From: Alloacidobacterium dinghuense
GTDB lineage: Bacteria > Acidobacteriota > Terriglobia > Terriglobales > Acidobacteriaceae
DNA length: 64,000 bases
Direction: 5' to 3'
NCBI RefSeq assembly: GCF_014274465.1
Contig: NZ_CP060394.1
Location: 3,906,001 to 3,970,000, forward strand
Shown piece by piece: positions 1 to 64,000 of the stretch (its first letter is position 1; every line of letters begins with the position of its first letter). The position numbers and the translations under genes are program-made. Under the pieces are notes generated by a model that saw nothing but the letters and a program-made list of their open reading frames with translations, searched no databases and was not told the origin of the DNA.

Positions 1-328
1 CATTTGACGGGGCGGAGGTTCACTTGATGTCCGAATATTCGTGCTTTCATCGAGTCCGCTTACTCGACTTCTGGGACCGACTGCGAAAGCCCTGTTGCAC
101 TAAAAGCGCTTGAAACCTGCGAATCTTGAGAGCAAAGGTGTAAAGAGATTCCGTTCCGCAATGGTTCCGCTTCTGCAACGGAACTCGGCCATCGTGTCGC
201 GCAGTGTCTTCGTCCGTTCGTCTTCGCGGCGAAGAATGATCGACGCGATCGTATTGCGCAACACGCGGGCGCCGATCGGGTAGCGCTCGGCTTGGTCGTA
301 ATCTATTCCGCCGGACGCGTCTAGGGTA
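1..328. other. left edge, no confident gene
   Basis: I see no gene that I can support here. A reading frame on the minus strand (100-345) is open for 81 codons from a TTG overlapping the end of the next gene. It has no ribosome binding site and I recognise no family in it. A short inverted repeat, gttccg...cggaac, lies near 163-183. Confidence 0.4.
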
Positions 329-1783
329 TCATTTTCTGACCACAACCGTCGCCCCGGAGAGCACGGTTACGTCCGTCCAGCTGATCGCGATACCCTCGGC
401 CGTCGTTGAATGCTTAGCGGAGACGGTCTTGCCATCGATTTTCAAACGGGCGAGAGTTCCGGGGAATTCCGCGCGCCAGCGCAGTGTCGGGCCCGAGGCA
501 TTTTTCAGTCGCGTTATCGAGGTTCCAGTTTGCATCACGTCGAGTTGGTTTTGCCGAATAGAGACTCCCGTGAGCGCCGCTTGATCGTGTTCTGCCGGCA
601 ATCTTGAGATTGTGCTGAGATCGGAGTCACCACCAATAAGGCCGGGCGAAAGACCCATGACGCCGCTGACGATGGTCTCGATCACTCCGTACGAAACCTC
701 GGGGTACTCCCGGCGGTTCTTTTGCGGGCTGCTGATGTCTGCGAGTATCTGGTAGGCGGCTTCGTTTCTGCCGTAACGAAACAGCGTAAGAGGAACGTAG
801 CTCTCTTCCTCGATGTTGATCTGCTTCCAGTAGGTGGGCGATGAGACATAGTCGAGCGCACCGCGAATGTGGGCCGGATCTTTGGCGGCGCCGAAGTACA
901 GGACGAGGGTGTCGCCCGATCCGGACCCGGTTTGGTCTTTGTGGATGGTGCTGAAATAGTGGTGACCCTGCTCTGACCATCCGACCTCCTCGATCAGCGA
1001 TTGGATTGTGTCTGCTTCGGGCTGCATCTTTTGCGCCAGGGCTTTGTCGTTCGTGATCTGGTTGAAAGAGCGGATGGCTCGGTACTCGGCCGCAAGCAGA
1101 TCTGTGCCGAAGATGAAATCCTTTGTGCCTTCGGTATAGCTCGGGATGCCGCGAGACTGAACGAAACGGCCTTCCGCCTGCCGCTGGTTTGCAATGCGGG
1201 GCCGGGTCAGAATCTTGTCCTGAGCTAGTTGCCATGCTTGGATGTAATCGCTCATGGTGATGCGGAAGAAACGCTGAAAGACTGGATCGTTGCGATAGGT
1301 ATCGTCTCCGGTCCAGCGCCACATGCGGACAGAAGCGTCAAGTACATCGAAGTTTGCCGGCAGATTGAACCAGAAGTCGCTGTCGGAAACGTAGTCTGCC
1401 GCGGAAGGATGACCTTCTCCGTCGATCTCCCAGTATGCCACCCAGTCGCGCGACTCCGCGGCGGATTGAACGAAGAGGCCGAGCATGTTCCGGTTCGCGG
1501 CGTATAGGCCGAGCGCGGCTGCGCCTTCTGTCTGGTGCGAAACATCGCGCATGCAGAAGGCGTTGCGGCCGGGAAGCGCGGCTTCGTACCATGGACCCAT
1601 TGTCTTTGAGCCGCGTCGGCTGTATGCAAGCGCTTGTTCTTTGGCCCATGCGAACGATTGCGTCAGCCACGGGATTGATGACGTGAATCCGAGCGGCGAT
1701 GACGACGCCGGTTGTTGCGCTGTGGCCATGTGGCTTGCCGCGAGAACGAGTGCGGCGAGAAAATATCGAATCTTCATTCTCAT
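329..1783 (-). CDS. secreted six-hairpin glycosidase-like protein
   Basis: About 484 residues. It begins with a signal peptide (KIRYFLAALVLAAS...ATAQ). The frame is open far upstream, but I place the start at the MRMKIRY methionine because only this gives a signal peptide and it lies 17 nt after the upstream gene's stop. The body is rich in helical hairpins with conserved aromatic and acidic stretches (FCMRDVSHQTEGAAALGL, SDFWFNLPANFD, WSEQGHHYF), as in six-hairpin (alpha/alpha)6-barrel glycosidases. The C-terminal 100 residues look like a beta-sandwich. Substrate cannot be told from sequence. It is probably the last gene of an operon with the lipoprotein glycosidase and TonB receptor upstream, so a role in oligosaccharide breakdown is inferred. 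Confidence 0.75.
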   Translation of the reverse strand: MRMKIRYFLAALVLAASHMATAQQPASSSPLGFTSSIPWLTQSFAWAKEQALAYSRRGSKTMGPWYEAALPGRNAFCMRDVSHQTEGAAALGLYAANRNMLGLFVQSAAESRDWVAYWEIDGEGHPSAADYVSDSDFWFNLPANFDVLDASVRMWRWTGDDTYRNDPVFQRFFRITMSDYIQAWQLAQDKILTRPRIANQRQAEGRFVQSRGIPSYTEGTKDFIFGTDLLAAEYRAIRSFNQITNDKALAQKMQPEADTIQSLIEEVGWSEQGHHYFSTIHKDQTGSGSGDTLVLYFGAAKDPAHIRGALDYVSSPTYWKQINIEEESYVPLTLFRYGRNEAAYQILADISSPQKNRREYPEVSYGVIETIVSGVMGLSPGLIGGDSDLSTISRLPAEHDQAALTGVSIRQNQLDVMQTGTSITRLKNASGPTLRWRAEFPGTLARLKIDGKTVSAKHSTTAEGIAISWTDVTVLSGATVVVRK

Positions 1784-1800
1784 GCTGAAATAGACGATTA

Positions 1801-3366
1801 CTAGCGCAGAGTCAAAACCATTGCGGGCGACGAGAGGTCGCCGTTCGATACACTCCGCAGTCCAAAGCTTCGCAGATTTGCCTCCGTGAGTTGAAGCCCC
1901 TGACGGTCGATGTGAACATGATCGGTCACGTCCAGCGCTTCGTCGCTCGCGAGATCCTGGGCGAGGATACGCTTGCCTGCGATGGGCTTGTCGAATACGA
2001 GACTGATCGTTGCACAACTGCCAAAGACTCCGAATGGCCCCGGCGCGTCGCCTACGTGCAACTCTACGTTGGCTGGGGGCATGTACCATGCATGACCCGA
2101 GCGCGTTCGCTCTTGTAGGCCGATGGCAACGGCGCCGTTGGGAAATCTCGATGCGAAGACGAATGGCTTTTCGCCGCTCGATGTCACACGAGGCAGAGCG
2201 ATGTTGCGCGCGACGCATGCCGGCGCTCCCTGATGCGCGGTCTGTCCAACAAGATCCGTCTCCCATGTCTGACCGCGTTCGAAGGTCCAGTTATCCGTCA
2301 ATATTTCTTCGCTGACTTCCACACTTCCGCTTCCGGCTGCGAAAGGCGGTGCAATGCGCTGCCAGCGCAGAGCACGGACCACTTCGTCCATTCGGCGCTT
2401 GGCCAGACGCGATCCATTGAAGAACAGGTCTGTATCGGGGCCGGGACGCAAACCGTCGAGAGGATGACGAAGGACTCCCATCGTGCATCCCATGACGGCT
2501 GCAACGTAGACCTCATCCTCGACGTTCAGCAGTGCGCGCACATCTGTCTGCCCCTGCGCGCCTCTGAGCATTTCCGCCAGGCGATCGAGCGTCGTCGGCA
2601 GCGAAAGGATCGAGGTTACGTCATAGGTGCGGTACACATCTGTATGCGCGAGAATCTGCTGGCGGTGAGAGCCACGGGGTTGCGCGCCGAATCTTCCATC
2701 ACCTCTCCAATCTCCGTTCAATGGCGGCTCGCCGTGAACATGCTCAAACTGCAGCCTCGTATGGTCTGCTTTGCGCACCTCGACGAGGTGAAATTCAGGG
2801 TCGCCGATATCGATTTTCCAGTAGCGGACATCCGCTTGCTGACTCAACATCTCGATGTGCTCGTCTTTGGTGCCGCCTGGAGTGTTGCGGCACCATAGAG
2901 CGGCTCCGCGCCAGTCTGTGGATTGAATGGCTTTGTTCAACCCTGCAAGGCGCTCGGCTGGCGAGCCAGAGAACGATGGGAACTTCGCCGCATCGAGTTC
3001 GAAGGTTGCGGTACCGCCTGACTCCCATCCGTCATCGAGCATGAGATAGAGATCTTTGCGGATGCGTGGAAAGAATGCGTGCGCCCATCCATCTTTACCG
3101 AGAAGTACCCGCTCGTTCATGGCGTTGTGCGCGAGCCGGCTGCCTGAGTCGCCTTCGAGAATCTCCGGCGAAAGCTCCTGAAGATGGTGCCCATACATGT
3201 AGTTCTGGACAGCCCACGTACACCAGTAATTCGGCGCTTCACAGGGCGTTTCGGGAATGAGGTTCTCGCTTGTCTTCAAAGCTGAAGACTTGAGGGCCGG
3301 TAACCCCTTTGCGCAAGACGCCAGCGCCATTGCGGCTCCGCTTAAGACAAAGTTCCTCCTATTCAC
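1801..3366 (-). CDS. putative glycosidase lipoprotein, clan GH-D-like
   Basis: 521 residues. The N-terminus MNRRNFVLSGAAMALASC combines a twin-arginine motif with a lipobox (LASC, Cys18), so it is probably a Tat-exported lipoprotein. Around residues 105-190 it has a TIM-barrel pattern like alpha-galactosidase-type enzymes (GH27/GH36 and relatives): YLMLDDGWES followed by RYWKIDIGD, where the Asp of K-x-D would be the nucleophile. A beta-sandwich domain fills the C-terminal part (about 400-521). Similarity is by motif only, so family and substrate are open. It sits 78 bp after the TonB receptor and 17 bp before the six-hairpin gene on the same strand, consistent with one transcript for uptake and hydrolysis of a glycan. 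Confidence 0.65.
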   Translation of the reverse strand: MNRRNFVLSGAAMALASCAKGLPALKSSALKTSENLIPETPCEAPNYWCTWAVQNYMYGHHLQELSPEILEGDSGSRLAHNAMNERVLLGKDGWAHAFFPRIRKDLYLMLDDGWESGGTATFELDAAKFPSFSGSPAERLAGLNKAIQSTDWRGAALWCRNTPGGTKDEHIEMLSQQADVRYWKIDIGDPEFHLVEVRKADHTRLQFEHVHGEPPLNGDWRGDGRFGAQPRGSHRQQILAHTDVYRTYDVTSILSLPTTLDRLAEMLRGAQGQTDVRALLNVEDEVYVAAVMGCTMGVLRHPLDGLRPGPDTDLFFNGSRLAKRRMDEVVRALRWQRIAPPFAAGSGSVEVSEEILTDNWTFERGQTWETDLVGQTAHQGAPACVARNIALPRVTSSGEKPFVFASRFPNGAVAIGLQERTRSGHAWYMPPANVELHVGDAPGPFGVFGSCATISLVFDKPIAGKRILAQDLASDEALDVTDHVHIDRQGLQLTEANLRSFGLRSVSNGDLSSPAMVLTLR

Positions 3367-3444
3367 ATGCGATCCTTTGAGTAGATTTTCATTCGGCGAG
3401 TCGTACGGCGCACGCTGATTCCTAGCACACGCCGTACACCCGTT

Positions 3445-6400
3445 TCAGAAGGTGAAGTGGAAGCCAAGCTGCAGCTGCCTTGGGTTTCCGTTCGTTCCAC
3501 CGATCTGCCCGAAGTTGGAATCGGAGAGATTGGTGTCAGGGTTCGAATAGTGCGGCGTGTTGGTGAGGTTGAAGGCATCGAGCTGCACGGTGACCTTCAT
3601 GGACTCATGAATCGTTTCCGACTTTGCGAGCGAAAGATCGGAGTTGTAGTAGCCGGGTCCATGCACTTTGCCCGAGCCCGAGTTGCCGAGCTGGAAGGGT
3701 GCGGGCGTGGTGAAGCAACTGGTGTCGAACCATTCCCCCACGGAACCGATGGTCCGGACCGAGGGGCAGGTTACGTTGGCGCGATTCGTTACGCCGCTGC
3801 CGAGGTTGTCATACGCGGCATTGAACGTGAGGGGCGTGCCTGACTGCAGCTTGGTGATGGTGCTTAGCTGCCATCCTCCGAGGAACAGTTGCGTTGGCCG
3901 AGAAGCATTCGATCCCCATTGCTGGCCGCGTCCGAAGGGAAGCTGGTATATAAGGCTGGCGATGAAGTTCTGTGGAACGTCCGGCGCCTGGTTTGTTCCT
4001 TCGCCGCGATTGTAGCGGTCGTCGAGTGGCCACCAGACGCTCATGTCATCGATCTCTTTCGACCAGGTGTAATTTACGCGCCCGACGAGACTGTGGGTGA
4101 AGTTGATCCTCATCTCAGCTTGCAGGGCATGGTAGATCGAAGATCCGTCGGCGGCTGCGTAACCAATGTTCGTTGCATATTGATCGCCAGCAGGGTCGAA
4201 GTACTGGTATGGCAGGCGCGAGTTAAATGGCGTATCGCCGGGAGGCGGAGTGTTGATGTTGTAACGGCGGAAGAGATGGATGCCGCGCGTTCCCACATAC
4301 GTCAGGCTGAAGGCCGTGGCATCGGTGATCTTCTGCTGCACGCCGAAGTTCCACGCATAAGCAACATCAGGCTGCATGTTCTTTGTCATGAGACTGACGG
4401 AGATGCCGGGCGGTGGTGCGATCGGCGCGTTGGTTGGGGTGGGGATGTATTGCGGCAGACCGGTGACGCTCAGAGGCGTAAGCGGGATGTTTCTTTCCTG
4501 AGCGGGATTGGTGAAGACTTCAAAGAACGGGAAGTTGCGCTCGAGAAAGCCGCCGATCGCGCCGAAGTTTCCGGGGAAGTGCGTGACGCCGAATGCGCCT
4601 GTGATGGTGGTGTTGCGGCTTCCGGGCGTGTAGGCGAAGCCGACACGCGGCGACCATCCGCCATAGTAGTTATTGACGTTGGGCGCGCGGTTGCTGCCGG
4701 TAGCGAAATCGAGGACGCCGTTGGCAAGGTCGAAGTTTGACTGGTGATTGTCCTTATCGACTGCAGGCGTGATCAGGTCCCAGCGCAGCGCGAGCGTCAA
4801 AGTTAAATTGCGCCTTACGCGGTATTGGTCTCCGCCATAGATGCCGAGGAGAATTGCGCGAGTCGCGGGATCGGTGGCGACATAGCCACGATCCAGGTAG
4901 GAAGGTAGTCCGAGCAGGAAGCTGGCGAACTGGTTGCCGCCTACCGGGTTCACGCAGCTGGGATTCAGGGTGCAGCTGCTGGTGTAGTCGGAGATGTAGG
5001 TGAAGTCGCCGTTCTTGTTTGCGTCGGAATTCGTGAGCGATGCCTGCAGGCGGCGGAAGTCCTCGCCGAAGGTGAATGTATGCGCACCCCATACCTTCGT
5101 CAGGTTGTCGGTGATCTCGTAGGCGTTGGTGATGCGATGCGAGTTGGTCCAGCCCTGCGAGCCGGTGGATGCAATGTTGCCGATGCTGAAGTTGCCGAAA
5201 CCGGTTGCACCAAAGGCTGCATCGTTGCCATTCGGTATCCCGACAGCGGTGTTCTCGTTGGTGCCCAGGTCATTGCCATAGTCTTGCGTGTAGAAGCGAT
5301 TGAAGCCGAAGCGCAGCTCATTGAGCATCGTGGGAGAAAATGTGCGGTTGTAGCCGATGACCGCGTTGTGATTGCGGCTTTTTGCGTTCACATCGCCAAT
5401 CTGAATAAAGGGCGTGCCTGGTGATGGAGCAGACAGGTCGCGACGCTGATACGATTCGCGGCCGAAGAGGCGGTCTTTTTCGGTGATCTGGTAATCGGCC
5501 TTGACGTCGAACTGGTGGTTGTCATCGGGCTCGACCGTATTTGCTTTGTAGTTATTGCTGATGCTCGACTGGTCGGTTGCTGCCGGCCAGATTCTGTTTC
5601 CGGAGACCATGTTTGCGGAAACCGGATCGAAACGGCTGGTGGGTATCTGCCAGGCGTCTCCCTGCGGCGTGCTGACGGTTGGGAAAGGCTGTTGCGTCTG
5701 GGGATCGTAGATGGGAGCCGGAAACTGACTCTTGAGGAAGGTGCCTTGCGTCATCAACTCGGTTGGCGTGGTCAGGATATAGCTGATGCCGTTGCTCAAC
5801 AGCAGTCCCTGATAGTCGAGAAAGAAGAAGGCTTTATTCCGGATGATGGGACCGCCGAGCGATCCGCCGAACTCGTTGGAACGGTATGGAGCCTTGGTGG
5901 TTGCGCCCCAGTTGTTTGCGTTCAGGAAATCGTCGCGGAAATACTCATAGGCGGAACCGTGAAAGGCGTTCGTGCCGGACTTGACGAAGGCGTTGACTTG
6001 CGCTCCGCCATAGGTGCCCACGGTGATGTCTGCGTTGTTGGTGGAGATCTTCATCTCCTGAATGGAGTCGAGTGGAGGGGTCACGTTGATAAAGGCGTTC
6101 AGCAACTCCATATTATTTACGCCATCCAGCGTGTAGGTGGTGCCGCCCCAGGGCATTCCGTTGACGCTGGCGGTGATGGAGCCGAAAGATCCGGCGCCAG
6201 CCGCTGCCTCAGGCGCACTGCCGAAGCCGGCTGCGACCGACCCGGGAACTGTCTGGACTAATTGGGAAAAGACACGCCCATTCAACGGTAGGGTGGTCAC
6301 TTCCTGGCTACTGAGCACTTCTCCCAATGACGAACTGGTTGTGTCGATGAGGGCGTTGGCAGCGGTCACTGTCACGGACTGGTTGGCGGTGCCGACTCGC

Positions 6401-6777
6401 AGCGTAACCGGGAGCGGGGTGCTGTTATCGACGGTCACGACGATCCCATTGGAGATCGTCGTCTGCATCCCCGGCGCTGAAATCTCCACCTGATAGTTTC
6501 CGGGCGGCAGATTGTCCGCCCGGTAGTCGCCTCGGGAGTCGCTTGCTGTATTGAAGCTTAGCCCGGTGTCCTGGTTGGTGATGATCACACTGGCGTTCGC
6601 GACAGCCGCGCCAGAGGAATCGGCTACCGTCCCGACAATGCGTCCGCTTACTCCTTGCGCGAGCATATATGGGGCGGCAGCCAAAACACCGAGAAGCGCG
6701 AATATTCTCCACGCGCCTCTAGCTGCGTGCATCAAGTTGCTTACTTTATGTCGGCGGCATTTGTCTTGAAATCTCAT
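3445..6777 (-). CDS. TonB-dependent receptor, Oar-like
   Basis: 1,110 residues; outer-membrane receptor for energy-dependent import, probably of oligosaccharides given the two glycosidase-like genes downstream. Order: signal peptide (cleavage near residue 40, after PYMLAQ), carboxypeptidase-regulatory-like beta-sandwich (about 44-130, GRIVGTVADSSGAAVANASV), linker, LPLNGR motif at 163-168, plug, then the long beta-barrel ending in an aromatic residue (GFHFTF), the usual outer-membrane insertion signal. The ATG at 6777 is preceded by an excellent Shine-Dalgarno (TAGGAGG), fixing the start. It heads the minus-strand operon 6777-329. Family assignment is firm; the transported substrate is unknown. 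Confidence 0.93.
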   Translation of the reverse strand: MRFQDKCRRHKVSNLMHAARGAWRIFALLGVLAAAPYMLAQGVSGRIVGTVADSSGAAVANASVIITNQDTGLSFNTASDSRGDYRADNLPPGNYQVEISAPGMQTTISNGIVVTVDNSTPLPVTLRVGTANQSVTVTAANALIDTTSSSLGEVLSSQEVTTLPLNGRVFSQLVQTVPGSVAAGFGSAPEAAAGAGSFGSITASVNGMPWGGTTYTLDGVNNMELLNAFINVTPPLDSIQEMKISTNNADITVGTYGGAQVNAFVKSGTNAFHGSAYEYFRDDFLNANNWGATTKAPYRSNEFGGSLGGPIIRNKAFFFLDYQGLLLSNGISYILTTPTELMTQGTFLKSQFPAPIYDPQTQQPFPTVSTPQGDAWQIPTSRFDPVSANMVSGNRIWPAATDQSSISNNYKANTVEPDDNHQFDVKADYQITEKDRLFGRESYQRRDLSAPSPGTPFIQIGDVNAKSRNHNAVIGYNRTFSPTMLNELRFGFNRFYTQDYGNDLGTNENTAVGIPNGNDAAFGATGFGNFSIGNIASTGSQGWTNSHRITNAYEITDNLTKVWGAHTFTFGEDFRRLQASLTNSDANKNGDFTYISDYTSSCTLNPSCVNPVGGNQFASFLLGLPSYLDRGYVATDPATRAILLGIYGGDQYRVRRNLTLTLALRWDLITPAVDKDNHQSNFDLANGVLDFATGSNRAPNVNNYYGGWSPRVGFAYTPGSRNTTITGAFGVTHFPGNFGAIGGFLERNFPFFEVFTNPAQERNIPLTPLSVTGLPQYIPTPTNAPIAPPPGISVSLMTKNMQPDVAYAWNFGVQQKITDATAFSLTYVGTRGIHLFRRYNINTPPPGDTPFNSRLPYQYFDPAGDQYATNIGYAAADGSSIYHALQAEMRINFTHSLVGRVNYTWSKEIDDMSVWWPLDDRYNRGEGTNQAPDVPQNFIASLIYQLPFGRGQQWGSNASRPTQLFLGGWQLSTITKLQSGTPLTFNAAYDNLGSGVTNRANVTCPSVRTIGSVGEWFDTSCFTTPAPFQLGNSGSGKVHGPGYYNSDLSLAKSETIHESMKVTVQLDAFNLTNTPHYSNPDTNLSDSNFGQIGGTNGNPRQLQLGFHFTF

Positions 6778-7069
6778 TTTGACCTCCTACCTCGTCGTCT
6801 TGCCATTGGCCTTCCAAAAACAGCTGCAACGCTAAAGATCAAGATGTAGAGTGCGCCAGTTACCCAGGGGATACCAGACAGCGTCATCCTGCATTTTCCT
6901 CAACATTCCATTACGTTTCATCGCTGTTACAGGGCACGTTACATGCGTCCGGAAAGGCTTTATTGCCCCTTAGTCGCAGCAAACGGCGCATGCGCTGACC
7001 AGACTTGGCTCGGGAACTGGACGCGACGCGAGATGGACTGTGGCGAATATTCTGAAGCCAGATTGAGGT

Positions 7070-8506
7070 TTAATGCGAAGGAATGGCGGCCTCGGGCTCG
7101 GCTTTTGCGGGGTGAAGCCGGTGAACGGAAATCAGGTCAGCGCCTAAAACCTGATAGCCCTTTGCTAGCTGGACGCGTACGAGTGCCTGGAACGGCAAAA
7201 GTTCTTTTCCGCTACCCATCCCATCGAGGACGCTATTCAGGCGTTCGACTCCATGCTTCGAGGTGACAAACATGGCTGCACCTTCGGTGCCTTTTGTATC
7301 GAGACCGCCAACAATGGCAATCCACCGCCCGGGCGTGACACCAGGAGCGATAGTGATCAGGCTGTAGTCTGTTGTCAGAACCTTGCTCGTCTGATCGCGC
7401 TCAGTGCCATAGGTTGATTTCTCTCCATCCACGGGATGAGCATCCAGAATCTGGGCTCGCCATTGCTCGTGGTGCTGGTCTGGATTGCTGTAGCTGAAGT
7501 CACCGGCTGCCATCAGCTGAGCGACGGCAGGATTCTGGAAGGGCGATCCCAAAAGGATCACGTTGTGCTGGTTCAGGTCATCGGGCGTCACATCGCGGCT
7601 GGACTTCATGATCGGTTTCGCGCCCATCCGCCCAAGCAGGCCTGCCAGCATACCGACTGCCTCAAGCTCTCCGGTGCCGGTGTATCCGTTCTCGTAATAA
7701 AGCTGGCCCGCCTTGGCAACAATGTCCGGGTTTGCAGCAAATTCGTGCGCCACATGAGGATCGACCAACGCGCCTCGGCTGTCGATGGCCCCATGCCGGA
7801 ACCGGAAGAGATCGTTTGAGTCGTCCAGCAGAAAGACTGCGTCGGGATATGCGATTACGGGCGAGGCATCGTTGCCGAGAAAGCGCGCCCAGAAGGATTC
7901 CACTATCCCTTCATTGGGAACCGCTACCGCGGCTCCGGTTACGCTGAAGCGTTTGTCGGCTCGCGAAGCGCCAAACCAATAACCAAGAGCGATCATCGCG
8001 ACAGCCGTGAGCGCCGCTACAAGGAACCCCCATACCGATCGAGTCGGCTGCGCTTCCTGTACCGTTATCTTCTCGGTCGCCGTTTCGGTGGCGTCGTCCA
8101 CCGCGGGTTCAGGCTCGTTCAGGGCCGGAAGAGAAGCGGGCATCGCTTCAAAAGTGGGAACGTAGTGCCCCTTCGGGAACTGGATCAGGACTAGATCCAG
8201 TTGGCCTTCGACGTCGTAATACTCCTTGAGCTTGACTCTGAGCCGGTGACTTTGCACCCGCACGATCGGATCCAATTTGGGATCAAAGTCAGGCTTGCGG
8301 CCTAGTGCCTCGACACCTATCGTGTATTCCTTCAGGCTCTCGGCTGCGCCTCCGATCGTCTTGTCGGTAAGAAACTGAAACAGCAGCTGCAGTGTTGCAG
8401 CATTTCGGAAGGTCGTGGACTGAACTACCCGACGAACCTGCTCTTTGCAATCTTCGATCGATGGCTCATTCGCAGGTGCATGAGCCAATGCATCGACGTT
8501 TGCCAA
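7070..8506 (-). CDS. membrane-anchored regulator-like protein
   Basis: About 478 residues, of a type common in Acidobacteria but without known function. The N-terminal 120 residues (EQVRRVVQSTTFRNAATL, EALGRKPDFDPKLDPIVRVQ, RLRVKLKEYY) form a helical DNA-binding-like domain seen in many acidobacterial proteins. One transmembrane helix follows (WGFLVAALTAVAMIALGYW), then a C-terminal domain that would be periplasmic. The frame is open to a TTG at 8635; I prefer the TTG at 8506, which has AGGAG five bases upstream and still includes the conserved helix. An ATG at 8548 has no Shine-Dalgarno. A truncated relative lies at 14712-15719. It is upstream of the TonB receptor operon on the same strand, so signalling for glycan use is a guess. 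Confidence 0.7.
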   Translation of the reverse strand: MANVDALAHAPANEPSIEDCKEQVRRVVQSTTFRNAATLQLLFQFLTDKTIGGAAESLKEYTIGVEALGRKPDFDPKLDPIVRVQSHRLRVKLKEYYDVEGQLDLVLIQFPKGHYVPTFEAMPASLPALNEPEPAVDDATETATEKITVQEAQPTRSVWGFLVAALTAVAMIALGYWFGASRADKRFSVTGAAVAVPNEGIVESFWARFLGNDASPVIAYPDAVFLLDDSNDLFRFRHGAIDSRGALVDPHVAHEFAANPDIVAKAGQLYYENGYTGTGELEAVGMLAGLLGRMGAKPIMKSSRDVTPDDLNQHNVILLGSPFQNPAVAQLMAAGDFSYSNPDQHHEQWRAQILDAHPVDGEKSTYGTERDQTSKVLTTDYSLITIAPGVTPGRWIAIVGGLDTKGTEGAAMFVTSKHGVERLNSVLDGMGSGKELLPFQALVRVQLAKGYQVLGADLISVHRLHPAKAEPEAAIPSH

Positions 8507-8972
8507 ACCGCTCCTCAAAATCTTCCTCGAAAGGCCAAATCCTAGCATCTGGTGGAAAAGGGAGCAACCCAGCACCGTCCCTAGGCGTTGGCAATCACCT
8601 CGATGATAATCCAGCAGCCTATTGAATCCAATCAACTTGTAATTGCCAGCACCTCTGCGTCATGACTGGAGAGAACACGCCAGATACACTCACTTAGTCC
8701 GCGAGTGGTGTTGGATCGGACTGTTGAGATTCATGGTGAAAAACGCGCTTCTCGGAAGTAGTCCGGCAGGCAGATCCAAATGGTATTGGTGACGAGGCCT
8801 TGAACTCATCAATGGAGCACCACGTTCATCTTTGACTGGCAAACTACCGGATCGAGACTCCCATGCTTGACTCCGCACAGTAACCCCCGAGGGTTTTCGC
8901 GGACATACTGTTTCGCTTGAAGAAGAGGCGCATCACCTCATCGAAGTTCACGCAGACTGTCCACGGATTGGG
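8507..8972. other. intergenic, no gene seen
   Basis: No supported gene. A 62-codon frame at 8690-8878 (minus) has no recognisable product. The right end runs into the start of the IS110-type remnant, and the part just before 8973 may be its former 5' flank. Confidence 0.4.
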
Positions 8973-9122
8973 ATGACGATCGGTATCGATCTTGGAGATA
9001 GCTGGAGCCATTACTGCACTCTCAACGAAGATGGCGAAGTCGTCGATCGCGGTCGTTTCCGGACCACACCCAAGCTAAGCCAGCCACCGGAGTGGCGGTT
9101 CGCTCAAGCATACACGAGGTAA
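8973..9122 (+). pseudogene. IS110-family transposase, N-terminal remnant
   Basis: A 49-codon frame starts MTIGIDLGDSWSHYCTLNED and continues GEVVDRGRFRTTPK. This matches the N-terminus of IS110-type DEDD transposases, where the Asp of GIDLGD is the first catalytic acid. After TTPK the frame loses family likeness. The next frame then reads PATGVAVRSSIH, which fits the following conserved stretch (PPARVAVEVGTHS-like) with a frameshift and short deletion. Family members are usually 320-400 residues, so about 85% is gone, and the remnant runs into the 3' end of the convergent hydrolase gene. It is a dead fragment of an old insertion. No terminal repeats are visible, as expected for IS110 elements. 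Confidence 0.7.
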
Positions 9123-9158
9123 CCAATGGTACTGATGGACACGCTTATACGACCAGGC

Positions 9159-10337
9159 TCAATTCGATGGCTCGCGCACTGGTACTTGGCGGTCGATAGA
9201 AAACTCAACCTTCAAGGATGCGCGAGCGGTCCCGAGGCAAACGAGAAGCTTCTTAGCTGGCCCGCTGAATCCGTACTGAACATGCGCCACTCCGTCCGGG
9301 TCGATCCTGATAACGACCGGCGGGTTCACATCCCGAAGATCCATCATGTCGACCAGGGAGGCCGTTGCCGCAGTCACTTTTTCGTGCATTGTGCTGTCGA
9401 GAGCTATCGGGACTTGCAGGTCGGGATTCGCGTTGCTTCGACCACAGCCAGCCTCCAGGCCCGCGATCACATTGTCTCGAGTGACAACTTGTTCTTCGAG
9501 GATCGGGTTGTCGCGGTACACGCGGTAAAAAAAGTCATAGGCACTTGATGTCCGGTCCAGAGGCCGGACCATGTGCAGGTGATCGGCATGGATCTCCTGC
9601 GGCGGCGTGGTCACATCGCATCCATAAGTCGCACTGAAGTAGCTGACCACGCGGGCATGGGTCTTGAGATAGCGGCCAAATCCGTTTTCCGGAGTTGTGT
9701 CTTCGGATTCATAAGCGCAGAACCGATGAATGCCATTTACGGAATCATGCCCTCGCCAGTTGTTTTCCAGTTGAGTCAGGAATGCATTATTGCTGGCATC
9801 GCTGAGATCGTTGAGGAGCGGGTCCTTGTCATAGATGGAAGCAATTCGGGCGATCGGCGAGCCCTCGTGCGGCGTCCCATACGACACGATGAACTTGACT
9901 CTCGCTGCCTCCGCAGGATGTCTCAACAGCATCTCTTCGACAAGAATGCCGCCCAGACTATGCGCGATGAAAACCACCTCGCGATGCTCCCAGACATGAT
10001 CCTGCTTGAGATGCGTCCAGAGGATGTCGGCCAGCTGCATACTGGACATCCGGCCATTCGACGCCGGCGTGGGATACTCAGCAACCTCAACATCAGAATA
10101 GGCGAAGCGCGGGTCTGTGCGAATCAAATCCGGCCAATAGGCGCCATTCGAAGCCCGCCAGGATTCGCGGCTCCCATGAAGGCCATGCACAAAAACAATG
10201 ACCCTTGCCCGAGGGGCCACTTGCGTTTGGTTTTGTTGCAGAGCAGCTTGGGAAAACGAAGCGGAAGCGTGAAATAGGATGCAAAGGGCGACCAGAACAT
10301 AATTGATCTTCTTGCCCATCCGACAGTCTCTGCTCAT
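9159..10337 (-). CDS. secreted alpha/beta-hydrolase (SERAC1/PGAP1-like esterase)
   Basis: 392 residues. Signal peptide KINYVLVALCILFHASASFSQA, then an alpha/beta-hydrolase fold. VIVFVHGLHGSRESW (about residues 46-60) supplies the oxyanion-hole HG motif, and FIAHSLGGILVEEML carries the nucleophile (AHSLGG, Ser about 127). A YGTPHEGSP segment follows, as in lipase/PGAP1/SERAC1-type esterases. The substrate is unknown. Two starts are possible: ATG at 10337 (MSRDCRMGKK, AGG about 6 nt upstream) and ATG at 10319 (MGKK), which gives a more typical signal peptide. The 3' end abuts the IS110 remnant. No obvious operon partner; the nucleoside hydrolase gene ends 59 bp upstream on the same strand and could be co-transcribed. 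Confidence 0.8.
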   Translation of the reverse strand: MSRDCRMGKKINYVLVALCILFHASASFSQAALQQNQTQVAPRARVIVFVHGLHGSRESWRASNGAYWPDLIRTDPRFAYSDVEVAEYPTPASNGRMSSMQLADILWTHLKQDHVWEHREVVFIAHSLGGILVEEMLLRHPAEAARVKFIVSYGTPHEGSPIARIASIYDKDPLLNDLSDASNNAFLTQLENNWRGHDSVNGIHRFCAYESEDTTPENGFGRYLKTHARVVSYFSATYGCDVTTPPQEIHADHLHMVRPLDRTSSAYDFFYRVYRDNPILEEQVVTRDNVIAGLEAGCGRSNANPDLQVPIALDSTMHEKVTAATASLVDMMDLRDVNPPVVIRIDPDGVAHVQYGFSGPAKKLLVCLGTARASLKVEFSIDRQVPVREPSN

Positions 10338-10396
10338 TGGAACCTGTTATCTAGGATAAAGGCGGCGCCCCCGAAATGTAATCCACGCCTCAGCCG

Positions 10397-11398
10397 TCAT
10401 GTTGCGAAGGACTGTCGATTCTCCGGTCTCAGAGCAGCGATCAGTTCCGCCTTCCATCCAGGCACATCCAGCTTCCAGCAAATCTCGACTTTTTGGTCCC
10501 TCTGCGTGACGTCGCTCCAGACAACAGAATTCCTTGAGTCGGCGGCCACACCGAGCCGGTCGACTACAGTCATTCCCCTGGTCAGGTCGCTCTTGCACTC
10601 GATCGCCACATAATGAGGGCTTACCTCAAGTTTGAGCTTGGGATCGAGCAAAACGGCCATGGCTACAGGATCCGGCAAAGAGATGCCGGTCTCACCCGTC
10701 TGCGCAAGATATGCTGTCGCGGCCGTGCTGTTTGCACGGATGGCAAATTCTGCCAGTGGTGTTTCGAACGCCAGCACTTCCTGAATCTCACGCTCATTCA
10801 GCACCGCATCGAAGCGCGCTAGCTGCCAGCCGATCATTTCGATGGGCGCGCCGGACGCGAAAACCGCTCGGGCAGCTTCAGGATCGACCCAGATATTGAA
10901 CTCCGCAGCAGGAGTCACGTTGCCTTCGCAGCATGGCGCCCCACCCATCACGACACATCGGCTTATCGAATGTGCGATCGTGGGGCAGCGCTCCAGCGCC
11001 AATGCCAGGTTTGTAAGGGGTCCCAGCGTAATGATCTCGATTCCCGGCGTCGACTGAACAGCGGCGACAATCGCGTCGACAGCATCTCCGGAGGCCGTTG
11101 CATGCACAGAGGGTGCATATCCGTGGTCGCCTAGTCCATCTTGTCCATGGAACCAGTCAGCCGTCTGAAGTTCACCCTCCAGCGGCTTTGCGGCGCCGCT
11201 GAAGACTGGAACCTCCGCGCCGCATAGCTCCACCGTGAAGAGTGCGTTTCGTGTCGCCTGTTCTACTCTGACGTTACCAGCGACAGTGGTAATGGCTTTG
11301 ACCTCAACTCTGGACGAACGCAGAGCCATGATCAACGCGACAGCATCGTCGGATGCCGTGTCAGTGTCAATAAGAATAGGTCGCCGATGAGGGTTCAT
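10397..11398 (-). CDS. inosine-uridine preferring nucleoside hydrolase family
   Basis: 333 residues, a normal length. The N-terminal ILIDTDTASDDAVALIMAL carries the DTDxxxDD calcium-binding cluster that defines this family, which cleaves the N-glycosidic bond of ribonucleosides to base and ribose. Further family features are ITTVAGNVRVEQATRNAL, ITLGPLTNLALAL and the EFNIWVDPEAARAVF segment. No signal peptide, so cytoplasmic. Start is ATG at 11398. It is divergent from the dihydroxyacetone kinase gene (94 bp between starts), suggesting a shared regulatory region. Purine, pyrimidine or broad specificity cannot be told from the sequence. Confidence 0.9.
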   Translation of the reverse strand: MNPHRRPILIDTDTASDDAVALIMALRSSRVEVKAITTVAGNVRVEQATRNALFTVELCGAEVPVFSGAAKPLEGELQTADWFHGQDGLGDHGYAPSVHATASGDAVDAIVAAVQSTPGIEIITLGPLTNLALALERCPTIAHSISRCVVMGGAPCCEGNVTPAAEFNIWVDPEAARAVFASGAPIEMIGWQLARFDAVLNEREIQEVLAFETPLAEFAIRANSTAATAYLAQTGETGISLPDPVAMAVLLDPKLKLEVSPHYVAIECKSDLTRGMTVVDRLGVAADSRNSVVWSDVTQRDQKVEICWKLDVPGWKAELIAALRPENRQSFAT

Positions 11399-11492
11399 CT
11401 CACTTCATAATATTTGGCTGAGAAATCTCCGCAAAGCTCTCGGAGCGGGTCCGGCCGCGATGTCAGCCACTCCCTATATAGTGGTTGGCGTC

Positions 11493-13244
11493 ATGAAAAA
11501 GTTCATCAATCGCCCCGAAAATGTCGTGGAGGAGATGCTCGACGGTTTATCCATACTTCATCCGGGGATGCGCCGATTGTCAGGACATAAAGTCATAATT
11601 CGCGCCGATGCCGAACAAGCTCGAAATCATCAGGTAGCGATTATCTCTGGAGGCGGCAGCGGACATGAACCGGCACATGCTGGCTATGTCGGAAGGGGCA
11701 TGTTGAATGCCGCTGTCGCCGGTGAGGTTTTCACCTCTCCCAGCAGCGATTCAGTCTTCGCCGCCATTCAAGCCGTCTCGGGAGAACGCGGTGCTGTTCT
11801 CATCGTCAAGAACTATACCGGGGATCGGTTGAACTTTGGTCTAGCCGCAGAAATGGCGCGAGCTGAAGGCATTCCAGTGGAGATGATCATTGTGGATGAT
11901 GACGTCGCACTCAAAGAAACAGGGCAAGCGACAGGTGCGCGGGGTTTGGCCGGCACGGTTCTTGTTCACAAGCTGGTGGGAGCAGCCGCCGCCGAAGGCA
12001 AGACCCTTGCCGAGATCGCGGCATTGGGCAGAGAGGCAATCCAGGCACTCGGAACCATGGGTGTTTCGTTCTCGGCTGGAACTTCACCTGCTGTGGGAAA
12101 GCCTAGCTTCGAACTCGGCGCAGATGAAATGGAGCTCGGCCTGGGTATCCACGGCGAACCCGGCGTCGAGCGAACCAAAATCAAGAATGCAGACCAACTG
12201 ATCGAAACCTTGCTGCAAACAATTCTTGGGCATAGCAAATTTGGGGATGAGAAACGCGTTGCCGTCATGGTGAATAATCTCGGTGCAACGACAGACATGG
12301 AACTTGCGATTGTTTCCCGCCATGCTCTTCGTTTTCTCGAAAGCACGGCGTACACCGTCGAGCGAATCTACGCAGGAACATTTCTCTCGTCTCTTGATAT
12401 GGCTGGCATCTCAATTTCTGTTCTTGGCATAAATGATGTCAGGCTGGGCTGGCTCGATGCCACAACCACTGCTCCAGCGTGGCCGAATGTGCTCAGGCAG
12501 CGCCCGGGAATAATAGCAGATCAAATCAAGCAAAACGTTGATGTCAGCACGTCCTCTCGGACCGGCAGTGCAGTGCAGACTGAGATGGGGCAGATTGTCG
12601 GGCTGGCCATAGAAGCCGCTTGCCAGGCTCTGATTGAAGCAGAACCCGAGCTGACTGAATTGGATCGCATTACCGGAGACGGAGATCTGGGCGCCAACAT
12701 GAAACGTGCGGCCCTGGTCGTTCGTAGCAAAGTAGAGTCATATCCGCTCGATAACATCTCCGAGACGTTGAGAGCGTTGGGACAAACTCTGCGACGCGAG
12801 TTGGGCGGGTCATCAGGACCTCTGTACGCGGTGCTCTTTCTCCGGATCGGGAATGTTCTGGCAGGGTCTGGCTCAACGAACGCTGCACTGTGGATCGAAG
12901 CGCTCGATCAAGGATGCCGAGCAATAAGCGAATTGGGTGGCGCTATGCCTGGCGATCGAACCATGTTGGATGCACTCGATCCTTTTGTAAAATCCCTGAA
13001 GAAAGTCGAAGGAGGTCTATCGAGAGAAACTCTTTTGCTTGCGATCAAAAGCGCGGAACAAGGTGCTGACTCTACTGCCCAAATGAAGCCACGATTAGGA
13101 AGATCGAGTTACCTTGGGGATCGCGTACTCGGTCATCCTGACCCTGGAGCGAAGGCGCTTGCGATCTGGCTACGCGCTGTTTGCGAAATATTAGCTGATC
13201 CCCACCAGAAAACACATACGCGAAAAAGCAGGCAGGCACAATGA
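11493..13244 (+). CDS. dihydroxyacetone kinase, fused DhaK-DhaL (ATP-dependent type)
   Basis: About 583 residues. The N-terminal DhaK domain (MKKFINRPENVVEEML..., ISGGGSGHEPAHAGYVG) contains the histidine that binds dihydroxyacetone covalently in GLGIHGEPG (about His220). The C-terminal DhaL domain (from about residue 365) has DRITGDGDLGANM, the aspartate cluster that binds Mg-nucleotide. The two-domain fusion is typical of ATP-dependent enzymes rather than the PTS-dependent three-subunit system. It phosphorylates dihydroxyacetone, feeding glycolysis. I chose the ATG at 11493 since DhaK proteins normally start MKKFIN; the frame extends to an ATG at 11460 behind a distant GGAGCGG. The stop overlaps the next gene's start (ATGA), indicating translational coupling. 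Confidence 0.92.
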   Translation: MKKFINRPENVVEEMLDGLSILHPGMRRLSGHKVIIRADAEQARNHQVAIISGGGSGHEPAHAGYVGRGMLNAAVAGEVFTSPSSDSVFAAIQAVSGERGAVLIVKNYTGDRLNFGLAAEMARAEGIPVEMIIVDDDVALKETGQATGARGLAGTVLVHKLVGAAAAEGKTLAEIAALGREAIQALGTMGVSFSAGTSPAVGKPSFELGADEMELGLGIHGEPGVERTKIKNADQLIETLLQTILGHSKFGDEKRVAVMVNNLGATTDMELAIVSRHALRFLESTAYTVERIYAGTFLSSLDMAGISISVLGINDVRLGWLDATTTAPAWPNVLRQRPGIIADQIKQNVDVSTSSRTGSAVQTEMGQIVGLAIEAACQALIEAEPELTELDRITGDGDLGANMKRAALVVRSKVESYPLDNISETLRALGQTLRRELGGSSGPLYAVLFLRIGNVLAGSGSTNAALWIEALDQGCRAISELGGAMPGDRTMLDALDPFVKSLKKVEGGLSRETLLLAIKSAEQGADSTAQMKPRLGRSSYLGDRVLGHPDPGAKALAIWLRAVCEILADPHQKTHTRKSRQAQ

Positions 13245-14080
13245 ATCCTCTCGTCACCACATCTTGGCTGGGTCAACATCTCCGTGATCCTGGCGTGGTC
13301 GTCCTTGATGCTACGTTGCCTCCTGTCGGTATTACGCCGGCAATAGACACCTATGCCCGTTATCTCGCACAGCATATTCCCGGCGCAGTTTTCTTTGATA
13401 TCGAGAAGCTCTCGGATCACTCCACATCGCTTCCCCACATGCTGCCAACCCCTGAGTCCTTTTCTCGGAGCATGTCAGCTCTCGGTGTCGGTGACCAGAT
13501 GACCATCATTGTCTACGAGCAGGAAGGTGTCTTCTCTGCTCCGCGCGCGTGGTGGATGCTGCGTGCATTCGGAGCGCTGGATGTACATATACTTGACGGT
13601 GGTCTTAGCGCCTGGATCGAAGGCAACCTTCCCATAGACGCAGGCCAGGTTGAACGAGAATCAGTTCCGTTCCATGCCAATCTGGATCAGAGTGCTGTAA
13701 AGGACTTCGCCGAGATTCGTCAATTGATTGCGGAACACGCACAGATTCTGGATGCACGCTCTTCCGGCCGCTTTTCTGGCAAGATGCCTGAACCCAGACC
13801 CGGAATAAGCTCTGGCCATATGCCCGGAGCTACAAATGTGCCTTTCACTGAATTACTTAAAGATGGTCGACTAAAATCCGTTATCGAACTCAGCGAATAC
13901 TTCGCCACCAAAGGTGTGGACATCGCGCAGCCTATTACCACAACCTGTGGCTCAGGCGTTACTGCGGCTGTGATTGCACTCGCTCTCACGGTTGTGGGAG
14001 CACAGCAAGTCAGTTTGTATGATGGATCCTGGGCTGAGTATGCACAGCGCCCGGAAGCAGTCATCGAAAGAAATGCTTAG
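13241..14080 (+). CDS. rhodanese-type sulfurtransferase (mercaptopyruvate sulfurtransferase family)
   Basis: 279 residues with two rhodanese domains. The first (about 1-130) is the inactive half (VVVLDATLPP, HIPGAVFFDIEKLSD). The second (about 150-279) has HAQILDARSSGRFSG, GHMPGATNVPF and the active-site loop CGSGVTA (Cys236). The CGSGVT loop is characteristic of 3-mercaptopyruvate sulfurtransferases rather than thiosulfate sulfurtransferases (CRKGVT). Cytoplasmic, no signal peptide. The ATG overlaps the DHA kinase stop by 4 nt, so the two are co-translated; I see no pathway link between them. GC and codon use are like the neighbours. Confidence 0.9.
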   Translation: MNPLVTTSWLGQHLRDPGVVVLDATLPPVGITPAIDTYARYLAQHIPGAVFFDIEKLSDHSTSLPHMLPTPESFSRSMSALGVGDQMTIIVYEQEGVFSAPRAWWMLRAFGALDVHILDGGLSAWIEGNLPIDAGQVERESVPFHANLDQSAVKDFAEIRQLIAEHAQILDARSSGRFSGKMPEPRPGISSGHMPGATNVPFTELLKDGRLKSVIELSEYFATKGVDIAQPITTTCGSGVTAAVIALALTVVGAQQVSLYDGSWAEYAQRPEAVIERNA

Positions 14081-14151
14081 CTCTCTATATACCAACACCC
14101 GTAATCAGGACTACCCCCTAAGGCAATGCGGAACTGTTAAGGAGAAGACAG

Positions 14152-14574
14152 ATGCGTTCGATCGCGAAATCAAGCCGAAAATCGTTGATGAGCCACTTCG
14201 CGGTCGATCAACTATCAATACAGCAAGCCACACGGAGACTCCTGCGTGATGCATCGCGACCAGAACAGCAGCGCGATCTCGCGTTTCGTCGCATGATCCT
14301 CTCGATCCCGGCTGGCAAGGTGAGCACCTACGGCAAAGTTGCCGCCGCCGCTGGTTATCCGCGCTACCACCGTGCTGTGGCCCGGCTTCTGCGTACAGAT
14401 CCGCCCGATCAACTACCTTGGCATCGCGTATTGGGCGCAGGAGGCGAGATCAAGTTGCATGGAACAGCCGCACGGGAACAACAGGCGCGCCTCAAGTTGG
14501 AGGGCGTTAGGTTTAAAGGTGAGAGGGTGGATATGGAACGATTTGAGCATTCCATCAAACCTTGGGAGGTCTAA
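14152..14574 (+). CDS. alkyltransferase-like protein (ATL), DNA repair
   Basis: 140 residues, related to the C-terminal domain of O6-alkylguanine-DNA alkyltransferase. The helix-turn-helix region (IPAGKVSTYGKVAAAAGYP, about 52-70) and the arginine-finger region (YHRAVARLL) are intact. The PCHRV active-site motif reads PWHRV: the alkyl-accepting Cys is Trp90, as in ATL proteins that bind O6-alkylguanine and hand the lesion to nucleotide excision repair. The protein therefore should not transfer the alkyl group itself. ATG at 14152 has AAGGAG 8 nt upstream. It follows the sulfurtransferase by 71 bp and may be in the same transcript. Confidence 0.9.
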   Translation: MRSIAKSSRKSLMSHFAVDQLSIQQATRRLLRDASRPEQQRDLAFRRMILSIPAGKVSTYGKVAAAAGYPRYHRAVARLLRTDPPDQLPWHRVLGAGGEIKLHGTAAREQQARLKLEGVRFKGERVDMERFEHSIKPWEV

Positions 14575-14637
14575 GCGTGAATGAGTCGTTCATTCCACCA
14601 TATCCATCAATCGAGACTGACAGTCAGTGAATGAAGG

Positions 14638-14659
14638 CCTAGCGGATGGCGCCGCTAGG
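14638..14659. terminator. hairpin between convergent genes
   Basis: A perfect 8-bp stem, CCTAGCGG / CCGCTAGG, with a 6-nt loop lies between the convergent ATL gene and the regulator remnant. It has no clear T-tract on either strand, so it is only a possible bidirectional terminator. Confidence 0.4.
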
Positions 14660-14711
14660 GAGTGTATGGCACGCCTCCACATTAATGTTGATGGGAGAGC
14701 CCGCCATCATT

Positions 14712-15719
14712 TTAAGACGCAGCAACAGCTCGAAGTTCCGCGGCGGTCCCAGGGGTGGAAATTCCGCAGGCCTTAAGCGCTTCGGATAGACGAGGCAAGT
14801 CAGTCACAAGCTTCCCGGCAGCTTCCGTGCCTTCAGCGCTGGCTCCAGCCAGAAGCAATACATGTCCATTCTGGTCAGGGTTTCGGACGAGACCAATGAT
14901 GGCGTAGGACTGACCGGTGGCCCACCCTAATCCCGTAGGTACATACTCTGCCTGTTCATGCGGTCCGGGATGGATATTCCGAATGATTTCCTGTCCAGAT
15001 ACAGGATCGTAAGCGAAACGGAAATTCATCTGATCGCTGAAAAAGGCATACCAGGGATTCGACCGGGGACTGCCCAGAAGTATCAGGTTGTCGTCAGTTT
15101 GGAGATTAGCTAGCTCCACACTCCGCGCTGAATGGATCTCAATTTTTCTTGAATTTTCCTGGGCAAGCTCCGCGATGCTGACAGCGATCGGAGTATCGAC
15201 GAGAGCTGCTTTGTTTCCATGAAGCAGGATATTGCAGAGCTGGTTGACCTCGCGCGACAACTTTTCCGGGTGAGGAATGTAGTTGCGGTTCGCATAATCG
15301 GAAACAGACAACTCCTGGCCAGTGTATCCCTGTATCTCGGCAATATCCGGATCGCTGGTGATGAGTTGCAGCGGGCGCGGAGAGTTATAGAGCAGCGACC
15401 ATGGCAGCATGGACGATGCTGCGTTTGGCTTGTGGCTGAAGCCGCTCCAAAAACCGAGCCAGAGTAAGACGTTGGCAACTGTGAGCACCAATCCTAAGGC
15501 AAGCCATTTCCGGCGGTTCCAGGAATGCACGCTGCCATCAACGACACGACGCACTGCGTCTTCCGCGGAATTTGCCACAACTGCCAATGGCGCAATCTCC
15601 GCAGCGGGATTTTCAGTCAGTTGGGCCGGTTTCTCCTGAGCAGTTGCTTCGGTTGCAGCCTGATCCGGCTTCTGTGGAAGGTCGCGAGTGATTTCCGGAA
15701 TATAGGAACCGAGCGCAGA
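14712..15719 (-). pseudogene. N-terminally truncated regulator-like membrane protein
   Basis: The reading frame runs from a stop at 15720-15722 to 14712. It encodes LGSYIPEI, a Pro/Ala/Gln-rich linker, one transmembrane helix (KWLALGLVLTVANVLLWLGF) and a periplasmic domain of about 220 residues with NLILLGSPRSNPWYAFF and GHVLLLAGASAEGTEA. This parallels the second half of the protein at 7070-8506, where FPKGHYVPTF occupies the place of LGSYIPEI. The N-terminal DNA-binding-like part (about 120 residues) is missing exactly where the truncated TonB receptor on the other strand begins. A TTG at 15587 could initiate a 291-residue remainder lacking the N-terminal domain. I read it as a pseudogene made by a deletion. 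Confidence 0.7.
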
Positions 15720-18600
15720 TCAATGGCGGCATGGCCAATACCAGCAATGTTCTTCTAGACGGAGCGACGCAGGCTAACAGTTCCTCGGGCGATCTCGCTT
15801 ACACGCCGCCGCTCGAATCAGTTGGTGAACTAAAGCTCATTACAAACAACTATTCAGCGGAATACGGTATGTCCGGCGGCGGTGTAGTCACGGCAGCATC
15901 CGAAGCAGGAACAAATACCTATCACGGCAGTGCGTACGAATATGTTCGCAATACCGATTTCAATGCCAATGGGTGGTATCCGAACCACGTCGGACAAAAA
16001 CGCAGCACCTATCACGAAAACAACTATGGCTTCAGTCTTGGCGGCCCGTTGTCGATCCCCAAGGTCTATAACGCCAAGAATAGAACATTCTTCTTCCTCA
16101 ACCTTGAATGGGACCCGCAGAGCACGCCCGATATCTTTACCGGCAGCGTTCCTACTCCTGCCATGCGCAACGGCGATTTTTCGGGGCTGGTCGATCAGAA
16201 CGGAAACCAGATCACGCTCTATGACCCGAATACGACGACGCTGGTTCCCGGCACATCCAATACCTGGACCAGAAGCCCGTTTCCCGGAAATATCATCCCT
16301 GCCGACCGCATCAATAACCCGATTGTGCAGAAGACGCTCAGCTATTATCCCCTGCCGAATACGACTGGCGTGCAGGGCATCTACAACAACTTTGTCATCA
16401 CGCCCACGCGAAAAACAACGCAAAATACATTCCTGGCGCGCGTCGACCAGAACTTCGGCAGTAAACACAAAGCCTTCGTCACAGTGGGGCGCCATGCTTA
16501 CACAGGCATCACTCCCTCGGTGAACATTGCATTTCCCCAAACCGGAACCAATGGCGATCCAGGCGGCGCGACTAACACGGCATGGACTGGCACAATCAGC
16601 GACACATGGACGATCAAGCCTAACCTGCTGATCGAGTTTCGCGGAAACTTTGTACGCAGTTTCTTCGGCACACTCGTGCCAAGCCAGGGTTTCGATGTGT
16701 CCAACCTCGGGTTCTCAAGCTCCTTTGTAGATCAGACAGAGAGTAAAGTATTCCCCCAACTCGGTATCTCCGATGACAGCCCCTTAGGCATTCAGAACTC
16801 AGCAGTAGATGCGGACACGGAAGGCAGCTATCAGGGACAAGCTCACCTTACATGGGCGACCGGACCGCACACCATAAAAGCAGGGTTCGAGTACAGGTTT
16901 GTCTTCTTCAACCAGTTCCGCCCGCTGAACCCGGCAGGGTACTTCACTTTCGGAAGAGCCTACACGCAGGGGCCTGACCCAGCGAGCGCAACGGCCAACG
17001 CAGGATGGGGATTCGCTTCCTTCCTGCTCGGCGCACCCGATGGCGGATACACCACAAAAGACGCTTCGGCAACCTCCTCGCAAAAGAACATCGACGGTTA
17101 TGTGAACGATGACTTCAAAGTGACGAACAATCTAACGCTCAACCTGGGTCTTCGTTACGACGTGTTGACCGGCTGGACCGACCGCTACAACAAGCTGACT
17201 TGGTTCGATCCCACAGGACCTGATCCTGTCACCAGCCTGCCGGGCGTTGTGCAATTCGCGGGAGTAAATGGAAATCCGCGAGCGGAGAACGACACGGATT
17301 ATACGAACTTCGCCCCGCGTCTCGGATTTGCATACAAACTCGGAGACAAGACCGCAATACGCGCAGGTTACGGTCTCTTCTGGGTCACAAACAGTGACGG
17401 CAACGTAGCCGGCACCGGATACCAGGTAAGCACGAACGTTTACACGGGTCCTCCGGTAGCAGCTCCGAATACGCCGCCGGCTGGCGCGACCATTTCCAAT
17501 CCATTTGTTGCTGGATATCTGCCATACCCTGCTCCAGCAAGCTCGCTGGTCGGCCAGGGCATCGGGGCGCCGTTCCGTCCAGGCACGCTCCCGAATCATC
17601 AGGACTGGAACCTGAGCGTCCAGCGTTCGCTCACCGGCAATACAGTACTTACCGCCGCCTATGCCGGATCACGTGGCGAGCACCTCTGGTACAACCTGGA
17701 TCAAAACTCTGCGCCGATTACGGATTTAAGCCTGGGATCAAAACTTACGCAGCAGGTGGCAAATCCGTTCGCGGGTGAGTTGCAAGGCCAACTGGGCGCA
17801 CCTACAGTTGCGTATAACCAGTTGCTCCGTCCATTTCCGCAGTACACAGGAGTGAGTTGGTATCACGATCCGATAGGCGACTCCTACTATGACGCATTCA
17901 CCTTACAACTCCAGCATCGAGACGATCGTCACGGTTTGTATCTGCAGGGCTCATACACTTTCAGCAAAGGGATCAACGATATCCCGGAGCGTTATGCAGG
18001 TCGCGGCGGTTCGATTGTCGATCCGACGAACCTTGGCCTCTCCCGCGCAGTTGCAGAATACGACCGACCGCAATATCTGGTTGTGAACTACATCTATCAG
18101 CTTCCTTTCGGGCATGGTCATCAAATGCTGGGCACGGGAGCAATCGGGAACGTCATCGGCAATTGGCAGTGGAGCGGTGTAACTACCTTCGGCTCCGGGC
18201 TTCTGTTGTGATCACAGTTCCAGACAATACCAACCTGCCAGGAATCGGCGCCGTGGCCGACAGACTGCATGATCCTCATCTCCATAATGGAGCGCAAAAT
18301 CCTGAGAAATGGTTCGATACCTCGGCGTATGCCATCCCTGCCGCATATACAACAGGAAATGGCAACCGCAACGAACCGAACCTTCGCGGACCCGCCTATG
18401 GCAACTGGGACATGAGCTTGGACCGCAAGCAGCAATTCGGCGAACGCGTAAGTTTCGAACTACGCTTCGAGGCGTTCAACGCATTCAACAATCGGAACCT
18501 CGGTATGCCGGACGGCTCAATTACGGATGGCACGTTCGGTCAGATCACGAGCAGTGGCCAACCGCGCAATCTGCAAATCGGAGCGCGCCTGGCCTTCTAA
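15713..18600 (+). pseudogene. TonB-dependent receptor, decapitated and frameshifted
   Basis: The coding likeness starts abruptly with QINGGMANTSNVLLDGAT, which corresponds to the middle of the plug in intact Oar-like receptors. Signal peptide, carboxypeptidase-like domain and LPLNGR segment (roughly 190-200 residues) are absent. The barrel follows, then the frame breaks near 18205: GVTTFGSGLLL hits a stop, while VITVPDNTNLPG continues in another frame to LQIGARLAF at 18600. One lost base or two gained bases would explain it. With no signal peptide and a broken barrel, it cannot make a working receptor. It probably once served the GH39/GH92 locus downstream. Confidence 0.8.
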
Positions 18601-18708
18601 CGAAGAACGATTAGCGATGGAGGCGAGCTTATCGGTCCGCCTCTCCATCAAATTGAATCAACCCCTCAGTCTCTATCTACAAATACTGAATCACTATACG
18701 GACAAATA

Positions 18709-20384
18709 ATGCGCTGGAAATCTTCGTTCGTTGTTGGCAGCTTGATCTGCGGTTCTCTTGTGGTGTGTGTCTCCGGTCAAACCAAAAGCACTTATTCAAA
18801 TGATGCAAGCACGGCAATCCATCTCTCGGTAGATGCAAAAGGGAGCGGCAAACCGCTGGTTCATTTCTGGAGCAAGGTTGTCGGCGCTGGTCGCGCGAAT
18901 GAAGGGCTCCGCTCAACCTGGCAGGAAGAATTGGAGATGGCAAAGGAGCGTGCTGGTTTTCAATATGTCCGCTTCCACGGCATCTTTCAAGACGATATGT
19001 TCGTTTATCGCACGGAAACCCAATCTATAACTTCCAATATGTCGATGACCTTTATGACAGGATGCTGGCAAAGGGAGTGCGTCCGTTCGTCGAACTAAGC
19101 TTCTCCCCCGCTCCGCTGTCGCCAGTTCACAACACGACATTCTGGTGGCGGGCGGATGGAAGTCCCCCCTCCGACTATAAGAAGTGGGCCGATTTAGTGC
19201 AGGCATTTGTTAAGCACTGCGTCGATCGATATGGCATCGAGGAAGTCCGACAGTGGTACTTCGAAGTGTGGAATGAGCCGAATCTTTACCAGTCATTCTT
19301 TCGCGGCGGATCACAGCAAAAGTACTTCGAACTCTACAAAATCACCGCAGAATCCGTCAAAGCAGTCGATCCGCAACTCCGCGTCGGCGGTCCGGCCACC
19401 AGCAACTTCAACATGGATGGCGATGCGATCAAGAAAGCACAGACAACCGGCAAACCCTTCGATCCGCTCAGCATTCCGTGGCGGCCGGTATGGATCGATG
19501 ATTTTCTTCGCTATTGCCACGAAAACAGCCTGCCTGTCGATTTTGTATCGACGCATCCCTATCCGCAGGACTTCGCGATTGACGAGCCGGGAATGCCAAA
19601 AGGCAAAGGCTTCCGGCGAAGCATCGATTCCACGCGCGACGATTTGCGCACCATGCGAAGAATCATGGATGCGAGCCCCTATCCTAAAGCGGAGATTCAC
19701 CTGACAGAATGGAACTCCAGCCCCTCGCCCGTGGATCACTCGCATGATTCACTGGCAGCCGCAACATTTGTCGCAAAAACGAATCTCGAGTCAGTTGGCT
19801 TGGTCGACTCACTTTCTTATTGGACGTTCACGGACGTCTTCGAAGAGAACAGAAATACAGATTCGATCTTCCATGGAGGCTTTGGCCTGATTAATTACCA
19901 GGAGATCCCCAAGCCTGCCTTCCATGCTTATCGATTTATGAATAATCTGGGAGATGAATTGCTTGCGCAAACCGTCGGCGGACTGGTCTCACGCGACAGC
20001 AAAACTGGACGCATTGCCGCTGTCTTCTACAATTATCCACCCGAAATGAAAGTTTCTTTGCCAGTTAGTAATACTTTGGCCGAGGCCGATCAGATCGACA
20101 ACAGCGGAAGCCCGCGCGATCTTACCTTCCACGTTGACCATCTGCCTGCCAATGCTTCTTTTCTGATTGAGACACTGGATAAGGAACACGGAGACGCGGT
20201 CGCGGAGTGGGTGTCCATGGGAAAGCCGGAGCCGCCGAATCAAGAACAGACTGCTGTGCTGCGGAAACTTGCCTGGGATACAAAAAAGCGGGTTACTCAG
20301 GCCAACGAAGCGGGAGAATTGAACGTTAAGTTGAAACTTGACGCGTGGTCTGTAGTTCTAGTCAAGCAAATGAACAACGAATAG
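18709..20384 (+). pseudogene. GH39-type glycosidase (beta-xylosidase-like), frameshifted
   Basis: The 5' part (18709-about 19016) encodes a signal peptide (SLICGSLVVCVSG) and the first barrel strands (FQYVRFHGIFQDDMFVY). The frame then breaks near 19016; the continuation NPIYNFQYVDDLYDRMLAKG in another frame runs to 20384. The 3' part has the GH39/clan GH-A signatures: WYFEVWNEPNLYQSFF (acid/base Glu after Asn), THPYPQDF, and EIHLTEWNSSPSP (nucleophile Glu). GH39 includes beta-xylosidases and alpha-L-iduronidases; the activity here is not decidable. A single-base loss or two-base gain explains the break. An ATG at 19062 could start a fragment lacking the first barrel strands. A sequencing error is possible, but the adjacent receptor is also broken. 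Confidence 0.8.
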
Positions 20385-20425
20385 CCGCAAACGTTCTGGA
20401 ACTCAGGGGTGGGAAGGCTTAAAGA

Positions 20426-22723
20426 ATGATCCAAACTGTGAAACATAGATACGCATTCATCCTTGCAGCACTGCTTTTCTACTTGCAGACAGAAGGTCAG
20501 CACACAAAAGAGCCGGTAGATTATGTGTCGCCTAATATAGGCGGCATTGGGCAATTGCTTACGGCAACGATTCCGTATGTTCAATATCCGCACGGAATGG
20601 CAAGGTTGGCTCCCATTACAACGCCTGGCATTACTGATCGCTACCTTGCCGATAAAATCTACGGCTTCCCGGCAGGCCCGGCGATATTAATGGCTTCCGT
20701 CGGCGGCGACAGCAGTGTACATACGCAGGATTGCGCTTCAGATTTCGACCATGATTTTGAAGTATCTACGCCGTATTACTATGCTGCCGATCTTCAAACC
20801 TGGAATATAAAAGCCGAGCTGACAGCCACCATGCAGGCGGCTTATTACCGGTTCACCTTCCCTGCCAGTGCTCATGCGCATCTTGTGCTGAACATGAAGG
20901 ATCATGCCGAATTCACAGTTGTCGGAAGCAATGCAGTGGAAGGGAGCGAAAAGGTCATTGGCCCTGTCGGCGAGCTTTCCGGCAATGCAGGTGAGACGAG
21001 AGAGTATTTTTATGCGGAATTCTCGAAGCCTTTTCCATCCTATTCGACGTGGCAGGGCAATGATGTTGGTCACGAAGAGAAGCGTTCTGGCGACTCACTT
21101 GGATTTGTAACTGACCAGAGAACAAATGACGGCGAGCAGATTGAGGTTCGAGTCGGAATCTCGTATATCAGTACAGAACAAGCGCGGCGTAATCTCGAGC
21201 GCGATATTCCCCAGTGGAACTTCAACCAGATAAAAACCAACGCTCAGGTCGTATGGAATAAGGCTCTTGGAGCCATGGAAGTTCAAGGCGGCAGCGACAG
21301 GCAACGCACGATTTTCTATACCGCTTTGTATCGCTCACTCGGCCGTATGACAGATATCACCGAGGATGGCAAATATTTCAGCGGGTACGATCACGCTGTC
21401 CATAACGCTGAGGGACACGATTTCTATATCGATGACGGTATCTGGGATACGTATCGTTCTCTGCATCCGCTGCAGCTTTTACTTGACGCAAGGCAGCAGG
21501 AAGACATGATCCGTTCCTACCTGCGGATGTACCAGCAGAGCGGATGGCTGCCATCCTTTCCGTCAGTGGCCGGAGATCAGGAGGTCATGATCGGCCATCA
21601 CGCGGCATCTCTGATTGCAGATGCTTATTCCAAGGGATATCGCGACTTCGACCTGAACCTTGCCTACGCGGCGATGCGGAAGAACGCGACTGAGGCAACG
21701 ATGCTTCCCTGGCGGCGCGGACCGTTGACAAGCCTCGACAAGGTGTATTTCGAGAAGGGATTTTTTCCAGCACTGGCAAAGGGCGAGGCAGAAACTGTGT
21801 CAGAGGTTACGGGCGAGCGGCGCCAGGCCGTCTCCGTCACACTCGAAAATGCATATGACGACTGGTGTGTCGCCCAGATTGCAAAAGCACTTGGCAAACA
21901 ACCCGATGCAGAATATTTCACCAAGCTGGCGCACAATTATCAGATCGTCTTCAATCGCGACATCGGGTTCATGGCTCCAAAGAGCGCAGATGGTGAGTGG
22001 GTAGCGGACTTTGATCCAAAGCTCGGCGGAGGACAAGGAGGACGCGACTACTTCACCGAAGTCGATTCATGGATCTATACCTACAGCGTGCAACATGATG
22101 TCGCGGGCCTGATTCAACTCATGGGCGGCCGCGATTCATTCAACAAGAAGCTGGATCAGCTCTTTGTAGAACAATATGGGACTTCGAAGTTCCATTTTCT
22201 CGATCAATTTCCGGATGCAACCGGGCTTGTCGGCCTTTATGCACAGGGAAACGAGCCTAGCTTCCATATTCCCTACCTTTATGACTTCTCGGGCCAACCT
22301 TGGAAGACACAGCGGCGCGTTCGTCAACTGATGGATGTCTGGTATGGTGATGGGCCGCTTGGGATTCCGGGCGACGACGATGGCGGCGCAACTTCATCCT
22401 GGTATGTTCTGAGCGCCGTTGGCTTTTACCCTGTTTGTCCTGGCAGTCCTGTCTATGAAATCGGCAGCCCTCTTTTTGCCCGAAGCACAATCCGTCTGGG
22501 CAATGGAAAGACGTTTCAGATCATCGCAAATCACGTCTCTGACCGCAACAAATACATCCAGTCAGCTACGCTGAACGGGAAGCCCCTTAATAAGCCATGG
22601 TTTGAGCATGCTGATATCGCCAACGGCGGCACACTCATTCTTGAAATGGCTGACCAGCCGAACCTGCAATGGGGCAGCTCTCCAGCGGCTGCTCCACCTT
22701 CCATGTCGAATCAAGCAGAGTAA
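20426..22723 (+). CDS. secreted GH92 alpha-mannosidase
   Basis: 765 residues, the usual length for GH92. These calcium-dependent inverting exo-alpha-mannosidases remove alpha-1,2-, 1,3- or 1,4-linked mannose from N-glycans and fungal mannans. After a signal-like N-terminus (YAFILAALLFYLQTEG), the N-terminal beta-sandwich begins DYVSPNIGG. The (alpha/alpha)6 barrel carries the conserved blocks TIFYTALYRSL, FYIDDGIWDTYRSLHPL, GNEPSFHIPYLYDFSGQPW and GDDDGGATSSWYVLSAVGFYP, the last being the most diagnostic. It follows the broken GH39 gene by 41 bp and precedes the beta-helix protein by 14 bp, so they form one plus-strand operon with 24379-25752. Confidence 0.95.
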   Translation: MIQTVKHRYAFILAALLFYLQTEGQHTKEPVDYVSPNIGGIGQLLTATIPYVQYPHGMARLAPITTPGITDRYLADKIYGFPAGPAILMASVGGDSSVHTQDCASDFDHDFEVSTPYYYAADLQTWNIKAELTATMQAAYYRFTFPASAHAHLVLNMKDHAEFTVVGSNAVEGSEKVIGPVGELSGNAGETREYFYAEFSKPFPSYSTWQGNDVGHEEKRSGDSLGFVTDQRTNDGEQIEVRVGISYISTEQARRNLERDIPQWNFNQIKTNAQVVWNKALGAMEVQGGSDRQRTIFYTALYRSLGRMTDITEDGKYFSGYDHAVHNAEGHDFYIDDGIWDTYRSLHPLQLLLDARQQEDMIRSYLRMYQQSGWLPSFPSVAGDQEVMIGHHAASLIADAYSKGYRDFDLNLAYAAMRKNATEATMLPWRRGPLTSLDKVYFEKGFFPALAKGEAETVSEVTGERRQAVSVTLENAYDDWCVAQIAKALGKQPDAEYFTKLAHNYQIVFNRDIGFMAPKSADGEWVADFDPKLGGGQGGRDYFTEVDSWIYTYSVQHDVAGLIQLMGGRDSFNKKLDQLFVEQYGTSKFHFLDQFPDATGLVGLYAQGNEPSFHIPYLYDFSGQPWKTQRRVRQLMDVWYGDGPLGIPGDDDGGATSSWYVLSAVGFYPVCPGSPVYEIGSPLFARSTIRLGNGKTFQIIANHVSDRNKYIQSATLNGKPLNKPWFEHADIANGGTLILEMADQPNLQWGSSPAAAPPSMSNQAE

Positions 22724-22737
22724 CTCGAAGGTTATAG

Positions 22738-24093
22738 ATGAATTTTGAGAGCAATACTGAAGCAATTGTGAAGGGTGCCGGAATGTCATCGCGCAGGCGT
22801 CTTTTGTCGATGGGTGCGGCTACAGGTCTTGCAGCGCTTGTCGGTACTTCGAATCCCGCGTACGCTGCTTCTACAGGAAACGAAACTAGAGACTTCATCA
22901 ACGTAAGAAATTACGGGGCAAAGGGAGACGCAGCCACCGATGATACGGCTGCATTTCAGCAATTCTTCGATGCTGCGAGCAAGGCCGGCGGAGGCACAGT
23001 GTATGCTCCTCCTGGCCGATACTTATTTCGCGGAACCCTGATCGTGCCACAAGGAGTAACGCTGCGTGGCTCGTTTACTTGTGTGCCTTCGCATAATGGG
23101 ATTCGAGATAAGGGGCAGCCGAAACCCGGCGATGATGGGACCGCGCTTTTTGTAGTGTCAGGTCGCGGAAGCGACGATGGACCGCCATTCCTTATGCTGA
23201 ATACAAACAGCTCGGTCTGCGGCCTGACTATCTATTATCCGGAGCAGGAGCTTGACAGCGAACCCGTCGCGTATCCGTGGACGATCGCGATGCGCGGCAA
23301 GAATCCGGCGGTTTTTGATGTCGAATTGCTGAATCCGTATCAGGTGATCGATGCAAGCCAGAACGAGCGCCATAACATACGCAATGTCACTGGGCAGCCT
23401 CTTCGTCGCGGCATCTGGGTAGACGCTATTTACGATATTGGGCGCATCGAGAATGTTCATTTCAATCCATGGTGGAGTTCTCACACCAAGGTTTATCAAT
23501 GGCAGACACAGAACGCGGAAGCTTTCATTTTCGGCCGCTCCGATTGGGAGTATGTGCTGAACACATTTAGCTTTGGTTACCGTGTCGGTTACAAATTTGT
23601 CGAAACATCGACCGGTGGCTGTAACGGGAACTTTCTCGGCATTGGAGCCGACGACTGCAATCGCGCCATTCTCGTTGAGCAGGCCGCGCCGTATGGGCTC
23701 CTTATCGCGAATGGCGAATTTACATCGTTCCACGGCGACGATCCCACGATGGTAGAGGTCGGATCAGCCAATAAAGGAGTCGTTCGCATCAGCAATAGCG
23801 CGTTCTGGGGGCCGTGCAATCAGATTGCAAAGATTCATGGCCAGGGTACGGTCGGATTCAGCGACTGCACATTTGTGCAATGGGGGAAAGAAGGAGACCA
23901 GGCTGCGATCCAGGCCAATTCCGGCAGCATTGTGATTCAAGGTTGCGAGTTCCGACAGAACAAACAGCATATTGCGCTAGGCAAAGAAGTGGATCGCGCA
24001 GTTGTTATTGGGAATCTTTTTTCCGGTCCAGCCAAGATACAGAATGATTCAGGCACGAGTGCACAGATAGGTTTCAACGCGGCGTCTGCCTGA
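22738..24093 (+). CDS. Tat-exported pectate-lyase-superfamily (beta-helix) protein
   Basis: 451 residues. A twin-arginine signal (SSRRRLLSMGAATGLAALVG) ends near AYAAS. The mature N-terminus INVRNYGAKGDAATDDTAAF is the standard entry strand of the pectate lyase 3 / GH28-like right-handed parallel beta-helix fold, followed by GGTVYAPPGRYLF and many short coils with stacked Asn, Gly and Val to the end. The fold is clear; lyase or hydrolase activity, and the substrate, are not. ATG at 22738 (GAAGG upstream) and ATG at 22783 (AAGGG upstream, directly before the RR motif) are both possible. It belongs to the GH39-GH92 operon, so it likely attacks a plant or fungal glycan. Confidence 0.82.
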   Translation: MNFESNTEAIVKGAGMSSRRRLLSMGAATGLAALVGTSNPAYAASTGNETRDFINVRNYGAKGDAATDDTAAFQQFFDAASKAGGGTVYAPPGRYLFRGTLIVPQGVTLRGSFTCVPSHNGIRDKGQPKPGDDGTALFVVSGRGSDDGPPFLMLNTNSSVCGLTIYYPEQELDSEPVAYPWTIAMRGKNPAVFDVELLNPYQVIDASQNERHNIRNVTGQPLRRGIWVDAIYDIGRIENVHFNPWWSSHTKVYQWQTQNAEAFIFGRSDWEYVLNTFSFGYRVGYKFVETSTGGCNGNFLGIGADDCNRAILVEQAAPYGLLIANGEFTSFHGDDPTMVEVGSANKGVVRISNSAFWGPCNQIAKIHGQGTVGFSDCTFVQWGKEGDQAAIQANSGSIVIQGCEFRQNKQHIALGKEVDRAVVIGNLFSGPAKIQNDSGTSAQIGFNAASA

Positions 24094-24378
24094 GAACAAA
24101 CGATGAAAAGACCAACCAGTTGCTCATCGTCCGTGATCGCTATCAAATCGGACACCAAGTAACCAGATAAATAACGCCAACAATTCTCGCGTGAGGATCT
24201 CCTGACGCTGTTCCGCATGATTTGGACTGGACTCCGGCATTTCATTCGTCGAAAACGGTCGGATGGTCGGCATCGGATGGTCGGCATTGCATTAATTTCT
24301 TCAGTTGCCTGTGAACCGCCCCAAGCCAAGCGTGGAAATGTAAGAATCTTAACGGAGATCATCAGAGGGAGTTTACAC

Positions 24379-25752
24379 ATGATTTTGAAGTCGAAATGGA
24401 ACCGTCGCTCGTTTTTGTCCGCACTTGGCACCCTCGGAAGCACCCTCTTTGCACCTGCGGAAATCTTCGCTGCAAAGAAGACAAAAGAATCCGCTCAGTC
24501 TCCGATCGACGGCAGCCCGATCGTCCCCATCACCAGTGGGCTCGGCTCTACAGGAGACGTGTACGCAGAACTGGGCGTCAAACCATTGATCAATATTGTC
24601 GGCACAGTGACGGTGATTGGTGGCTCCGTCATGAGGCCCGAGGTTATGGAACTGATGCGACAAGGCAACCAGCACTTCGTGATGATCAACGACCTGGAAG
24701 TGGCTGCGGGCAGATACATCGAGAAACTCTGCAAGACTCCGCCAGGATATACAGGACTGGTAACAGGTGGCGTGGCGGCGGGCTTGGTCGTTGCCTATGC
24801 GGGCATGATGACGGAAGATCTCGAGCCTCGTATCAGGGTCTGTCCGGATGTGACAGACTTTCCCCGTACCGAAGTCATCATCCAGAAGGCGCACAGGAAT
24901 CCCTTCGATCATCAGATTCGGCAAACCGGAGCAAAGCTGATCGAAGTGGAGACGCAAGAGCAGATGATCAACGCCATCAATCCGAAAACGCTGGCCATTC
25001 ACTTTACCAACATTCTTTCAGATAAGGGCCAGGTGAGCGGACCAGAGACCGTGGCAATTGCAAAAGCGCATAACCTCTACACCTTTAACGATGCCTCTGC
25101 CGATGTGCCTCCGAAGGAGCGGCTGTGGGAGTATCCAGCGGTGGGCTTCGACTTTGTAGGCTTTAGTGGCGGCAAAGATATCTGCGGCCCGCAAGCTTCG
25201 GGCATTCTCATCGGCAAGGAGCAACTCATTCGCTGGGCGCAGCTGAACATGAGCCCACAGGAAGATCGAATCGGACGCTGCTGCAAGGTGGGCAAGGAAA
25301 CGATCTTTGCACTGCTGAAGGCTCTCGAGCTGTTCGTCAACCAGGACTACGATGCGGTGCTGCGCATGTATGACTCGCGGGCGCAGGTGATTTCAGATGC
25401 AATGAAGAAATTCGGTGTAACGGCATGGCCGAGAGAATTCAACGCCCAGGCACTAGGCAACGTAACGCCTTATTACAGTTGGCAAATCGACCAGACCAAG
25501 CTGAAGATTACCGGGCACGAAGTAATGCAGCAGCTCGCTGATACGAAACCGATTGGAATCGGCAGCATGGGGGCAGGAGCAAGCGGGATGCGCGGGCGCG
25601 ATCCCAATGCTCCGGCACATCCGCCAGAGCAGCACCGGCGACCCGCCGATCCGACCCGCTTTGGCTTCGCCATGTGGCAACTCAAAGACGGAGAAGACAA
25701 GATCATCGCCGACCGGCTGCTAGAGATCTTCAGCCAGGCCCCAAAGGCATAG
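24379..25752 (+). CDS. Tat-exported SelA-like PLP-dependent enzyme
   Basis: 457 residues. The fold-type I PLP enzyme body resembles the selenocysteine-synthase (SelA)-like / D-glucosaminate-6-phosphate ammonia-lyase group: LINIVGTVTVIGGSVM, YTGLVTGGVAAGLVVAYAG, TFNDASADVPP (Asp238, for the PLP pyridine nitrogen) and FSGGKDICGPQASG (Lys266, the likely Schiff-base lysine). The N-terminus KWNRRSFLSALGTLGSTLFA is a twin-arginine signal, so it should be folded with its cofactor and then exported. The ATG at 24379 has AGAGGGAG 8 nt upstream; the frame extends to 24217 but without a ribosome site. True SelA is cytosolic, so this is not selenocysteine synthase. Its place after glycan-degrading genes suggests action on an amino sugar or amino acid. 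The reaction is unknown. Confidence 0.8.
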   Translation: MILKSKWNRRSFLSALGTLGSTLFAPAEIFAAKKTKESAQSPIDGSPIVPITSGLGSTGDVYAELGVKPLINIVGTVTVIGGSVMRPEVMELMRQGNQHFVMINDLEVAAGRYIEKLCKTPPGYTGLVTGGVAAGLVVAYAGMMTEDLEPRIRVCPDVTDFPRTEVIIQKAHRNPFDHQIRQTGAKLIEVETQEQMINAINPKTLAIHFTNILSDKGQVSGPETVAIAKAHNLYTFNDASADVPPKERLWEYPAVGFDFVGFSGGKDICGPQASGILIGKEQLIRWAQLNMSPQEDRIGRCCKVGKETIFALLKALELFVNQDYDAVLRMYDSRAQVISDAMKKFGVTAWPREFNAQALGNVTPYYSWQIDQTKLKITGHEVMQQLADTKPIGIGSMGAGASGMRGRDPNAPAHPPEQHRRPADPTRFGFAMWQLKDGEDKIIADRLLEIFSQAPKA

Positions 25753-25851
25753 ACTGAGAATGGTCTAAGAGTCGGTTAATTTGCGCAACGATGCCAAAAC
25801 CTCACCCGCTGCGGCCGGAGTGCCGGGCGTAGGAAGTCTTCTCTAAACACC

Positions 25852-28032
25852 TTAATGTGCGCCCGGCGCAGCGAATAGCTCCCGTTCCCGTATGTACGTC
25901 GAATAAATATTTGCTGTCGACATGCTGGCATTCACGAGTGGCGCATTGCTGGGCGTGTTGCCGGCAAATTGATACCCTAAGACATCGGCAAAGTGCAAAT
26001 CGCTGAGGTCCGTGACGTGCTCTAGCTTGCCATCCGGCACGGTTACGCGAAAGATTGCCTGACTTCTCTGCACGTACGTGTGAAAGAAAAGAGACTTGCT
26101 GTCAGTTGCCCAGACGGGATCGGCTGCACTCTGCTGACACAACAACCGCCAACTCTGCGTGGTTGTGTCATAGAGCATCACTCTCATCATGTCGAGCGAA
26201 AGGGCAGCGATATACCTGCCGTCTGGCGACCAGCGTGGACTGAACAATCCCTGCGATCCCGGAATCGTAGTGACTTTCCCAGAAGCTACGTCCACCAGAG
26301 AAATCGCCTTTGATTCAGCGGTCTCTCCCATCAGGGCCGGCACTCTGCCAAAGACAATCTCACGGCCGTCCGGCGACCAATCCGGGTCGGCCTCATTACG
26401 GTCCTCATGAAGCAGGCGATGAAGGTTTCCTCCGTCCGAGCCGATCAGAAAGACCTGCCAGACTTTACCTGGTTCTCTGGCCATGAAAGCCAGTTCGCTG
26501 CTATCAGACGACCACTGCATCATGAAAACTTCCATCGGCGATGTGGTCAGTTGCACCTGCTCCGAGCCATCGATACGGCTGCGCCACAGGCTGTTATCGC
26601 CGGTGCTGATCCAGGCCATCCATTTGCCGTCGCGAGAGAAGGCAACACGGTTGGCGGTGCGAAGCCTTTCGCCGAAAGGCAGGAAGCTCTTACTTGGCGG
26701 CGAGTATTCCATCAGCTCGGAGCGTGTGTCGGTTCCGATGAAAAAAATTCGATTTCCCGATCGCGAAGTAATCGGCGCCTGATAATCCAGCGGGCCGAAG
26801 GTCAGCTGGACAGGTGAGCCACTTTGCGCACGAAGCATCCATATGTTGTTGCTGCCGTTATGCCGGGATTGGAAAACGAAATATTTGCCGTCGGCGGTCC
26901 AGCTTCCACAACACTCGCTTGCAGTAATGTTCCAGCCCGCCAGAAGCTGATGCGGATTCTCCCCGTGTGAGCCTAACTCCCAAAGCGAAGTCGTATGCGT
27001 ATCAGAATTCAGGAGTGTTAGGCGCAGGGAGTTGCCATTGGGCGCCCAGCGCATCCAGAATGCTCTTCCGTGGAGCGTAGCCAAACGTTGCGGCGACTCG
27101 CCGTTTTCGCCGACCAGCCATAAGCCATCGCCGTTCGCATAAAGAATGTGAGCTCCATCGGGCATCCATGTGGCATCATGCGCTAATACTCCAGAAACCT
27201 GCCGTGCTGCGCCGCCAAGTGTCGGCACAATCCACAAAGCCTGTTCTGCTTCGGCTGAGATATGATTGCGGATCAATAGCTTCGATCCGTCCGGGGAGAT
27301 GTCTCCTAGTAGTGGTGCAACGATCTCGTCTGGTAGCGTCAATGTCGAGGTTTTGCCATTAGCGATTAAGGCTTGCGCCAGAGTTATGCGCCCGTTCTCA
27401 AGTTCTGGGAAGTAGACCCGCACGCCATCGGTAACTGTCACCGGAAGGTCTTCGAGGAAGGTGTCGCCAGGAGAAACGCGGCCGGAGGAAGTCACGCGGG
27501 AAATCTGCAAGGATGGCACTTGCGTCCGGCTGACCGCCCAGAAAACGCCGACTCCTACAGCGATCCCTGCAAGCCCGCAAATGCTGAGCACCAACCAGCC
27601 TGGGACAGAAGAACGAGCTTTCTTTTCTGTCTGCAGTGGAGTTTCTGCCTGAGGTAAACGTTCTGGCAATGGGACATGAGCAGCCTGTGGTGGCGCAAAC
27701 GAAACAGGAGAGATGAATCTGTACCCGCGCTTTGCCAGCGTTTCGATGAAGCGCGGGTTTTCGGCCGAGTCGCCCAGGGCATCGCGGATCTTATTGATTG
27801 CGGTTCCTAGGCCATGCTCAAAATCCACAACCGTGTTTTTGCCCCAGAGGCGCTCCTGAAATTCTTCACGTGAAACTACTTCTCCGGCATTCAGCAGAAG
27901 GATGGAGAGCACCCTGAATGGCTGCGCCTGAAGCCGAACGCGTATGCCTGATCGGTAAAGTTCGCCGGTCCTTAAATCTGCCTCGAAGAGGCCAAAGTGA
28001 ACCTTCGATCCGGTCTTTGCCGCTGTCGACAT
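25852..28032 (-). CDS. winged-helix / beta-propeller membrane regulator (CadC-like)
   Basis: 726 residues. N-terminal OmpR/PhoB-type winged helix (about 12-108: FGLFEADLRTGELYRSG, SREEFQERLWG, INKIRDALGDSAENPRFIETLAKRGYRF), a proline-rich linker, one transmembrane helix (VLSICGLAGIAVGVGVFW, about 148-166) and a C-terminal TolB/PD40-type beta-propeller with repeated SPDG blocks (DISPDGSKLL, DWSPDGREIVFG, RWSPDGRYIAAL). It is a one-component membrane regulator: the propeller would sense a periplasmic signal and the winged helix bind DNA. It is divergent from the TonB receptor at 28292 (260 bp between starts), which is a plausible target together with the amylase gene. Start ATG at 28032. Confidence 0.88.
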   Translation of the reverse strand: MSTAAKTGSKVHFGLFEADLRTGELYRSGIRVRLQAQPFRVLSILLLNAGEVVSREEFQERLWGKNTVVDFEHGLGTAINKIRDALGDSAENPRFIETLAKRGYRFISPVSFAPPQAAHVPLPERLPQAETPLQTEKKARSSVPGWLVLSICGLAGIAVGVGVFWAVSRTQVPSLQISRVTSSGRVSPGDTFLEDLPVTVTDGVRVYFPELENGRITLAQALIANGKTSTLTLPDEIVAPLLGDISPDGSKLLIRNHISAEAEQALWIVPTLGGAARQVSGVLAHDATWMPDGAHILYANGDGLWLVGENGESPQRLATLHGRAFWMRWAPNGNSLRLTLLNSDTHTTSLWELGSHGENPHQLLAGWNITASECCGSWTADGKYFVFQSRHNGSNNIWMLRAQSGSPVQLTFGPLDYQAPITSRSGNRIFFIGTDTRSELMEYSPPSKSFLPFGERLRTANRVAFSRDGKWMAWISTGDNSLWRSRIDGSEQVQLTTSPMEVFMMQWSSDSSELAFMAREPGKVWQVFLIGSDGGNLHRLLHEDRNEADPDWSPDGREIVFGRVPALMGETAESKAISLVDVASGKVTTIPGSQGLFSPRWSPDGRYIAALSLDMMRVMLYDTTTQSWRLLCQQSAADPVWATDSKSLFFHTYVQRSQAIFRVTVPDGKLEHVTDLSDLHFADVLGYQFAGNTPSNAPLVNASMSTANIYSTYIRERELFAAPGAH

Positions 28033-28291
28033 ACTTCCCGCGGTGATGCGCCCTTTCTGAGTTTGTAATATTCCTCGTTCAGAGGCAAATCAGACCTTAA
28101 GTTATTGACGAAATAATTTCGCAAACGATTCATTATTCAGCATTTATTTGTCTAACTCCCGGTGAAGCAAAAAGGACCCTCTGTGCATTGCCAGTCGTAT
28201 CAGAAAAGTCTTCAAGTACTCGGTGGCTCGCACCTCGCTTCGAAAACCTGAAAAAACTGAAGGTGCGGGCTTTCCCACTAGGAGGCACACA

Positions 28292-31200
28292 ATGCTTAGA
28301 AGTTGGCTTGGAAGATTCTCGCAGCTCTTGTTCATTACTTCGTTAATGGCAGGCTCAGGATTTGCCCAAACAGATACGGCTCGCATCCAGGGAACGGTGA
28401 CTGATCCCACAGGTGCGGTTGTTCCGAATGCTACGATTACCGTCACCAACACCGACCAAGGCAGATCTTTCGCGGCTACATCCGATGGGAGCGGTAATTT
28501 CACTGTCAGCGGACTTACCCGTGGCAACTACAGTATTAAGGTAGACGCATCCGGTTTTACGTCTATCGAACAGTCCATTTCGCTCGACGTTTCTCAGGTG
28601 AGGGCAATCGACCTAAAGCTCCAGCCAGGTGGAACAAGCCAGACCGTCACAGTCACCGACACGGCTTCGCTCATCGATCTTGCAAGCTCATCGACGGGCG
28701 AAGTGATCAAAGGGCGCCAAGTCACCCAACTCCCATTGAATGGACGAAATTTTACCGCGCTTGCGTTGCTCACTCCGGGTGTAACCCGCGGCAACTATAA
28801 CGACCAGGCGAACGGTTCTGGTGGCAATGTGGAAACCTTCCGTTATAACGATTCAGGCGGCGCTGCTCTCTCCGTGAATGGACTGCGGCCCCAGTCGAAC
28901 AATTTCATCCTCGACGGAACGGACAACAACGAGTCCCTCGTGAACACAATCGTATTCTTCACGCCAATCGACGCGACGGATGAATTCCGAGTCAATACCA
29001 GCGTCGCTCCGGCAGAGTTTGGCCGTGCAGGCGGAGCGATCGTCGAATCCTCAATCAAGTCGGGCACGAACCAGATTCACGGCTCAGCGTTCGATTTCCT
29101 CCGAAACTCTGAGTTTGACGCCAACCCGAACTATCAATTCCTCGGCGCAGGATTCTCGAAATTCCCTAACTTCATTCGCAATCAATTCGGCGGTAGCCTT
29201 GGCATGCCGATCCTTCGCAATAAGCTCTTCATCTTTGGCGACTACCAGGGGTTGCGTGAAAAGACCGGACTTGCCCCATCCTTCCAGACGGTTCCAACCG
29301 CGCGCATGCGCCAGGGCGACTTCAGCGAATTGCTGGCCCCCGGAAATCAGAACCTGACAACGGTTCCGCAATGCGCTGTGCCTGCAGGACAATCCTCGCC
29401 TGCGTCGACCGGTCAGATCTACGATCCCATCACCTGCCAGCCTTTCACCGGCAACATCATTCCACAGAATCGCTGGAATCAAGCCGCAGTCAACTATTTC
29501 AACGCATTTCCCGCGCCCACGAATCCGAATCTTATTCAAGGCAACTACGAAGCGATCCAGCAACAGATCACCTCGTTTAACGATTTCGATGTACGGCTCG
29601 ACTTCACGCCGACGGCAAAGGATCAGTTCTTTGTTCGTTACAGCTATGGACAGGACAACTTCACCAAGTCATCGCTCTTCCCTAACCTGCCCGCAGGTTT
29701 TGCTACAGGGCAGAATCAGAGCCATCCACGCGCAGCCGTCGGCAGCTACACGCGCATCATCACACCGAACCTCCTGAATGAATTCCGCGTCGCGTATGTG
29801 CGTCCGGAGTTCGGCTATATTCCACCTTTCTTTGGCGACCCGGTATCGCAGAACCTTGGTATTGTAAACGCCAATCGAAATCAGCTCACCAGCGGCGGTG
29901 CGCTCATCGGCGACAACAACTCACAGCTTTCCTATACCGGTGACGGCGGTCCTTATCTGGTCAAGGAATACACGGCGCAGGGCCTGGATGCGGTGAGCTG
30001 GAACCATGGTGCGCATGCCTTCAAGTTTGGCGTGAACATCATCAATCGGCGTGTCAACTTCTTCCAGGGGAACGACTCGAAAGGCTTCTTCAACTTTGTC
30101 AGCGCTGGCAGCGGTGACCCGAACTGGACCGGGTATGACGTCTCTGAAGCTCTGGTTGGTTTCTCGAACTATTCTCTAGGAGCAAGCTCGGACTTCTTCG
30201 GCACCTATAACTGGGAGACCGGTTACTTTGCACAGGATGACTGGAAGGTCACGCGACGCCTGACACTGAACCTCGGACTGCGCTATGACCTCTACACCTA
30301 TCCCTACACAGCGCATAACCAGCAGTCGACCTTCGATATTCTTACCGGTCAGCTTCTCGTCGCAGGGCAGAATGGCCAGTCTCGAAGCCAGGTAAACACG
30401 AATCACAACAACTTTGCCCCGCGCGTTGGATTTGCCTACGACCTGTTTGGCAACGGCAACAGCGTGCTGCGCGGCGGTTATGGAATCTTCTACTTCCTCG
30501 ATCGCGGCGGCATCGGCAACCAGCTCAGCAATAATCCCGACTTCAACGGAACCGCCAGCTATAACGTCAATAACGGTTACCGTGTGACCTTTACCGGACA
30601 AGGACCGTCCGGCTCCAACGACAGCAGGTTGGCAACGGCTGCGCTTCCCGCCCCTGCCAGCACCGTAGACATCACCAATCCGCAGAACGTAAGTGTAATT
30701 GCGCAGCTGCCGAATAATCAGACTTCCACGATTCAACAATGGAACCTGCAATTGCAGCAGCAAATCGGTCAGTCAGCGTTCACGATGGCATATGTTGGAA
30801 CTCGCGCCACACACCTGACAACAGCCTACAACCTGAACCAGCAGCCGCTCGGCTACTTAGGCTACGCCAACGGCTTCCGCCTCTATCCGGTGCTTGGCGG
30901 AGCCGCAACGGTGAACAACAACAGCGGTGTCTCCAGCTACAACGGTCTGCAGCTTCACTTCGAGCACCGTTTCACAAAAGGATTAACCACCACGGCCAGC
31001 TATACGTGGGCGCATACAACGGATGATTCGGTATCGCCGCTAGGGAATGAATCGAATCAGATATTCATCAACCCCGCAACGCACAGCGCCATGCTGAACC
31101 TGAACAAGGGCAACTCCTATCAGGATCAGCGCCACGTCTTCAACTTCAGCACGCTGTATGATCTGCCGTTCGGCAAGGGACACGAGTTCTTCAGCAATGT

Positions 31201-31666
31201 GTCGAGGCCGGTCAATTACGTAGTCGGCGGCTGGCAGATGAACATGATCGCACAGCTGAATACCGGCGTGCCGTTCGACGTCATTGATTCGCACAATGCG
31301 CCGACGGACTTCGCCGATCTGGTAGCGCCGGCTGTTATTACGCACAGCGTTACGCGATCCTACTTCAGCACATCCTCGTTCGCTGAGCCTGCTAACGTGA
31401 ACGGGATCTACTCCAATCCCGGAACTGCGGGACGTGGCCTTCTGCATGGCCCCGGAACCAAGGTTGTGAACTTTGCGTTGCAGAAGAATATCCCGATCAC
31501 GGAGCGCGTGAATACTGAGTTTCGTACTGAGGCCTTCAACATTTTCAATACGCCTCAATTCACAAATCCTGACGGCAACCTGAACGATCAGAATTTCGGT
31601 TTGATCTCGGGCCTGCAATACAATTCAGTGCGGCAGATCCAGTTCGCGCTGCGATTCACCTTCTAG
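28292..31666 (+). CDS. TonB-dependent receptor, Oar-like
   Basis: 1,124 residues. Signal peptide (LLFITSLMAGSGFAQ), carboxypeptidase-regulatory-like domain (about 30-115: ARIQGTVTDPTGAVVPNATI), LPLNGRNF at 147-154, plug (VNGLRPQSNNFILDGTDNNE) and a beta-barrel ending in FALRFTF. The ATG at 28292 is preceded by AGGAGG with good spacing; the longer open frame from 28223 is not used. A strong intrinsic terminator follows the stop. The secreted GH13 amylase lies just past the terminator and the winged-helix regulator is divergent upstream, so maltodextrin import is the most likely role (inference). Confidence 0.93.
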   Translation: MLRSWLGRFSQLLFITSLMAGSGFAQTDTARIQGTVTDPTGAVVPNATITVTNTDQGRSFAATSDGSGNFTVSGLTRGNYSIKVDASGFTSIEQSISLDVSQVRAIDLKLQPGGTSQTVTVTDTASLIDLASSSTGEVIKGRQVTQLPLNGRNFTALALLTPGVTRGNYNDQANGSGGNVETFRYNDSGGAALSVNGLRPQSNNFILDGTDNNESLVNTIVFFTPIDATDEFRVNTSVAPAEFGRAGGAIVESSIKSGTNQIHGSAFDFLRNSEFDANPNYQFLGAGFSKFPNFIRNQFGGSLGMPILRNKLFIFGDYQGLREKTGLAPSFQTVPTARMRQGDFSELLAPGNQNLTTVPQCAVPAGQSSPASTGQIYDPITCQPFTGNIIPQNRWNQAAVNYFNAFPAPTNPNLIQGNYEAIQQQITSFNDFDVRLDFTPTAKDQFFVRYSYGQDNFTKSSLFPNLPAGFATGQNQSHPRAAVGSYTRIITPNLLNEFRVAYVRPEFGYIPPFFGDPVSQNLGIVNANRNQLTSGGALIGDNNSQLSYTGDGGPYLVKEYTAQGLDAVSWNHGAHAFKFGVNIINRRVNFFQGNDSKGFFNFVSAGSGDPNWTGYDVSEALVGFSNYSLGASSDFFGTYNWETGYFAQDDWKVTRRLTLNLGLRYDLYTYPYTAHNQQSTFDILTGQLLVAGQNGQSRSQVNTNHNNFAPRVGFAYDLFGNGNSVLRGGYGIFYFLDRGGIGNQLSNNPDFNGTASYNVNNGYRVTFTGQGPSGSNDSRLATAALPAPASTVDITNPQNVSVIAQLPNNQTSTIQQWNLQLQQQIGQSAFTMAYVGTRATHLTTAYNLNQQPLGYLGYANGFRLYPVLGGAATVNNNSGVSSYNGLQLHFEHRFTKGLTTTASYTWAHTTDDSVSPLGNESNQIFINPATHSAMLNLNKGNSYQDQRHVFNFSTLYDLPFGKGHEFFSNVSRPVNYVVGGWQMNMIAQLNTGVPFDVIDSHNAPTDFADLVAPAVITHSVTRSYFSTSSFAEPANVNGIYSNPGTAGRGLLHGPGTKVVNFALQKNIPITERVNTEFRTEAFNIFNTPQFTNPDGNLNDQNFGLISGLQYNSVRQIQFALRFTF

Positions 31667-31684
31667 CTGGCTGAATATTCATTC

Positions 31685-31719
31685 GCGCCACGACGGCTCC
31701 TCCGGCGTGGCGCTTTTTT
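31685..31719 (+). terminator. intrinsic terminator after TonB receptor
   Basis: Stem GCGCCACG / CGTGGCGC (8 bp) followed directly by six T. It lies 16 bp upstream of the amylase start and could also act as an attenuating element between the two genes. Confidence 0.85.
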
Positions 31720-31735
31720 CGAGGACGCCGATCTC

Positions 31736-33592
31736 ATGAAGTTGAAAGTTTCTTTTCTGGCAGTTGCTGTCGCATTCCTGCTGAGCGCTTCACTTCCCCT
31801 CTGTGCCCAAAGCGCCAGACCCGCAATTGACAAGATCGATCCGCCAGACTGGTGGGCCGATATGCCATCGCCCATGCTGCTCATTCATGGCGAATACCTC
31901 TCTGGCGCCCGGATTTCGGTGGCTGGACATCAAGTTTCCATTCAAAAGACGCAAGTTTCCGACAATGGCCACTGGGCTTTTCTCTGGTTGAGCACCGCGA
32001 ATGCTTCGCCGCAGACGATACACATCACAGCCGCAAATAGCGCAGGCAAAGCAGAAGCAGATTTCCAATTGCATTCACGCAGGCCGAAATCGGACGGCTT
32101 TCAGGGCTTCTCATCTGCAGATGTGATGTACCTGATCATGACGGATCGATTTGCGGATGGCGACTCATCGAACGACGAGTCGAGCGAAGAGCGTGCTAAA
32201 GTGCGCGGGTGGCATGGAGGCGATTTCAAAGGCATCGAACAACACATCGATTACCTGCAGTCGCTGGGTGTTACCACCGTGTGGACAACGCCGGTCTATA
32301 AGAACATTCCTTCGCCTCAGTCATATCACGGTTACAGCGCGACCGATATGTACGCAGTCGATCCACACTTCGGCACGCTTGCTGACTATCAGCATCTCGC
32401 CTCGTCTCTGCATCAGCACCGCATGAAGATCGTGCTTGATACGGTCCCGAATCACATAGGCCCTGCGCATCCCTGGGTCAAAGACCCGCCGCTGCCTGAC
32501 TGGTTCCATGGAACGCTCGAACACCACACCGTAGCTAAAGGCGACTTCAAGTCGATTCCCGATCCGCATGCATCCTGGCGCGAGCGTCGCGACATCACCG
32601 AAGGATGGTTCGCCAATGTTCTGCCAGACCTCAATCAGGAAAATCCCATCGTGGCAAAATATCTGATTCAGAACGCTGTCTGGTGGATCGAAACGGCTGG
32701 CCTCGATGGCCTTCGCATCGACACATTTCCGTATGTGAACCGCGCGTTCTGGCAGCAGTTTCATGCGCAGTTGCGTGAACTCTACCCGAAGCTCACAACA
32801 GTCGGCGAAGTCTTCAATGGCGACCCGACAATCACCTCGTACTTCGCCGGAGGCGTCGAACACAATGGCATTGACACAGGACTCTACACGCCTTTCGACT
32901 TTCCTCTTTATTTCACACTACGTTCAGTGCTCGTCCATGGAGAGCCGATCACGAAACTCGAAGATATTCTCCGACAGGACCGGCTCTATCCGCACCCCGA
33001 GCGTCTTGTCACCTTCCTCGGCAATCACGACACCGCGCGCTTCCTGAGCGAACCCGGCGCTACACCTGCTGAATTGAAGATGGCATTCGGCCTGCTCGCA
33101 ACGTTGCGCGGCATGCCCCAAATCTACGCTGGTGATGAAATCGCGATGCGAGGCGGTAACGACCCTGACAACCGCCATGATTTTCCCGGCGGGTTTCACG
33201 ATGGTCAGCCAAACGCCTTTGAAGCCGCGAGCCGCAGCACTGAGCAACAGGAGATGTATAGCTTGGTAAGTACTTTGCTGCACCTCCGCACACAGCACAG
33301 CATATTGCAATCGGGCGAGCAGCAGGATGTACTGGATGAAGATCCTACCGCATTTGCTTTTGTCCGTGCTGAAGATATCTCACACGGTTGCGACGGCAAA
33401 GACCGCGTATTAGTGATAGCAAACAACGCGGATCAACTGCGCAATATCACTTTAAACACCGAAAATACTGCGCTCGCTGGTTGTTCGAATCTACGTCCAC
33501 TGGCGGGCGTTGCGAATGTCGTGAGCGCGAACCACGATACCTTTGAACTCCACCTGGGAGCAAAAGAAGTGGCTTTCTATTCTGCTGATTAA
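31736..33592 (+). CDS. secreted GH13 alpha-amylase / cyclomaltodextrinase-like
   Basis: 618 residues. Signal peptide (SFLAVAVAFLLSASLPLCAQ), an N-terminal immunoglobulin-like domain (about 28-115, PPDWWADMP as in cyclomaltodextrinase N-domains), then the GH13 (beta/alpha)8 barrel. Conserved regions: DTVPNH (I), GLRIDTFPY (II, nucleophile Asp329), GEVFNG (III, acid/base Glu358) and FLGNHD (IV, Asp432). A C-terminal all-beta domain completes it (about 520-618). It would cut alpha-1,4-glucans (starch, glycogen, maltodextrins) in the periplasm or outside the cell. It stands after the terminator of the receptor gene, with which it likely works. Confidence 0.93.
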   Translation: MKLKVSFLAVAVAFLLSASLPLCAQSARPAIDKIDPPDWWADMPSPMLLIHGEYLSGARISVAGHQVSIQKTQVSDNGHWAFLWLSTANASPQTIHITAANSAGKAEADFQLHSRRPKSDGFQGFSSADVMYLIMTDRFADGDSSNDESSEERAKVRGWHGGDFKGIEQHIDYLQSLGVTTVWTTPVYKNIPSPQSYHGYSATDMYAVDPHFGTLADYQHLASSLHQHRMKIVLDTVPNHIGPAHPWVKDPPLPDWFHGTLEHHTVAKGDFKSIPDPHASWRERRDITEGWFANVLPDLNQENPIVAKYLIQNAVWWIETAGLDGLRIDTFPYVNRAFWQQFHAQLRELYPKLTTVGEVFNGDPTITSYFAGGVEHNGIDTGLYTPFDFPLYFTLRSVLVHGEPITKLEDILRQDRLYPHPERLVTFLGNHDTARFLSEPGATPAELKMAFGLLATLRGMPQIYAGDEIAMRGGNDPDNRHDFPGGFHDGQPNAFEAASRSTEQQEMYSLVSTLLHLRTQHSILQSGEQQDVLDEDPTAFAFVRAEDISHGCDGKDRVLVIANNADQLRNITLNTENTALAGCSNLRPLAGVANVVSANHDTFELHLGAKEVAFYSAD

Positions 33593-33737
33593 GAATTCAG
33601 GTTCCACTCACATTCGGGCAATGTTGAGAAGAAAAATGCAGTATAAGTCTCGCAATGTGAGAGACCAGGATTTGCACAGGGACCACGAAATATTGCGGTT
33701 GACTCGTAGTCTAGCCCTTGATACGGTAGATTTCACT

Positions 33738-33905
33738 TCGCGGTGCCCGGTCCTCAAACCCGGGTGAAAAGGGAAGCCGGTGAAAGACCGGAACTGCCCC
33801 GCAGCGGTAAGCAGGAACAAACGCTCCAACAGCAAGCACTGGTTCAGCCGTGAACTGGGAAGCCGGAGCAAGTAGGCAGCCTGCAAGTCCGAAGACCTGC
33901 CACGA
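33738..33905 (+). promoter_or_regulatory. cobalamin (AdoCbl) riboswitch
   Basis: The core signatures are all present in order: GGTGCCCGG...CCCGGGTGAAAAGGGAA, GCCGGTGAAAGACCGG, the B12-box-like CTGCCCCGCAGCGGTAA, then GGGAAGCCGGAGCAAGTAGGC and AAGTCCGAAGACCTGCC closing the structure. It lies in the leader of nrdAB. By analogy with other B12 riboswitches, cobalamin binding would lower expression of the B12-independent ribonucleotide reductase. This predicts a B12-dependent (class II) enzyme elsewhere in the genome. Confidence 0.95.
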
Positions 33906-33920
33906 AGACATTCGCTACGC

Positions 33921-33983
33921 CTCCGAGGGGAGGTGAGGTGACAGTGGCTCCTGCTCCGGACTCGGAGTGCTGCTGTTTCTTCT
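33921..33983 (+). terminator. putative riboswitch expression platform
   Basis: Arms CTCCGAG (33921-33927) and CTCGGAG (33961-33967) can pair and are followed by a T-rich run (tgctgtttcttcttttc). A smaller hairpin CCTCC/GGGAGG lies at the same left arm. This could be a regulated terminator under the riboswitch. Translational control is less likely, because the nrdA start lies about 30 nt further on. Confidence 0.5.
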
Positions 33984-34014
33984 TTTCCCTTCCAGAGGCC
34001 AGGGAGAGCAGCAG

Positions 34015-36411
34015 ATGGCCACAGTTCAGACTCAAACCAGTCTTTCCGATATCGTGCCGGGTTTTCCTGTTCCCGATGTGACGCCGACGATGCATGTGCG
34101 CAAGCGCAATGGCGCGCTTGAGCCTGTCGACGTGAACAAGATTGTGCGCGCAGTGCAGCGTTGCGCGCATGGATTGGCTCATGTCGACGCTATCCGCGTT
34201 GCCAGCAAAACCATAGGCGGATTGTATGACGGAGCGACCACCCGCGAACTGGATGCGATGTCCATTGATACAGCCGCTTCGCTGATTGCAGAAGAGCCGC
34301 AGTACTCAAAGCTGGCGGCCCGCTTGCTGCTCGGAACGATTGTGAAGGAAGTTGCCGGACAGAACCTCCACTCCTTTTCGCAGTCCGTGGAGCACGGGTT
34401 CCGGGAAGGTGTAGTGAATGCGGCCACAGCCGAGTTTGTGCGCGTGCACGCTCGCAAACTCAACCATGCCATTGACGAACACTTCTCGGATAACTTCGAG
34501 TACTTCGGCCTGCGGACCGTGTATGACCGCTATCTGCTGCGCGATCCCCTCTCGCGCAAAGTAGTCGAGACGCCGCAACATTTCTTTCTGCGCGTCGCAT
34601 GCGGATTGGCCGGCACGCCGAACGAAGCGATCGAGTTCTATCGCATGATCGCTTCGCATGACTACATGCCTAGCTCTCCGACGCTCTTCAATTCCGGGAC
34701 AAAACATGCGCAGATGTCGTCGTGCTACCTGCACGATTCTCCACAGGATTCGCTGGAGTCGATCTACGACGCGTACAAGGATGTGGCCCTGCTGTCCAAG
34801 TTTTCAGGCGGCATCGGGCTCGCTTTCCATCGCGTGCGCTCGGAGGGGTCGCTGATTCGCGCCACGAACGGATTGTCGAACGGAATTGTGCCGTGGCTTC
34901 GGACTCTGGATAGCTCTGTTGCCGCGGTGAATCAGGGTGGCAAGCGCAAAGGAGCCTGCTGTGTGTATCTGGAGCCCTGGCACGCGGATATTGAGCAGTT
35001 TCTTGAGTTGCGCGAGAATACCGGCGATCTTTCACGCCGTACCTACAACCTGAATCTGGCGAACTGGATTCCAGACATCTTCATGCGTCGTGTCGACGAA
35101 GATGGCATCTGGTCCTTGTTCGATCCAAAGACAGTTTCACATCTACCCGACGCGTTTGGCAGCGAGTTTGATGCGGCATACGAAAAGGCAGAAGAAGAAA
35201 TGCTCTTCACGCGACAGGTAAGGGCGCGCGATCTCTATGCGCGCATGATGCGCTGCCTGGCCGAGACCGGGAATGGTTGGATGACATTCAAGGATGCGTG
35301 CAACCTGAAGTGCAACCAGACAGGCAAGCCCGGCAACGTCGTTCATCTCTCCAACCTGTGCACGGAGATCACAGAAGTGACGTCGCGCGAGGAGACCGCC
35401 GTCTGCAATCTTGGCTCCATCAACCTGGCGCGCCACGTTGCAGACGGCACATTCGATTTCGACAAGCTCGCGAGAACGGTAAAGATTGCGGTGCCAATGC
35501 TGGACCGTGTCATCGACATCAACTACTACCCCGTTCCGCAGGCAGCAAACGCAAATGCACGGTGGAGGCCCGTCGGTCTCGGTGTTATGGGCTTGCAGGA
35601 TGTCTTCTTTCAACTGAAGCTTCCGTTTGATTCAGCGGAAGCGCAGTATTTGTCGGCGCGAATTCAGGAGGAGATCTACTACTACGCGCTCTCGGCATCG
35701 TGCGAACTTGCAGAACAGTTCGGCCCGCATCCGTCATTCAGCGAAACGCGCCATGCAGAAGGCAAGTGTCAGTTTGATCTCTGGAATGTGAAGCCGTCTC
35801 ATGAAGCTCGATGGGATGCGCTGCGCGAGCGAATCAAGAAGCATGGAGTGCGGAATTCGCTGCTGATCGCAATTGCTCCCACGGCTACAATCGCCTCCAT
35901 CGTAGGCTGCTACGAATGCATCGAACCGCAGATTTCGAATGTCTTCAAGCGCGAAACCCTTTCCGGCGAATTTCTCCAAATCAATCGCTACCTCGTAGCG
36001 GAGTTGAAAGACCGCAGCCTGTGGAACGAGGAGATTCGCACTCGCCTGAAACTGGCCGAAGGTTCCGTGCAACAGCTGGCGGAACTCCCCGCCGATCTGA
36101 AGCAGGTCTACCGCACCGTATGGGAAATTCCGATGCGCGGACTCATCGACATGGCGCGCTCTCGCAACGCGTACATCGATCAGAGCCAATCACTCAATCT
36201 CTTCATGGAGTCGCCGAACATCGGCAAACTCAGCTCCATGTACATGTACGCTTGGAAGAGCGGATTGAAGACGACCTACTACCTGCGCTCACGACCCGCA
36301 ACGCGCATTGCAAAAACCACTGTCACGGCAAACGCGGACGCCAATGTGTCGCCAGCGTCCTCCGTAGCCTGCTCGCTTGAGAATCCAGGCTCGTGCGAAG
36401 CCTGCCAGTAA
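34015..36411 (+). CDS. nrdA: class I ribonucleoside-diphosphate reductase, alpha subunit
   Basis: 798 residues. An N-terminal ATP-cone (VRKRNGALEPVDVNKIVRAV, about 28-110) provides allosteric control by ATP/dATP. The 10-stranded barrel contains the catalytic cysteines: SSCYL (Cys237), NLCTEI (Asn447, Cys449, Glu451) and AVCNLGSINL (Cys464). TTYYLRSR near the end carries the radical-transfer tyrosines, and the tail SLENPGSCEACQ the redox cysteine pair. It reduces ribonucleoside diphosphates to deoxyribonucleotides with NrdB. I chose ATG at 34015, after AGGGAG, over the open frame from 33967, which would include the riboswitch terminator region. nrdB starts 20 bp downstream. Confidence 0.96.
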   Translation: MATVQTQTSLSDIVPGFPVPDVTPTMHVRKRNGALEPVDVNKIVRAVQRCAHGLAHVDAIRVASKTIGGLYDGATTRELDAMSIDTAASLIAEEPQYSKLAARLLLGTIVKEVAGQNLHSFSQSVEHGFREGVVNAATAEFVRVHARKLNHAIDEHFSDNFEYFGLRTVYDRYLLRDPLSRKVVETPQHFFLRVACGLAGTPNEAIEFYRMIASHDYMPSSPTLFNSGTKHAQMSSCYLHDSPQDSLESIYDAYKDVALLSKFSGGIGLAFHRVRSEGSLIRATNGLSNGIVPWLRTLDSSVAAVNQGGKRKGACCVYLEPWHADIEQFLELRENTGDLSRRTYNLNLANWIPDIFMRRVDEDGIWSLFDPKTVSHLPDAFGSEFDAAYEKAEEEMLFTRQVRARDLYARMMRCLAETGNGWMTFKDACNLKCNQTGKPGNVVHLSNLCTEITEVTSREETAVCNLGSINLARHVADGTFDFDKLARTVKIAVPMLDRVIDINYYPVPQAANANARWRPVGLGVMGLQDVFFQLKLPFDSAEAQYLSARIQEEIYYYALSASCELAEQFGPHPSFSETRHAEGKCQFDLWNVKPSHEARWDALRERIKKHGVRNSLLIAIAPTATIASIVGCYECIEPQISNVFKRETLSGEFLQINRYLVAELKDRSLWNEEIRTRLKLAEGSVQQLAELPADLKQVYRTVWEIPMRGLIDMARSRNAYIDQSQSLNLFMESPNIGKLSSMYMYAWKSGLKTTYYLRSRPATRIAKTTVTANADANVSPASSVACSLENPGSCEACQ

Positions 36412-36431
36412 GCCATTAAAGGAGATTACGA

Positions 36432-37454
36432 ATGTCCTCTGTTCAAGCGCCTGATACCATCCTCGATCCCGGCCTCTGCCTGACACTGAGGCCCATGCGT
36501 TACCCCGTCTTCTTCGACATGTTCCGCGACGGAATCAAAAATACGTGGACTGTCGAAGAAGTCGACTTCCAGACCGATCTCGTAGACCTGAAGCAGCGGC
36601 TCAGCCCTGCCGAAGTACACCTGATTCAACGGCTGGTAGCTTTCTTTGCCACGGGTGATTCAATTGTTTCCAACAACCTCGTGCTGAATCTGTACAAGCA
36701 CGTTAACTCGCCAGAAGCCCGATTGTATCTTTCGCGGCAATTATTTGAAGAAGCCGTCCATGTGCAGTTCTATCTGACACTGCTGGACAATTATGTGCCT
36801 GACCCGGATGAGCGAGCCGCAGCGTTTGCCGCAGTTGAAAACATCCCTTCGATTGCAAAGAAGGCCAACTTCTGCATGAAGTGGATGGATTCGATTCAGG
36901 AACTCGACCAACTCACGACACAGCAGCATCGCAAGCAGTTCTTGCTAAATCTGATCTGCTTTGCAGCCTGTATTGAGGGACTGTTCTTCTTCGCTGCATT
37001 CGCTTATGTGTACTTCCTGCGGTCAAAAGGCTTGCTGCATGGGCTGGCGGCAGGCACGAACTGGGTCTTTCGTGATGAGAGTTGCCATCTGGAGTTTGCG
37101 TTTGAAGTCGTAAACGTCGTCCGCAGTCAGGAACCGGACCTGTGGGATGAGCAACTGGAACGCGACATTGTGCAGATGCTGCGTGAAGCAGTCGATGCGG
37201 AGACTCAATTCGCAGAGGATCTCTTAAGCGGCGGCGTGGGTGGGCTCTCCGTGCGCGAGATGCGTCAATACTTGGGCTACGTTGCCGACTCCAGGCTGCA
37301 GCGCCTCGGCATTGCTCCCGCATTTCACACAAAGAATCCGTTCTCGTTCATGGATCTTCAGGATGTGCAGGAATTGACCAATTTCTTTGAGCGCCGCGTT
37401 TCCGCCTATCAAACTGCTGTTCAAGGAGAAGTAGCTTTCCACGAAGATTTCTAG
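36432..37454 (+). CDS. nrdB: class I ribonucleotide reductase, beta (radical) subunit
   Basis: 340 residues, normal for R2 proteins. The ferritin-like helical bundle has the metal ligands Asp76 (FATGDSIVSNN), Glu107 and His110 (FEEAVHVQFY), Glu182 (CIEGLFFF), Glu216 and His219 (RDESCHLEF). Tyr114, at the radical-tyrosine position seven after Glu107, is present, which argues against a Phe-type subclass Ic enzyme. It generates the radical passed to NrdA. A ribosome site AAAGGAG precedes the ATG. It is translated from the same B12-riboswitch-controlled message as nrdA. Confidence 0.95.
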   Translation: MSSVQAPDTILDPGLCLTLRPMRYPVFFDMFRDGIKNTWTVEEVDFQTDLVDLKQRLSPAEVHLIQRLVAFFATGDSIVSNNLVLNLYKHVNSPEARLYLSRQLFEEAVHVQFYLTLLDNYVPDPDERAAAFAAVENIPSIAKKANFCMKWMDSIQELDQLTTQQHRKQFLLNLICFAACIEGLFFFAAFAYVYFLRSKGLLHGLAAGTNWVFRDESCHLEFAFEVVNVVRSQEPDLWDEQLERDIVQMLREAVDAETQFAEDLLSGGVGGLSVREMRQYLGYVADSRLQRLGIAPAFHTKNPFSFMDLQDVQELTNFFERRVSAYQTAVQGEVAFHEDF

Positions 37455-37711
37455 TCGAGACAAGACAGCATCTCACGCCATGTACATGGCTCACGCGCCT
37501 GGACAGCGACCGGCGCTGCATCGATCCGCGCGAAAGCATAACCAATCAAAAGCAGAAGATCCATGCATAATCCCTTTGGTTGGAGATGACAACTAATATA
37601 TAAACAATCAGTTGACCGTTCTGCTGTCTTGGATGAAGCCGGGAGAAATCACTTTGTTCTCAGATCGGAGAAATCGCATACATAAAATGGTGGGACGGAG
37701 ACAAGCAACAC

Positions 37712-38926
37712 TTGGGAAATGATTTGAGCAATCCGGGGCCATCCGCGAAGGCCGTACGCCGAGTAGACCTGAATGCCATCGAGTTAGCCTCCAGCGAAAC
37801 TGCGCGCCGTATCAATCGAGAAATCATCCTGCAACTGATCCACTCGAGCCAACCGATCTCAAGGGCTGATCTGGCAAGGCTCTCCGGATTGCAGCGCAGC
37901 ACTGTCTCTCAGATCATCGAACAACTCATTCAGGAACGCTGGATACGCGAAGGCGCCGTAGCTCAGTCGCCACGCGGACGCCGTCCAACGATGCTGCTTC
38001 TGAATGATGAACTGGTGGTCCTGGCCGCCGACATTCATCCGCGCCAGGTCACCGTCGCCATGATCGATCTGACCGGTCGCCTCCTTTCGCGGTCTACGCT
38101 GCCGCTCGGCTCTGATCCCGCCAGATCCGTCGCCGGCATCATCGATTGCATGAAGCGAATCAGGGATAGCCATCCCAGGAAATCCCTGGAAGGCATCGGC
38201 ATCAGCGTTCCCGGACGCGTCGATACGGAATCGCAGTTGTTGATCTTTGCGCCAAACCTGCACTGGCCGAAATACGACATCAAGGGAGCCGTCGAGCGCG
38301 GCATGGAACTTCCCACTGAGATGGAAAACGCCGCCACTGCCTGCCTCATGTCTGAACTGTGGTTTGGACGAATGGATGGCGTCCGCGATGCAGTGTTGAT
38401 CACCGTTTCCGAAGGAATCGGCGGAGGAATCCTCGCAAATGGACAACTCGTAACCGGCCAGAACGGCATGGCCGGCGAATTCGGCCACATCGCCATTGAT
38501 CCCTCGGGCCCCCGCTGCGCCTGCACACAAAACGGCTGCTGGGAGGTTTTCGGATCTTGCAACGCCGGTCTGCGCTACTACTATCAGTCGGATCCAAAGG
38601 CGAAGCGCATCACGTTTCAAGAACTCCTCAACTTCGCGGAAGAGGGAAACGCGCATGCTGTCGCAGCTCTGGCAAAACAGGCCAAATACATCGGTCAAGG
38701 TTTGCGAATGGTCACCGCTGCCCTTTCGCCCGAATTAGTCCTCATCGCGGGAGATATCACTTCCGCCTGGCACCGCTTTTCACCCATCATTGAAGCCGAG
38801 TTGGAGAAGTCCACCTTGAAAGGAGAGCCGCCACGCCTTCTCGCCACGCATGAAGGCGACGTTGCGCGGCTTCGCGGTGCGGCCGCTCTCCTCCTCCAGC
38901 GCCACTCCATTCGCAGCAACGAATGA
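37712..38926 (+). CDS. ROK-family transcriptional regulator
   Basis: 404 residues. N-terminal winged helix-turn-helix (about 28-85: IILQLIHSSQPISRADLARL, STVSQIIEQLIQERWI), then the ROK sugar-kinase-like domain with EGIGGGILANGQLV, NGMAGEFGHIAID and the zinc-binding motif CACTQNGCWEVFGS. These repressors bind a sugar or sugar phosphate and control glycan-use genes. The start is a TTG at 37712; no ATG is in frame nearby, and GGAG lies about 12 nt upstream. The upstream region is AT-rich. No obvious target is adjacent, as it is followed only by a peptidase remnant. Confidence 0.9.
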   Translation: MGNDLSNPGPSAKAVRRVDLNAIELASSETARRINREIILQLIHSSQPISRADLARLSGLQRSTVSQIIEQLIQERWIREGAVAQSPRGRRPTMLLLNDELVVLAADIHPRQVTVAMIDLTGRLLSRSTLPLGSDPARSVAGIIDCMKRIRDSHPRKSLEGIGISVPGRVDTESQLLIFAPNLHWPKYDIKGAVERGMELPTEMENAATACLMSELWFGRMDGVRDAVLITVSEGIGGGILANGQLVTGQNGMAGEFGHIAIDPSGPRCACTQNGCWEVFGSCNAGLRYYYQSDPKAKRITFQELLNFAEEGNAHAVAALAKQAKYIGQGLRMVTAALSPELVLIAGDITSAWHRFSPIIEAELEKSTLKGEPPRLLATHEGDVARLRGAAALLLQRHSIRSNE

Positions 38927-38984
38927 AACGCGATCTGTGAGCGCGTTATTCCAAAGCTCCTCAGCAACGCGTTGGGATGTCTTC

Positions 38985-39098
38985 GCATTCGAGACGGATT
39001 CGTCCCTGGCCACAGGCCCGGGCTGGGATAACGTCACTGGATTGGGCACGCCGAGTGGCATGCCCTTCATCAATCAAGTATTGAAAGCAATCAAGTAA
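38985..39098 (+). pseudogene. C-terminal remnant of an S53 (sedolisin) peptidase
   Basis: The last 30 or so codons before the stop at 39098 read ATGPGWDNVTGLGTPSGMPF and end in LKAIK. This is the calcium-site end of S53 serine-carboxyl peptidases (kumamolisin/sedolisin family, usually 500 residues or more). Nothing upstream in that frame resembles the rest, because the ROK gene occupies it to 38926. The remainder has been lost, but the terminator that follows is intact, so this is the scar of a deletion. Confidence 0.7.
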
Positions 39099-39121
39099 AT
39101 TCACGAATGCAGCATCTCGGC

Positions 39122-39150
39122 GGGTCGCTCCTTCCAGCGACCCGTCTTTT
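39122..39150 (+). terminator. intrinsic terminator
   Basis: Stem GGGTCGCT / AGCGACCC with a 6-nt loop, followed by gtctttt. It presumably ended the lost S53 gene and now ends ROK transcription. Confidence 0.85.
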
Positions 39151-39205
39151 CTCGATGCCGATTTCCTTCTCCAGAATCACCCACCGCATCTACGTGAAGA
39201 GTGGC

Positions 39206-41116
39206 TCAATGCCCCTGACTCAGCTCTTGTGCAACCGTCAACCCACCCGCGCGCAAAATCCCCGGCACATTAAAATGCTCCAGATAGTCCGCGTCGGATG
39301 TCAACTTGGGAACATTCTCCAAATGCAATGAAACCGGAACATCGCTGACTGCAGCTGCGAATGTAGCCCACAACGCGGCATCCCCGGTGACAAACAGTTC
39401 TACATTTTGATCGCCCCTGCTCGCATAAACAATCGCCGTGACAACATCCTGAACGCGAGCCGCATCATCGCTCACATTGAAAGTCAAAAACTTCGGATAC
39501 CCAGCAGCAGCATCGGCACGCTCCTCATCATCCGCATCCTCGGCCAGCTTCGGGGTAGGTCCGTTCGAAATGTCGCCAACACGCGGAGCCTTTGCCGCCC
39601 CACTCTGAAACACATCAAGCAACAGAACAGCCCGGCCCTCTTTGTGCAGTCGCCTGACCACGTCACTATCCAGAGCAGCCGCCGAACCTCTCGGATCGAT
39701 TACGATTGCGGGCGCGCCACTCCCCTCGATCCAGATCCCAGGCACGCGATCCCCCTTCCCCGCGCGTCCAAGAACGATCGAGCGGCCATCGCGATCAGCG
39801 ATGACCTGCCGTGGCACCTCCACCGCAAGCGTCTGCCTGAGCCGCTCGCGAAGAAAAGCGCGATCCTGAAGCTCCCCATTTTCAAGCTTTTTGTTCTGAA
39901 CCTCCGATCGTTCCCGCCAGAGCCGAAACACACTGTCCAGGTCGAGCGCATTCGCCGGCAGCGTGCGATTCGACAGCGCCATCATGTCCTGCAGCGGAGG
40001 CACATCAATGTCGTGCTCAATCAGTTCCCCGCTTTCGCTTATACCTTGATTCTGCTTGGCAAAAAAGCGATAGACGGCCTCGCGGCTGGGCCTGTTGAAG
40101 TTGTGCGGAGCATCCATCTGAACAACTGCCACCTGATCGCCCTTGCCGTAGAGGTCGTAAATCCTTCGAATCGCGGGATACTCTTCCTGCGGAACATTGC
40201 GCGTCCAATCACCCGTCGCAGAAACCAGCAGCATCGGCTTCGGCGCAAATATGGCGGCAATCTCAACATTGCTTGTATTGATGCGCAATCCCGGAGCATT
40301 CTCACACAAGTCGCCGCCCTGCATGATCGCCGACACCATATTGACCGGCGCGGCAAACTGCACGCGATCATCCACAGCCGCCAGCAGAAAGGCCTGCGTC
40401 CCACCGCCGGATGCACCTGTTATCCCCAGCCGCCCCGCGTCAACATCGTCAAGCGAAGCAAGAAAATCAAGCGACCGGATCGAATTCCACAACTGCAATC
40501 CCAGCGGACCAAACGACCACAACCGCTGCTCTGCGCTGCCGAATCGATGAGGCAATTGAATCGTGTCGGTATAGCCAACCATGTCGTAGGCAAAAACCAC
40601 GTATCCCTGCCGTGCGAGGCTGATGCCGAGAGAAGGCCCGGAGTAAAGCGGCTGATTTTCCAGCCGCCCATACGGCCAGTGCCCATGAGGATTGAGAACA
40701 CCCGGGTGCTTCGCCTTCCCGTTGCGCGGGCGATACAGATTGCCGCCCAGATAAAAGCCGGGCAGCGTCTCAATCAGCACCTTCTCGATCGTGTAATCCT
40801 TTCGCTCAATCTTCCCGAACACTTGTGCATTGAGCGGAGTCTTCTCCGGCATCGGCGACAGCCCTGCGGAAACCAGAATCTGATTCCGCAAAAACACTCT
40901 GCGCTGCTCCCACGCTTTCAAACTGGTGAATTCGGGCAGCGGCAAGTGCGTGTCGACCGTCGTGATGTTGGCGTTACGAGCATCCTCCGCGGGTACATGT
41001 TCTGCAGATTGCTGCGCGAGCACAGGTGAAGCGCAACCGCACATCGCAGCAAGAACAACAGCGATTCCGACACAATCGCGCAATCCCTTAATGGCAGAAT
41101 CGCTCGCGTTTTCCAT
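39206..41116 (-). CDS. secreted acetyl-xylan-esterase-like alpha/beta-hydrolase
   Basis: About 636 residues. A signal or lipoprotein-like N-terminus (GIAVVLAAMCGCASPVLAQ) precedes two hydrolase-like regions. The first (about 60-390) is a canonical alpha/beta-hydrolase of the acetyl xylan esterase type: HPGVLNPHGHWPYG, YVVFAYDMVGYTDT, the nucleophile elbow TGASGGGTQAFLLAA, and KPMLLVSATGDWT near the acid. The second (about 440-630) has a beta-rich, weaker hydrolase-like pattern without a clear nucleophile. ATG at 41116 gives the signal peptide; the frame continues to 41149. It is divergent from the CRTAC1-like gene with 55 bp between starts. Esterase action on acetylated or feruloylated plant polysaccharide is inferred. 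Confidence 0.75.
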   Translation of the reverse strand: MENASDSAIKGLRDCVGIAVVLAAMCGCASPVLAQQSAEHVPAEDARNANITTVDTHLPLPEFTSLKAWEQRRVFLRNQILVSAGLSPMPEKTPLNAQVFGKIERKDYTIEKVLIETLPGFYLGGNLYRPRNGKAKHPGVLNPHGHWPYGRLENQPLYSGPSLGISLARQGYVVFAYDMVGYTDTIQLPHRFGSAEQRLWSFGPLGLQLWNSIRSLDFLASLDDVDAGRLGITGASGGGTQAFLLAAVDDRVQFAAPVNMVSAIMQGGDLCENAPGLRINTSNVEIAAIFAPKPMLLVSATGDWTRNVPQEEYPAIRRIYDLYGKGDQVAVVQMDAPHNFNRPSREAVYRFFAKQNQGISESGELIEHDIDVPPLQDMMALSNRTLPANALDLDSVFRLWRERSEVQNKKLENGELQDRAFLRERLRQTLAVEVPRQVIADRDGRSIVLGRAGKGDRVPGIWIEGSGAPAIVIDPRGSAAALDSDVVRRLHKEGRAVLLLDVFQSGAAKAPRVGDISNGPTPKLAEDADDEERADAAAGYPKFLTFNVSDDAARVQDVVTAIVYASRGDQNVELFVTGDAALWATFAAAVSDVPVSLHLENVPKLTSDADYLEHFNVPGILRAGGLTVAQELSQGH

Positions 41117-41171
41117 CACGAATCCTTCCCGTGTCCCTAAACACAGCATTCCCGGCCCTCATCACGTTACA

Positions 41172-43031
41172 ATGAACTTCGCCCACTCAAACAGCAGGAT
41201 TTTTCAGGTGCCCATCGAACCAAGCCCCATCGCATCCGCGGAATTTTCCAGAACAACACAATCCAGGCAGCCCTTCTTGAGCGCAGCGCGTCAGGCCTCA
41301 GCGTGCCTTTTGCTTGTAGTCCAGGCCTTCGCACAGGCACACAGCCCGGCCTCGCCTCCGCCCGCCGGAGTCAAATCACGCGTTTGCAAAGACCGCCCCA
41401 TCCCGCAGCTTGTCGATGTCACCCGGAAGTCCGGCATCAACTTCAAACACTTGTCCGCGCCGGAAAAGAAATACATCGTCGAATCGATGAGCGGCGGCGT
41501 CATCATCATCGACTACGATCGCGACGGCTGGCCCGACATTTATTTCACCAACGCGCCCACCGTCGACATGGCGCTCAAAGGAGAAAAAGCCCGCAGCGCA
41601 CTCTATCACAACAACCACGACGGCACCTTCACCGACGTAACCGACAAAGCCGGCATCGCCACACCCTGCTTCGCCATGGGCGGAGCCGTCGGCGACTACA
41701 ACAACGACGGCTGGCCCGACATCTACGTCACCTGCCTTGGCGGCAATGTTCTCTATAAGAACAACGGCAACGGCACCTTTACCGACGTAACCAAAGAAGC
41801 AGGCGTAGCCGACGGCCGCTGGTCTACCGGAGCCGCCTTCGGCGATTATGACGGCGACGGATTTGTAGACCTGATGGTTACAAATTACGTCGATTTCAAG
41901 CTCTCCGACCTGCCCGAATTTGGCAGCAAGCCCACCTGCAAATATCGCGGCATCGACGTGCAGTGCGGACCGCGCGGACTCAAAGGCGCAGGCGACGCGC
42001 TCTACCACAACAACGGTAACGGCACCTTCACCGACGTCTCGAAGACCGCAGGGGTCAGCGATCCCGACGGCTACTACGGCCTCGGCGTCGTCTGGTCTGA
42101 CTTCAACAACACCGGACGACCCGACATCTATGTTGCCAACGACTCCACGCCCAACTATCTCTACAAGAACGACGGCAACGGCAAGTTCACCGACATCGGC
42201 CTCGAATCCGGCACCGCCGTCAGCAATGATGGCTCCGAACAAGGCTCCATGGGCGTCGCCATCGGCGACTACAACCACACCGGGCGCTTCTCCATCTACG
42301 TAACCAACTTTGCCGACGAAAATAGCGCCCTCTATGAGAACCTCGGCAACTACGACTTCCGCGAAGCTTCCTACGATGCCGGCGTCGGCCTGCCTGTGCT
42401 TCCATGGATCAAGTGGGGTGACGCCTTCGTCGATCTGGACAATGACGGTTGGGAAGACCTTATCGCCGTCAATGGCCAGGTCTACCCGCAGGTCGACTCG
42501 CTGCCCTCCGGCGCGCGCTACCATCAGCCCAAAAATCTCTTCATGAATGAACGCAATGGCAGCTTCTGCGACGCCAGCAATCAGGCCGGCCCCGCACTCA
42601 TCGAGCCACGCGTCAGCCGCGGCCTCGCCGTCGCCGATCTTGACAACGACGGCAACGTCGACATCGTTATCTCCGACATCGACGGCTCACCCATGATCCT
42701 CCACAACAACGGCGTTCCAGGCACGCACTGGGTCAGCTTCGAACTCGCCGGAACGAAAAGCAATCGTCTCGCCCTCGGCGCTCGCGTCACCATCACCGCC
42801 GGAGGCATGACGCAAACCGACGAAGTCCGCAGCGGCGGCAGTTACATCTCTCAAAGCGACCTTCGCCTCCACTTCGGTCTAGCCAAAGCCGCGAAAGTCG
42901 ATTCCGTCGAAATCCGCTGGCCCTCCGGCGGCGTCGAAAAGCTCACCAACCTCGCCGCCGATCATTTCTATGCCGTCCGCGAAGGTTCCGGCCTCGTTTC
43001 CCGGGAAAATCTGTTTAACCAACTGAAATGA
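41172..43031 (+). CDS. secreted FG-GAP/VCBS repeat protein with UnbV/ASPIC domain (CRTAC1-like)
   Basis: 619 residues. After an N-terminal hydrophobic segment (ASACLLLVVQAFAQA) come at least seven calcium-binding FG-GAP repeats, for example DYDRDGWPDIYF, DYNNDGWPDIYV, DYDGDGFVDLMV, DLDNDGWEDLIA and DLDNDGNVDIVI, together forming a beta-propeller. The C-terminal 80 residues are the UnbV/ASPIC domain (GARVTITAGGMTQTDEV, SGGSYISQSDLRLHFGL). Such proteins are abundant in Acidobacteria and Planctomycetes; binding or adhesion roles are assumed but unproven. ATG at 41172 was chosen because upstream frame lies inside the divergent esterase gene. Confidence 0.88.
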   Translation: MNFAHSNSRIFQVPIEPSPIASAEFSRTTQSRQPFLSAARQASACLLLVVQAFAQAHSPASPPPAGVKSRVCKDRPIPQLVDVTRKSGINFKHLSAPEKKYIVESMSGGVIIIDYDRDGWPDIYFTNAPTVDMALKGEKARSALYHNNHDGTFTDVTDKAGIATPCFAMGGAVGDYNNDGWPDIYVTCLGGNVLYKNNGNGTFTDVTKEAGVADGRWSTGAAFGDYDGDGFVDLMVTNYVDFKLSDLPEFGSKPTCKYRGIDVQCGPRGLKGAGDALYHNNGNGTFTDVSKTAGVSDPDGYYGLGVVWSDFNNTGRPDIYVANDSTPNYLYKNDGNGKFTDIGLESGTAVSNDGSEQGSMGVAIGDYNHTGRFSIYVTNFADENSALYENLGNYDFREASYDAGVGLPVLPWIKWGDAFVDLDNDGWEDLIAVNGQVYPQVDSLPSGARYHQPKNLFMNERNGSFCDASNQAGPALIEPRVSRGLAVADLDNDGNVDIVISDIDGSPMILHNNGVPGTHWVSFELAGTKSNRLALGARVTITAGGMTQTDEVRSGGSYISQSDLRLHFGLAKAAKVDSVEIRWPSGGVEKLTNLAADHFYAVREGSGLVSRENLFNQLK

Positions 43032-43665
43032 TTTCACAGGTGAAAATCACGAGGTTTAACTAGTTGCAATCATTAAACATCTGCAATTCAGACAAGGCTT
43101 CGAGGCCATCACAGAGCAAATTTGGTTTTATGAGTAAGCGACGATTCTCAGCGCTCTTTTGACCCCACTTCCCTTCAAGACCATCTCAATCTGCGATTTT
43201 AGGGATGAATCGCCCTATTAAAGGTAGCCAACGCCCAGTTTTCGATGACCAAACCACAATGAAAACGATTACATTTGAAGTATCGCCAAGATTTCCACAA
43301 AAATCTTTGAGGAGTAGATCAAACGATTTATTTCAATGTTTTCTATCACTTTAATGAGTACAGCCTTTTTATCCAGTGCAAAACATAGCACATTTTTGAG
43401 TCGCTCTCTTGACAAGTCAAAACTCGAACAAGCCTAATAGTCAACGCAGGGATTGCGACCCCGGCATTGCTGTACTCAAACCGTTTACTTAACGGTCTTT
43501 TCCGGGTTCATCTCATTTTTCACAAATGATTTTCGGCACGGAATTTTGATGTATTTGGTACTCATAACGTTGTAGACAAGTATATACAGGTTAACAACTT
43601 AAAGGCAGCCTTGTCCAACCGGACAGGACCAGCCTGTTTGACGTAAATCAGGGAGGCTAATTCAA
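43032..43665. promoter_or_regulatory. long AT-rich leader of TonB receptor
   Basis: 634 bp without a gene and clearly more AT-rich than its flanks. It contains an inverted repeat ACCGTT-tactt-AACGGT (43480-43496), followed by ctttt, which could be an operator or a weak terminator. The receptor's ribosome site (CAGGGAGG) is at its right end. No tRNA or riboswitch pattern is evident to me. Confidence 0.35.
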
Positions 43666-46600
43666 ATGAGACGATCACGAGTGTTCCTCGTGCTGATCGC
43701 CCTCGCCGCGGCTTTGCTGTCGTGGCATCCGGCGCACGCACAGAAAATCACCGGTACGATCACCGGCACAGTTACCGATTCAAGCGGCGCAGCTGTTTCC
43801 GGGGCGACCGTAACCATCACCAATACCGCAACCAATAAGGTTCAAGCCGTCACCACCGACCCTCAGGGCGGGTACACCGTCGCCGAACTGCCTGAATCCA
43901 CCTACACCGTGGAAATCAAGGCCACCGGATTCCAGGACTACATCACCAAGGGCGCCGTGGTGCACGTCGCCACCACCACCAACGTCAATGCGCAGATGCA
44001 GCTCGGCAGCGTCAGCCAGTCCGTCACCGTGCAGGCCAACGCCATCCAGGTGCAGACTGACAGCGCCGCGCTCGGCGCCGTCGTCGACAGCACCCAGGTC
44101 AAGGAACTCCCGCTTAACGGCCGCAACTTCGTCGAGCTCACCCAGCTCCAGCCCGGCGTCTCCGCCGCCAACAACTTCGTCAACACCGGCAAGGGCCTCA
44201 ACGGTGGCGTGGACATGTCGATCAACGGCAACCCCACCACCAACAACCTCTTCCTCGTCGACGGCGTCAACAACAACGACGTAGGCTCCAACCGCACCAT
44301 CCTGATCTATCCATCGAACGAGGCCATTGCCGAGTTCAAGATGTTGCTCAACAGCTACGGCCCTGAGTACGGACAGGCCTCCGGCGGCATCATCAGCATC
44401 GTTACCCGCAGCGGCAGCAACCAGTTCCACGGCAGCGCCTTCTATAACGGACGTAACGATGCACTCGACTCGTATACCTTCTTCTCCGCTCCGAACGCCG
44501 GCAAGGGCTTGCCCCTCAACGGCAAGGACAAGGAGCGCCGCAATGACTGGGGCTACTCCATTGGCGGTCCCATCAAGCGCGACAAGCTCTTCGGCTTCTT
44601 CTCTGAAGAGTGGAACCACGAAATCAAGGGCCGCCAGGTCAGCCAATGCGTCCCCACTTCGGCTGAACTCGCTGGTGACTTCTCCACCCTGGGTTGCAAC
44701 CAAGCCAACTTCCCTGACTTCAGCAAAGTACCAGCCAACATGCTGGCTGGCCCGCACACCCTGACGGCAGTCGATCCATCCACAGCTACCATGCTGAAGA
44801 TGCTGCCCCTGCCCACCACGCAGAACGGCGCGCTCAACTCCAACGGTCAGAACTGGTCCTCGTCGCTCCCGACTGGTCTTTTCTGGCGTGAAGAAAACGC
44901 CCGTGGCGATTACGACCTCAACGCGAAGAACCACATCATGGGCCGTTACACCCAGGACACCTGGTCGAACCCGGCCTTCAACGCTGGCTATTGGGGCGAT
45001 ACCGTTTATCCCGCGCTCAACAGCAACTGGGCTCAGCCGTCCAAGTCCATCACCGCGCACTGGACCTCCACCATCACCAACTCGCTGGTGAACGATGCGG
45101 CCTTCAACTACTCCAACAACCGCATTCAGATCACCGCAGGCGGCACCAACCCCGGTCTTCTGGCCCAGGTTTCTTCCGCAATCCCAACTCTGTACCCTGA
45201 ATCCCTGAAGCATTCTGCGGAAGGCGTTCCTTCGGTCAACTTCGGGTCTTACGGCGGCACCACTTCGCTGCAGGCTCCGTGGCAGAATCAGCTCGACATC
45301 TACACCTTCCGCGACGACCTGTCGTGGATCAAGGGTCAGCACAGCTACAAGTTCGGCGCCTTCCTCGGCTTCAATGGCAAGAATGAAGACGTCAACAGCT
45401 CCACCGGCGAGCGTCCGACCATTGGCGCTGTCGCAACCGGTGCGGGCGGCACTGAAACCAACGACGCCCTGGCCAATCTCGAATTGACCGGCAACACCTT
45501 CAACATCAGCGAGACTTCGACCAACATCCGCGCTCAGCTCCGCTGGCGTGACTACGAGTTCTACGCCGGCGATACCTGGAAGATGTCGCAGCACCTCACC
45601 TTGAGCTACGGCGCGCGCTACTCGCTCCTGCTGCAGCCCTACCAGCCCAACGACCAGATCACCAGCTTCCAGCCCTCGCTCTACGATCCCACCAAGCCCG
45701 CATCAGACGCCTGCAACGGCCTCTGGGTGGCTCCTGGAACCGATCCCTGCGGCGCGGCCAACAAGCAGTTTGGCACCAACTTCTCAAGCGGAACCCCGGG
45801 CCCCAACCGCTCGCTCATCAAGAACGGCTATCACAACATCGCTCCTCGCGTCGGCGTCATCTGGGATCCCTTCGGAACCAGCAAGACTGTCATCCGCGCT
45901 GGCGGCGGCCAGTTCTATCAGCGTGAGCGTGTTTCTCGTTACACACTGGTGGCCAACGCTCCGTTCGCCCTTACCACCAACAACTACGCACGCACCCTCG
46001 GGGGCGCCACGCCTTCCAGCCTTTCCGGAACGGCCAGCCCCTCCGGCGGTGAGGATCCAAATTCGAACCTTCCTAACTCCTGGCAGTGGAACTTTACGAT
46101 CGAGCAGGCCATCGGCCCGAACACCACCTTCCAGGCCGGATACGTTGGCAACCGCGGTCTTCATCTGACGGATTCCTACGATGTCAACAGCATTGCTCCG
46201 CAGAACTGGCTGACGGCGACCTTTGCCAACAGCGGTGCCGACACCAACAACCTGCGTCCGTACCCCGCCGGCGGCAACAACGGCACGCTCACCTATTGGA
46301 CACACAACGGTGGTTCAAACTACAACGCTTTTCAGGCTGTGGTAAAGAGCCGCATCGGCAACTCCCTCACCTGGGGAGCCGCCTATACCTGGTCGCACAC
46401 TCTGGCTGACGTCATCGTCGACGACTCCGGCGGTGGCATCGGCCAGCAGTCTCGCACCTACTATACGAATTCGCGCCTTGACTACGGCTCGTCTGACGTC
46501 AACCGCCCGAACATGTTCGTAGCCAACGCAACCTATTATCTGCCCAAGCTGCAAGGAGCCAACCTCCTTGAACGCAGCACGCTTGGCGGATGGGAAACCA

Positions 46601-47196
46601 CCGGCATCATCACCGCCCAGAACGGCAACAACTTCACCATCTACCAGGGCGCGCATGAAGCCAATCTGGTCGCTGGCGCAAGCAGCCAGCTGAACCAGAA
46701 CGGCGCACTGGTCGAAACCGGCTTCACCTCGCCGCTACGTCCGCTCCAAACCGGACAGAGCTGCGTCACCGGCCGGAATTCGAACCAGGTCGCCAACGCG
46801 GGCGCATTTACCCTCGTCGGCTATGCGCTCGGCACGCTGCCCACCAATATGGAGCCGCGCGGTTTCTGCGGTGGTCCTAACTTCAACAACACTGACTTCT
46901 CCGTCCGCAAGAACTGGACCGTCAAGGAAAAGGTGAACATCCAGTTCAACTTCGACTTCTTCAACCTCTTCAACCATCCGAACTTCAGCCCCGCCACGCA
47001 GAACCCGATTCAGGCGATCAACTGCGGTGCGGTGGCGGGAACCGACCCGTCAACGGGCCACTCACTCTACAACGCCTGCAGCCCGACCAACAACATCGTC
47101 TCGGCGCAGGATCTGACCCCTGGATTCGGCACATCCACAAGTCTGCTGGGCACACCGGCTCGCCAGATCCAGTACGGTCTCCACTTCAACTTTTAA
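43666..47196 (+). CDS. TonB-dependent receptor, Oar-like
   Basis: 1,176 residues. Signal peptide (VFLVLIALAAALLSWHPAHAQ), carboxypeptidase-regulatory-like domain (about 30-115: TGTVTDSSGAAVSGATVTIT), LPLNGRNF at 148-155, plug (FLVDGVNNNDVG) and barrel ending YGLHFNF. ATG at 43666 follows CAGGGAGG. Codon use is more strongly biased to C-ending codons (AAC, ACC, GGC, CTC) than in the other receptors here. That suggests high expression and explains the long antisense open frames across it. It has a long AT-rich leader and a strong terminator, so it is probably monocistronic. Substrate unknown. Confidence 0.94.
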   Translation: MRRSRVFLVLIALAAALLSWHPAHAQKITGTITGTVTDSSGAAVSGATVTITNTATNKVQAVTTDPQGGYTVAELPESTYTVEIKATGFQDYITKGAVVHVATTTNVNAQMQLGSVSQSVTVQANAIQVQTDSAALGAVVDSTQVKELPLNGRNFVELTQLQPGVSAANNFVNTGKGLNGGVDMSINGNPTTNNLFLVDGVNNNDVGSNRTILIYPSNEAIAEFKMLLNSYGPEYGQASGGIISIVTRSGSNQFHGSAFYNGRNDALDSYTFFSAPNAGKGLPLNGKDKERRNDWGYSIGGPIKRDKLFGFFSEEWNHEIKGRQVSQCVPTSAELAGDFSTLGCNQANFPDFSKVPANMLAGPHTLTAVDPSTATMLKMLPLPTTQNGALNSNGQNWSSSLPTGLFWREENARGDYDLNAKNHIMGRYTQDTWSNPAFNAGYWGDTVYPALNSNWAQPSKSITAHWTSTITNSLVNDAAFNYSNNRIQITAGGTNPGLLAQVSSAIPTLYPESLKHSAEGVPSVNFGSYGGTTSLQAPWQNQLDIYTFRDDLSWIKGQHSYKFGAFLGFNGKNEDVNSSTGERPTIGAVATGAGGTETNDALANLELTGNTFNISETSTNIRAQLRWRDYEFYAGDTWKMSQHLTLSYGARYSLLLQPYQPNDQITSFQPSLYDPTKPASDACNGLWVAPGTDPCGAANKQFGTNFSSGTPGPNRSLIKNGYHNIAPRVGVIWDPFGTSKTVIRAGGGQFYQRERVSRYTLVANAPFALTTNNYARTLGGATPSSLSGTASPSGGEDPNSNLPNSWQWNFTIEQAIGPNTTFQAGYVGNRGLHLTDSYDVNSIAPQNWLTATFANSGADTNNLRPYPAGGNNGTLTYWTHNGGSNYNAFQAVVKSRIGNSLTWGAAYTWSHTLADVIVDDSGGGIGQQSRTYYTNSRLDYGSSDVNRPNMFVANATYYLPKLQGANLLERSTLGGWETTGIITAQNGNNFTIYQGAHEANLVAGASSQLNQNGALVETGFTSPLRPLQTGQSCVTGRNSNQVANAGAFTLVGYALGTLPTNMEPRGFCGGPNFNNTDFSVRKNWTVKEKVNIQFNFDFFNLFNHPNFSPATQNPIQAINCGAVAGTDPSTGHSLYNACSPTNNIVSAQDLTPGFGTSTSLLGTPARQIQYGLHFNF

Positions 47197-47217
47197 CCGC
47201 TCTCCCAAGAGCTTTCC

Positions 47218-47248
47218 GGCAGGTTCCGCAAGGAACCTGCCATTTTTC
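47218..47248 (+). terminator. intrinsic terminator of TonB receptor
   Basis: Perfect 10-bp stem GGCAGGTTCC / GGAACCTGCC, GCAA tetraloop, then attttt. Confidence 0.93.
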
Positions 47249-47284
47249 TTTGCAAACGAAAAAACACACCACTTCAACAGTGCT

Positions 47285-47512
47285 GTCATCCTGAGTGCAG
47301 CGAAGGATCTGCTTTTCGCAGGTGTTGGCACGAGAAGCGGTGTGTCCATAACATCACCCCGGCCCAAATGTCATCCTGAGCGGAGCGCGAAGCGCACAGT
47401 CGAAGGACCCGCAGCGGGAAACAGCTGCGAAGCCTTGCGAGAGCAAGGCTCGCAATCGCATCGTTAAGCACGAAAATGGGTGCCCCATCCTTTGCGGAGC
47501 GAAAGGGTGGGA
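47285..47512. repeat. intergenic palindromic repeats (types B, B, C)
   Basis: Two copies of a 'gtcatcctgagcg' module (47285-47312 and 47370-47410, both ending gaagga-c/tc-tgc-like) and one 'gggtgccccatcc...ggtggga' module (47478-47512), whose ends pair as CCCATCCTTT / AAAGGGTGGG. The same modules recur at 47941-47974, 60005-60036 and 60869-61816. They resemble REP-type elements. A fragment 'cctgagcgaagccgaagga' also lies near 47563-47581. Confidence 0.75.
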
Positions 47513-47712
47513 GAGCAATACCCCAACCCACCCGTCATTCCGACGACCAACGGGAGAGCCTGTCCTGAGCGAAGCCGAAGGAAAGAATCAGAACGATCTT
47601 TGCGACTCCAAAATTCCGGCCAAACAATCGAAGAACGGCCTCACAAACGAGCCAAGGGTAAATCGCATCCTAGTCTTCGTACGCCCGAGATCAGATCACC
47701 GAGGAGAATCCC

Positions 47713-47859
47713 ATGGCAGACGCGAAGAAATGCGCACATCCATCTTGTACCTGCATGACCACGGAAAAATATTGCAGTGCCCATTGTGAAGAACGCAAAG
47801 ACACAGTCGAGATCGCCTGCGAATGTGGCCATCCTGGCTGCAAAGGTGAAATTGCTTAG
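47713..47859 (+). CDS. metallothionein-like Cys-rich small protein
   Basis: 48 residues with 8 Cys and 3 His. The sequence begins MADAKKCAHPSCTCMTTEKY and has the spacing C-x4-C-x-C-x6-C-x3-C, then C-x-C-x4-C in ACECGHPGC near the end. This arrangement, including YCSAHC and CGHPGC, matches bacterial metallothioneins of the SmtA/BmtA type (YCSxxC, CGHxGC), which sequester zinc, cadmium or copper in the cytoplasm. An excellent ribosome site (GAGGAG, 7 nt before ATG) supports expression. It is shorter than cyanobacterial SmtA (about 56). It lies alone between repeat clusters, so no regulator or partner is visible. Confidence 0.88.
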   Translation: MADAKKCAHPSCTCMTTEKYCSAHCEERKDTVEIACECGHPGCKGEIA

Positions 47860-48370
47860 ACACCACTCAATAGACCGTCATCCTGACCCTGAATGCAATC
47901 AAGGGGAAGTACCTGTTTTTCAAGGCAGAAGCACGAAAAAGGGTGCCCCATCCTTTGCGGAGCAAAGGGTGGGAACCCCAGACGCAAACGAGCCTTCATT
48001 CTGCCCCTGAGGCACAAAGGGGAAAAATCCATGCGACAAATACCACCCGCAACAGCATGAAGCATCCACCGCGGGTAGCTAAATCGGGCCTTTTCACAAC
48101 ATTCCTAACCCCCAAAACCTTGTCAAGCCCCAAAAGCTAAAAATTCGTCGCAACCCACTCATTCCAAAGAGCAAAATCCCAGCCAAACTTGGCGTGTTTC
48201 CCGTTCGGATTGGCTAGAATAGAAATAGGAGAGTTTTTCAAACAATAGAAGAGTTTTCAAACGCGTACGGAAAATGCAGCGCACTTCTACATGCTGGAAA
48301 CTGTTGATTCCAGAAACTTTATAGATAAAATATCCGGAATCAATAATTTACCGTGACTCTCCGCCACTCG
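47860..48370. other. intergenic with repeat and AT-rich promoter zone
   Basis: Holds a type-C palindrome at 47941-47974 (CCCATCCTTTGC / GCAAAGGGTGGG) and, further right, an AT-rich stretch (48180-48350) ahead of the TPR gene. No gene found. Confidence 0.5.
48304..48331 (+). promoter_or_regulatory. putative sigma-70-type promoter
   Basis: TTGATT, 16-nt spacer, TAAAAT, located 40 nt before the ATG of the TPR gene. Seen by eye only. Confidence 0.35.
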
Positions 48371-49627
48371 ATGAGCGTTTTCAAGAATTTAGCAAATTTC
48401 GGGCTATGGGGAATGATGCTCGCACTCCCCCTTGCTGCGCCAGCGCAACAACAACCTGACGCCGCCACCCAGCAGCTTCAGCAACTCATCGACGCCGACC
48501 AAACCGCAAAGCAATCCGGCGACCCCGCTCAGGTCATAACCGCCTCGCAGAAGCTCACCGACCTCGCCGCCCAGCAGGAAACAGCCACGAGCCGAGCCCT
48601 AAAACAGTCCAACCTGCCACCCGCAAAAGCCCAGCAACTGAAGCATCGCAATGAGCAGCTTCACCAGGTCCTGAGCAACGGATTCAACGACTGGGGCACC
48701 GCCGAAGCCCGCCAGCAGCAGTATCAGCAGGCACTCGCCCACTTCCAGCAGGCTGAAAAATGGGACCCGGCCACACCCGGCCTGATGCGCAACCTTGGCG
48801 CCGCAGCCTTTCTGCTGCAGAATTACCCGGAGAGTGCCCGCGCCCTCACCACCGTCGTCGCGCAGGATCCGAACGACCAGCGCTCGCGCATGATGCTCGC
48901 CATGTCTCTCTTCAACGTGGAGAAGTTCGCCGAGGCTGCGCAGAACTTCGCTCCGATCGGTGACGCCGCCATGCAGGACACGCGCTCCGCCTATGCCTGG
49001 GCCTTCTCGCTTGCCCGCACGCATCAGGAGCAGCAGGCCAACCAGATCATCGACAACCTGGCCGCGCGCGATCTGCCGCCCGACGTGCACATGCTCGTCT
49101 GCCAGCTCTACAACACCACGGAAAATTACGAGCACGCCGTCCCTTGTTTCAAAAAGCTGGCGGAAGAAAACCCAACCATGCCCCACGCTCACTTCGAAGC
49201 CGGAGCCACGCTCGTGCACCTCGACCGTCCCACCGACGCCATCCCTGAGCTGCGCACGGAACTCAAGCTCAGCCCACAGGACGTGGAGACGCAGTACTAC
49301 CTCGCCTTCGCCCTGCTGGAAACCTCGCAGAAAGACGAAGCCTTGTCCCTTCTGCGAACCGTCATCGCCGAGCAGCCCGACCACTCCCAAGCCCAATATC
49401 AGCTGGGAAAGGTGCTGCTCGAAGATGGCAAGATCGACGAAGCTATCCCACACCTCGAAATCGCAGCAAAGGTAGATCCCGACTCCGATTACATCCACTA
49501 TCAACTGCAGGTCGCCTACCGTCGCGACGGGCGCACTGAAGACGCAAACCGCGAGCTGGCGCTCTACAAGCAGATCAAAGCCACCCACCGCAACACCGGA
49601 TCTGCCCACGACGCTTCGGCCCCATAG
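48371..49627 (+). CDS. secreted TPR-repeat protein
   Basis: 418 residues. Signal peptide (FGLWGMMLALPLAAPAQ), then a Gln/Ala-rich helical segment (20-110). Tandem tetratricopeptide repeats follow from about 110 to the end: QQYQQALAHFQQAEKWDPAT, NYPESARALTTVVAQDPND, PTDAIPELRTELKLSPQDV and KIDEAIPHLEIAAKVDPDS are clear units. Likely a periplasmic scaffold; partner unknown. The frame also starts at a GTG (48353), but the ATG at 48371 gives the better signal peptide. A promoter-like sequence lies 40 nt upstream. Confidence 0.85.
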   Translation: MSVFKNLANFGLWGMMLALPLAAPAQQQPDAATQQLQQLIDADQTAKQSGDPAQVITASQKLTDLAAQQETATSRALKQSNLPPAKAQQLKHRNEQLHQVLSNGFNDWGTAEARQQQYQQALAHFQQAEKWDPATPGLMRNLGAAAFLLQNYPESARALTTVVAQDPNDQRSRMMLAMSLFNVEKFAEAAQNFAPIGDAAMQDTRSAYAWAFSLARTHQEQQANQIIDNLAARDLPPDVHMLVCQLYNTTENYEHAVPCFKKLAEENPTMPHAHFEAGATLVHLDRPTDAIPELRTELKLSPQDVETQYYLAFALLETSQKDEALSLLRTVIAEQPDHSQAQYQLGKVLLEDGKIDEAIPHLEIAAKVDPDSDYIHYQLQVAYRRDGRTEDANRELALYKQIKATHRNTGSAHDASAP

Positions 49628-49708
49628 CCAGCTGGCAAGCGCCAACCGCTGCATCCGAACCGCACCCTCGCGAATCTCTAATAAGCCTGCAAAAGTCTGG
49701 AGAACCGC

Positions 49709-50338
49709 ATGGGTCGACGCTTCGCCGAAATCGCCTTCACTCCGCTCGTCAAAGAGCAGCAGGAGAAGCATGGCAGCCGCCGCTCCTATGAGCGCGTCGA
49801 GCAGTCCTTCATCGCCGGCAGTCATCTCGGTCCCGACGAGCAGACGATAATCCGCACCCGCGACAGCTTCTACATGGCCTCAGTCAGCGAAACCGGCTGG
49901 CCGTACATCCAGCATCGCGGCGGCCCAAAAGGCTTTCTCCATGTGCTCGACGAACAGACCATCGGCTTCGCCGACCTGCGCGGCAACAAGCAGTACATCA
50001 GCGTCGGCAACCTCCAGCATGACGACCGTGTCACGCTCTTCCTCATGGACTACCCGTCGCAAAGCCGGCTCAAGATCCTCGGCCACGCCGAATTCCACGA
50101 AGATGACGCAACTGCAAAGGAATTGCTCGAGACCCTGCGCATGCCTGCAGAAACGACGCCCGCTGAACGCGCCGTCCTCATCCACGTCGAAACCTTCGAC
50201 TGGAACTGCCCGCAGCACATCACCCCGCGCTACACGCTCGAAGAACTCGCCGAGAGCCTCGACCCGCTCCGCCGCCGCATCGACGAACTCCAGAAAGAGA
50301 ACGCACGCCTGCGCGCCGTCCTCCAGCCGTCATCCTGA
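49709..50338 (+). CDS. pyridoxamine-5'-phosphate-oxidase-related FMN-binding protein
   Basis: 209 residues, cytoplasmic. The split-barrel flavin fold spans about 30-165: SFYMASVSETGWPYIQHRGG (strands that contact FMN), FADLRGNKQYISVGNL and RVTLFLMDYPSQSRLKILG. This is the general stress / PNPOx-like group rather than true PdxH. A C-terminal coiled-coil-like tail (LDPLRRRIDELQKENARLRA) may aid dimerisation. Substrate unknown; members reduce or oxidise small molecules or bind heme or F420. ATG at 49709; no operon partner. Confidence 0.87.
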   Translation: MGRRFAEIAFTPLVKEQQEKHGSRRSYERVEQSFIAGSHLGPDEQTIIRTRDSFYMASVSETGWPYIQHRGGPKGFLHVLDEQTIGFADLRGNKQYISVGNLQHDDRVTLFLMDYPSQSRLKILGHAEFHEDDATAKELLETLRMPAETTPAERAVLIHVETFDWNCPQHITPRYTLEELAESLDPLRRRIDELQKENARLRAVLQPSS

Positions 50339-50340
50339 AG

Positions 50341-50644
50341 CTAGGGAATCATTCCGCAATCGAACATCTTGTTGGCGATGGGCGCGGCGATCTTGTTGAT
50401 GAAGATCGTCCGCATCTGCGGATCGCTTTTCAGGAACGCGATCGCCTTCTGCTCTTCGGGAGTTGGCTGCGTCTTCGCCGCCTTTTCCGCTTTCAACTGC
50501 GCTCTGGTACTTCTGAATAACCTTGGCTGCCACCTTGTCCAGAATCGGGTGCTGATCCTGCTGCGCATAAGTTCCACTGGTGAGAGTCAATGCGAAAGGC
50601 AAAACCAGCAAAATCGAAATACTGCTGATACGACAGGGCTTCAC
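50341..50644 (-). pseudogene. small exported protein with a frameshift
   Basis: The 5' part starts at a GTG (50644, GAGGAG 8 nt upstream) and encodes a signal peptide (SISILLVLPFALTLTSGTYA) followed by QQDQHPILDKVAAKVIQKYQ. Near 50515 the sensible reading shifts frame and continues AQLKAEKAAKTQPTPEEQ and so on, ending NKMFDCGMIP at 50341. Joined, the product would be about 100 residues with a helical mature part. I do not recognise the family. One lost or gained base explains it; either a recent pseudogene or a sequencing error. Confidence 0.6.
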
Positions 50645-50787
50645 GGTGTAGTCTCCTCGTCATGGAATGTGCGGGGGGCCCAGCGGATGATGAACTACAA
50701 CGCGCAGTCCATCGGAACGTTGTGGCATCCACATTAGGCGGGGCAGTCCGGCTTGGCAAGTTCAGATTGAATAAAATACTTCCATCC

Positions 50788-51540
50788 ATGATTTCTTCCC
50801 CGACCCGCCTTCTGACGTTCCTTTGCCTCGTAATCGCTCCCGCGCTATTTGCACAGAAGACGCTGCCACAGCCGCTCTCCTATGACTGCCACCGCACAGC
50901 CACTCCGATCGTGATCGACGGAAAGCTCGACGATCCCGCGTGGAACCAGGCACCGTGGACCTCCGACTTCGTCGACATCGAAGGGTCATCCAAACCAACC
51001 CCGCGCTTCCGCACGCGGGCCAAGATGCTCTACGACGACAAGTACCTCTACATCGCCGCCGAACTCGAAGAGCCCAACGTCACCGCCACGCTCACCCAGC
51101 ACGACTCCGTCATCTTCAAGGACAACGATTTCGAAGTCTTCATCAAGCCGCTTCCCGATACCGCGAGCTACTACGAATTCGAAATCAATGCCCTCAACAC
51201 CGGCTGGGATCTCTTCCTGAGCAAGCCCTACAACCAGGGCGGCAAAGCCGACAACAGCTGGGACATCATCGGACTCAAAACCGCTATCGCCGTTCAGGGA
51301 ACACTCAACCATCCCAGCGACAAAGATCACGGATGGACAGTCGAAATTGCTTATCCGCTCACCGCCTTCAACTCGAGACAGGCCGTGCCGCCACCGCAGC
51401 CCGGAACAACCTGGCGCATCAACTTCAGCCGCGTCGAGTGGAAGCCCGGCAACCCAGTAGAAGACAACTGGGTCTGGTCACCACAGGGCGTCATCAACAT
51501 GCATGTCCCCGAGCGCTGGGGGTACCTGCAATTTCGCTGA
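50788..51540 (+). CDS. secreted CBM9-like carbohydrate-binding protein
   Basis: 250 residues. Signal peptide (LLTFLCLVIAPALFAQ), then one CBM9-type beta-sandwich: IVIDGKLDDPAWNQAPW, RAKMLYDDKYLYIAAELEEP, DNDFEVFIKP, YYEFEINALNTGWDLFL and WTVEIAYPLTAF. These strand motifs match the family seen at the ends of xylanases and in stand-alone acidobacterial proteins. No catalytic domain is present. ATG at 50788 chosen for the signal peptide. Its final codons fall inside direct repeat 1 (51527-51957). Confidence 0.87.
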   Translation: MISSPTRLLTFLCLVIAPALFAQKTLPQPLSYDCHRTATPIVIDGKLDDPAWNQAPWTSDFVDIEGSSKPTPRFRTRAKMLYDDKYLYIAAELEEPNVTATLTQHDSVIFKDNDFEVFIKPLPDTASYYEFEINALNTGWDLFLSKPYNQGGKADNSWDIIGLKTAIAVQGTLNHPSDKDHGWTVEIAYPLTAFNSRQAVPPPQPGTTWRINFSRVEWKPGNPVEDNWVWSPQGVINMHVPERWGYLQFR

Positions 51541-51957
51541 TAAGTTGCCCTGAATAATGTGCAACTGACACAGTTACATATTTTCCACAATAAGTCGCGT
51601 ATTTCCACACCGGAAAATTTGTTTTACCCCCTTGTAATACGCCGCCGCGAGCGTATGCTTCAAATCAACGGAAGAGAGATCTTCCAGCGAAGAGAGCAGA
51701 CAAGGAGACATCAGGAGAACCGGCAACGGATCTCGCGAGGCGGACGGGCAACCGAAAGCCTTGGATGGAACTAAGAAAGCTCTTACAACGACCGGAAGCG
51801 ACGGAAGAGTTCAGGAAGCGCGGGCCGCAAGGTTCGCAGGTCCGGAGCAAAACCGAAGCGACTAGCAGTTGTGATCCGGTTCCGAACCGGATCTTCGAAA
51901 ATCGGAAAAGAAGGGGCGAGATCTCGCAAGGGAAATCGCCCCTTCGCTTTTCTGCCG
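51527..51957 (+). repeat. direct repeat, copy 1 (about 430 bp)
   Basis: Copy 1 of an element whose second copy is at 56376-56807. From 51551 to the end the two align at an exact offset of 4,850 with no gaps and about 95% identity by my count. The left 25 bp differ by one base of spacing. The copy begins within the last codons of the CBM9 gene and ends just after an intrinsic terminator. No transposase, target duplication or terminal inverted repeat is visible. Confidence 0.92.
51632..51953 (+). ncRNA. candidate structured small RNA, copy 1
   Basis: Promoter-like TTGTAA - 16 nt - TATGCT (51632-51659), then a 5' hairpin GGAAGA-gaga-TCTTCC (51670-51685), a stem CGGGCC/GGTCCG (51821-51844), a perfect hairpin GATCCGGTT-ccg-AACCGGATC (51873-51893) and an intrinsic terminator AAGGGGCGA/TCGCCCCTT plus cgctttt (51911-51953). 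All these stems are unchanged in copy 2, while substitutions fall between them or in loops. Predicted length is about 290 nt. I recognise no known RNA family. An open frame from 51765 crosses it but has no ribosome site. Confidence 0.5.
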
Positions 51958-52016
51958 TAAAAAATCCGAACGAAATAAAAGCTGAACTGATCAGCGCTAA
52001 CGATCCGCGAACGATT

Positions 52017-53711
52017 TCAGATCTCGTGCTTCTTGAACCGGTCAATCAAGCGATCGCAGGCGCGCACCGTAATCGCCATCATCGTCAGCGTAGGATTCTG
52101 GCATCCGGACGAGACAAAACACGCACCGTCCATAGCAAAGACATTCTTCACATCGTGCAATTGACAATAAGAATCCGTGACCGAGGTTTTCGGATCGTTC
52201 CCCATCCGCGCCGTTCCCAGTTCGTGAATCGCCATCCCCGGCTCGGCGACCGTTGACCCAATCTTGATGTTCGTGGCTCCTGCAGCGTCAAGCATTTCCG
52301 CAGCAGTCGCGGCCGCATCTTCCATCAGGGCCTGTTCGTTCGCTCCGTGGGTCATCGAGATGTGGAGCGCGGGAATGCCCCACGTATCCTTCAGGTTCGG
52401 GTCGATCGAGACAAAATTGTCATCGCGCGCCAGCGACTCACCAAACCCTCCGACCGAGATCATGTACTTGCCCGCCTTCACCGCCTGCTTGTAACTGGCT
52501 CCGAATCCTTCCGCTTCGAAATGGAAATCGGCTTCTGCCGAACCCTGATATCCATAGCCGCGAATGAAGTTCGGCTGCCGCGTCGCCTTCGATGTATTGC
52601 GATAGCGGATGATGTAAATTCCGTTGGCACGATGCGGCGCACTGTACGCATCGGGAGCATCCTTGAACTGCGGCAGTTCTCCGGAAGCCCCGGCGCCGGT
52701 CGCATGGTCCATCAGCCCACGGCCTAGCAGCCCGCTCGAATTGCCCAAGCCCACCGTGTGACTGCCGCTCGTCGAGTTCAGCAGAATGCGCGTCGATTCC
52801 ATCGCCTGCGCACATAGGATCACCGTCTTCCCCCGGATGGTCTTCGTCTGCCGCGTCGTACCGTCGACAAACGTTACACCATTCGCTAGGTTCGTTGCCG
52901 GATCCATCTCGACACTCGCCGCAATCGCATTCGTCAGCAGGGTGCATTTCCCGGTCTTAAGCGCGTCCTTCACCGTGGTGAAGGGGCTGCTGAAATACGA
53001 AAAAGAGATGCAGCCACGCTCGCAGGTGCCGCAGTAATGGCACGCGGACCGCCCATTGTGCGCCTGCGTAAGAATCGCCGTGCGCCCGATAGTCACCGTC
53101 CTGCCAAAATTCTTGGCAACAGCATCGCGGAAGTGGATTTCTCCGCAGGTCATCTTCATCGGGGGTAGAAAATGCCCATCCGGCAGCGCGTCATTTCCCT
53201 CCGCCGCGCCGCTGATGCCGACATAGTCTTCAACAATGTCGTAAAAGGGAGCCATATCTTTGTATGCGATGGGCCAGTCACTCCCATAGCCGTCGAGGCT
53301 CGCCGCCTTGAAGTCAAGATCGCTCAACCGATAGCTCTGGCGTCCCCAGCTGAGCGTCCTTCCTCCCACAATGCGCATACGCTGCCAGGTAAAAGGCTTG
53401 CCCGCAGGAGTGCTGTAAGGATTCTCGAGGTCGTCGACAAACCAGTCGTAGTTGTATTCCGTGCACGCGTAGCACTGCGTCTGGATAGGGCGCGTCTTGC
53501 GCCATTCCCCCGCTCCGCCCATATCTCTGTATTTCAGCTCGAATACTGGCTTGTGCTCGGTGAACTCCCTCGGCGAGATATTGCGCCCCGCTTCCAGCAA
53601 AGCAACTTCGAGACCGGCTTCGGCCAGTCGCTTCGCCGCCCATCCCCCGGTTGCGCCCGAGCCCACTACGATTGCGTCATACGTGCGAGTCAGCGGATCC
53701 TGAAAAAACAT
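52017..53711 (-). CDS. GMC-family FAD oxidoreductase (gluconate/sorbitol dehydrogenase-type large subunit)
   Basis: 564 residues. FAD-binding Rossmann motif near the N-terminus (AIVVGSGATGGWAAKRL, AGLEVALLEAG), GGRTLSWGRQSYR, and a cysteine-rich CHYCGTCERGC segment, which could hold a metal or disulfides. The C-terminal GMC_oxred_C region contains HELGTARMGNDP and CQNPTLTMMAITVRACDRL, with the active-site His/Asn area. It oxidises a sugar or sugar acid and passes electrons to cytochrome c. ATG at 53711 directly precedes the FAD motif; the open frame to 53948 overlaps the upstream subunit gene. Operon order: cytochrome c, subunit 3, this gene. Confidence 0.9.
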   Translation of the reverse strand: MFFQDPLTRTYDAIVVGSGATGGWAAKRLAEAGLEVALLEAGRNISPREFTEHKPVFELKYRDMGGAGEWRKTRPIQTQCYACTEYNYDWFVDDLENPYSTPAGKPFTWQRMRIVGGRTLSWGRQSYRLSDLDFKAASLDGYGSDWPIAYKDMAPFYDIVEDYVGISGAAEGNDALPDGHFLPPMKMTCGEIHFRDAVAKNFGRTVTIGRTAILTQAHNGRSACHYCGTCERGCISFSYFSSPFTTVKDALKTGKCTLLTNAIAASVEMDPATNLANGVTFVDGTTRQTKTIRGKTVILCAQAMESTRILLNSTSGSHTVGLGNSSGLLGRGLMDHATGAGASGELPQFKDAPDAYSAPHRANGIYIIRYRNTSKATRQPNFIRGYGYQGSAEADFHFEAEGFGASYKQAVKAGKYMISVGGFGESLARDDNFVSIDPNLKDTWGIPALHISMTHGANEQALMEDAAATAAEMLDAAGATNIKIGSTVAEPGMAIHELGTARMGNDPKTSVTDSYCQLHDVKNVFAMDGACFVSSGCQNPTLTMMAITVRACDRLIDRFKKHEI

Positions 53712-53746
53712 CTCTCTGCACAATCTCCCGATTAACTGGCTCCCGA

Positions 53747-54340
53747 TTAACTGGCCTTGTGTTCGCCCGGCTGATGCTCGCAACCGGAAAATGTGCCCCG
53801 TGCCGCCCAGCCGTCCCAGCCCTGTTCCTTCAGGCCGATCGGAGAGCTGTAGTACGCGCTGGCAATCCAACCCTTGAGCCGGGTGAAATGCAGATAGCCG
53901 GGGAACACAACCCCCGCCTGTCCCCAGGCTGACTGTGTATGAGGCCACGCAACCAGGTTCAGAAAATCTGTCCTCTCACCATCCGTCAGCTTTGCGAAAG
54001 TCGTCTTATAGCGCTCCTGCGCACCCGTATCGAACCACTCCAGCGACTCGACAAACTCGCGCTGATTTTTTTCGATCTCGACCGACAGCACCAGATCGAG
54101 AAACCGGTTCACCAGCGCCGCCTTCGCTCCCGGAGTGTCGGTCGCTGGGATAATCGCCTCGCTCAGCACAATCAAGGTTTCGTTCTGCTGCTGGTTCAGA
54201 AAGACAGGCGTCCAGTCAGCGCGCTGGAGTTCGAGAAAAGCATCCTCTCCCGCAGGAAAAATCCGCGCTCCGGCTGGTCGCGTCACCGCCGCCGCGCCCA
54301 TGGTCAACAACGAATTACGAAGCAGTTCGCGACGATTCAT
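53747..54340 (-). CDS. gluconate 2-dehydrogenase subunit 3-like protein
   Basis: 197 residues. Twin-arginine signal (MNRRELLRNSLLTMGAAAVT), then the helical subunit-3 domain with LSEAIIPATDTPGAKAA, FVESLEWFD and a tail TRLKGWIASAYYSSPIGLKE. Subunit 3 carries the Tat signal that exports the FAD-loaded large subunit as a complex, which fits the large subunit at 52017-53711 having none. ATG at 54340 lies 43 bp after the cytochrome c gene; 35 bp separate it from the GMC gene. Confidence 0.9.
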   Translation of the reverse strand: MNRRELLRNSLLTMGAAAVTRPAGARIFPAGEDAFLELQRADWTPVFLNQQQNETLIVLSEAIIPATDTPGAKAALVNRFLDLVLSVEIEKNQREFVESLEWFDTGAQERYKTTFAKLTDGERTDFLNLVAWPHTQSAWGQAGVVFPGYLHFTRLKGWIASAYYSSPIGLKEQGWDGWAARGTFSGCEHQPGEHKAS

Positions 54341-54382
54341 GGCTTGGCAGATATAGTACGCGCCCCATTGGAAGCCTGCACG

Positions 54383-54814
54383 CTACGGCTTAACGATGTG
54401 AATTGCTTCCAGCGATTGCGGATCGCTCGGCAGTTCCTTGCTGCCCGTTGGAAATTTACTCGCGCTCAGAATGTAAGCGAGCACCTGCGCCACCTCTTTC
54501 GGCGGCACTGTCCCCGGATCCATCGCCGGCATCATGACAATGGTCTTCATAAACAAATCGGCCACCGTCTGGTCGGTCCACCTGTTCAAAAACTCGCTCC
54601 CGGCCAGCGGAGAATTCTCCCCCTGGCCCTCAAGCGCGTCCCCGTGGCACATACCGCACTGGCTCTGGTAGATCGCCTTTCCCTGCTGCGCCTGTTCCGC
54701 TGTATACACGCCATCGCGCGTCGTCAGAACAGAGTGCGGAGCCGTCTGCGCAGAAAGCACCGGCAGAAAAACCCCCATCACCAGCACGCTCACCCACACA
54801 GCATCAAATCGCAT
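54383..54814 (-). CDS. c-type cytochrome, electron acceptor of the GMC dehydrogenase
   Basis: 143 residues. Signal peptide (VWVSVLVMGVFLPVLSAQ), a single heme site CGMCH (Cys53, Cys56, His57), and a methionine-rich stretch TIVMMPAMDPGTVP supplying the sixth ligand, then VAQVLAYILSASKFP, as in class I cytochromes. First gene of the operon; it would take electrons from the GMC/subunit-3 complex in the periplasm. ATG at 54814 chosen for the signal peptide over an open frame to 54880. Confidence 0.9.
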   Translation of the reverse strand: MRFDAVWVSVLVMGVFLPVLSAQTAPHSVLTTRDGVYTAEQAQQGKAIYQSQCGMCHGDALEGQGENSPLAGSEFLNRWTDQTVADLFMKTIVMMPAMDPGTVPPKEVAQVLAYILSASKFPTGSKELPSDPQSLEAIHIVKP

Positions 54815-55082
54815 TTGCCGCACCGCAGACTCCTCCGATGAAGCCAAGACGCGATTATACCCGCCCCGTACAAAAGACACCCGACCCGGCGACCATCGCT
54901 AGTGGGTCAGTTTAAGTCTCTGACAGATTGTAGTTACCGATAATGCCGTTTTTCAGGCACTTCGTTCTGCATGCTGGCTGCCCCAGCGATGGGTTACTTC
55001 CGTATAGCCGACAAACCGGGAATAAACTCGTAATCATGCGACCACGGCCTTGGATGTGGAGCCTCATACTATCCTTGAGGTT

Positions 55083-56240
55083 GTGAAATCCTTCGGCTCA
55101 GTTCTCGTTGTTGTCCTTACCTGTTTTCTTGCACACGCCATCGCCAACGGTCAAACCCCCTCTGTTAGAACCTGCTCGGCTTTCGCAGCGGATGGAACGT
55201 TAGCCACCGGAACCATCGAGAAGGGTTTATTGGAGACGCGCCTCGCAGCACGCGGCGCCCCGGCAAAGGTAATCCGCACGACGATCGCGAATCCGTGGAG
55301 ATGCGAACAAGGCTTCAGCGGTAACGGGGAGTGGCTGATCACTCTCTTGCCAGCCGAGAAGCTCACAATTCAGATTCTCAACGTGAAGAAGCAGGAGCTT
55401 CATGGGCAGTTTTCGTCAGAGTGGCACACTTTTCACAACATCGCGTTGGAGGCTGGATACCAGTCTAGGTTTCTAGGAGGATTTGCCCCTGATGATTCGA
55501 TCATACTTTGGCGATATGTACCGCAGGAGGGTCGCAGTCCAAACGACGCTTCCATCGTTCACTTGCACTGTCAGCGATGGAGCATAGAAGGAGAATTGAT
55601 CTCAGATCAGGACCTGGGCGTGTTGGGAGTTGCTGTGGGTGGCCGCGAACCGATATTCGGGGCAGGATTTAAACAGTTTTGGGTACCCGATGATTGCGGA
55701 TACGAGTGCTACCGGCGCTATCGCCTCGATGGAGACCATGCTGTGACCGACGGCACATTGACATTCCCGAAGAACGACGCCGCCGTACCGACCTACCTTG
55801 TAGCGTCGAATCGGTTTTTTACGGTGTCGGGCGAAGGAACGAAGCAGAAAGCCGTCCTGTTGGACGACTCTGGAAAGAGCGATTCAGAGGCCGATTTGCC
55901 ATTCTTCCCGAACCTTCTCAAGCCAGTAGTCCCTGATTGGTTTTACGTTCACCAGATCGTCCACTCTGCTGATGATCGATTCATCGCAATTGGACGATCA
56001 CGGGTAGCTTGGGTTCTGGTCGATACGGACCGTGATTGGGGGAGTGAAGTTTTGGTACTCGATGCTCACTCATTGACGGTGGTATCGGCGCTGAAGGTTG
56101 GTCGAGGTGGCATCCACTCTCTCGCCATCGACCACCGGGAACGCTCAATTCGTTTGGCCGGTTACTGGGGAGGTCGCTGGCACGACTTAACAAGGGATGA
56201 GCAGGAGCGTTCCGATTGGCGAGAATCGCACGGATCATAG
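55083..56240 (+). CDS. unrecognised exported protein, propeller-like
   Basis: About 385 residues; I do not recognise the family. The N-terminus (SVLVVVLTCFLAHAIANG) looks like a signal peptide. The rest is rich in short beta-strands with WxV/LxD patterns (ILNVKKQELHGQF, SEVLVLDAHSLTVV, IHSLAIDHRERSIRLAGYWGG), which suggests a beta-propeller, as in WD40-like proteins. CGYECYRRYRLDG holds a Cys pair. Start is uncertain: GTG at 55083 with GAGG close upstream gives the cleanest signal peptide; a TTG at 55050 is also in frame. It lies between the two direct repeats and its 3' end is 135 bp before copy 2. Confidence 0.6.
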   Translation: MKSFGSVLVVVLTCFLAHAIANGQTPSVRTCSAFAADGTLATGTIEKGLLETRLAARGAPAKVIRTTIANPWRCEQGFSGNGEWLITLLPAEKLTIQILNVKKQELHGQFSSEWHTFHNIALEAGYQSRFLGGFAPDDSIILWRYVPQEGRSPNDASIVHLHCQRWSIEGELISDQDLGVLGVAVGGREPIFGAGFKQFWVPDDCGYECYRRYRLDGDHAVTDGTLTFPKNDAAVPTYLVASNRFFTVSGEGTKQKAVLLDDSGKSDSEADLPFFPNLLKPVVPDWFYVHQIVHSADDRFIAIGRSRVAWVLVDTDRDWGSEVLVLDAHSLTVVSALKVGRGGIHSLAIDHRERSIRLAGYWGGRWHDLTRDEQERSDWRESHGS

Positions 56241-56375
56241 CTGATTACGGCCAACGATTCGTCAAGCTGCCGTGTGACCGGCAATACGGAAGTGATCCTG
56301 TGTAGTGCCCGCAAAGTCCGCATTTCGGTAACTCGGCCAAATCAAATTGACCCACCACCCAACTCTCCAACAACT

Positions 56376-56807
56376 TGCAATTTCGCTAGCAGAAATGCCC
56401 TGAATAATGTGCAACTGACACAGTTACATATTTTCCACAAATTGTCCTGCATTTCCACACCGGAAAATTTGTTTTACCCCCTTGTAATACGCCGGCGCGG
56501 GAGTATGCTTCAAATCAACGGAAGAGAGATCTTCCAGCGAAGAGAGCAGACAAGGAACCATCAGGAGAACCGGTAACGGATCTCGCGAGGCGTACGGGCA
56601 ACCGAAAGCCTTGGATGGAACCGAGAAAGCTCTTACAACGACCGGAAGCGACGGAAGAGTTCAGGAAGCGCGGGCCGCAAGGTTCGCAGGTCCGGAGCAA
56701 AGCCGAAGCGACAAACAGTTGTGATCCGGTTCCGAACCGGATCTTCGAAAATCGGAAAAGAAGGGGCGAGATCCCGCAAGGGAAATCGCCCCTTCGCTTT
56801 TCTGCCG
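56376..56807 (+). repeat. direct repeat, copy 2 (about 430 bp)
   Basis: Second copy of the element at 51527-51957. It starts with 'tgcaatttcgct', which in copy 1 is the last coding part of the CBM9 gene, although no such gene is here. This suggests copy 2 derives from the CBM9-linked copy. It ends at gccg after the terminator, just before the leader of the 56891 gene. Confidence 0.92.
56482..56803 (+). ncRNA. candidate structured small RNA, copy 2
   Basis: Same layout as copy 1: TTGTAA - 16 nt - TATGCT, GGAAGA/TCTTCC hairpin, CGGGCC/GGTCCG stem, GATCCGGTT/AACCGGATC hairpin at 56723-56743 and the AAGGGGCGA/TCGCCCCTT terminator with T-run. The spacer between promoter boxes differs in sequence but keeps its length. 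It ends about 90 nt before the start of the next gene. Confidence 0.5.
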
Positions 56808-56890
56808 CATTCAAAATCATTCGCGACGAATATCCGCAGTTCGTCACAGAATTCTTGCCGCCCAAACCTGCCGCTTCTACTGTGTGTCTC

Positions 56891-57916
56891 ATGTCTCGAC
56901 TCGGCAGTACGACCTTCGCCGTCGGAATCGTTCTTTTATCCCTTTCCGCAGCACAGACTACCAGGGCACAGGAACCATCCCTTCCCTCATCACAGACCTT
57001 CACGCTCACCGACGCAAAAGATCTCACACTTCAGGGCGTGAAAGCCGAAGCCGTCGAATACCGAGGCCGCAAGGCCATCCGGCTCACCACCGAGGAGGAA
57101 TTCGGATTCGCCTTCCTCAAGGAAACGCAGTTTCATGACGGAACCATCGAGGCGGACATAGCAACGAAAACTCTTGTGCCTCCCGGCGTCCGCATGCCCG
57201 GCTTCACCGGCATTGCCTTTCGTGCCCGTCCCGACGCATCCCGCTACGAGATGTTCTACCTTCGCCCCGGCAACTCGCGATCCGACGATCAGGCCATGCG
57301 CAACCACTCCGTCCAATACGTTTCCGAACCGGATTTCGGATGGGAAAAGCTCCGCCGACAATGGCCATTCATCTACGAGTCCTACGCCGACCTCCAGCCC
57401 GAAGAGTGGACGCACATGAAGATCGAAGTGCATGGCCGTCACGCCGAGCTGTTTCTGAACAACTCACCCAATCCGAGCCTCGTCGTCGATGGCCTCAAAG
57501 GCGAAGACCTCCAGGGTGCAGTCGCTCTCTGGACATACGCCCGCGAAGAGTCCTACTTCTCCAATCTCAAAATCACCAACACCAAACCTGATCCGATTCA
57601 GAATGGCGGAGAAGCCGCCGGCACATGGGACGTAAAGTATGCGAGCGACGCCGGCGCCTACACCGGCACCATGAAGCTCGTGCGCCAGAACAGCACCATC
57701 GTCGGTATATGGTCAGGCGCCTTCGGTCCGGATCAGCCTGTCAACGGCGTCTGGCGTGACGGCTATGTCGAACTCACCTTCAGCGGAACCTGGCCCGATC
57801 AACCCGGAACCGTCACCGCAACCCTCGCCGGGTGGGTCGACGAGGACACGGCCAAGGGCAGAATGAAAGTCGAAGGCCGTGCCGATGGCCGCTGGAGCGC
57901 CGTCCGCAGGAAATAA
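56891..57916 (+). CDS. secreted concanavalin/DUF1080-like protein
   Basis: 341 residues. Signal peptide (TFAVGIVLLSLSAAQTTRAQ). The middle (about 30-215) is a concanavalin-like/3-keto-disaccharide-hydrolase-type beta-sandwich: GTIEADIATKT, GFTGIAFRARPDASRYEMFYLRP, WTHMKIEVHGRHAELFLNN and GAVALWTYAREESYFSNLKI. The last 110 residues (GTWDVKYASDAGAYTGTMKL to the end) form a separate beta domain. Carbohydrate binding or hydrolysis is likely but unproven. ATG at 56891 chosen; the frame is open into repeat copy 2 only by chance. Confidence 0.75.
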   Translation: MSRLGSTTFAVGIVLLSLSAAQTTRAQEPSLPSSQTFTLTDAKDLTLQGVKAEAVEYRGRKAIRLTTEEEFGFAFLKETQFHDGTIEADIATKTLVPPGVRMPGFTGIAFRARPDASRYEMFYLRPGNSRSDDQAMRNHSVQYVSEPDFGWEKLRRQWPFIYESYADLQPEEWTHMKIEVHGRHAELFLNNSPNPSLVVDGLKGEDLQGAVALWTYAREESYFSNLKITNTKPDPIQNGGEAAGTWDVKYASDAGAYTGTMKLVRQNSTIVGIWSGAFGPDQPVNGVWRDGYVELTFSGTWPDQPGTVTATLAGWVDEDTAKGRMKVEGRADGRWSAVRRK

Positions 57917-58042
57917 GCGAACATCGTCCAGTTTCCAATGGAAACAACCTGATAGAAGGCAACCCACTCTATTAATAGCGTCGATGGCCCCAGTGTTTAT
58001 ACTGGTATCCCTCGTCGAAATTCCTCCCCATAATGGGAGAAG

Positions 58043-58408
58043 ATGACATCGAATCGCCTGAGGACTCCCGCACGGCTCACCGCATCCTGTTTCTCGATCA
58101 GCCGCCTGCTATTTGCCTGTTGTCTGCTTTCTCTTCCAGCCGCCTGCAAACCCAAACCGCACCACGTTAACCTTAGCTGGAATGCGCCCGTCACTTCGCC
58201 TGTCCCCGTCGTCGGCTACAACATCTACCGCTCGGCTGAAGGAGACCCGGCCTATCACCTGCTCAATAAGTCCCCAATCAAAGAGACAAAATATGTGGAC
58301 TACCTGCTTGAGAATGGCCGCACCTATAACTACATGGTGAAAAGCGTGGACGCGCACGGAGTGGAAAGCTTTCCATCCAACATGATCAGGCTCACAATTC
58401 CCAAGTAA
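58043..58408 (+). CDS. small fibronectin type III lipoprotein
   Basis: 121 residues. Hydrophobic signal ending in a lipobox (LPAAC, Cys35), then a single FN3 domain: HVNLSWNAPVTSPVPVVGYN, YRSAEGDPAYHLL, KYVDYLLENGRTYNYMV and SVDAHGVESFPSN. Probably anchored to a membrane and facing the periplasm. Function unknown; FN3 modules usually mediate binding. Isolated between unrelated genes. Confidence 0.82.
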   Translation: MTSNRLRTPARLTASCFSISRLLFACCLLSLPAACKPKPHHVNLSWNAPVTSPVPVVGYNIYRSAEGDPAYHLLNKSPIKETKYVDYLLENGRTYNYMVKSVDAHGVESFPSNMIRLTIPK

Positions 58409-58544
58409 CCGCCTCTCTTCAGTCAGTGGGGATCGTCGCGCCCGAAAAGCCAATTGCGAAGGAGCGCGACTCCAACTCGCTTCCCTCCTCGCCCCAACAG
58501 GAATATCCTTACCTCGCCGAAAGACCTTATGGGAGGGAGATCAC

Positions 58545-59066
58545 ATGGCGATACCACGTCGAACCGTAAGGCAGGTCATCATCGAGGAGACGAAGAAATT
58601 CCTCGTCGTCGCCTTTTATCTTTGGGTGATCTTTGCGCTCCTGGTCGAGTACAAGTCCGTAATTCTGGCCGAGGAGAACGTTAGTATCGAGACGCGCGGC
58701 CTTGCGCTCATCAACGCGCTGGCGCTCGGAAAGATCATCGTCCTCGCCCAGGCTTTCCACCTCGGCGAGATGGCCGAAGATGTGCCGCTCATTTATCCGA
58801 CACTCCTCAAGTCCGCCTTATTTTCTATCCTCCTGGCTATCTTCAAAATTCTGGAAGTCGGCATCGTCGGCCTCTTTCACCACCGGCCATTCACGCAAAG
58901 CATTACCGAGATCGCCGGTGGCACCCTGAAGGGAATCATCTGCGTCACCCTGATCATGTTCGTTGTGCTCATCCCCTTCTTCGCATACGCCGAAGTGCGA
59001 AGAGTCCTGGGTCAGGATCAACTGCGCCATCTCTTCTTACATCGACGCCCGGTTCAAGCCGACTGA
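58545..59066 (+). CDS. unrecognised integral membrane protein
   Basis: 173 residues with about four predicted membrane helices (VVAFYLWVIFALLVEY, ALINALALGKIIVLAQA, SALFSILLAIFKILEVGIVG, IICVTLIMFVVLIPFFAYA). A charged N-terminus precedes the first helix and an Arg/His-rich tail follows the last. I do not recognise a named family. ATG at 58545 has a GGGAGG ribosome site. No partner genes. Confidence 0.7.
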   Translation: MAIPRRTVRQVIIEETKKFLVVAFYLWVIFALLVEYKSVILAEENVSIETRGLALINALALGKIIVLAQAFHLGEMAEDVPLIYPTLLKSALFSILLAIFKILEVGIVGLFHHRPFTQSITEIAGGTLKGIICVTLIMFVVLIPFFAYAEVRRVLGQDQLRHLFLHRRPVQAD

Positions 59067-59162
59067 CAATCTGGTGCCCCGAAAGTTGCTTCGAGTCCGT
59101 AAGACGACTGACAGTTCTGACAGTTCAAATACGTCGCTACGATCTGTTTCACTTAGGGCTGG

Positions 59163-59924
59163 ATGGATCTAGCGAAGCATTGCCGCCCTGCACTCATCTT
59201 TTGCGCCCTGGTTTTAGCGGCAGCCACAGCGCAGCAGCAGCATCCGGAGCATACATGGGACTACAGCAACTTGCATGGACCAAGTCATTGGGCTGAGCTT
59301 GGACCCGAGTTTGCGCCGTGCGCGAATGGCCATCACCAATCTCCCATCGACATCCGCAACCCGCAAAGTGCCGACCTCCCGCCCATCCAGTTCAACTACA
59401 ATCCTTCGCCGCTCGACATCATCGACAACGGCCATACCGTCATGATCATCTACGCCCCCGGCAGCTTCATCACCGTAGGCGGCAAGAGGTACGAACTCAG
59501 ACAATTTCACTTCCACCGCCCCAGTGAAGAAAGGATCAACGGGGTCGACTATGAAATCGGTGCGCATCTCGTCCACGCCGACCAGCAGGGCCACCTGGCC
59601 GTCGTCGCAGTTCTCCTGCAGAAGGGAGAGGACAACCCTCTCGTCCACGAACTGTGGGAGGACATCCCCAAAGAAAAGGACAAAGAAGAACATCTCAACA
59701 ACATCCAGATCGATCTGGCCAAACTGCTGCCCGCCGATCGCGGTTACTACACCTTCGATGGATCTCTCACGACGCCGCCTTGCAGTGAAGGCGTCACCTG
59801 GTACGTCCTGAAGCATCCGGTGACCGTTACAACCGCGGAGATCGAGCAATTCTCAAAACTGTACCGGGCCAACGCACGCCCGACGCAGCCGCTGTACGGC
59901 CGGGTTGTTTTGGAAAGCAAGTAG
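59163..59924 (+). CDS. periplasmic alpha-type carbonic anhydrase
   Basis: 253 residues. Signal peptide (PALIFCALVLAAATAQ), then the alpha-carbonic-anhydrase fold. Zinc ligands are His116 and His118 (RQFHFHRPSEE) and His135 (GAHLVHAD). GHHQSPIDIRNPQ and SLTTPPCSEGVTWYVL are further signatures; Cys53 and the Cys in TPPCSEG form the usual disulfide. It interconverts CO2 and bicarbonate in the periplasm. All catalytic residues seem intact. ATG at 59163. Confidence 0.95.
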   Translation: MDLAKHCRPALIFCALVLAAATAQQQHPEHTWDYSNLHGPSHWAELGPEFAPCANGHHQSPIDIRNPQSADLPPIQFNYNPSPLDIIDNGHTVMIIYAPGSFITVGGKRYELRQFHFHRPSEERINGVDYEIGAHLVHADQQGHLAVVAVLLQKGEDNPLVHELWEDIPKEKDKEEHLNNIQIDLAKLLPADRGYYTFDGSLTTPPCSEGVTWYVLKHPVTVTTAEIEQFSKLYRANARPTQPLYGRVVLESK

Positions 59925-60004
59925 GTGCCGGGCAGCCGGCCACGTTCCGCACTCAGAGCGTGGAAGGGAGCGATCGCGTTCGCGCCTTGGGCTGCAAAAA
60001 AAGG

Positions 60005-60036
60005 AGCGCCCCATCCTGTCGCAGTCAGGGTGGGAA
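60005..60036. repeat. type-C palindromic repeat
   Basis: gcgccccatcctgtcgcagtc...ggtggga-like module between the carbonic anhydrase and DUF4239-like genes; CCCATCCTG pairs with CAGGGTGGG. Diverged member of the family at 47478 and 47941. Confidence 0.6.
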
Positions 60037-60079
60037 AGCAAGAACCCAACTGCGTTAGACGTGATGGTCGGAGGAGATG

Positions 60080-60835
60080 ATGGGCTCCCTTAGTACCAGC
60101 ATCATTGCATTTGTGATTATTTTCGTAGGCGCAGTTGTCGGGATGCTTCTACGTAAGGTCTTGCCTGTTCACCATCTCCGTGATGATTCCAGAGACGTGA
60201 TCAAACTGGCCACTGGGCTGGTTGGGACGATGTCGGCGCTGGTGCTTGGCCTGCTCGTCGCTTCGGCCAAGGGCTTCTATGATGCGCAGACCACGGAACT
60301 GACCCAGCTGTCGGCAAACATTGCCTTCCTTGACCGCGGCCTCGCACGTTACGGACCCGAAACGAAAGAAGCGCGCGAGGCCTTGCGCAATGCAGCTGAG
60401 AGAATCCTCAATCAATTGTGGTCAGAAAATAGCGCCCAGGCTTCCCGGCTGGACCCTACTTCTGTGGGCGCCGGTGCACTCTACGATCAAATCGAGGCAC
60501 TTGCTCCAAAAGACGACTCACAGCGTTTCATACGATCCCAGTCTCTGAATATGGCCATGAGTATCGGTCAGATGCGCTGGTTGATGTACGAGCAGGGAGC
60601 CCTGTCCATTTCCAAGCCGATGCTGGTCATCATGATCTTCTGGCTGACCGTGACATTCGTCATCTGGGGACTTCTCTCCGCTCCTAACCCAACGATCATT
60701 GTTACGATGCTGGTCTCAGCACTCTCCGTTTCCGGCGCGATTCTGCTGCTGTTGGAAATGTACTCGCCTTACGAGGGGCTCATTCGAGTGTCCGACGCGC
60801 CACTTCGTGCTGCGCTAGCGCATCTCGGCCATTAA
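60080..60835 (+). CDS. DUF4239-like membrane protein
   Basis: 251 residues. Two N-terminal membrane helices (IIAFVIIFVGAVVGMLL, ATGLVGTMSALVLGLLVASA), a central helical region of about 110 residues (YDAQTTELTQLSANIAFLDR), then two C-terminal helices (MLVIMIFWLTVTFVIWGLL, IIVTMLVSALSVSGAILLLL). This layout and the central motif are those of the bestrophin-like DUF4239 family; function unknown. Two ATGs stand side by side; the second (60080) has better spacing from GGAGG. Confidence 0.82.
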   Translation: MGSLSTSIIAFVIIFVGAVVGMLLRKVLPVHHLRDDSRDVIKLATGLVGTMSALVLGLLVASAKGFYDAQTTELTQLSANIAFLDRGLARYGPETKEAREALRNAAERILNQLWSENSAQASRLDPTSVGAGALYDQIEALAPKDDSQRFIRSQSLNMAMSIGQMRWLMYEQGALSISKPMLVIMIFWLTVTFVIWGLLSAPNPTIIVTMLVSALSVSGAILLLLEMYSPYEGLIRVSDAPLRAALAHLGH

Positions 60836-60868
60836 GGCCGACGGGTTTTTGTGAGGATAATCTGTGTT

Positions 60869-61816
60869 GTCATCCTGAGCGGAGCGCAAAGCGCGCAGCC
60901 GAAGGATCTGCAGTTCGCCGGGTGCCCCATGTCTCGCTCTTGAGACATGGGATCGCCTTGCGCGGCAAGGCCCGGTGAAAGCACTGGCCTTTAGGCCAGT
61001 GAATAGCGGGACCAAAATGAAGGGGCTTCAGCCCCGGGACCTCAAATGCTCCGCCGCAGAATCGACCGCAAGAGCGCCACTTGCAGAAGAATATGCAAAC
61101 TCCTCAGCCCTTTCGCACAAACGAGCCGGTCGCCCATGTCTCGCTCTTGAGACATGGGATCGCCTTGCGCAGCAAGGCCCGGTGAAAGCATCGGCCTTCA
61201 TCGGGGTCCCCAACGCGCGATCTTTGCGCGTTGGGGTGATTTAGGCCGATGAATAGGGAGCCAAAACAAAAGGGGCTTCAGCCCCGGGCCTTTTCTCCCA
61301 CTGCCGTCATCCTGAGCGAATCGATGCCGGGTGCCCCATGTCTCGCCGGGTGCCCCATCCTTTCGCGCATTTTTGCGAAAGGGTGGGATACCGCAACCGT
61401 ACGCCAATGTTTTGTCATCCTGAGCGGAGCGCAAAGCGCGCAGCCGAAGGATCTGCTTTTCGCCGAGTATGCCGGGTGCCCCATGTCTCGCTTTTGAGAC
61501 ATGGGATCGCCTTGCGCAGCAAGGCCCGGTGAAAGCATCGGCCTTTAGGCCGATGAATAGGGAGCCAAAACAAAAGGGGCTTCAGCCCCGGGCCTTTTCT
61601 CCCACTGCCGTCATCCTGAGCGAATCGATGCGGAAGTCAAAGGACCCGCTTTCCTGAGCCCCAGCAGCAATGAACACGCCACGCGAAAATGGATGTGGGT
61701 GCCCCATGTCTCGCTTTTGAGACATGGGATCGCCTTGCGCAGCAAGACCCGGTGAAAGCATCGGCCTTTAGGCCGATGAATAGCTCGCCAAAACAAAAAG
61801 GGCTTTAGCCCCGGGG
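60869..61816. repeat. array of modular palindromic repeats
   Basis: Four copies of a composite unit of about 120 bp (60920-61038, 61132-61288, 61474-61592, 61697-61816). Each is a string of four hairpins: ATGTCTC/GAGACAT, CTTGC-gca-GCAAG, ATCGGCCT-tta-GGCCGAT and GGGGCTTCAGCCCC. They are interleaved with 'gtcatcctgagcg' modules (60869-60911, 61306-61320 partial, 61414-61456) and one type-C module (61348-61388). Copy 2 carries an extra hairpin in its third loop. No coding sequence is credible here. Confidence 0.88.
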
Positions 61817-61931
61817 CAATTCTCTGGAGGAGCCCCCAGCCTTGTCAAACAACAATAATGCAAAAGATTATCGAAATTACAATGGTCGTTCATGATTGTG
61901 TTGTCCAGTTAGCTATAAAGGAACTGACCTT

Positions 61932-63175
61932 ATGTGGATCAAATATGGATATTTTGTTCGATTGTCCAACGGCGTTCCTGTACCTGCTGGTAGCGACTTC
62001 GGCACCATGGAAGATAGCTACAAACCGGGCGATAGTAAGGGGATAAAGAACGGGAAAGAGGGAATTGTTATTGCAGTTGTAAAAGGTCATACTGCAAAAG
62101 AGACTGGTTGCGATGTGCTAGTTCTTCTCGAAGAGCGCGACCTTGGGCAAAACCTAGCCTCTGGTCCATCGCCGGAAGCAATCGAGTCTACTCTACGTGC
62201 ACTCACCTTCAATCCTTTGCGCACATCAAATCCCCGCGCAATACAAACTCCGTGGAAAGAACAAAACACACGTGCAATAGCGTTGTGGAACAGAGTATAC
62301 CTACGACCTATTACAGAAACCTTCCACGAATTTCTTGTAGAAGTTCCACTGAAGGGCACATTTGGGGAGAAGTGGTATAAGCAAGAGATCCTAAAACCAG
62401 AAAATGAACGGCATGCAGTGGTTCAGTGGTTAAGATCATTTCGAGAGGAAGGTCTTAAACATAGACCCCAGAAGCAAATGCCTGGGAGAGTTTACGGGGC
62501 TCCGGCTACTGGCGCAACAACGGAATTGATCGCTTTGAGCCATGATCTTTATACGCTATTGCGCGTGAATCACCTGCCAGATCAACTAGTGGCAAGACTT
62601 CGAAATTACAATGAGTTTCAAGGTGCAAGATATGAGGTTGCTATCGCTGCCGCCTTTGTTAAATGCGGATTTGAGCTTGAGTGGATTGAAAGTCGGAGGG
62701 AACCACACCCGGAGTTTATCGCACGGAATAAAAACACAGGTGAGAACTTAGCCGTCGAGACAAAAAGTCGTCGTCGACCAGGTTCTCTACACCAACCGGG
62801 AGACCTACCGCCAGAGAGAGCATGCGGGCGGATATAGATAGACTTTACCGTGAAGCATTAAAACAAGGCACTGTCGGCATACCATTCGCGGTTTTTCTAG
62901 ACGTAAACCTGCCTCCGAATACGGCATTCGAAGAAACGGCAAAATGGCAGCAAGAGATAGTGAGCCGATGGCAGAACAATGAGCAACTGGTATCACTTCT
63001 CGGTTTCACTAACTTTGCATGGCATTATCTAAAAGACAAGCCAAACAACCTGAGAACTCCCGAATTCCTGATAGCCTTGCCCGATTCGTCATCTCATCCC
63101 CTTCATACACCCGAGACGTTTGTGTGTCTCCAACACATTCTTGGCGCTTATGGCGTCGCGCCAAGCGAATATTAA
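61932..63175 (+). pseudogene. frameshifted gene with a PD-(D/E)XK nuclease-like motif
   Basis: Two overlapping frames make one reading of about 413 codons. The first (61932-62837, ATG with AAGGA upstream) ends soon after LAVETKSRRRPG; the second continues RADIDRLYREALKQG from about 62820 to 63175. The region PEFIARNKNTGENLAVETKS has the spacing of a PD-(D/E)XK catalytic core (acid of PEF, then E-x-K), preceded by a helix with a conserved Glu (ARYEVAIAAAFVKCG). I do not recognise the N-terminal 200 residues. Base composition is lower in GC than the neighbours, and it lies between the repeat array and rpsT, so it is probably acquired. It may be broken, or may contain a sequencing error near 62818. 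Confidence 0.6.
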
Positions 63176-63338
63176 ACAGCCGAAAGGTCTTCAAAGATTC
63201 CGCACCTAACCTGCTTGCTTCTGGCTAGTCCCTTGACCCAACCCCCCAAATCCCATAGACTTATATTTTGCGCGGGATGTGGCTTGTGTGTCTCTCCTGC
63301 CCAGCATCCCATTCCCCTGAGGAAAGTTAAGGAATACC

Positions 63339-63617
63339 ATGGCAAACCATGTTTCATCGTTGAAGCGCGCCCGTCAGACCGAGAGAAAGACGGCTGTGAA
63401 CCGCGCCAACAAGAGCCGCGTTCGCGGCAGCCTCCGCCTCCTGCGCGAGGCCATCGCCAAGGGCGACGTCACCGCCATCAACGAGCAGTTCAAGCAGACC
63501 GTCTCCGCGCTCGACAAGAGCGTGCAGAAGGGCGTCCTTCACGGCAACACCGCCTCCCGCTACAAGAGCCGCCTCGCCGCTCGCGTCAAGGCCGTTGCCG
63601 TCAAGAAGACCGCATAA
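63339..63617 (+). CDS. rpsT: 30S ribosomal protein S20
   Basis: 92 residues, a normal length. [20 protein letters not shown] followed by [10 protein letters not shown] is the conserved N-terminus, and the C-terminal half ([20 protein letters not shown]) is typical. It binds 16S rRNA early in small-subunit assembly. Very basic and helical. ATG at 63339 has a GTTAAGGA ribosome site. Followed by its own terminator. Confidence 0.97.
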
Positions 63618-63638
63618 GAGTCCTCACCCCAGAACCAG

Positions 63639-63666
63639 AAAAGGTCGGCGTCCCGTCCGGCCTTTT
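63639..63666. terminator. intrinsic terminator after rpsT, possibly bidirectional
   Basis: AAAAGGTCGG pairs with CCGGCCTTTT (one U-G pair) around a short loop, with T on the plus side and A at the start. It can serve both rpsT and the convergent toxin gene. Confidence 0.85.
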
Positions 63667-63678
63667 CCCATTTCCGGT

Positions 63679-63975
63679 CTATTTCAGCAAAGCACGCAGG
63701 TTGCGGTTTCCATGCAGCACCCGCACCACTTCAAGTAGCTGATTTTGTTCGCGATACACGATCAGATAAGAAAACACCGGCAAGAATCGGACTGGATGGT
63801 CCGTCAGATCCTCACGCGTATGTCCCGCTCCTGGTCTCTCAGCCAGAAACCTCATCCCTTCCCGAAGTTCCTTGAGAACATAACGGGCGACGCGGACTCC
63901 AGCGTCCTCTTCGAGGAAATTTTTGATGCTTTGCAGGTCTTCAACAGCCTCAGGAGAGAGAAGGTAGCGCGTCAC
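63679..63975 (-). CDS. ParE/RelE-family toxin
   Basis: 98 residues. MTRYLLSPEAVEDLQSIKNF and the later AERPGAGHTREDL, VRFLPVFSYLIVYREQN and VVRVLHGNRNL match ParE-type toxins of the RelE superfamily. Starts with GTG at 63975, overlapping by 4 nt (GTGA) the stop of a gene that continues past the window edge, probably its antitoxin. ParE proteins block gyrase, RelE proteins cut mRNA; ParE likeness is stronger here. Confidence 0.87.
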   Translation of the reverse strand: MTRYLLSPEAVEDLQSIKNFLEEDAGVRVARYVLKELREGMRFLAERPGAGHTREDLTDHPVRFLPVFSYLIVYREQNQLLEVVRVLHGNRNLRALLK

Positions 63976-64000
63976 GCGTGTCCACTGCGCTCCAAGTGAT
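63972..64000 (-). CDS. partial: end of probable antitoxin gene
   Basis: Only the last codons (HLERSGHA, stop at 63974-63972) are in the window. Identity is inferred only from the 4-nt overlap with the ParE-like toxin, the usual antitoxin-toxin order. Confidence 0.4.

Follow-up and report, generated by a model that had tools for sequence, protein, structure and literature searches.

The CsrB and RsmX-RsmY-RsmZ RNAs are described as intergenic, trans-acting RNAs with repeated hairpins, with their own upstream activating site and with several genes per genome (PMC2375449, PMC13287468); GOLLD, ROOL and OLE as RNAs whose architecture uses A-minor contacts and kissing loops (PMC12286853); the raiA-motif RNA (ModT) as a structured, complex non-coding RNA of Bacillota and other phyla (PMC11706538); and Acido-1 (RF01686) and Acido-Lenti-1 (RF01687) as candidate non-coding RNAs of Acidobacteria (PMC2864571). 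Acidobacteria are described as widespread and abundant in soil, and in a 2022 survey the phylum as a whole has just 4 distinct annotated sRNAs (PMC9029176).

Here we describe what is apparently a new family of stand-alone structured RNA genes, inferred from sequence comparison and found, as far as we searched, in one acidobacterial family. Two copies lie in the window, by which we mean the whole 64,000-nucleotide stretch of Alloacidobacterium dinghuense DNA that was analyzed. As with CsrB and RsmZ, the gene is intergenic, its RNA is inferred to act in trans, it has repeated hairpins and an upstream element, and it can be present in several copies per genome. The number of hairpins in CsrB and RsmX-RsmY-RsmZ RNAs is itself variable. 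The new family differs in that its loops are mostly GNRA tetraloops whereas those of CsrB/RsmZ are GGA, and in having a different upstream box and a branched, covarying core; because the upstream element differs, and there are no binding data, its likeness to that of CsrB/RsmZ is analogy only. With GOLLD, ROOL and OLE the family shares the character of intricately folded stand-alone bacterial RNAs, but it is shorter, varies in hairpin number and has no phage or plasmid match. The raiA-motif RNA is likewise a structured non-coding bacterial RNA of complex structure, but gave no match to the new family in Rfam scans.

The two window copies are spaced exactly 4,850 bp apart without indels, and here sequence comparison confirms the preliminary description of this DNA. 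That description placed the two copies within 51527-56807; the duplication is real, but its edges are corrected to those in Table 1, and 51527-51545 lies outside the repeat, with 14 differences in 19 bases relative to the other copy. The repeat extends over 412 bp with 19 substitutions (95.4% identity), 10 of them among the 286 positions of the RNA part (51665-51950). Every stem had been said to be identical in both copies, which is correct only in part: seven of these 10 changes fall at unpaired positions of the comparative structure, but three are at paired positions (two G-C/G-U swaps, and one pair broken in copy 1). A third copy of the RNA gene, with 77% identity, lies elsewhere in the same genome; this copy, the twin upstream boxes, the GNRA loops and the modular domain go beyond the preliminary description.

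Table 1. Coordinates of features of the duplicated unit in the window
Feature	Position	Strand	Remarks
Duplicated unit, copy 1	51546..51957	+	upstream element, promoter-like pair, RNA and terminator
Duplicated unit, copy 2	56396..56807	+	same layout as copy 1
Twin direct-repeat boxes, copy 1	51581..51609	+	boxes 51581-51589 and 51601-51609
Twin direct-repeat boxes, copy 2	56431..56459	+	from genome search and the upstream sequence of 57 copies
Promoter-like pair TTGTAA-N16-TATGCT, copy 1	51632..51659	+	weak relative to sigma-70 consensus; also in relatives
Promoter-like pair, copy 2	56482..56509	+	also in relatives
RNA gene, copy 1	51665..51950	+	covariance model match, 299.1 bits
RNA gene, copy 2	56515..56800	+	covariance model match, 306.9 bits
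5' hairpin H1, GNRA loop, copy 1	51670..51685	+	loop GNRA in 92 of 95 homologues
Branched domain A, copy 1	51692..51784	+	closing stem and two GNRA hairpins; modular domain
Domain A GNRA hairpins, copy 1	51715-51734 and 51736-51763	+	
Domain B, copy 1	51786..51871	+	long irregular stem, apical hairpin 51820-51837
Hairpin H4, copy 1	51873..51893	+	loop CCGA, 51882-51885
Terminator hairpin, GNRA loop and T-rich tail, copy 1	51910..51952	+	

The plus strand of 51660-51960 folds at -124.5 kcal/mol (z = -6.04), and none of 100 shuffles was as stable. Where three stem-loops had been proposed, we find 11 helices in the window copies, with one domain branched, plus a candidate pseudoknot. Covariation was counted as changes along a tree against a phylogeny-aware null, starting from 96 homologues (taken from 90 chosen sources, keeping matches at E ≤ 1e-22 and excluding weaker, truncated and antisense ones), of which 93 remained in a model-fitted alignment and 91 in a structure-blind alignment after near-identical ones were removed. 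The blind alignment shows 137 compensatory double changes over 70 proposed pairs, against 17 expected and a maximum of 32 in 200 simulations; the fitted alignment shows 222 double canonical changes (null mean 16, maximum 28, 200 simulations). A covariance model and covarying pairs had been proposed as a check, and both counts pass it, far above the null. Slid controls, with partners moved by 1-3 columns, gave only 5-19 double changes; in the fitted alignment, two of six such controls went slightly beyond their own null (19 and 18, where its maximum was 17), a sign that the null is somewhat lenient. When all column pairs were tested strictly against a pooled null, only 2 were significant, both within the proposed structure. 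Evidence for a pseudoknot near the 3' end is suggestive only. In copy 1 the H4 loop could pair with UCGG at 51902-51905; in the fitted alignment the four core pairs are 84-100% canonical with only two double changes among them, and the six pairs tested gave 4 events, which one simulation in 200 also attained. No support for the pseudoknot comes from the blind alignment, where this region is misaligned.

We found no coding signal in the element, frame conservation itself not having been scored: taking the longest closed ORF inside each of the 96 homologues, the median length is 90 nt, and shuffled sequences give 111 nt. With strong covariation and ORFs no longer than chance, homologues appear to keep the base pairs rather than the reading frame. 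Searched against Rfam 15, the element had no match at the gathering score, and only three sub-threshold matches at E values up to 5; 20 homologue loci yielded one neighbouring tRNA and otherwise nothing, six of them having zero matches up to E 0.5. No match to the element or to these loci came from GOLLD, ROOL or OLE, models of which Rfam presumably holds, nor from Acido-1 or Acido-Lenti-1, whose models we assume are still in Rfam 15. The earlier statement that no known family has this layout agrees with these scans, and the reading as an undescribed structured RNA is supported by the covariation, the lack of an Rfam match and the lack of ORF excess, in the absence of expression data. We give hardly any credence to a divergent form of a known housekeeping RNA, for example 6S RNA; its size and its own promoter-like and terminator-like signals would suit one, but there is no Rfam match and the distribution is patchy and multi-copy. 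6S RNA itself (RF00013) was rejected, the genome's one canonical 6S lying elsewhere at 57.4 bits, above its cut-off.

The search of acidobacterial genomes that had been suggested did find homologues: 84 of 398 Acidobacteriaceae genomes, from 16 of 79 genera, have a match to the covariance model (E ≤ 0.01). Matches reach at least 40 bits in 77 of the 84, and the other seven have only matches under 30 bits. Matched record titles include Edaphobacter, Granulicella, Silvibacterium and Paracidobacterium. Genomes carry up to 3 copies, several have tandem pairs, and presence is patchy. Outside the Acidobacteriaceae there were only weak matches, one at 21.7 bits and three at about 26 bits. Among 69 named stretches with the H1 pattern, all 45 with acidobacterial titles match the model at E ≤ 4.1e-13 (two are cut by the stretch end; these were counted by hand from tables), and the other 24 score no higher than 18.7 bits, the match lying over the hairpin used to choose them. 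Phage and plasmid records had no match to the RNA model. Two viral-contig pattern matches, identical to each other over 335 bases, were taken as chance (24.4 bits over 125 nt, overlapping reading frames).

A possible objection is that the sequence is mobile or repetitive DNA, with inverted repeats that only mimic RNA stems, as the duplication within 5 kb, the tandem pairs and the patchy presence might suggest. This objection is contradicted by the covariation, with compensatory changes far above the null, together with the conserved upstream architecture of fixed boxes and the terminator. Copies are moreover few per genome, the third has diverged as noted, phage and plasmid records are empty of matches, and none of the inverted repeats listed flanks the duplicated unit. 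We consider a mobile element very improbable.

A promoter-like pair had been proposed; in copy 1 it is present, as TTGTAA (51632-51637) and TATGCT (51654-51659), but it is weak, and no promoter is listed for copy 1 when sigma-70 sites are scanned strictly. The intrinsic terminator is there as claimed, a hairpin at 51910-51945 followed by CGCTTTT. Upstream of the RNA we found a direct repeat, ATTTSCACA-N11-ATTTSCACA; in copy 1 its two boxes are centred about 81 and 61 nt before the inferred start. In the whole 6.27-Mb genome this twin-box pattern (≤2 mismatches) matches only three times, at the three RNA genes. With up to 3 mismatches it is upstream of 46 of 57 copies, and the reversed pattern of none of the 57; in the remaining 11 the boxes are missing or unrecognisable, some of those copies being truncated. 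Across 396 genomes all 28 exact sites lie upstream of an RNA. The distances form two clusters, 45-46 and 55-57, which differ by one helical turn (box and RNA positions for the distance and site comparison were transcribed by hand from search tables). One-mismatch sites are at RNAs in 17 of 30 cases; near the other 13 a model search found no RNA (best 4.3 bits), and these are only partly explained, because the reversed control pattern matches just 3 times in the same genomes. To judge from these sites, the RNA family seems to have its own private regulatory element; binding of an activator has not been shown. The boxes resemble cyanobacterial DnaA boxes. Control by DnaA is unsupported: the 6 kb around dnaA have no box cluster, with one TTTTCCACA and zero ATTTSCACA (the origin was not located).

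We surveyed the flanks of 57 copies in 51 loci, which are not all the copies found, taking as next gene any mechanically called ORF of 150 aa or more. The next gene lies on the opposite strand in 38 of the 57 cases and on the same strand in 19, and the most widespread of the 357 neighbour clusters is found at no more than 6 of the 51 loci. That the element ends in a terminator, followed in copy 2 by a gene on the same strand, might point to a cis-acting leader or attenuator of the next gene, but the mostly opposite orientation contradicts this; with so few same-strand cases and no recurring kind of downstream gene, we reject cis-regulation, including a riboswitch or attenuator, and find it barely credible. 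The differing neighbours and opposite-strand next genes instead lead us to infer that the RNA acts in trans.

In 78-97% of homologues, GNRA tetraloops cap four of the six hairpins of the consensus, and GNRA loops are the commonest hairpin loops of the homologues, with 411 among 698 predicted hairpins (97 RNAs) against 11 among 577 in shuffles. The RNAs range from 247 to 507 nt and have 1 to 11 predicted GNRA hairpins each, a count that correlates with length (r = 0.81); these counts and the correlation depend on minimum-energy predictions. By position, 202 GNRA hairpins were assigned to domain A; the apical helix has 3 bp in 92 of them and 4 bp in 43. An internal loop lies beneath 89 of the 92; the internal loops below GNRA hairpins are small and purine-rich. 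The GNRA hairpins have no single strict common sequence apart from the loop and a few shared apical pairs. GGA is mildly enriched overall, at 11.6 per RNA against 8.2 in shuffled sequences.

The reading we favour, tentatively and without calling it probable, is a stand-alone trans-acting protein-binding RNA with a dedicated activator, whose GNRA hairpins dock an unknown protein and whose capacity is tuned by hairpin and gene number. The activator would bind the twin boxes on one DNA face and switch on the RNA, which would then bind protein in trans; the GNRA hairpins, many of them with a helix of 3 or 4 bp and a small purine-rich internal loop beneath, would be where the protein docks; and docking capacity could be tuned in evolution by adding or removing hairpins and by gene duplication. 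The working principle, inferred by analogy, may be that of a decoy as in CsrB/RsmZ, with a different motif and protein; no transcript, partner or target is known. More doubtful is the specific claim that a conserved core with a variable number of GNRA hairpins carrying purine mismatches, under a private activator, titrates an unknown GNRA-hairpin-binding protein. If true, GNRA-protein titration would be a separately evolved Csr-like global switch in dominant soil bacteria. A CsrA sponge in the strict sense is rejected for the genome of the window, which has no match to CsrA in a search that did detect this protein in 3 of 14 control genomes.

RNA-RNA docking commonly makes use of GNRA loops, which suit A-minor contacts, and the role of the hairpins may therefore lie in tertiary or quaternary structure. 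The RNA could then be an ornate self-docking one, as GOLLD, ROOL and OLE are through contacts of their own, its GNRA loops sitting in receptors of a compact monomer or homo-oligomer and its variable domain forming a decorated surface. The GNRA-capped majority of predicted hairpins, the possible pseudoknot and the purine-rich internal loops speak for such a structure, but at about 250-500 nt the RNAs fall short of GOLLD, ROOL and OLE in length, and we infer that a fixed cage would not easily tolerate a varying number of modules; we regard self-docking as unlikely, yet worth keeping in view. We are a good deal more sceptical of a regulatory sRNA that pairs with mRNAs through unpaired stretches, with hairpins that merely stabilise it. 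Such an sRNA would be expected to be intergenic with its own promoter-like and terminator-like signals, as here, and the purine-rich single strands do carry Shine-Dalgarno-like pieces; but the conserved unpaired stretches are short, the longest lying between H4 and the terminator, and by our inference pairing alone does not need the gain of whole GNRA hairpins.

Returning to the protein-binding reading, nature has in effect supplied a titration series, with predicted GNRA hairpins running from 1 to 11 per RNA, that could separate protein sponges from self-docking RNAs. Some 100 members are known, among them several from cultured genera; with these, a well supported structure, a covariance model and a defined control site, both partner and activator could be fished for directly. 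As a side observation, module-like hairpins number 12 on the plus strand of the window, 5 of them inside the RNAs, and 1 on the minus strand; three shuffles contained 1, 4 and 0.

The duplication is real: two copies align over 412 bases without gaps at 95% identity, spaced 4,850 bp apart. The repeat thus stands as first described, with its left edge having been placed 19 bases too far out; the preliminary description's further claim that all stems are identical between the copies needs correcting, as three of the 10 differences within the RNA fall on stems. The genome (6.27 Mb) also contains a third copy, 77% identical and 1.36 Mb distant. The fold of the RNA strand is much more stable than that of shuffled sequence (z = -6.04).

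Window coordinates of the duplicated unit, its RNA part and nearby genes
Feature	Position	Strand	Remark
Duplicated unit, copy 1	51546-51957	+	RNA part 51665-51950
GMC oxidoreductase, gluconate 2-dehydrogenase subunit 3-like protein, small cytochrome c	52017-54880	-	between the copies; apparently one operon
396-aa reading frame	55050-56240		between the copies; no Pfam match
Duplicated unit, copy 2	56396-56807	+	RNA part 56515-56800
Eukaryotic-type (alpha) carbonic anhydrase gene	59163-59924		

A DNA search matched the element in nine of 100 relatives. From an alignment of ten full-length sequences we derived a 70-base-pair covariance model, which matched (E<=0.01) 84 of 398 Acidobacteriaceae genomes, 61 of the 256 of good quality and 16 of 79 genera; 77 of the 84 genomes had matches of at least 40 bits, and seven had only matches below 30 bits. 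Named carriers include Edaphobacter lichenicola, E. aggregans, E. modestus, Granulicella, Silvibacterium bohemicum, Paracidobacterium acidisoli and Terracidiphilus gabretensis; Edaphobacter, Paracidobacterium and Silvibacterium are members of Acidobacteriaceae. Among 299 genomes sampled across the class, 26 matched, 25 of them in the family (the remaining one at 21.7 bits), and among 386 across the phylum 17 matched, 14 in the family and three short at about 26 bits; large scans such as these filter more strictly and miss weak matches. To control for chance, we took a 21-base pattern from the 5' hairpin (H1) and found it in 69 stretches of named genomes. All 45 with acidobacterial titles matched the model (E<=4.1e-13), and the other 24 scored no more than 18.7 bits. 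Pairs of RNAs 0.44-0.73 kb apart (start to start) occur in four genomes. One 113-nt match (stretch L113, 3995-4107, genome G171), keeping mostly the 3' part, is apparently a truncated copy.

In the model, H1 is followed by domain A, which is branched and has two hairpins in the window copies, then by domain B, which is long and irregular and ends in an apical hairpin, and finally by H4 and the terminator hairpin. Among the initial ten sequences, 92.7% of cells were paired and 19 of 74 tested pairs (a set including a pseudoknot candidate) showed double changes, a level reached by none of 500 shuffles. The preliminary description had proposed looking for covarying base pairs, and a stronger test bears them out. 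Tracing changes on a tree, with a null in which each column keeps its number of changes but these fall on random branches, we found 222 double-change branch events that stayed paired in the model-fitted alignment (n=93; null mean 16.0, maximum 28 in 200 simulations), and 137 in an alignment made without structure (n=91; null mean 17.0, maximum 32). When the pairing partners were slid 1-3 columns out of register, 12-19 events (fitted) or 5-17 (structure-blind) remained, with null means of 7-9. Because two slid sets of the fitted alignment lay one or two events above every one of their simulations, this null is somewhat lenient, to a degree far too small to affect the 222 or 137 events. By a per-pair G-test (<0.01), 23 of 70 pairs were significant, versus 0-1 per slid set. 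An objection is that a pooled all-pairs test was significant for only two pairs, both within the structure; we think its tail is dominated by slow-changing columns with common deep branches.

Most copies are preceded by two direct repeats, ATTTCCACA or ATTTGCACA, 20 bp apart. These twin boxes (<=3 mismatches) were found in 46 of 57 upstream regions and the reversed control pattern in none; some of the 11 regions without them belong to truncated or internal matches. In the window's genome (<=2 mismatches) there are three twin-box sites, at the three RNA genes, and no reversed ones. In 396 family genomes (<=1 mismatch) there are 58, lying directly upstream of an RNA for 28 of 28 exact sites and 17 of 30 one-mismatch sites; the other 13 have no RNA nearby (reversed control, three hits) and perhaps serve the activator at other genes or are left over from RNA genes that have decayed. 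The boxes stand 45-46 (11 sites), 55-57 (32) or 60 (2) from the RNA start, and we interpret the shift of one helical turn as that expected for an activator on one DNA face. The -35/-10 pair is weak, which fits reliance on an activator.

Could the RNA instead be the leader of a downstream gene? Mechanically called neighbors at 51 loci formed 357 clusters, of which one recurred in six loci, one in five, six in three and the rest in one or two, and for 38 of 57 copies the next downstream gene was encoded on the other strand; the RNA is therefore not a leader. By sequence evidence this is a freestanding, folded RNA gene with predicted start, stop and control signals. We regard its being an RNA gene as nearly certain, and from its position its product would act in trans.

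We are also highly confident, if a shade less so, that the family is new. As first surmised, no known family matches the element at gathering score (Rfam release 15, whole window); the window's sole match is a cobalamin riboswitch (33724-33918, 107.4 bits), and the element alone gave three matches, all sub-threshold. Scanning 20 homologue loci yielded nothing except one adjoining tRNA, with no match up to E 0.5 at six of them. The window's genome has a separate 6S RNA. Among the best-matching open-licence papers, in the portions available, none described such an RNA in these bacteria; Acido-1 and Acido-Lenti-1, non-coding candidates from Acidobacteria reported in 2010, are distinct (PMC2864571).

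GNRA loops close H1 in 92 of 95 homologues, the terminator hairpin in 85 of 96 and the pair of hairpins in domain A in 75 of 96 and 71 of 91; H4 never has one (0 of 96). Both window copies have a GNRA apical loop in domain B, as do 12 of 86 homologues as aligned, the alignment placing only part of this loop between model pairs. Minimum-energy folding of 97 RNAs gave 698 hairpin loops, 411 of them GNRA, versus 11 of 577 in shuffled sequences; these RNAs of 247-507 nt have 1-11 GNRA loops each, the number correlating with length (r=0.81). Those long members whose folds we inspected retain H1 and almost always the terminator hairpin, their extra hairpins lying within domain A; hairpins are fewer in short members. 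Position assigned 202 GNRA hairpins to domain A; 92 of these have a 3-bp apical helix, with A- and G-rich small internal loops beneath, and 43 a 4-bp one. In six stretches the RNA is enlarged to 402-507 nt, with 8-11 GNRA hairpins predicted; some of these RNAs are reported by the model as two split matches.

We infer, tentatively and with somewhat more doubt than belief, that the repeated hairpins dock a protein, an inference backed by the private control site and by the way hairpins are gained and lost. The main rival is that the RNA docks onto itself through its GNRA loops, as ornate RNAs do (PMC12286853). A docked protein would recall the Csr/Rsm sponges, which are of like design, with repeated hairpins and an own control site (PMC13287468, PMC2375449); unlike in Csr RNAs, most hairpin loops here are GNRA, and the window's genome lacks CsrA, which rules out that identity. 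Outside both RNAs, the window's plus strand has seven module-like GNRA hairpins and its minus strand one, while shuffles give 0-4; the seven may be chance, or sites in mRNAs for a binding protein shared with the RNA.
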